Shown in pieces: positions 1 to 38,313 of a stretch of DNA of 38,313 nt. The first letter of the stretch is position 1, and each line of letters begins with the position of its first letter. The notes under the pieces were generated by a model. That model did no database searches. It saw nothing but the letters and a program-made list of their open reading frames with translations, and had not been told where the DNA came from. A program made the position numbers and the translations under genes. The stretch comes from Ignavibacteria bacterium (GTDB lineage Bacteria > Bacteroidota > Ignavibacteria > Kapaibacteriales > UBA4661): assembly GCA_013298375.1 (NCBI GenBank), contig JAAFHM010000003.1:1-38313 (forward strand), read 5' to 3'.

Positions 1-11
1 TTTACGGGGTA

Positions 12-140
12 TTAAAAATATCGTCGTTCAATGTCTTCGTTCCGATGCTGACGCTTACGCTCTCGCCGCCATGCGAAATTGCCAATACCGATTAGCAGTA
101 TTCCGACGAAAAGCAGTATCGTTTCAGTTTGTGTCATCAT
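12..140 (-). CDS. Small single-TM protein with charged C-terminus (42 aa), holin/spanin-like at best
   Basis: Read by eye: MMTQTETILLFVGILLIGIGNFAWRRERKRQHRNEDIERRYF; ATG overlaps stop of upstream minus ORF (TGATG). Below the length cutoff of the ORF track. Confidence 0.5.
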   Translation of the reverse strand: MMTQTETILLFVGILLIGIGNFAWRRERKRQHRNEDIERRYF

Positions 141-589
141 CAGTATTGATATTCAACAACGGTCGGAACAAGAGGCTCCTGCATACAGGGCAGTTCGCGC
201 CAGTTGAGACCTGTGTTTTCCAGAGCCTCGCATATCACGTTAATCGCATCATCCATTTCCAAACGCGCCCTCATCAGCATTTCAAGAGCATCCATGAGTG
301 ACGGAACTTTTTCGCGTTTATCGGCGCTCGGTTTCAGGGCGGAAAGTGCAGCGGTTGTGTTTTCCAATACATCACAAATATCAAGGATAGGGTCGTTGTG
401 CGTGTGGACTGTACGGACGCGCATTGTTCGGGCAAGCCAGTCGGATTCTTCGCGGGCAGCCGTGCGCTCGGCATCGGATTGTTGGGCGGGAGTGATCTTG
501 CGCAGAGCAAGTTTAGGGTTGGGCATTCCGGGGAAAAGCGCAGCTTGCAGACCCGGGTGCAAAACAGCAGAAACGATTGTTGTTTCCAT
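140..589 (-). CDS. Hypothetical protein
   Basis: 149-aa ORF on the strand of the neighbouring structural genes; translationally coupled to the following small ORF. Confidence 0.55.
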   Translation of the reverse strand: METTIVSAVLHPGLQAALFPGMPNPKLALRKITPAQQSDAERTAAREESDWLARTMRVRTVHTHNDPILDICDVLENTTAALSALKPSADKREKVPSLMDALEMLMRARLEMDDAINVICEALENTGLNWRELPCMQEPLVPTVVEYQY

Positions 590-676
590 ATTTTTTCGTA
601 TTTTGCGGTTGTAGAATTACGGCTTATTGCTTCGCAGTTTCCAAGGACTGAAGCGGTAAGCCGTCGTTGTTTTTGG

Positions 677-732
677 GGGTGGGCGTAGGAGTCGAACCTA
701 CTTTCGGCGGGGAGCCGAATACCCTTCCCACC
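677..732 (-). tRNA. D-armless tRNA-like, anticodon CCC (Gly-like)
   Basis: Minus strand: GGTGGGA AGGGTA TTCGG-CTCCCCG-CCGAA A GTAGG-TTCGACT-CCTAC GCCCACC C (+CCA at 674-676). Acceptor (6/7), anticodon arm and T-arm fold; only 6 nt where the D-arm should be. Confidence 0.5.
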
Positions 733-852
733 CGTCCGCACACAGCATAAATTCGAGGCGCAAACCAATATACAATCGTTGCAGTGGTTAAAAGAAAATG
801 ACCGTGCAGCATAAAAACACGCATTTTCGCGCCTCAGTTGTCAATAACGTTG

Positions 853-934
853 TGATAGAGGACAGAATCGAACTGTCTGAGTCAAAGACACGAGATTTAC
901 AGTCTCGCCGTGCGCCGTACACGAATACTCTACC
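853..934 (-). tRNA. tRNA-Tyr(GTA)
   Basis: GGTAGAG/CTCTATC acceptor, U8A9, D-stem CGTG/CACG, anticodon arm CGAGA-CTGTAAA-TCTCG, 13-nt variable arm, T-arm GACAG-TTCGATT-CTGTC; CCA not encoded. Confidence 0.85.
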
Positions 935-938
935 GTTG

Positions 939-1061
939 TGTAAGCGGGCAGAATCGAACTACCTGAGTCTCAAAAGCACCTCAATCGGTTAGAGGTCTGC
1001 GCAGTAGCCTAAAGACACCTAGCTTACGGCTAGGTCGTGCGCCGTACACGATTACGCTTAC
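939..1061 (-). tRNA. tRNA-Tyr(GTA)-like with about 41-nt insertion in the variable region
   Basis: GTAAGCG/CGCTTAC perfect acceptor, same D-arm as previous tRNA, anticodon arm CCTAG-CCGTAAG-CTAGG, T-arm GGTAG-TTCGATT-CTGCC; 54 nt between anticodon arm and T-arm versus 13 nt in its neighbour. Confidence 0.6.
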
Positions 1062-1235
1062 ATAATGCCCGTCTTTCCGGGCTGTCAGACTTTTGTAAGA
1101 GTCGGTCGTGTGTGTTGGGCAATTCTAGCGGACGCACATTTTGGTTTCAAAGAGAGGTGTACAAATCTCTCAGTTTGATGGATTCCTGCGTCTAAATCCA
1201 TCCCCACACCCGCGCTTAAACGAATGCCCTTTTGG

Positions 1236-1282
1236 GTTGTAGCGAGAGGCGTGCTCGAACCACCAACCTTCAGCTTATGAGA
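1236..1282 (-). repeat. Partial tRNA-Met 3'-half (direct repeat copy A)
   Basis: 43/47 identical to 1547-1593 (3' half of tRNA-Met); 5' half and D-arm absent. Confidence 0.75.
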
Positions 1283-1512
1283 TGCTCTTCTTCTCGACGG
1301 GTAACTATTTCCAAAACAAAATCGTAACTTTCAGATGCGGACTGCTCTTCATAACCTTCGTGCCAGAGAATATTGCGCTTGCTATGCCCATTCCGAATAG
1401 TCCAGCCTTCCCCCATGATGCCAATAAAGACAGCAGCTTCAGACGGATCATGGAATGATGCTCTGTATTGATTTTCGCTGTTAAAAACCTTGTAGTTTGG
1501 TGATGCTGCCAT
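1270..1512 (-). CDS. Hypothetical small protein (80 aa)
   Basis: ORF between the two tRNA 3'-half repeats; its stop codon lies inside the partial tRNA. Confidence 0.5.
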   Translation of the reverse strand: MAASPNYKVFNSENQYRASFHDPSEAAVFIGIMGEGWTIRNGHSKRNILWHEGYEEQSASESYDFVLEIVTRREEEHLIS

Positions 1513-1550
1513 TTCGATTCTCCAAAAAAGATTGATAAAAAGACTTGTTG

Positions 1551-1622
1551 TAGCGAGAGGCGTACCCGAACCACCAACCTTGAGTTTATGAGACTCACGA
1601 GCTGCCCTTGCTCTATCTCGCT
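1551..1622 (-). tRNA. tRNA-Met(CAT)
   Basis: AGCGAGA/TCTCGCT acceptor, TA, D-arm GAGC-AAGGGCA-GCTC, anticodon arm TGAGT-CTCATAA-ACTCA, T-arm GGTGG-TTCGGGT-ACGCC (one mismatch). Confidence 0.8.
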
Positions 1623-1683
1623 ATTTCGCCGGAGCGATGGTTATCCATCTATCTCTTCCAACAGTTATTGTAACTCCGGCTTG

Positions 1684-1758
1684 GCGCGGCGACGGGATTT
1701 GAACCCGCATCAGTTCCGGTTATGGAGCCGGATGCACTGCCAGTTGTGCTACGCCGCG
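1684..1758 (-). tRNA. tRNA with 8-nt anticodon loop CTCCATAA (Met- or Trp-derived)
   Basis: CGCGGCG/CGCCGCG acceptor, TA, D-arm GCAC-AACTGGCA-GTGC, anticodon arm TCCGG-CTCCATAA-CCGGA, T-arm GCGGG-TTCAAAT-CCCGT. Confidence 0.8.
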
Positions 1759-1829
1759 TCCTGAGCGGTCTCCTTTCGCTCAGTGTTTCCCCTTCGAGAA
1801 GTTTGTGTGTGTGTTCAGGAGGAGGCTTC

Positions 1830-2108
1830 TCACTCATCTTCGTAACCCCAAACCCCTGCGGGGATGGGCTGCTCAAGTAATCGTTGTAATTTTTCCCGCA
1901 TAAACTGATACCGTGCCACATCACGGAGAAATTGCTGCTGCCGTAAGCACCAAATACGCGAACCCTGCCTTTCTCCATCCCGCAAACGAAGTAATATTGG
2001 TATCTCCATCTCAGCAAAACTAATCTGCTCGCGGAGTGAAACGATAGAACCTGCCGGAACGAGATGCTGTGGAACGGGGGATTGCGCGGAGTGTGCCACT
2101 GCGTTCAT
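1830..2108 (-). CDS. Hypothetical protein
   Basis: 92-aa ORF; start overlaps the stop of 2105..2314 (ATGA). Confidence 0.6.
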   Translation of the reverse strand: MNAVAHSAQSPVPQHLVPAGSIVSLREQISFAEMEIPILLRLRDGERQGSRIWCLRQQQFLRDVARYQFMREKLQRLLEQPIPAGVWGYEDE

Positions 2109-2314
2109 TGCGCTGTCCCTTCTGGCATGGTATTTGAGTCAGGTAAATCAGCATAGAACAGTCTTAATGCCTCTTCTACAACGTCGCACATATTCAACCC
2201 GTTGTCTGTGACAGTAGTGTTAATTCTTTCCCAAATCGACAAAGGCAGGGAAACAGAGCGCGTAAAACGGCGCTCCTTTGCTATTTTAGCTTTCACATGT
2301 CGTAAATCTTTCAT
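2105..2314 (-). CDS. Small ribbon-helix-helix-like protein
   Basis: MKDLRHVKAKIAKERRFTRSVSLPLSIWERINTTVTDNGLNMCDVVEEALRLFYADL: beta strand plus helices typical of RHH/CopG-like regulators. Confidence 0.55.
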   Translation of the reverse strand: MKDLRHVKAKIAKERRFTRSVSLPLSIWERINTTVTDNGLNMCDVVEEALRLFYADLPDSNTMPEGTAQ

Positions 2315-2359
2315 ATTTTGCCATCCTGTTTTACGTTGTATTTTGCACTGTGTTTTACA

Positions 2360-2390
2360 TTGCGCTTATTCTGTGGTGCAAATATATTTC
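2360..2390 (+). promoter_or_regulatory. Candidate Bacteroidota-type promoter for the CI-like gene
   Basis: TTG (2360-2362) N20 TATATTTC (2383-2390) just upstream of ATG 2404; overlaps a direct repeat TGTTTTACRTTG (2327-2338, 2351-2362). Confidence 0.4.
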
Positions 2391-2403
2391 ATTTTGAAAT
2401 AAA

Positions 2404-2700
2404 ATGCAAGAAAATAAATTCCATTCTTCAATATTTCTTGATAGGCTTCGCGAGAAGCTAGGTTTTAAGCGCGATACGCAGCTTGCGGATTTTTTAGGTA
2501 TTGCGCAGCCAACTATTTCCGGCTGGCGGACGCGGAACACGTTTGACTTTAGTCTTATCGCGGAGAAGTGTATCCCGCTTGGAATCAGCTTTGATGAACT
2601 TTTAGGCGTTACGACAAACCCCAAAGAGCGCACTGCGACAGATGCGGAAATTGCTGCGCTAGAATCGCTGCTCTCAAAACTTAAATCTCAATCGCTATAG
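2404..2700 (+). CDS. CI/XRE-type HTH transcriptional regulator
   Basis: FLDRLREKLGFKRDTQLADFLGIAQPTISGWRTRNTFDFSLIAEKCIPLGISFDELLG: HTH pattern; divergent from 2314. Confidence 0.75.
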   Translation: MQENKFHSSIFLDRLREKLGFKRDTQLADFLGIAQPTISGWRTRNTFDFSLIAEKCIPLGISFDELLGVTTNPKERTATDAEIAALESLLSKLKSQSL

Positions 2701-2757
2701 TCATTTAGCAGCAGTGCTTCAATATCAGATTTTTCGACAAAAACAATCTTTACATAT

Positions 2758-3069
2758 TTAAGAAAGAGCATCTTCCAACTCTTTGTTACGGTAGCAGTTA
2801 AAAAGAGCAATCCTGACAAAATACAGTCCGCAAATTTCAGTATAACTAACCGCTTGTAAGCCGAATTTTACCGTAAATACCGTATTCCAGATAAGCATAG
2901 CACAATAAAGAAAAATGCCTTTCGCAAGAATTGCGGCAACAATTTTAATGAATATCGTCTGTTTGTTCGTTTTGCTGTTTTCCATTTTATTGCTTTGATT
3001 TGCAGTGCGCTCTACACTGCGTTCCGCGTTGCGTTCTGTGTGAAGGCAAAGATAAGGTAAATTTTTCAT
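2758..3069 (-). CDS. Small membrane protein (true start possibly internal MENSKTNK)
   Basis: Hydrophobic segments IFIKIVAAILAKGIFLYCAMLIW and ICGLYFVRIALF. Confidence 0.45.
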   Translation of the reverse strand: MKNLPYLCLHTERNAERSVERTANQSNKMENSKTNKQTIFIKIVAAILAKGIFLYCAMLIWNTVFTVKFGLQAVSYTEICGLYFVRIALFNCYRNKELEDALS

Positions 3070-3180
3070 CTAACAAGATAAATTTTTCGTTAAAATAATT
3101 TTTAACTCTAAGCCGATGATTTTACTGTACTTTTTTCAATAAATTTATGCAAAAAACTCTGTTTAGAAAGGGCTTCTCCG

Positions 3181-4293
3181 ATGACGAGTGAACAAGTCTC
3201 GCAAAAAATGGAAGCGAATTTGCACGGTCTCGTAACGCATATCCAAAAATCCGCCGCAAAGTGTAAAACCGAAGAAGCGGCAAAACACGCACTTGTGTTA
3301 CCGTTCCTGCAATTTGTCCTTAACTGGAATATCTTCGATCCTGAAGAAGTCATCCCCGAATACACTGCCGATTTTGGAATCAAGAAAGGTGAGAAAGTAG
3401 ATTATTGCGTTCAGAAAAACGGGCGCATTGCGTTTATTATTGAGTGCAAGATGCCGGGCGCGAAACTGGAAAAAGACCACGCCTCGCAGTTATATCGGTA
3501 TTTCAACACACTGACGGATTGCCGCATTGGAGTCCTGACCGATGGAGTGCGGTATCTGTTCTATACCGACAGCGAAAGTCCGAATGTTTTGGATGATACG
3601 CCTTTTCTCACTATTGACTTTTCACGAAAAGAAAGCATTATGATTGAAGATTTGAAGCACTTCACACGGGACTTGTTCAATGCAGACGATATACACAATA
3701 CAGCGACGCAAATCAAATACGCGGATAGTGTGAAAGCCTACCTTATTCGCCAACTGGATGCGCCGAATGATGAGTTTGTGCGCTTGCTTGTCAACGCCTC
3801 CGATAGTAGCGCCAAGTTCAACGCCAAGAACGCCGAAATAATGCGCTCTATTGTCAGGAAAGCGCTTGAAACGATGATACAAGACCGCGCATATCAAACT
3901 ATCAAGACCGCGCAAGTTGCAGAATCAGAAATCGGCAATGCCGCCGAAAGCAGCCCGAATACTAGTGCTGCAAAAGAAATCATTACCACCGTAGAAGAGT
4001 GGGAAGGGTTTTATACCGTGCGGACGCTGCTTCACGACGTGGTGCAGCCGGAACGGGTGCAGTTCAAAGATACGGTTTCGTACTTTAACGTTCTTTTAGA
4101 CGGCAATCCGCGCCAGCAAATCTGCCGCTTCTACTTCAATAATACTCGCAAATACCTCGGATTGTTCTCCGAAAAAGGCGAAACGAAAAAAGAGATTGGC
4201 GGTATTGCCGATTTGTACCTTTTAAAGCGTGAATTTGCCGCCGCCGTGAATATGTATGAACCTAAATCTTCCTATCCAAAAGTTTCCATTTGA
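3181..4293 (+). CDS. HsdR N-terminal-domain / type IV restriction-like nuclease
   Basis: EYTADFGIKKGEKVDYCVQKNGRIAFIIECKMPGAKLEKDHASQLYRYFN: PD-(D/E)XK arrangement of HSDR_N proteins. Confidence 0.75.
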   Translation: MTSEQVSQKMEANLHGLVTHIQKSAAKCKTEEAAKHALVLPFLQFVLNWNIFDPEEVIPEYTADFGIKKGEKVDYCVQKNGRIAFIIECKMPGAKLEKDHASQLYRYFNTLTDCRIGVLTDGVRYLFYTDSESPNVLDDTPFLTIDFSRKESIMIEDLKHFTRDLFNADDIHNTATQIKYADSVKAYLIRQLDAPNDEFVRLLVNASDSSAKFNAKNAEIMRSIVRKALETMIQDRAYQTIKTAQVAESEIGNAAESSPNTSAAKEIITTVEEWEGFYTVRTLLHDVVQPERVQFKDTVSYFNVLLDGNPRQQICRFYFNNTRKYLGLFSEKGETKKEIGGIADLYLLKREFAAAVNMYEPKSSYPKVSI

Positions 4294-4297
4294 AACC

Positions 4298-4708
4298 ATG
4301 AAAAAACTCCTTCTCCTTTCGCTCTTGCTCACAGGCTGTAATGTTTCCAATCCCAGCGGCACACAAAATAACGGACTTGATATTAAAAAATATCCGTTTC
4401 GGTTTACGGAAATTCTTCCCAACCCAAGCGGTGTGGATGTCGGAAACGAATACGCTATTATTCGGAACACGTCAAGTGACAGCGCTAGTATTCAAGATTG
4501 GTATTATACAGGTCGCTTAGTCACACGCTTTACATTCGGCTTTGCTGGGAAAGTTCCGGGCAGCTGGGAATCAAAATCCGGTACGGGTAGAACAAATGAA
4601 TGGCTTCACAACACCGCAGATACGCTGCGTCTTTATGCGCCAGACAACACGCTCGTTCAAACCGTGATTTGGGCAAACGTTGCCGATGGGCAAATCATTA
4701 AGCCATAA
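4298..4708 (+). CDS. Lipoprotein with lamin-tail-domain (LTD)-like fold
   Basis: MKKLLLLSLLLTGC lipobox; FTEILPNPSGVDVGNEYAIIRNTSSDSASIQDWYY resembles LTD; 4 bp after the preceding stop. Confidence 0.6.
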   Translation: MKKLLLLSLLLTGCNVSNPSGTQNNGLDIKKYPFRFTEILPNPSGVDVGNEYAIIRNTSSDSASIQDWYYTGRLVTRFTFGFAGKVPGSWESKSGTGRTNEWLHNTADTLRLYAPDNTLVQTVIWANVADGQIIKP

Positions 4709-4713
4709 TATTT

Positions 4714-5769
4714 ATGAGCAACATTGAAAAAGCACAAACCCGCTTGGAACGTTTGAAAGATAGCGTTTCGCGAGGTGTTGAATCTGCAAAAGACAAGGTT
4801 TCAGGCGTTGTGGAGGACAGCACGGTTGTTGAACGGGTGCGGGAATGGGTTGTTTCGCTGTTTGTAAAAGCCGTTGAATCCTGCTCCACCGAACGAGACC
4901 GCGCCGATCTGTTGGCGTGGCTTTCCGATGTTCGGTTTGACCTTGAACAAAACACCACCCCCGCCGATAGATTCCGTGCGGTTTCCGCCCGTATTGACGG
5001 TAAGAAAACCGCACAGGTACTAGGGCGAAGCGTTGGTGAAACATTCAACAGTTACAAAAACTCTTCGCTGCCATTGCCCGTAAAAATCGCTATTCCTGTA
5101 ACACTGGCGGCTTCTACGGTAATCGGCGGCGCGGGTGTGGGCATAGCAGGATTGGGAACGGCAATCGGCGCACCCGCACTGCTGCTGGTGTTTTTGGGCG
5201 CGGCGGGTATTACGTCGGTTATTGATGCGGTTCTGACAAACAAAAGCGCTGGCGAGTATGTTGCCTTCATCGGTGCGATGATTGCTCACGATGAAATGTT
5301 GCGCCGTACAAAAGCGGAACTGCGTAAGGCAATGGCAGCAAAGCCCGCCGCACCGCATAGATATGATGTTCCCGAAGAATATGCCGCGCTGCAACAGGCA
5401 TTGTTACAGCTTCAATCATACGAATTTGAGCAACACGTCATGTCGTTTTTTCAAAAAGAAGGATTAACGGCATGGGTAACAAAACAAAGCAACGATGCGG
5501 GTGTGGATGGTTTTGCACGACACCCCGAAGGCTTAATAGTTGTCCAGTGCAAACGAAATGCGTCGGGCAATCTCGTCGGTCGCCCGACGGTTCAGCAATT
5601 CAAAGGTGTCATTGAGGAAAATACGGCGTGGCGAGGCTACATCGTTACAACGAGTTCGTTCACCAACGAAGCAAGGGAAAGCGCGGCAAAAAATCCACGT
5701 CTTATTCTTGTCGATATGCCACTTTTGGCAAATTGGCACACATCTTTTTCTCTGCAAGCAAATGAATGA
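4714..5769 (+). CDS. Membrane-associated Mrr-like restriction endonuclease
   Basis: Gly/Ala-rich hydrophobic segment LPVKIAIPVTLAASTVIGGAGVGIAGLGTAIGAPALLLVFLGAAGITSVI followed by FEQHVMSFFQKEGLTAWVTKQSNDAGVDGFARHPEGLIVVQCKR (Mrr_cat-like PD-(D/E)XK). Confidence 0.75.
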   Translation: MSNIEKAQTRLERLKDSVSRGVESAKDKVSGVVEDSTVVERVREWVVSLFVKAVESCSTERDRADLLAWLSDVRFDLEQNTTPADRFRAVSARIDGKKTAQVLGRSVGETFNSYKNSSLPLPVKIAIPVTLAASTVIGGAGVGIAGLGTAIGAPALLLVFLGAAGITSVIDAVLTNKSAGEYVAFIGAMIAHDEMLRRTKAELRKAMAAKPAAPHRYDVPEEYAALQQALLQLQSYEFEQHVMSFFQKEGLTAWVTKQSNDAGVDGFARHPEGLIVVQCKRNASGNLVGRPTVQQFKGVIEENTAWRGYIVTTSSFTNEARESAAKNPRLILVDMPLLANWHTSFSLQANE

Positions 5770-6406
5770 AATTTTACAACGGCTGTCAACAATTATTGAT
5801 AAGCACTACGACGGTAGCCGCCCAGATTTTGCGCGGTCGCTTGGGAAAAGACCTGACAGTCTTCACGGCTACTTCCAAAAAGACAGCAAGCCCGGCAGCG
5901 ACCTGCTCGCCGAAATCCTCACTCTCGGCTTTAGCGCGGACTGGCTCCTCTCCGGCGAAGGCGCAATGTACGCTGACAACGAAGCCGGACGCGCCCTTGC
6001 GAACCGCAATGCTAGCGACGTTAAACAGCGCGTGGACGGGCGCTCACAAGAGGACATTCGTATCCGTGCGCAGCGCTGGCAAATGGCGCGTGAGTGGTTC
6101 ACGAAAACAGGAACAATAACGGAGTGGTACTGGCTGGCACGAAGCGTGGACGAGGCGGTAACGCTGGAATGGTTACTGTTTCAGGAAGGCGGTAAACAGC
6201 CGCACGAGCCGCCAACACTGAATAAATTTTGGCTATGGATTGCCGAAAGCGGCATCCGCCCCGAATGGATGCTCTTTTGCGACGAAGGCGAACCGTGGAT
6301 GGAAACGGTCGCAGGGCGGCGCTTTCAAGAGCGGCTGCGGCAACGGTTCACTCCTCAACGTGAAATCGTTCCCGTGAACGAAGCCCTGCCTGAATATTCT
6401 GCATAA
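5762..6406 (+). CDS. CI-repressor-like HTH protein with repeated WLL-x-EG motifs
   Basis: Start read at 5762 (ATGAATGA overlap with upstream stop); FARSLGKRPDSLHGYFQKDSKPGSDLLAEILTLGFSADWLLSGEGAMY, then TLEWLLFQEGGKQ and RPEWMLFCDEGEPW. Confidence 0.65.
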   Translation: MNEILQRLSTIIDKHYDGSRPDFARSLGKRPDSLHGYFQKDSKPGSDLLAEILTLGFSADWLLSGEGAMYADNEAGRALANRNASDVKQRVDGRSQEDIRIRAQRWQMAREWFTKTGTITEWYWLARSVDEAVTLEWLLFQEGGKQPHEPPTLNKFWLWIAESGIRPEWMLFCDEGEPWMETVAGRRFQERLRQRFTPQREIVPVNEALPEYSA

Positions 6407-6731
6407 TTACGAGTTCGTCCAAGCCGTTAATGAGGTCGCGGAGTTCCGTCGTTTTCTCCCGAATATCGGCGCTGATGGCTGTTGCATGGGCAAGCACTTC
6501 GATTGCATCAATATTCGCGTTCATGTCGTCGATGATGCCTTTGCTGTCTTGGATTGTCCGAATAATCGTCATAGACTGGTCGTTATAGAGCGCTTCGATA
6601 GCAGATATGCGCGTTTTGTGACGTTTTGCCGTGATGATTAAAACAGCGACTGTTCCCACGATAGTCAAGGCAATAAGCGCGATAAGAATTGTTGTAGGCG
6701 TGATAAGAACTGTTTCCATAGCGTTTTCCAA
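6348..6731 (-). CDS. Membrane-anchored coiled-coil protein
   Basis: N-terminal TM (IALIALTIVGTVAVLII) followed by a heptad-like helix; may start at 6719. Confidence 0.55.
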   Translation of the reverse strand: MENAMETVLITPTTILIALIALTIVGTVAVLIITAKRHKTRISAIEALYNDQSMTIIRTIQDSKGIIDDMNANIDAIEVLAHATAISADIREKTTELRDLINGLDELVIMQNIQAGLRSRERFHVEE

Positions 6732-7423
6732 GGTAAATATTCTAAAAAAGCAAGAAAGATGCAGGTATTTTTTATCAAATGTGAAGCGCTGTGCGCATAG
6801 CGTGTATCCGATTCAGGTAACAAAAGTTGATATGCAAAGATAAGCAGCCCTAAGAAATTATAGCAAAATAATCCGATAAAAATTTTCCCCGATGCCGATA
6901 GCCAGATCTGGCGGAAGGTTTCGCGGAAAAGGATAGCGACGGAATAATTATCACTCTCCCTGAGTTCTTTGGAAACATTCTGCATTTGCGAATTAAGCAC
7001 AAACGCAATGCACCAGTTCATCGTAATGTCGGACAAAATAATAAGCGGCTCGTCACCAAGCGCCATTGCGGGCTTAGAAGCGTGAAAGCCAAGCCACGCC
7101 GCGAAAAATGCTGGCATGAGAAGACTCATAGTGTTTCGCAAACGAGCGCTATTCGTCACTGACGAAACGAATTGCGCTTCAAGCAAGAACTCAATGACAG
7201 TGTAGAGGTGCTGAAGTGGTTGATAAGCGAAGCTCTGGTGTTGCTCTGTCAAGTATGCCGATCCCTCTTGGTACGCGAAATTACACGCTAGGTCCGTGAG
7301 TAGGCTGCACCAAACAAGCGTTACAATGGCTTTAACAGGTGCGGGAATTTTCTCCCCCACCTGCCAGCCGAGTAAGCAAACCAAAAAACTCAGTAATTCG
7401 ACAACAAAAAATCGTAGTGACAT
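6665..7423 (-). CDS. Polytopic integral membrane protein
   Basis: Several hydrophobic segments across 252 aa. Confidence 0.65.
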   Translation of the reverse strand: MSLRFFVVELLSFLVCLLGWQVGEKIPAPVKAIVTLVWCSLLTDLACNFAYQEGSAYLTEQHQSFAYQPLQHLYTVIEFLLEAQFVSSVTNSARLRNTMSLLMPAFFAAWLGFHASKPAMALGDEPLIILSDITMNWCIAFVLNSQMQNVSKELRESDNYSVAILFRETFRQIWLSASGKIFIGLFCYNFLGLLIFAYQLLLPESDTRYAHSASHLIKNTCIFLAFLEYLPWKTLWKQFLSRLQQFLSRLLP

Positions 7424-7430
7424 ATTTTAG

Positions 7431-15011: not shown

Positions 15012-15571
15012 CCCCTGTGCAGCGAAATATCCGCATCCAATACCGTCAGCGTCTCAGCCGCCGCGCCCTCGTTAAACACGCGCACGTCAACTTTTAGCAC
15101 GTCGTCCGTTTCAATCCAGATGCGTTCGTTTAACGCTAGTTGCCAGACCGTTGAACTCGATTTCGCTTTGTGAAGGGTGAACGCTGCATCCGACGTAAAC
15201 CCATTCCGTGTAATCCGAAATGCCAGCACCCAACGCCCAAGATTGGCGGTATGCGTTACATTTACGCGCACTTCCACACGCACAAAGGCAAATTCGGGGG
15301 CTGTATAGATGAACGGCGTTTGCGAGGTAACCGCCGCGCTGGGGCTTTGCGCATCATTGGTATTGATGCTGAGATTTGTCCACGCTTTTGGCGACACGGG
15401 CGCGGTTTGTGGAGCGGTAAGGCGATACCGCGCAATAAGAACGGACGGCGTTCCCTGCTGCCCGACTGTACTGCCGCCAGCACTTGCGCCGGAAGATGTG
15501 CTGCCGCCAAGTTCGCCAAGAATTTGTTTGCGCAGGATAGAATGGTTCTTGTTGGTACTTACCGAAGGCAT
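15008..15571 (-). CDS. Putative tail-module structural protein
   Basis: Coupled to the distal tail ORF; beta-rich sequence. Confidence 0.55.
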   Translation of the reverse strand: MPSVSTNKNHSILRKQILGELGGSTSSGASAGGSTVGQQGTPSVLIARYRLTAPQTAPVSPKAWTNLSINTNDAQSPSAAVTSQTPFIYTAPEFAFVRVEVRVNVTHTANLGRWVLAFRITRNGFTSDAAFTLHKAKSSSTVWQLALNERIWIETDDVLKVDVRVFNEGAAAETLTVLDADISLHRG

Positions 15572-17415
15572 CAGAGGACTCCTTCTTTAGGTGAAAAAAA
15601 CTCTAATTCTGCCGTACCTGCGAAAATATTTATTGTGCTGCTTACAAGAAATGCCTTTGTTGGCTGGACGCAATACCAAGGGAACAAGCCGTTTCCAAGC
15701 GAAAAAACTTTGCCAACGCTGAGCGGCAGTACTTCAGCAAGAATCTCTTTTCGCGCTGTCTTTGCGGGAAACTTTACTTGGTCGTAATCGCCGAACAAGG
15801 TAAGAATTTCTTGCGCAACAAGCGTGTGAAGCCCCGTTGTTTCGGTCCAGCCACGAACAACGTAATCGTACTCAGCCTTTCCCCACTTCCAGTCCCGCCG
15901 CAGAACACCCGTTAAATCGCTTGGCGCTGACTTGCTCACAGAAGGTGTAGTCAGAACCGAAGCGCCGTTGTCAAATCCGCACGAGGGGTGAACCGCTACC
16001 ATATTTCCCCCAACAAGCGCATACAGCTTGGTTGTATTGTATTTCTGACTTACAACGCGGTCGGCGGAGTCAATCTCTTTCTTTTCGCCCTCGCTCTCCG
16101 GCGTGGCGTTATGCCAGAAGAGTTTTAGCGCCCAATCCTTATCGGCGAAACTCGCACCCGTAATGGTGTAGCGAACATTGCTAATATTCTGTGCGGCAAT
16201 TTCTACACCCCTGTACACCGCAGCGCCTCTGTCCTCATCGGTTACTTGCAAGTCGTCAGACGTTAACGTTATACCCGAATATTCGCCGCGCATCGGGTCA
16301 AGATGGAAATAAGTGAACACGTCATAGCGCACAATGCAACCCGCTTCGTAACACTCTTTCAAAACGTCGAATATCGTCTCGCGTTGATAAAGAGCGCTGC
16401 CCGCATCCAGCAAGCCGCCACGACTTTTGCCATCAGAAGGCTCAAGAACCGAACCAATAAAGTACATCTGCGTAGTGTCAACCGTCGAACCCGCCGAAAA
16501 ATCACTCAGCACAGGCGCTTTGAGTTGCGCCCATCCCAAACCACCGACAGGGATTGTAACACCTGATATCGCCTTGCGCTCTACTTTCTTATTGATTTCC
16601 GTTGCTACTTCATCCAGAGCGCCATAAAAATCAAAGACTTTGTAAAATATCATTCCAGCGTAAGTTTCTTTCACGTCCTTCGGCTGAGTGAGAAATTGTA
16701 CTTTTTTCGGCACGTTGTCAAACTCAACATCGGCAGCGTAACTGTGATAAAATGACGGCTTTTTGCGAATGTATGTCGCCAGCATCGTTGCGTTAATTTG
16801 CTCAAGAACAAACCGAGCAGAATGAAAGAACTCAATCGTAATTGACGCAAAATTCTTGTTTTGCAGATTTTTTAATTTTGCCGATGGCGAAGGGCGCTGG
16901 CAGCCCGTAAAGAGATAGTAAAAATCTTGCACCGCTAAAGCGCTCTCTCCTTTGTCGCATTTAAGAATAATAAAATTCGTGAGTTTATATTCCGCAATAT
17001 CAGGAGCAATGCTTTGTGCAGGGTAATTTGTCGTAACGTCTATCCATCCACTGGCGCGAGGGTCGTTAGGGTCCTCGTTCCAGATCTGCACAGTTTCGGA
17101 ATAAGCAGGAATAAGCGCACTCGGCACGACCTCGGAAAGAAGCGGTTGTTGTAGCCGCAAGCGCAAATGGTCAAGCGCGGGCGAACCCGACAGCGACGCA
17201 AGGTTAAACGACACCTTAAGCGTCGGCGTATCGGTCAGTCCAATCGGCAAATCCGAAAATTTACACGCCCATTCCAGTCCCTCGTTAATAATGCAATTCT
17301 CCGGCAGCGTTACCACCGTTGGCGACGCAAGCGGCGCTGGGTCTGCGGTGTGCATCTGAACAAGCCAGCGCCAGCCGTTTGCTGCCTGAAAGCTATGCTG
17401 AAAAATAACGTTCAT
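15571..17415 (-). CDS. Distal tail / tail-associated protein
   Basis: 614-aa ORF downstream of the tape measure, in standard siphovirus order. Confidence 0.6.
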   Translation of the reverse strand: MNVIFQHSFQAANGWRWLVQMHTADPAPLASPTVVTLPENCIINEGLEWACKFSDLPIGLTDTPTLKVSFNLASLSGSPALDHLRLRLQQPLLSEVVPSALIPAYSETVQIWNEDPNDPRASGWIDVTTNYPAQSIAPDIAEYKLTNFIILKCDKGESALAVQDFYYLFTGCQRPSPSAKLKNLQNKNFASITIEFFHSARFVLEQINATMLATYIRKKPSFYHSYAADVEFDNVPKKVQFLTQPKDVKETYAGMIFYKVFDFYGALDEVATEINKKVERKAISGVTIPVGGLGWAQLKAPVLSDFSAGSTVDTTQMYFIGSVLEPSDGKSRGGLLDAGSALYQRETIFDVLKECYEAGCIVRYDVFTYFHLDPMRGEYSGITLTSDDLQVTDEDRGAAVYRGVEIAAQNISNVRYTITGASFADKDWALKLFWHNATPESEGEKKEIDSADRVVSQKYNTTKLYALVGGNMVAVHPSCGFDNGASVLTTPSVSKSAPSDLTGVLRRDWKWGKAEYDYVVRGWTETTGLHTLVAQEILTLFGDYDQVKFPAKTARKEILAEVLPLSVGKVFSLGNGLFPWYCVQPTKAFLVSSTINIFAGTAELEFFSPKEGVL

Positions 17416-17867
17416 TCGTAAAACCTCGAAATAAGTTTGAGTGTCGCCCGCTCATAGGTCTGACCGTCGCCGTCGCTTACTTCGTAACCGTTCTGCGTAA
17501 CGTGACGACCAATCAGCATTGCCCGCACGGATGCTATTTGCTTCGCCGCATTTGTGCCGTAGCGCCCCACGGTGATTTCTTTTACACGTAGCGGTCTGTC
17601 GTCTGCAAGCCATGCTTCCAGCGCCAAGCGGTCGCCGGAGTCCGGGTCTTTTGCGCTTTTAACGGTCAGATAGGGGAAAATTTTAACGGGAAATTCGTAA
17701 ATCCCGGAGTGCTGCCGCCGACCGCTCGTGTAGTGCGCAAGTTCTTCCTTCACGAGCAGCGCTGGAACGCGCAGCACGTTTATCTGGATTTCAGACAAAC
17801 CCGACGCAAAAGTCCACGCTGTGGCTTTCTCTAGGGTAAGTATAGGATATGTAGGATTGAGCGGCAT
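17412..17867 (-). CDS. Tail protein (Dit-position)
   Basis: 151-aa ORF between the tape measure and tail hub ORFs; overlaps neighbours. Confidence 0.55.
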   Translation of the reverse strand: MPLNPTYPILTLEKATAWTFASGLSEIQINVLRVPALLVKEELAHYTSGRRQHSGIYEFPVKIFPYLTVKSAKDPDSGDRLALEAWLADDRPLRVKEITVGRYGTNAAKQIASVRAMLIGRHVTQNGYEVSDGDGQTYERATLKLISRFYE

Positions 17868-20800
17868 TAGGCAATAACCTCCCGCGCTTGTACTTCGGTT
17901 ACTTTTTTCACCATTGCGTCGTGGTCGGTTTGAAGTTTGAGGTTGATATTTTGGGTGCTGACTTTCGGCACGGTTGCGGACTGCCGTTGCAAACGCTCTA
18001 TCGCCGCCAAGTGCGCTTTGATTTCGCGTAATTCGTTGGTCTGCATAGCGGCAATAATGCCAGCGTTGTTCATCGGAGCGACAATCACGCGCATTTCAGG
18101 GAGCGGCGCAGCCATCCGCACCGTTTCGGCGATAACGACTTGCGCATTGCGTAGCTGTACGCTTACCGTTTGCGCCACTTCCTGCACCATTCCGCGTACC
18201 TGACGCGCAATATCGCCAGCGCGCTGCGGAAGATACTGCTCCTCGAAATACTGCTCCGACGTTTTACCCGTGTGGATGTATTCGAGGTATTTCCTCTCTC
18301 GCCGCGTCGTTGCTGCGGTGGAGACGAACTCTTGCCCGTGGACTACGCCCGCTACGTCGCCTTCGCGCTTATTGCCTGTGTAACCGCCTGTGCGGAAGCC
18401 GCCAAGTGCGCTTGCTACGGCGCTTTCGGCGAGACCGATTGCCGCATACAGTGCCGTCGTGAGCAATGCTGCTTTCGCAACGCCAGCTATCCCCGCAGTT
18501 GCAACCGACTCGGCACTCGCAAGCGAGAAACCCGTGATTTGCGCAACCATGATAGGGATAAGGGATTTCAGTACACCGAAAAGCGTTTTAACCAGCGACT
18601 TCCCAAAGTTTTGACCGTCCGCTATCATCTGCCCAAAACTCGCACCCGCAGCCAGAGCCACGTTTGCAAAAAGTTGTTGCTGTTGCGCTGCTGCGGATTC
18701 TTCGATCTGTACTTGCTCCTGTTTTTTAGCAGTGTAATCGTTTTGCAGCGCTTTGAGTGCCTCGCCTGTCGCTGTTTGCTGCGCCAGCAAATTTGCGTCG
18801 AGTTGCTGCGCAAGTTGATTGCGCCGGACAAGCGTATCCTCGAATAATTTCAAACGAGACTTTGCATCGTCGGCAATGCTCTTGAAAACAGGCGACAAAA
18901 CCTCTTTCGCATTCGCCTTCAGACTTGCATAAAAATTATCCAGCACCCCTTTGATATTCAGATTGCCGAGGTTTTGCAGGAACGCGCCCACGTCTGCGGC
19001 TTGTCCGTTGCCGCTTAATTCCAAGCCCTGCGCTTTGAGTTGCAGCGCCCGAACTCGCTTGTTGTACTCTTCAAGCGAAACCTCCTTGTTCCGTAGCTGC
19101 GCTACAAGTACATCCTCCTCTTTTTTGAGCGCCTCTTTTTCTTTGCCAGCGCTGGCGTTACGGCGCTCTTCGGCTGCTTTTTCGATGGTGTCGTAGTGAT
19201 CTTTGTACAGCGTTTCCCGCACCCCGAAAAGCGCCCGAATAAGCGGGTTTTCTTTTGCAAGCTGCTCCGCTTCCGCTTGCGCTTGCTGTGAGGCAATACG
19301 CGCTATTAGCTCAAGTTTGCGCTGCTCATTGTCGCCTACTTTTGCTAACTCCTCTTGGAGTTGTCTATCAAGTCCGGCTTTGCGTAATTCAAACTCTGCG
19401 CGGCTGGTGGAAACGGCTTTGGCTGCGCGGAAATTGCCTGTGGCTTCGATAATGTCGAGTTCGTATTTCAAACGCGCTTGAGCGATTGCGGCGGCGTTAT
19501 CTCCCGCAGCCCTAATTTCCGCATCACGGGCAATGCGAGACTGAGCAAGCCGAAGAGCGTACTCGCGTTGCGTCGAATCGGTAAGAGACTTTGCCCGAAT
19601 TAACTCAAGTTCGTTTTGTTGCTGTATTTCCGCGTCTTTCTCTTTCTTTTTTTGTTCATCAATCTTTACGGCAAACGCATTTATTGCCGTCGAACCAAGC
19701 AGGGAGCTATCGCTGCTTTCCAGCGCAGTTTTGAATGTTTCTTTTAACGATTTGATTTGCCTGTTGATGTCGTTAGGATCAAAAAGCCCGTCCGCGCCCA
19801 CCTTGAAATCAAGTTTTTTGAGCGCAGCCTCGTACTCGGGCAGTCCCGCGATAAAGTCTTGAACTTCTTTTTGCTGCTGCTTTTCCAGCAAATCTTTTCT
19901 TTTTTCTCCACGCTTTGTAATCGTTGCTATATCCTGCGCAATCAATAAATCAATTTCTTTTTGCAAAGACTCAAGATTTTTTTTCGTATCATCGTCATCT
20001 CTTTTTCGCTTTGCCTCGGCATCCTCTTTGGCAAATTGCAGCCCTGCATCTCGGCGTTTTTGCGCCGCTTCCGCTTCTACCCGTTTAATATCCTCGTCCT
20101 TGCGGGCAAGGTCTCGCCCGGTAAGTGCTTTTGCCAGTGCATCATATTTTTTATCAATTTCAATCTTGCTTTTTTGATAAAATTCTTCGTCGGCAATTTC
20201 TCGAATTTTAAGTGAGCGAACATTGTCAATCGTTTTTCGCGCCTCGGCACGGCGCACTTTCTCCGTCTCTAAAGCAGAAAGGGCTTGTGCTTTATCAGCT
20301 TCTTTTCTAGCCCCAAATTCAAACTGCTGTTCGTTTATTTTTGCGGCTCTGGCACGTTTTGCCGCTTCTAAACTATTGTCGGCAACGGCTTTTGCTGAGT
20401 CCGTTTGCTGCGTGGCAATAGCTTTTAACTGCAATTCAAGTTCTATTTTTTCCCTGTCAAGTTCTTCTTTCCGAATTTTTGCGCGGTCTTTTGATTGCTT
20501 GTCCGCGCTTTGACTGCGCAATATTTCTTCTTGCTTCAGGACTTCTTTTGCAACTTCTCCGAGTCGTGCTTTTACCGCGACGGTGTTAAGCCCAAGTTCA
20601 CCAAGTGCGGATAAATTCTTACCAATCGCTCCTTTTAACCCTTGCAAGCCTTGCTCCCACTGCTCCGCAAGTTTGCTTACGTCCAGTTTAGGTACAATCG
20701 GCGCTGTTAAGGCATTGACAAGTTCCGATGCAGCAACCTTTGATTTCACAACCTGCTCTGTCAATTTTGTAAACTCTTCTTTGCCCGCTACGCCCGCCGC

Positions 20801-22987
20801 TTGTGCCTGTCTTACCGTCCCCCGCAACGCCTCCGTATTCTCATCCACAGCCAGCTTTGTTTCCTTGTACTTCGTTTTCAGTTCGTCTTGCTGTTTGATT
20901 GCCTCTTCGAGTTGCTTCTTTGCCGCCGCATCGTTGGGATTTGCGCGGAGTTTGGCTTGCGCATCGAAGATTGCTTTTTGGACGTTTCCTAAATCTTTAG
21001 CATAGCCCGCCAGCGCCGTTTTGTTCTGCTCTAACTGCGTCACTTGCGCCGCAAAACCGTCTTTCACTTTTGCAATCGCGGCAACATTGTCACCCGCCAG
21101 CAACTTCTTTTGCTCTGCGGCATATTCCTGTACTTTTTGGATATTGAGGTCATAGACCGTCACAAGATTCCCATTTTCATCGGCAATCTTTTTAATACCT
21201 TGCACCGCGCCCGGCACAGACCGCGCTATTGCTTCGGAGATATTTGCTTTGTCGGCGGCGCTGGTACTGGTGTCGCCCAGTTTTTTGATTTGGTCGTCCA
21301 GCAATGCCAGTTTGTCGGTCTCTATGGGGATTTGTCCAAGCCGTGCTAGTGCTGGCGCGGTTGCTCCGATGCGCTCTTGGATTTCTTTCGCTTGCGCGGC
21401 AATCGCGGCTGCTATTTTTGCGTCACTAGCTGCCTTTTCCGCCTCTTCTACCCCTTTCTTGAAATTCTTTGCAATATCAAAATCGCCTTCAAACACCCCT
21501 TGTATTGCCGCGCCAACACCAGAAAGTTTTGCGGCAATATTGTCAAATACTGAAGAAACAATAGCGCTCAAATCCGCAAATATTTTTCTTCCCAATTCTG
21601 TTTTCGTAAAGAATAATGCAAGAGCCAGCGTCACGGCGGCGAAACCCGCAATAATCAAACCAACAGGGCTGAGAATTGCCAGCCATGCTGCACTTGCCGA
21701 TGCCGCTATCCCCGCAAACGAGGCGCTACCGATTGCGCCGACCGCAGCAAGAACGCCGCTCACAATAGCGCCAGCGCTGGAAAGAAGAGCAAAACCATTA
21801 ACGACAAGAAAGATTGCCCCTCCAAGCACAGCCACTACCCCTGCGGCGATGCCAATTACTTTTAGCTGTTCGGCAAACGATGCGGCAAACTTTGTCACCG
21901 AAACAAACGCCCCGACGATACCGCCAATGCTGGAAGCAAGAGAGCCAATAACGGAAAAAACTATTTTCAAACCACTGCCAACGGACTTAAAGACCTCCAC
22001 GACCGATGACTTAATCGCCCCAAAGGTCTCGCTGCCAAAAAACGTGTTAATGCTGCCGGCAATGCTTTTCGCTATTTCAAAAACGGGTGCGCCAATGTCT
22101 CGGAATGCCTGACTGATGTTATCTGACAGTGTAGAAAGTTGCCCTTCAAACGAGTTTGAAAGCGCTTTCATACCGCCGCCAAATTTATCCCCCGCTAAAT
22201 CTAGCGTTGCCTTGAGTGCTTTGTCAAGCGGGGAGGTGAGCGAACCCGCCTTGTCAAACTCAATCCCCACGCCCTTTAACTGCTCTTTTGTAACAATCCC
22301 CAACTCCTGAAAACGAGATATAGCCTCACCCGTTGCACCAGACGAAAATTTCCCAATAAGCAAAGAAATCTCCTCGAAAGACTGCCCCGTCCCTGCGGCG
22401 ATGTCGCCAGCAATAGAGCGAAGTTGTTTGCTATCTCTGCCGGTCTTTTCGATTGCCTTTTGCCCCGTCAGACCGAATCCAAGCAAAACTTTTTCCGCTT
22501 TGACAATTTCCGGTAAATCAAAAGGAGTCTCCGCGCCAAATTTTGCCAACTCCTCCAGCGTGGCTTTTGCCTTCTGTGACGAACCTTGCAGCGTTGTAAG
22601 TTGAATCGTATATTTTTCAAATTCTGCGTTGCTATCAATCATCGCTTTTGCCACGCCCGCAAGACCACCTGCAAAAGACTGAACCGCACCTCCGAGCAGA
22701 ACACCCGCAGCTGTGCCGAGTGCGCTTTTCAGCACACCCGCACCTTCGGACGCACCTTTGAGAGCATTGCTCAAACCGCTTAATCCGCCCGAACCCCCTG
22801 AGTCAAGTTCTTTTTTTGCCGCACCAACAGACCGCAAGCCCGCCGCCGCTTCCTTCGCTCCATCGGCACGAATGGGAATAACAGCCGCCCGCGCCTGCCC
22901 GACAACCTGCGTAAGCGCTTGTCGAACCTGCGCGAGAGGCTGTAAAAACCCCTGTATGTCGAGCTTTATCGCGGCTGTGAGTGTCAT
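17867..22987 (-). CDS. Tail tape measure protein
   Basis: About 1.7k aa, long alpha-helical/coiled-coil with Gly/Ala hydrophobic stretches; start at MTLTAAIKL overlaps the chaperone stop. Confidence 0.9.
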   Translation of the reverse strand: MTLTAAIKLDIQGFLQPLAQVRQALTQVVGQARAAVIPIRADGAKEAAAGLRSVGAAKKELDSGGSGGLSGLSNALKGASEGAGVLKSALGTAAGVLLGGAVQSFAGGLAGVAKAMIDSNAEFEKYTIQLTTLQGSSQKAKATLEELAKFGAETPFDLPEIVKAEKVLLGFGLTGQKAIEKTGRDSKQLRSIAGDIAAGTGQSFEEISLLIGKFSSGATGEAISRFQELGIVTKEQLKGVGIEFDKAGSLTSPLDKALKATLDLAGDKFGGGMKALSNSFEGQLSTLSDNISQAFRDIGAPVFEIAKSIAGSINTFFGSETFGAIKSSVVEVFKSVGSGLKIVFSVIGSLASSIGGIVGAFVSVTKFAASFAEQLKVIGIAAGVVAVLGGAIFLVVNGFALLSSAGAIVSGVLAAVGAIGSASFAGIAASASAAWLAILSPVGLIIAGFAAVTLALALFFTKTELGRKIFADLSAIVSSVFDNIAAKLSGVGAAIQGVFEGDFDIAKNFKKGVEEAEKAASDAKIAAAIAAQAKEIQERIGATAPALARLGQIPIETDKLALLDDQIKKLGDTSTSAADKANISEAIARSVPGAVQGIKKIADENGNLVTVYDLNIQKVQEYAAEQKKLLAGDNVAAIAKVKDGFAAQVTQLEQNKTALAGYAKDLGNVQKAIFDAQAKLRANPNDAAAKKQLEEAIKQQDELKTKYKETKLAVDENTEALRGTVRQAQAAGVAGKEEFTKLTEQVVKSKVAASELVNALTAPIVPKLDVSKLAEQWEQGLQGLKGAIGKNLSALGELGLNTVAVKARLGEVAKEVLKQEEILRSQSADKQSKDRAKIRKEELDREKIELELQLKAIATQQTDSAKAVADNSLEAAKRARAAKINEQQFEFGARKEADKAQALSALETEKVRRAEARKTIDNVRSLKIREIADEEFYQKSKIEIDKKYDALAKALTGRDLARKDEDIKRVEAEAAQKRRDAGLQFAKEDAEAKRKRDDDDTKKNLESLQKEIDLLIAQDIATITKRGEKRKDLLEKQQQKEVQDFIAGLPEYEAALKKLDFKVGADGLFDPNDINRQIKSLKETFKTALESSDSSLLGSTAINAFAVKIDEQKKKEKDAEIQQQNELELIRAKSLTDSTQREYALRLAQSRIARDAEIRAAGDNAAAIAQARLKYELDIIEATGNFRAAKAVSTSRAEFELRKAGLDRQLQEELAKVGDNEQRKLELIARIASQQAQAEAEQLAKENPLIRALFGVRETLYKDHYDTIEKAAEERRNASAGKEKEALKKEEDVLVAQLRNKEVSLEEYNKRVRALQLKAQGLELSGNGQAADVGAFLQNLGNLNIKGVLDNFYASLKANAKEVLSPVFKSIADDAKSRLKLFEDTLVRRNQLAQQLDANLLAQQTATGEALKALQNDYTAKKQEQVQIEESAAAQQQQLFANVALAAGASFGQMIADGQNFGKSLVKTLFGVLKSLIPIMVAQITGFSLASAESVATAGIAGVAKAALLTTALYAAIGLAESAVASALGGFRTGGYTGNKREGDVAGVVHGQEFVSTAATTRRERKYLEYIHTGKTSEQYFEEQYLPQRAGDIARQVRGMVQEVAQTVSVQLRNAQVVIAETVRMAAPLPEMRVIVAPMNNAGIIAAMQTNELREIKAHLAAIERLQRQSATVPKVSTQNINLKLQTDHDAMVKKVTEVQAREVIA

Positions 22988-23229
22988 AGTTCCTCGTTCC
23001 AATCCTGCACCCAATCGGGCAGGTCGTTGTTGTTGCGTGATTGCGCCGTATCCTCTGGCGTGTTTTCCTTGATTTTTGCGTCAGCGTAGGAAAGCAGCCA
23101 GTAGAGCGGCATATTCATTGCGTCTCTGTGTTTCGTAATATCGCCGCCTGTTACTAAACGGACGGTAAAAAAATGCGGGCTTGGCGGCTGGTCGTAAATT
23201 GGCACGAAGTCGCCTTGCGCCTCAGCCAT
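22984..23229 (-). CDS. Tail assembly chaperone T-extension (likely made by -1 frameshift from 23250..23750)
   Basis: The -1 frame is open from the slippery site through this ORF. Confidence 0.7.
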   Translation of the reverse strand: MAEAQGDFVPIYDQPPSPHFFTVRLVTGGDITKHRDAMNMPLYWLLSYADAKIKENTPEDTAQSRNNNDLPDWVQDWNEEL

Positions 23230-23249
23230 TCCTACCCAGCTATCGTCTT

Positions 23250-23750
23250 TTACCTCATCAGTGAAAAGATAGCGAAAACGTTGTGGTAGCTCTTGCGAGC
23301 GAAAACGAAAAAATCAGGAAGGCAAGCAAGAAGCTGTTGATAGTCTTCGCTAAGAAGATTCCCAATAATCTGCATTCGTTCCGGCACATCCTTTTGGTTG
23401 AATATACGGTCATCCTCTGGCAGAAACAGAATTGCGAGCAGTTCGCGTAACACAGCTTTTTCGCCCAGCGCTGCATCTATTAGCATACCGATTGCATTGA
23501 GCATTTCTACTGAATCTTTGTCGGCATCTTCCTGAAGCCCAATCACGGTAGGCAAAATATGCTTCAGCAAAGAGAGTAGGCGTTCATCCTGAAGCCCTGT
23601 TAGCTCTGTTCTGAAGTTTACAATACGATATTTTCTTCCTGCTCTGTCAGTGAATCCAAGCGTAGTGTCCTGCTGCCATACTTCCTGTGGTGCGGGAGAT
23701 TGCTGTTGGTCTCTTTGTTGAGCCGTGAGTTTTTTTACTTCCTTTGCCAT
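23250..23750 (-). CDS. Tail assembly chaperone (gpG position)
   Basis: MAKEVKKLTAQQRDQ...; directly upstream of the T-extension and tape measure. Confidence 0.65.
   Translation of the reverse strand: MAKEVKKLTAQQRDQQQSPAPQEVWQQDTTLGFTDRAGRKYRIVNFRTELTGLQDERLLSLLKHILPTVIGLQEDADKDSVEMLNAIGMLIDAALGEKAVLRELLAILFLPEDDRIFNQKDVPERMQIIGNLLSEDYQQLLACLPDFFVFARKSYHNVFAIFSLMR
23307..23313 (-). promoter_or_regulatory. Programmed -1 ribosomal frameshift site T_TTT_TTC
   Basis: In-frame GAT TTT TTC near the 3' end of the G gene; -1 frame continues FRFRSQELPQRFRYLFTDEVKDDSWVGMAEAQGDF without stop. Confidence 0.75.
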
Positions 23751-23780
23751 CGTTGTCGTCCAAAAAATGTGTGAGAAAAA

Positions 23781-23826
23781 TTGCCTCGCCCCGCCGCCTT
23801 GCAAAGCAAACGGGGCTGTGAGGCAA
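23781..23826 (-). terminator. Hairpin terminator after the tail tube gene
   Basis: TTGCCTC...GAGGCAA stem with inner GCCCCG/CGGGGC, then TTTTTC on the minus strand. Confidence 0.65.
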
Positions 23827-23837
23827 AGGGGTTTTGT

Positions 23838-24401
23838 TTAGTTCTCCGCAAATGCGTACAAGTCGCCGGGCGCAACCGTTACCGAAGCGGGACGGTCGGC
23901 GGCGGGAAGCGCCAGAAGCGGATTGCCGGGCGTATTGGTCGTGTCAATAGTAACAACGAGGTTTGCCGCACCGACATACGGGCTTGCCGCGAAGGAGAAC
24001 GGGAAATCCGAACCGTTGTTTTTCAGTTCAAACCCTTCCGAAACCTTGACATTCGGATATACATAGACACCCGTTTTGCCGTTGAGCGGCTTTTCGTTAT
24101 CAACCTTGATAACGCAATAGCTTTTCCCGCGATTCTTCACAAAGAAATCCAAAAGTTGGCTTGTGCGCGGACGGAATGCCGTACCTTTGAACGTGATTGC
24201 CCCCGAACCGCTTGAAAGCGTATAGGATACTCCGCTTTCGTCAACTTCTGTCGTGTCGGAACCGGTCGCGAAGCCGAAAGTGGATTCTTTGATTATTGGG
24301 AATTTCTTCACCGTTGCGACAACAAGTGCGCCTGTGGTGTCATTTATCTCAATAAACCAAGCGTAACTACTGCCAGTTTTGGTGGGATTTAGTCTATCCA
24401 T
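23838..24401 (-). CDS. Major tail tube protein
   Basis: 187 aa, position before the chaperones, beta-rich, followed by a strong terminator. Confidence 0.65.
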   Translation of the reverse strand: MDRLNPTKTGSSYAWFIEINDTTGALVVATVKKFPIIKESTFGFATGSDTTEVDESGVSYTLSSGSGAITFKGTAFRPRTSQLLDFFVKNRGKSYCVIKVDNEKPLNGKTGVYVYPNVKVSEGFELKNNGSDFPFSFAASPYVGAANLVVTIDTTNTPGNPLLALPAADRPASVTVAPGDLYAFAEN

Positions 24402-24464
24402 GATTGTGTTCTCTTAGAGAGTAATGGTATAGTGAGTTGAAGCCCCTTTGCCTCAGCGCTCTAC

Positions 24465-24659
24465 CTATTGCGCTTCGCTGGTCGGCTTGGCTGGTGGTTT
24501 TTCTGTGTTGCTTGTTTTTTCAGCAACGATTTCCACAAAGCCCTGCTTTGCCAGCGTTTCCGCCAGATGTTTTTCGACGTTCTCCCTGAAACTGCCAGAC
24601 TTTACTTCGTCTGCGTTCCACGTAAAATCTTTTACTATTTTGACTTTTACAGTTTCCAT
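24465..24659 (-). CDS. Hypothetical small protein
   Basis: 64-aa ORF in the structural series. Confidence 0.5.
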   Translation of the reverse strand: METVKVKIVKDFTWNADEVKSGSFRENVEKHLAETLAKQGFVEIVAEKTSNTEKPPAKPTSEAQ

Positions 24660-24664
24660 GGTTC

Positions 24665-25141
24665 TTATGGTGAATTGTGTGAATACTCGATTACGCCTTT
24701 AAGTAGCAGATTCCCCTGCAATTCGTTGTCAAGCACGGAGGGAAAAATTTCCGTTATGTACACATTCCGAATGAGAAGTCTTGCACCATTGTCCAGCGTC
24801 GTATCGTCGTATTGAAAATTGTGAATTGCTGCGGTGAGAATTTCGCCAACACGCTCGGTCTCTTCTTCCAAAAGCGCATCGTCGCCCGTGTCGTGCGTAG
24901 GTACTGCTACGCCTGCGTAAACGCCGAAATACACCAAGCCGTTGAAGTCTTTGAGAAAGATTGTGTCGGATTCGTCGCGCTCATAATCAAACCCTTCTTC
25001 CATGATTTCCGCTTTTGCAAACGGACGCGGATAGTTTTTTTGCTGCGACATGACAAACGTTTTGCGCACGTGGATTCCTTCCGAAACCGTTGTGAGCAAG
25101 GCTTGATGCAGGATGTGTTGTAGATATTTGCGGCGTATCAT
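24665..25141 (-). CDS. Tail completion/terminator-position protein
   Basis: Position and size; internal start MSQQKNYPR possible. Confidence 0.5.
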   Translation of the reverse strand: MIRRKYLQHILHQALLTTVSEGIHVRKTFVMSQQKNYPRPFAKAEIMEEGFDYERDESDTIFLKDFNGLVYFGVYAGVAVPTHDTGDDALLEEETERVGEILTAAIHNFQYDDTTLDNGARLLIRNVYITEIFPSVLDNELQGNLLLKGVIEYSHNSP

Positions 25142-25224
25142 GCAAATGTTTATTGATTATTGGTTTACTCAATGTGCCTATAAGCAACGCTTTACAGAGA
25201 GCAATGTAAAATGTTGTCTGCGCG

Positions 25225-25812
25225 TCAAGCAAATGTTTTCGGATTATTGATGTACTCAAGCAGCCCTTCCGAAATATCCTTCAGCAAAAGCGGTAAGCCC
25301 TCGCGTCGGAATGCTTCCACACCCGGATTGAAAAACGGACGCGCCTTTACGGTAACGCCGCCTTTTTTCCGAACCGAAAGAGCCATGACTTTGAAAAACT
25401 CGTTTTTCGTTTGTGCATACTGCGCCCAAAACCACTTATCCATCTTGCCCTTGGAGGCAATAAAGCCGCCGCTTTCGTGGATAGCGGCATAAACAACCCG
25501 CGTTCCGTAGAGCAGCGCCACTTTGCCCTCGCTCACCTGAATTGTCGTGATATTATCAGGGGAGTTAGGACCAAGTGAGCGGAAAAGCCGCCCTCGCTGA
25601 ACGCGCAGTTGCTTTTCTTTGCTCCACGTGGTTTTTATCGCAGGGAAGGCTTTTATGCCGCTTTTTGGCTTGCCTTGCCGCCACGAATCGTCGGGCTTGC
25701 CGGATTGCATCTCCGCGCCGATATAGGCTTGCAGCCCATACGCGGCGCGTTGCAGCGCGTCTTTCAGCAAACCGTTAACGGCTGCCTGCGGTATGGCAAA
25801 AGGTGTTTCCAT
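25225..25812 (-). CDS. HK97-gp10-like / virion morphogenesis protein
   Basis: VVYAAIHESGG...VTVKARPFFNPGVEAFRREG pattern. Confidence 0.6.
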   Translation of the reverse strand: METPFAIPQAAVNGLLKDALQRAAYGLQAYIGAEMQSGKPDDSWRQGKPKSGIKAFPAIKTTWSKEKQLRVQRGRLFRSLGPNSPDNITTIQVSEGKVALLYGTRVVYAAIHESGGFIASKGKMDKWFWAQYAQTKNEFFKVMALSVRKKGGVTVKARPFFNPGVEAFRREGLPLLLKDISEGLLEYINNPKTFA

Positions 25813-25815
25813 GGG

Positions 25816-26208
25816 TTATAGCGGATAGATTCGGAACTCTTGTAATTCTCGCCGCCAGCGCTTGTCCATAACCTCCGAATTTTCGTAGCTGGTTGTTGCG
25901 CTTGCGCCGCTCATTGTGTCTGCTACGCTCACAAGTCCTTGTCGTTCTTTTGTGCTGCGTATCGTTTGTGCGTAATACCATTGTAGCATTTGCAACGCTA
26001 CATGGCGAATTTTCGGGTTGTTGGCGATTTCTGCGAAGTCTGCATCTTCGGGACGGTTCGTCATTCTCCCGCCGCGTATCTCCTCCGTCACCGACGCGCA
26101 CAGCATGAAAACAAGATTGTCCTCACTCGTGGGCGCGGCGATGTTCGGAGGCGTGAGGGTAAGGAACTCCTTTCCCTCCGCAAGCGATAGGATTGGTATG
26201 AATGCCAT
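25816..26208 (-). CDS. Head-tail connector-like protein
   Basis: 130 aa, between capsid and gp10-like genes. Confidence 0.55.
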   Translation of the reverse strand: MAFIPILSLAEGKEFLTLTPPNIAAPTSEDNLVFMLCASVTEEIRGGRMTNRPEDADFAEIANNPKIRHVALQMLQWYYAQTIRSTKERQGLVSVADTMSGASATTSYENSEVMDKRWRRELQEFRIYPL

Positions 26209-26462
26209 TACTTTTTAGCCTTTGTGCTGCCGACTTCCACAACCTTTGTTTCTTCGGACTGCTCCACAACCTTTGCTTGCACTCCATTCTTTTGAAGAAG
26301 CCCAAGGTTGACAGCTTTTTCAAGCGGGAAAAACCCGCCTTTCCAAACAAGCAAATGATGTACTTCCGGGTCTGTTTCGTCAACAGCTTTGGTTTCATCT
26401 CTGTTTACATGGATAGGCTCTAGGGCTCTCGCCTGCGCTGCGTCTATTTGTATGGCTTTCAT
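26208..26462 (-). CDS. Hypothetical head-module protein
   Basis: 84-aa ORF immediately after the capsid. Confidence 0.5.
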   Translation of the reverse strand: MKAIQIDAAQARALEPIHVNRDETKAVDETDPEVHHLLVWKGGFFPLEKAVNLGLLQKNGVQAKVVEQSEETKVVEVGSTKAKK

Positions 26463-26463
26463 G

Positions 26464-27675
26464 TTACAACCCCGTTACTTTGCAGAACGCCGTTGCACGG
26501 TAGATTTGCAGTGCCATGCGCTCGGTGATACGAATAGATTGCTGACCGGAAATAAACTGGTCGTTGATATAGCCAGCTTCAATGGTAATACCCGTGCGCC
26601 GTGCGATTTGCGAGAATAAACGGAAATCGCCAAGTAGCGCCGTATCAACGGGCAAAAGCGTTGAGGTGGTAACAGGAACGCCCCAAAGGCGCTGCCCGTC
26701 TGCACCCGTTACGGGATTGCCAACGATATACAAACCGTCCGCTGTTTTTTGACGCAAGACTTCGCCCCATTTCGAGGGGTGCATTACTATACCTGTTACC
26801 GTTGCCGCGTTACCAACAACGCCACCGTTAGTTTCGACTTGCTCAATGCCTTTGTGAACCGCATCTATAATAGTGTCTGCGCCTCGTGCGTGAACAAGAA
26901 TCGGAGGCAGCGTCATAAAGCCTTGAATCTGCGGCGAAGTACCGTTACCATTCAGCAAATAGAAATCTTCTCTTTGCTGCAACATCATAATTAAACGACT
27001 GTTGATAATGCTTTGAATCTGAGGCACGTCATCAAGTTGCGCGTTGGTTACGGGGATGAACGTCCCGATTTCCTCAATTTTGGTTGTGCGAGGAGTCCAG
27101 CGCAAGCCAGATTCTACAAGTGTACCGCCTTCAGCTACTGCCGCAGCCTGATTATCGTACGCGGTTTCTTCCATGTGCTCAATAAGTTGATTCGTCGTGC
27201 TGACTTGTGGGATAAGACTTGCAATAGATACCCTTTCTTGCGGCATATCCACAACTTTGTTTGTGCGCGGACTGCTTGGCAGCCATCCGTTAAGCGTCGT
27301 CAAAAGAGTTTTTACATCAACGCCTTCTAATTCAAACGATGCAAGCGTACCTTTTTTGCGGTTTTTGTAGCCTTCGTGCGATGTCACTCTATCACCCAGC
27401 GACTTAAACTCTTCCTGCGCCGGAGAACCGTTTTGCGCGGTGCTAGTTCCAGGCTCGTTGTTCGCCTTCATTCGCCGCTCGTTTTCGGTCTCAATCGAAA
27501 GCGCTATTGCCAAAGCGTCGTGTTTGCTTTGCAAATCGTTGACCTCAGCACTTTTTGCTTTGAGTTCATCCATCAAACCGCCTTCGCCGCCGCTTTCGCG
27601 GACTTTCGCCGCGAGTTCCGCAAGTTGCCCGCGCTTTACACGCAGTTCCTCGCCGGACTTCTGTAATTCTGTCAT
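26464..27675 (-). CDS. Major capsid protein (HK97-fold family)
   Basis: N-terminal coiled-coil scaffold (LAELAAKVRESGGEGGLMDELKAKSAEVNDLQSK) then RVSIASLIPQVSTTNQLIEHMEET...; follows the protease. Confidence 0.85.
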   Translation of the reverse strand: MTELQKSGEELRVKRGQLAELAAKVRESGGEGGLMDELKAKSAEVNDLQSKHDALAIALSIETENERRMKANNEPGTSTAQNGSPAQEEFKSLGDRVTSHEGYKNRKKGTLASFELEGVDVKTLLTTLNGWLPSSPRTNKVVDMPQERVSIASLIPQVSTTNQLIEHMEETAYDNQAAAVAEGGTLVESGLRWTPRTTKIEEIGTFIPVTNAQLDDVPQIQSIINSRLIMMLQQREDFYLLNGNGTSPQIQGFMTLPPILVHARGADTIIDAVHKGIEQVETNGGVVGNAATVTGIVMHPSKWGEVLRQKTADGLYIVGNPVTGADGQRLWGVPVTTSTLLPVDTALLGDFRLFSQIARRTGITIEAGYINDQFISGQQSIRITERMALQIYRATAFCKVTGL

Positions 27676-27732
27676 GGTCTTGTCCTTTGAAAATGTGAAA
27701 TGAGCATAATGCTCACGTGAATTATGAATCGT

Positions 27733-28746
27733 TTACACACCCATTGCCAGCAACTCTGCTTCCAGAGCGGCTTTGCGGGCTTCGTCTTCGTTACTGTTTG
27801 GTTCTTGTGGAGGTTCGAGTTTTTTAGCGGTATTCGCGGCAATCTCTGCAAGGAAACTGTCCATGTCCAGACTAACGCCCTTCATTCTTTCCGACAATCC
27901 GGAGAAGAACGAAAAATTTGCATCCGACAAAACGCGCCCAGTCTTCATCTCTGCTGCTTTCTCGCTGGCAATGGCGATGGCGTTGGGGTCGGATAGGAAG
28001 CCTTCCAAAGTGTTCATAGAAATTGAGCTAAACTCCTTGAGCATCTCGCGGCAAAGGCTGAGTTTTGCAGCACTGTCGAATGCTTTATTAGCTAACGTTT
28101 CCCAAAATTTCCACTCTAACCGATACTGGAGATTCCTGAATCCCGCCATATACATTTCTGATTCGGCGCTATCGCCCAGTAACATTGCTTTTACCAGCGC
28201 TTGATTGATTTTTGCCGCGTCATTGTTTGCTTTCGGCTCGTCGCCGCTTTCGGGCTGCTCTTTGCCTTCGCCATCGGATTTTACACTGTCAATCGCGGCC
28301 AATTCGTTTGCCGGAACGTTCACGATGCTTGCTTCGTACAGCTTGATTTTATTGAGCTGCTTACCCTCTTTGGTTTGCGTAGCTTTTTCCACGCGATAGC
28401 CAATACTCATGCGATTACTTTTGCCCGCCGCCGATCGCTCTTGCATGATTTTCCGAACTTCCTGTGCCTTGGTGGTGCTGTGAAATTCGCACTCCACGAA
28501 CAGCCCCTTTTCATCCTCGAAAGCGTCCTTAACGAAAGCGATTGCTTCACCATTCCAATCGTGGTTAAGCGCGATAAAACCGTTGGTTTTGAACTGCTCC
28601 AGCGTGTCGGAAAATGCGCCCTTGACAACCGCCTCTTTTACGCTGTCGTAGTTCCCAAACGTGGAGGCATAGCCGCTAAAGCCGCCATTACCTGTATCCG
28701 CCATCTTGAACTCTGCTAGTTCCTGTGTTTTGATTTGTCTGCTCAT
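27733..28746 (-). CDS. Prohead protease (HK97 family, S78-like)
   Basis: GNGGFSGYASTFGNYDSVKEAVVKGAFSDTL...FIALNHDWN...MSIGYRVEK...LYEASIVNVPAN. Confidence 0.9.
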   Translation of the reverse strand: MSRQIKTQELAEFKMADTGNGGFSGYASTFGNYDSVKEAVVKGAFSDTLEQFKTNGFIALNHDWNGEAIAFVKDAFEDEKGLFVECEFHSTTKAQEVRKIMQERSAAGKSNRMSIGYRVEKATQTKEGKQLNKIKLYEASIVNVPANELAAIDSVKSDGEGKEQPESGDEPKANNDAAKINQALVKAMLLGDSAESEMYMAGFRNLQYRLEWKFWETLANKAFDSAAKLSLCREMLKEFSSISMNTLEGFLSDPNAIAIASEKAAEMKTGRVLSDANFSFFSGLSERMKGVSLDMDSFLAEIAANTAKKLEPPQEPNSNEDEARKAALEAELLAMGV

Positions 28747-28767
28747 AGTCCTATCCTGAAAATGAAA

Positions 28768-28810
28768 AACGCCGTAACAATCCCCGTTTTCAGGGAATCG
28801 TTACGGCGTT
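28768..28810 (-). terminator. Long hairpin upstream of the head operon (terminator/attenuator)
   Basis: AACGCCGTAAC/GTTACGGCGTT perfect 11-bp stem, TTTTTC follows on the minus strand. Confidence 0.7.
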
Positions 28811-28882
28811 GAAAAATATTTCGGTGCCGAGTTAGTGTGCCGTTGCTTGCGCGGTGGCTATGTTTTGCTGCGTAACAGCGTG

Positions 28883-29404
28883 TTAGTCTCGTTGTAGTGG
28901 CAACGGCGGACAAAGACCTAAGTATGCCAGTTGCTCAACTTTTTGCCGCTTTATGCTTTTGTGCGTCTGGCGATGCCTCAGCAATTCCTTCTTTACCTTA
29001 TCTAATAGCGGCAGAAAGAGAAATACTAACGCTATAAAGTACGGGCTGACGGATAGCACCAGTGCGCTTCCGATACTACCAAGCCCAACACATTGAGCAA
29101 TGATTGAGCGCATTTTCTTTTTGTGTTGCTCGTCATTTTCTGCAAGCCGCTCCGCTTCTTCCGCGTTCAGATACTGCCGCACCATTACCTCATCTTCGCT
29201 GTCCATCTCTGGGATACCATCAAAGCGCGTGTCATTCTTGATGCGCGGCATCGGTACAGAGACTTCGATTGTTGGCAGCATACCAGATTGCAAGGATTTC
29301 ACTATGTTTAGGAATACTTCGACACCCATACTTTCCGGTGTTTCTTGTGGCGGCGGCGCTACAACATCCATCAGCATAGCCGGCGGGGGAATGATAAGAA
29401 GCAT
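28883..29404 (-). CDS. Membrane protein with long cytoplasmic segment
   Basis: TM segment VGLGSIGSALVLSVSPYFIALVFLFLPLL; start chosen at the overlap with the upstream stop. Confidence 0.5.
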   Translation of the reverse strand: MLLIIPPPAMLMDVVAPPPQETPESMGVEVFLNIVKSLQSGMLPTIEVSVPMPRIKNDTRFDGIPEMDSEDEVMVRQYLNAEEAERLAENDEQHKKKMRSIIAQCVGLGSIGSALVLSVSPYFIALVFLFLPLLDKVKKELLRHRQTHKSIKRQKVEQLAYLGLCPPLPLQRD

Positions 29405-29637
29405 CACATACCCAACACTTTCTTGATTTCTGCCAATTTCACCGCATCGGTGCATTGCCAAATCTTATTCACAAGTTTGCGCTTCTCTTTACGGAAAATA
29501 TCGTTTGCTTTGCTTATCTCACCCACCTTCTTTACCGGAAAGGTGCCTACCATGTCTGCCGCAAAAGTGCGGGGCTCTACGACGATAGGCACACCCCATA
29601 GACGGGGGTTTGCAGCGCAGTTATTTGTTTTGTTCAT
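29404..29637 (-). CDS. Hypothetical protein
   Basis: 77-aa ORF. Confidence 0.45.
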   Translation of the reverse strand: MNKTNNCAANPRLWGVPIVVEPRTFAADMVGTFPVKKVGEISKANDIFRKEKRKLVNKIWQCTDAVKLAEIKKVLGM

Positions 29638-29942
29638 GATTTTGCTTCAACCGTTATACCTAATGTTACGCCTACAATGACTACTTTTAACGCATAATAT
29701 TCGTTTTTAATTCCGTGATAGGATAACCCGAAAAGTGCAAACTCAGGGTAAAGCATCGACGAAGTATTATTTAATGCAAACAACGCGCAAGCCCAATAAG
29801 CAATGTCTATCCTTTTAATCCTCTCTATGCTAAAGCTATGGAAAACAAAAGACTTGTTTCCCTTAGCGGAGGGAGAGCAAAAGGCTATTTTCAAGCTAAT
29901 GGCAACGCAGTGTTGCAAGGTTTCAAAATCAAAAGACTTCAT
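29634..29942 (-). CDS. Hypothetical protein
   Basis: Start placed at MKSFDFETL so it does not run into the tRNA-like region. Confidence 0.45.
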   Translation of the reverse strand: MKSFDFETLQHCVAISLKIAFCSPSAKGNKSFVFHSFSIERIKRIDIAYWACALFALNNTSSMLYPEFALFGLSYHGIKNEYYALKVVIVGVTLGITVEAKS

Positions 29943-29974
29943 TGTTTCAGTTACCTTTTCGTATTGTTTGTGAG

Positions 29975-30108
29975 TCAAAGAGGCAGGAATCGAACCTGCG
30001 AGTGCAACCACCACCAGCCACATTGGACACCCCGCATTCGCAGGGATAACGTTGGATTTGAACCGACAATGTGTAGCTGCAAGCCAACAACCATTTCGTT
30101 ACTCTTTG
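29975..30108 (-). tRNA. Composite or nested tRNA-like locus
   Basis: Outer acceptor CAAAGAG/CTCTTTG with T-arm GCAGG-TTCGATT-CCTGC; inner GAGTAAC/GTTATCC with T-arm GTCGG-TTCAAAT-CCAAC (30043-30104). Confidence 0.45.
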
Positions 30109-30126
30109 AGATTTATAATACCTGCT

Positions 30127-30510
30127 TCACCAACTCAGCGTCACAAGGCTAATGCCTTCACGCCATTGGTTTGTAAATTGATTGTCAAAATGCTCTAAAT
30201 ACTCTTCTTTGCAATAGCCTCGTAACAACCAAAGTTCATCTAAACTTGTAATGTAAAACCCGCCTGTCCATTCTTTGTAAAATTCAGTCTTTAATATTTT
30301 TCCTGCATATCCAGCGTTTTTCGCTTGAAAAAACTGCTCACCATCGTAGGAATAAATAAATTTTGCGTATGCTAAAGAAATTTTGGCGAAAGAGCCTTTA
30401 CCCTCATCAAACGCTTCTTCGTCCTCACACATTTCTTCCAAAGAGAAAACCTCATTGTTTTCTGCTTTGCGGTTGTTTGATGCGTGATAGTGCGATATGT
30501 CTAAACCCAT
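30127..30510 (-). CDS. Hypothetical protein
   Basis: MGLDISHYHASNNRKAENNEVFSLEEM...; start at internal M. Confidence 0.55.
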   Translation of the reverse strand: MGLDISHYHASNNRKAENNEVFSLEEMCEDEEAFDEGKGSFAKISLAYAKFIYSYDGEQFFQAKNAGYAGKILKTEFYKEWTGGFYITSLDELWLLRGYCKEEYLEHFDNQFTNQWREGISLVTLSW

Positions 30511-30521
30511 AACTGCATTCC

Positions 30522-32606
30522 TTATTGTCTCACCGGAAAAATTACACATCGACAATTTATATCCTGCTCTGCCACGCCAAACCCGCCCGGATACTGTGCT
30601 TTCTTGCCATTCGGTGCGGTAAAAAAACCATCCTCATCAGCAATTTGCCCATCCATTTTGCGGTGGTCGTCTCTCACGTCGTCGTCACGCTCAGAGAGCC
30701 ACGACTTTTGAAATTCAAACTTGGCAAACGTTTCGTGCTGTGCTTTGCCGTTGGCGACCGTTGCCGTCGTCTTGGCTATCCGTACTGCTTTCCAAGCGTT
30801 CGCGCCCGAATACGGCTCAAAGGATTTGCTGAGTTTTGCGGTAATCTCATCGGCGCTGGCTGTTGCATTTGCTTCCAGCATTGTTTGCACATCCGCCTTA
30901 ACCGAACCCGCAACCGTCGTAATCTTTGCGCTTGATTCATTGACAACGCTTTCGATAATTTCATCAAAGTCTGATTTTACCGCATTCCAGTTTTCACCAA
31001 TTTCTTCACACGCAGCCTTTAGACTCTTGATAACAGAAGCCTTCACCGCTTTACCCGTTTGCTCTTCTAAAATATCCGCAATGACTTCAGCGTCCAGAAT
31101 TTCACCGACATCTTCCGGCACAGACAGGTTCGGATTTTCTTTCTGCCACGCTTTTAAGCGCTTTTCCACATCCTTGTTTGCTTTCTCGAATGCCTTTTTG
31201 ATAGCGACAAGCAGCGAATCTTCCTGCGCTTTGAGGTGTGCGTCTTGACGCTGCCAGTATTTTGTACGAATCGCTTCCTCATCTTCTTTGAACAAGAATT
31301 GCTGTACGCCCTGTGTGAGCAAACCCTTTATTCTTTGCCCCTTGCCAAGCATCGGCGCTGCGGGGGCTTCGATTTGAAATTTGAAGTTGTCCCCTTCGGG
31401 AACTTCAGGAAAACCAAGCGTGGTGCGGGTTTCATTCAGTTTAATCACGCCGCCCGTGTAGAGCGACAAAACACGTGCTTGCTTTTCGTTTTCCTTCTCC
31501 TGAAGCGCCATCACGCGGCTTGTGTCGAACTTTACGATAAGATTTTCGCCATCCTCGTATTCGCTCCGCATGGACTCTTGTATCTGCTCGGCAGCGCTGC
31601 GCCAAAGCGGAACAAGCGTATAATCCGTGAACACCTTCATTGCCTGACCGAAATTGCTGTACGTTGCCGAATCCAGCCCCACGCCCAAACCCGCTACGAT
31701 TGCCGGAACACCCAAGACCGCAGCAATGCGCGTTTCAGGGATTTTCATAAGTTGGTCTAGCTGCAATTCATTCAAACCCAGCGACAATCGTTGAACCGTC
31801 ATACCGCCCGCAAGCACGGCAGGAAGCCCAAAATTTTTGCCACCGAATTTCTTTTTTACCTCTTCCTTCATTTCAGCCATTTGCTTGTCGTTAATATTAA
31901 CATCTGCCGGAAGGCTAAATATCGTGCGCGGCATTGCGTCATTTTCGAGCAGTCCGGCAACATAGGCTTGTGCGGCGCTCTCTGAGCCAATCTCACGCCC
32001 CGCCATGACAATCGGAGAAAGCGCTTTCACGGGATTATCAAAATCTACACTCAGCCATTTCAAATGCACAATCTCACGCGGCATGAGTTCTTCGTACCGA
32101 GCGCCATTATTAAAACGATAGCCCTGCACCCGCTTTTTGGTTGTCGGCAGAAATGAAACGTTGCCATCATGGTACGGCACGAGTGCAATTACGCGCCCGT
32201 CCCTCGCCCGAATCTTGCGCCAGTAGCAGTTTCCGCCTGCTCCTTTGTAATACATAGTGTACATGAGTAATTCCGATTGACTCATCGGCTCGTCGTCCAC
32301 GTCTCCCCAGAGCAAAGGATTGTACGGCATTCGGAGCAGATTGGAAAGCGGGTGATCGTCCAGCACCTTGCCTGTGCGCTTATCCAAAACCAGCAATGGC
32401 GGCTCCGAAAACGTCCGCGCCAATACGCCCAAAGACGCAGCAACAGCGCTGTTAAATTGCGCTATGTGCGCGGCGGCTTGGAAGTTGTAGCTCGAAAAAA
32501 CTTTCGGCATAAAGCCAGAATCAATCAAATAGCTGAACAGCCCCTTGCGCCCGAAGTTCGGGGCAAGAGAACGGAATCCGTCTGATATTTTGGCGAGGAC
32601 GCTCAT
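30522..32606 (-). CDS. Portal protein fused to Mu-F/SPP1-gp7-like domain
   Basis: HK97-portal-like N-terminus (MPYNPLLW...LLMYTMYYKGAGGNCYWRKIR...IVHLKWLS) and C-terminus RDDDVRDDHRKMDGQ...YPGGFGVAEQDINCRCVIFPV. Confidence 0.85.
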   Translation of the reverse strand: MSVLAKISDGFRSLAPNFGRKGLFSYLIDSGFMPKVFSSYNFQAAAHIAQFNSAVAASLGVLARTFSEPPLLVLDKRTGKVLDDHPLSNLLRMPYNPLLWGDVDDEPMSQSELLMYTMYYKGAGGNCYWRKIRARDGRVIALVPYHDGNVSFLPTTKKRVQGYRFNNGARYEELMPREIVHLKWLSVDFDNPVKALSPIVMAGREIGSESAAQAYVAGLLENDAMPRTIFSLPADVNINDKQMAEMKEEVKKKFGGKNFGLPAVLAGGMTVQRLSLGLNELQLDQLMKIPETRIAAVLGVPAIVAGLGVGLDSATYSNFGQAMKVFTDYTLVPLWRSAAEQIQESMRSEYEDGENLIVKFDTSRVMALQEKENEKQARVLSLYTGGVIKLNETRTTLGFPEVPEGDNFKFQIEAPAAPMLGKGQRIKGLLTQGVQQFLFKEDEEAIRTKYWQRQDAHLKAQEDSLLVAIKKAFEKANKDVEKRLKAWQKENPNLSVPEDVGEILDAEVIADILEEQTGKAVKASVIKSLKAACEEIGENWNAVKSDFDEIIESVVNESSAKITTVAGSVKADVQTMLEANATASADEITAKLSKSFEPYSGANAWKAVRIAKTTATVANGKAQHETFAKFEFQKSWLSERDDDVRDDHRKMDGQIADEDGFFTAPNGKKAQYPGGFGVAEQDINCRCVIFPVRQ

Positions 32607-32806
32607 TAGTTCAAGATAATTGGGACGATTTGCGCCATTCTCAAAGCTCTGTTTATTGCAAGCGTTCTTGATACAACAGCCGAAGTAATACACATATTTT
32701 TCATCAATTCAAGCATCGCTTCGGGCGTAGTCACTTGCATATCAATTTCGGCTATAAGAGTAAAACCTACTTCCTCAACTGTTGTCAGTGTTATTGTTTG
32801 CGTCAT
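32606..32806 (-). CDS. Hypothetical small protein
   Basis: 66-aa ORF coupled to the portal start. Confidence 0.5.
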   Translation of the reverse strand: MTQTITLTTVEEVGFTLIAEIDMQVTTPEAMLELMKNMCITSAVVSRTLAINRALRMAQIVPIILN

Positions 32807-33240
32807 GCTGGTTGCGAGATCCGCAAAAATTCATAAAAAATGCCCTTGAACTCTACCGCATCAGTCTCTGCCTTAGGGTTTTTCGGTGCCGTAACATCTA
32901 GCCTCTTTAATTCTTCCGACATTCGACGAAAAGCTTTGTTAATCTCTCCTTCGTTGCAATGCTGAATAATGAACTTGGGTTCGCGACGATAATAGCGCCG
33001 CCAGCGCTTTAGTATATCGCCGATGCCTCCATGCAAAGAATAATATTCGCTGTCGTATGTCACACTAATAACACTATTACGTAAATCATATTCAAGGGCA
33101 AGTAAATTGCCGCGCAAAGCATCGTAAACAAAAACGATATGGTTCTTATCATTCTGAATATTTAACGCGGAAAGTAATCTATTACAGACTTCGTTCAGGT
33201 CCGGTTTGTTTACCGGCATATCATTTACAGGTATCATCAT
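32803..33240 (-). CDS. Hypothetical protein
   Basis: ORF overlapping the TerL stop; start placed near MMIPVNDM. Confidence 0.5.
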   Translation of the reverse strand: MMIPVNDMPVNKPDLNEVCNRLLSALNIQNDKNHIVFVYDALRGNLLALEYDLRNSVISVTYDSEYYSLHGGIGDILKRWRRYYRREPKFIIQHCNEGEINKAFRRMSEELKRLDVTAPKNPKAETDAVEFKGIFYEFLRISQPA

Positions 33241-33241
33241 A

Positions 33242-34474
33242 TCAATCATCAAAAGTAAAAATGCCAACTCGTTTCTTGTTTTGTGCTGCAAAGGCATACG
33301 CTGCAGCATCTATCATGTCGTCATGCGCTCCAACAGGGAACGCTAAAAGTTCATTTTCAAAGTCTTTACCGATGCGCTCGGTGTGGAACACAAGCCCTTG
33401 TTCGTAGCGGGTTTGGAGCGGCATAAACCGCGTCAATTTGTCCTTGTCCGGCGTAACGGCGCGTATCGGCAGCGCTGTTGTGCGTCGGAGTTCTTGAATG
33501 ACACTGGCTTGATACTGTACGTTCTCAATAGCAATTTCGCTCGGCTGCCACGTCTCCGACATTGCCGCGATAAATGCCAGTACGCCTTGAAACTCTGTCC
33601 GTATGCGCTTTGCATCTAGTATGTACACATTGCCATCGCCATCTCTGCCAACCACAACAGCCGCCGTGTAGTCCGATTTGGTCTTGGTGCTGATAGCCAA
33701 ATCCACGCCCATCGTAATTGTAAGCGCTGCCAAGTCTGGCGGATTGCCATAGCGAATATGCTCCGGCTTCACTGCCGTGCCTGTCTGCTCCACGAACTTC
33801 CCGAATATCTCTTGCTGCTGCACCGCTTCCGGCATATCCTCTCTCATATCGTCAATGTCAGCATGGCTGATAAATGGATTATCGTAGCTCGTGTATTGCA
33901 GTAAGCGGTACTGCCTGTTTTCTGTGTCCGCTTCCGCCCGCTTTGCAAGTGTAAAGAACGTGTGTTCGCCGTGTTTTGTCATTTTGCCTTTCGGCACCCC
34001 TGCCGCAATCAGGCGCGAATCGCTAAAGTCCAGCATCATCGGCTTCACGGCATTTTGAAACAAGTACGGGTCCGAAAGAATGATACCAGCCTCGTTCAAG
34101 AAAATATCCTTGTACCCGAACCCTTCCCAGTTTTCTGGTCTGTCCGCGCTGCGAAAATCACAAACGCTGCCCAGTAAACGAAGCTCTTTTTTTTGAATAT
34201 TCCAGTTCCACAAAGATTTTGGCAGCTTTTTCAGTATCGGCATGAAATACCGTGAGAAATACCTGTCAATGTTACTGTTAATCGTGTCGCCCCAGAGGAG
34301 CGGTGTCCTGCCGTAAAGCATATACTCGATGTACGCTTGCGCTGCCCCGATGGTCAAACCTAACCGCCGCCCTTTTGTGACGACGGTGTATTTAGCCCGC
34401 GCTTTCGAGAGAAATATTTCCTTCTGCGCGTCGGTATACTTCAGATTGAGTTCCAGAGATAACATCCCGTACAA
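33242..34474 (-). CDS. terL: Terminase large subunit
   Basis: YTVVTKGRRLGLTIGAAQAYIEYML (Walker A-like), TMGVDLAISTKTKSDYTAAVVVG nuclease Asp motif, FPVGAHDDMIDAAAYA. Confidence 0.9.
   Translation of the reverse strand: MYGMLSLELNLKYTDAQKEIFLSKARAKYTVVTKGRRLGLTIGAAQAYIEYMLYGRTPLLWGDTINSNIDRYFSRYFMPILKKLPKSLWNWNIQKKELRLLGSVCDFRSADRPENWEGFGYKDIFLNEAGIILSDPYLFQNAVKPMMLDFSDSRLIAAGVPKGKMTKHGEHTFFTLAKRAEADTENRQYRLLQYTSYDNPFISHADIDDMREDMPEAVQQQEIFGKFVEQTGTAVKPEHIRYGNPPDLAALTITMGVDLAISTKTKSDYTAAVVVGRDGDGNVYILDAKRIRTEFQGVLAFIAAMSETWQPSEIAIENVQYQASVIQELRRTTALPIRAVTPDKDKLTRFMPLQTRYEQGLVFHTERIGKDFENELLAFPVGAHDDMIDAAAYAFAAQNKKRVGIFTFDD

Positions 34475-38313: not shown

What the first reader, a model, noticed from the sequence alone, without database searches (positions are those of the whole stretch)
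3181..6406. Candidate undescribed defence/exclusion operon: HsdR_N nuclease, LTD lipoprotein, membrane Mrr nuclease, CI-like protein
Four plus-strand genes with gaps of 4 bp and 5 bp and an 8-bp overlap, so they are probably co-transcribed. Two are PD-(D/E)XK-type nucleases; one of these carries a hydrophobic membrane segment before its Mrr-like domain, and the lipoprotein would sit at the envelope. Known Mrr-type enzymes act on modified DNA in the cytoplasm. A membrane-tethered version paired with a lipoprotein suggests action on incoming DNA at the envelope. The phage also encodes its own methyltransferase, which could provide self-discrimination. I do not recognise this exact set as a named system.
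Basis: partly seen in the sequence, partly recalled or inferred. Interest (0 to 1): 0.75.

Follow-up and report, generated by a model that had tools for sequence, protein, structure and literature searches.

The report
Prophage immunity-region cargo with two nucleases
Next to its lysogeny switch, a bacterial virus carries two well-conserved DNA-cutting enzymes, one of them probably held in the cell membrane, which most likely protect its host from rival viruses; the four neighbouring genes are a mosaic of separate cargo and not one new four-part defence machine.

Summary
The genes are real and placed as described: A 3181-4293 (HsdR_N nuclease), B 4298-4708 (LTD lipoprotein), C 4714-5769 (Mrr nuclease with a hydrophobic segment), D 5762-6406 (CI-like). 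The single four-gene system fails the co-occurrence test. B and D homologues do not accompany A or C elsewhere. None of 21 C loci outside the host lineage has A, B or D nearby, and among 33 A loci only two related phages also carry C, 3-4 kb away. D belongs to the phage: in a second prophage of the same genome a full-length D homologue sits at the lysogeny switch, convergent with the same four neighbours, without A-B-C. A is a known stand-alone family (phrog_4225/COG4748) that repeatedly lies between repressor and integrase in temperate phages. C belongs to a conserved, apparently uncharacterised family: helical N-terminus, membrane hairpin, intact Mrr site. A and C are under strong purifying selection. 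Best reading: lysogeny-expressed accessory cargo of a phage-plasmid, with A and C as two independent restriction-type nucleases against incoming DNA and B an exchangeable lipoprotein. Defence is inferred, not shown. The phage methyltransferase is an unlikely partner: 29 kb away in the packaging module, absent from a relative that carries A.

The parts
3181..4293 (+). Gene A: stand-alone HsdR_N-type PD-(D/E)XK endonuclease, 370 aa (phrog_4225 / COG4748 type)
   Evidence: PF04313 3e-10, phrog_4225 8e-99; homologues at 28-92% identity; model pLDDT 83, best Foldseek PDB hit DrdV 9.6e-4, HsdR fragment 3h1t 0.05
3400..3450 (+). Active-site stretch of A: D74, E88-x-K90 (invariant; Q103 follows)
   Evidence: alignments A2 and A3
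4298..4708 (+). Gene B: lipoprotein with a lamin-tail-like (LTD) domain, 136 aa
   Evidence: lipobox LLTGC at residue 14; PF00932 1.9e-4, below cut-off; 22% identity, E 6e-7, to an LTD lipoprotein of another prophage in the same genome
4714..5769 (+). Gene C: Mrr-fold nuclease with N-terminal helical region and hydrophobic hairpin, 351 aa
   Evidence: PF04471 1.8e-27; phrog_19856 matches all 22 homologues; alignment A1; Mrr domain pLDDT >90, Foldseek to MspJI 4e-6 and AspBHI 2.7e-4
5068..5241 (+). Hydrophobic, glycine-rich segment of C (residues 119-176), predicted as two helices
   Evidence: 19-residue hydropathy up to 2.26, and 2.1-2.4 in every one of 22 homologues; low model confidence
5404..5736 (+). 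Mrr catalytic domain of C (residues 231-341; D265, Q278-C-K280)
5762..6406 (+). Gene D: CI-type HTH protein, 214 aa; phage switch gene, not part of the cargo
   Evidence: phrog_4 1e-7; full-length homologue L114:8515-9234 with the same convergent neighbours
2404..2700 (+). Second small CI-type HTH gene, divergent from the gene at 2105-2314, at the switch position of the window
   Evidence: PF07022 2.2e-9
2105..2314 (-). Small gene of the lysogeny switch, likely ribbon-helix-helix
   Evidence: 55% identical to the gene divergent from D in L114; its relative in L006 matches RHH_1 7.6e-4
6348..8431 (-). Four genes convergent with D (6348-6731, 6665-7423, 7431-8072, 8042-8431)
   Evidence: same order and orientation next to the D homologue in L114

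Best explanation
The stretch is the accessory (cargo) part of the immunity region of a temperate tailed phage that also carries a plasmid-type replicon. A and C are two separate nucleases kept by the phage and probably made in the lysogen, where they cut DNA of competing phages or plasmids in the cytoplasm: A is a soluble HsdR_N-type endonuclease, C an Mrr-type endonuclease held by a membrane hairpin on the inner face of the inner membrane. B is an exchangeable surface lipoprotein that could add entry exclusion. D is the phage's own CI-type switch protein, next to which the cargo sits. Shown: anatomy, conservation, intact active sites, purifying selection, mosaic neighbourhoods, and the position of D in a sister prophage. 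Inferred: lysogenic expression, membrane topology, nuclease activity and the defence role.
For: Related phages (L006 = G006:C106; L028 = G122) have repressor -> A (70%) -> variable, mostly exported cargo -> C (79-80%) -> integrase. In 7 of 9 phages inspected, from several bacterial phyla, A lies on the repressor's strand between repressor and integrase. A second prophage contig of the same genome (L114) has D directly divergent from the 2105-gene homologue, without A, B or C. DNA identity with a chromosomal A in G003 runs from the A start codon to 13 bp into B and then stops, and a different lipoprotein follows there at the same 4-bp gap: A is constant, its partner swaps. Some A homologues lie beside OLD, PD-Lambda-1, Cas1-Cas2 or an Mrr-like gene. 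Prophage genes downstream of cI are expressed in lysogens (bstA, PMC7067206) and prophages are major carriers of defence genes (PMC9519451, PMC9122126). dN/dS 0.05-0.11.
Against: No phenotype for any A or C homologue was found in the papers searched. Most chromosomal A and C copies stand alone among housekeeping genes, and defence neighbours of A were not compared with a random control. The hairpin of C has low model confidence. The promoter scan was not above shuffled sequence, so co-transcription and lysogenic expression are unproven.
Confidence: 0.55

Rival explanations
1. One integrated system: A, B, C and D form a single defence or exclusion operon, with B sensing or blocking at the surface, C cutting at the membrane, A cutting in the cytoplasm and D regulating.
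For: Tight spacing and one strand; A and C share a region and order in related phages; an LTD lipoprotein recurs in a sister prophage.
Against: B and D do not travel with A or C: 21 C loci outside the lineage and 33 A loci. D is tied to other neighbours. B and the nuclease domain of C would lie on opposite sides of the inner membrane.
Confidence: 0.06
2. A and C act in the phage's own life, for example DNA processing, degradation of host or competing plasmid DNA, or replicon upkeep, and not in defence of the lysogen.
For: Phages carry many nucleases; this one has a plasmid replicon.
Against: Both families are common as chromosomal single genes far from phages, and the phage position is the lysogeny side, on the repressor's strand.
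Confidence: 0.2
3. B is the real exclusion factor, an injection-blocking lipoprotein like Ltp of TP-J34, and the nucleases are only fellow passengers.
For: Prophage lipoprotein Ltp interferes with DNA injection (described in PMC11514479); one defence system of PMC9519451 is a lipoprotein; different lipoproteins follow A in G003 and G006.
Against: B has no family match to a known exclusion protein and weak conservation, while A and C are the conserved genes.
Confidence: 0.12
4. A and C form a two-part unit (with any linker genes), because they recur together in four related genomes or phages.
For: A and C in window, G006, G122 and G001.
Against: All are from one lineage; C occurs without A in 21 other loci and A without C in 31 of 33; other genes intervene.
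Confidence: 0.1

Closest known systems
phrog_4225 / COG4748 stand-alone HsdR_N endonucleases of temperate phages
   Same: Full-length match, same size, same invariant residues, same slot between repressor and integrase. COG4748 (my assignment of A to this COG is from memory, not tested) is listed among restriction cargo of Tn7-like elements (PMC8649781) and in prophages (PMC12429752)
   Different: 28-42% identity to phage members in the annotated collection and G121; here followed by a lipoprotein and an Mrr nuclease
Type IV (Mrr / MspJI-type) restriction endonucleases
   Same: Mrr catalytic domain and D...QxK site; model matches MspJI and AspBHI
   Different: No Mrr N-terminal DNA-recognition domain found; a helical region and hydrophobic hairpin take its place
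BstA and other prophage defence genes carried beside the immunity repressor (PMC8585504, PMC7067206)
   Same: Position beside the lysogeny switch on the repressor's strand
   Different: No domain in common recognised; function here not shown
Ltp superinfection-exclusion lipoprotein of TP-J34 (PMC11514479)
   Same: Small prophage lipoprotein in the lysogeny cargo
   Different: LTD-like fold; no family match between them found

Membership tests
Type I restriction enzyme (HsdR) | HSDR_N PD-(D/E)XK nuclease domain | tested here: met
   PF04313 3e-10, D74/E88/K90 invariant
Type I restriction enzyme (HsdR) | SF2 helicase motor in the same protein | tested here: not met
   A is 370 aa and Pfam finds only HSDR_N
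Type I restriction enzyme (HsdR) | HsdM and HsdS genes alongside | tested here: not met
   None among the neighbouring ORFs read and scanned; the only methylase found is 29 kb away in the packaging module
phrog_4225 phage endonuclease | Full-length profile match | tested here: met
   8e-99, residues 9-359 to profile 3-354/357
phrog_4225 phage endonuclease | Nuclease activity | not testable with these tools
   needs protein assay
Type IV Mrr restriction enzyme | Mrr_cat domain with D...(E/Q)xK site | tested here: met
   PF04471 1.8e-27; D265, Q278-x-K280 invariant
Type IV Mrr restriction enzyme | Mrr N-terminal recognition domain | tested here: not met
   No Pfam match N-terminal to residue 231 that reaches its cut-off; helices and a hydrophobic hairpin predicted instead
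Type IV Mrr restriction enzyme | Cuts only modified DNA | not testable with these tools
   needs assay
PADLOC candidate PDC-S02 | Whole-protein match | tested here: not met
   Only residues 213-337, essentially the nuclease part, match
Superinfection-exclusion lipoprotein (Ltp type) | Lipoprotein signal in prophage lysogeny cargo | tested here: met
   MKKLLLLSLLLTGC
Superinfection-exclusion lipoprotein (Ltp type) | Sequence homology to a known exclusion lipoprotein | tested here: not met
   No match in Pfam above cut-off, PADLOC, PHROGs or NCBIfam
Classical CI repressor | HTH domain at the divergent switch | tested here: met
   phrog_4 1e-7 for D; the L114 homologue is divergent from the 2105-gene homologue
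Classical CI repressor | S24 peptidase domain | tested here: not met
   No Pfam hit in D; it is present as a separate ORF in L006
Conserved four-gene A-B-C-D system | Co-occurrence of all four homologues | tested here: not met
   Window only

The most novel reading that the evidence does not exclude
C founds an uncharacterised family of membrane-hairpin Mrr nucleases that patrol the inner face of the membrane and cut DNA as it enters; phages borrow it, together with A and changing surface lipoproteins, as a layered exclusion cassette.
Probability: 0.15. Interest if true: 0.7.

Novelty: new variant of a known kind. Interest (0 to 1): 0.42.

Why it matters
It would put a widely spread phage gene (phrog_4225, at the same lysogeny slot in phages of very different bacteria) and an uncharacterised membrane Mrr family on the list of testable prophage defence genes, and it shows that tight gene spacing in phage cargo is not proof of one machine.

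Tried and rejected
Single four-gene system: rejected by neighbourhood tests. Methyltransferase as partner: it belongs to the packaging module (63% homologue beside terS in G006) and is absent from nearly all of G121, which has A. Full type I R-M: no motor, no HsdM/HsdS. C in the annotated phage collection: no match; in plasmids only the nuclease domain matches. Profile search of PDB sequences with C and A: no relative (the three weak hits for A are chemotaxis receptors). Searches of viral contigs with terL and rep proteins found no relatives. Literature on 'HsdR N-terminal domain' with prophage and superinfection: none. Promoter and terminator scan: promoter hits not above chance, terminator-like hits (14 against 7.3) mostly inside genes. 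The secreted 318-aa protein before C in L006 and L028 resembles LTD by eye but no tool confirmed it.

Full report
The four ORFs lie where stated, with gaps of 4 and 5 bp and an 8-bp overlap. A (3181-4293) matches HSDR_N (3e-10) and, over its whole length, the phage family phrog_4225 'endonuclease' (8e-99). B (4298-4708) has a lipoprotein signal and a weak LTD match. C (4714-5769) has a strong Mrr catalytic domain (1.8e-27). D (5762-6406) matches phage repressors at its N-terminus only.

The window is one contig (C394) of the genome G000, 5.05 Mb in 677 contigs. Same-genus relatives correspond to records titled Ignavibacteria and Candidatus Kapaibacterium. Terminase, portal, capsid protein and tape measure lie on the minus strand at 15-38 kb. 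A Rep3 initiator, ParA and ParB lie at 9.8-12.4 kb, and a perfect array of 21-bp repeats lies just before rep. This looks like a phage-plasmid.

A is a widespread single gene. In 9 annotated phages inspected, 7 have it on the repressor's strand between repressor and integrase: EG-TP1, IPP25, Juicebox, TPELB_ph1, KpF5, FNU_1P and ANDSL2_ph1. P7.1 has only unnamed genes, and the Porphyromonas phage has it between portal and tail genes. It is also common in the host's order: 25 of 121 genomes, mostly as a solitary chromosomal gene. A few copies sit beside defence genes: OLD, PD-Lambda-1 and Cas1-Cas2, and an Mrr-like gene. No random control was run for this. D74, E88, K90 and Q103 are invariant.

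C is a conserved family. Its 22 aligned members share a helical N-terminus, a glycine-rich hydrophobic segment (invariant P120, P128, G143, G148, G152, G162) and an Mrr domain with invariant D265, Q278-C-K280 and Q295. Hydropathy peaks at 2.1-2.4 in every member. The model is confident for the nuclease (pLDDT >90) and poor for the hairpin. Foldseek finds MspJI and AspBHI, modification-dependent restriction enzymes, on the nuclease part. Outside the host lineage C stands alone, in Bradyrhizobium, Telmatospirillum, Methylococcaceae, Planctomycetota and others. A hairpin with no signal peptide would leave the nuclease in the cytoplasm; this is inference.

Co-occurrence was tested directly. In 21 C loci outside the host lineage there is no A, B or D. 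In 33 A loci C appears only in G006 and G122, and B in none; some loci are cut by contig ends. In those two related phages the order is repressor, A, other cargo including a NUC-type lipoprotein nuclease, then C. G001 has both genes on separate short contigs. So A and C mark a shared cargo region, and what lies between them changes.

The A-B junction shows the swapping. DNA identity of 85% between the window and G003 spans exactly the A gene plus about 13 bp of the next gene. There the partner is a different lipoprotein at the same 4-bp gap.

D belongs elsewhere. A second prophage contig of the same genome (C470, L114) has a full-length D homologue (32% over 225 aa). It is convergent with homologues of the window's 6348, 6665, 7431 and 8042 genes, with a 3' overlap of 89 bp against 59 bp in the window. 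There D is directly divergent from the 2105-gene homologue (55%), with no A, B or C. In the window these two positions are separated by a second HTH gene, a small minus-strand ORF and A-B-C. L114 carries another LTD lipoprotein (5.6e-7), an NYN nuclease and an integrase, so LTD lipoproteins recur as cargo in these phages.

Both nucleases are under purifying selection: dN/dS about 0.05 for A and 0.07-0.11 for C.

Function is inferred. Prophage genes next to cI are often expressed in lysogens, as bstA is (PMC7067206), and prophages are a main reservoir of defence genes in E. coli (PMC9519451). That survey found defence systems with putative DNases acting by direct immunity, a membrane-anchored DUF4041 protein with a DNA-cleavage domain, and a lipoprotein. 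The prophage lipoprotein Ltp interferes with DNA injection (PMC11514479). I therefore favour two independent restriction-type nucleases plus an exchangeable lipoprotein. I put this at 0.55 overall, the layout itself at about 0.9, and a single four-part machine at 0.06.

Noticed in passing
window 9703-12358: 5.8 perfect copies of a 21-bp repeat end 27 bp before a Rep3 initiator gene, followed by ParA and ParB: an iteron-type plasmid replicon in a tailed-phage genome, so probably a phage-plasmid.
   Followed up: partly
window 5762-6406 and L114:8515-9234: D looks like three degenerate repeats of a CI-type '...WLL..EG...' unit without a peptidase domain; a full-length relative exists in another prophage of the same genome.
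   Followed up: partly
window 9618-9657: Array of TTTTAAAAG repeats just upstream of the 21-bp repeats; possibly part of the replication origin.
   Followed up: no
window 852-1758: Up to three tRNA genes at the left end (Tyr, Met, and one with a four-base anticodon call); Rfam confirms two of them.
   Followed up: no
L006:5048-5857 and L028:5480-5920: A lipoprotein-type DNA/RNA non-specific endonuclease (PF01223, 5e-49 in L006) lies downstream of A in related phages; an exported nuclease as phage cargo is unusual.
   Followed up: partly
L114:1256-6412: Cargo of the sister prophage: SocA/Panacea-type gene, integrase, NYN nuclease and an LTD lipoprotein with a small upstream membrane protein.
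   Followed up: partly
G000:C658:1217-2302: A second A homologue in the same genome (42%) is broken by two stop codons.
   Followed up: no
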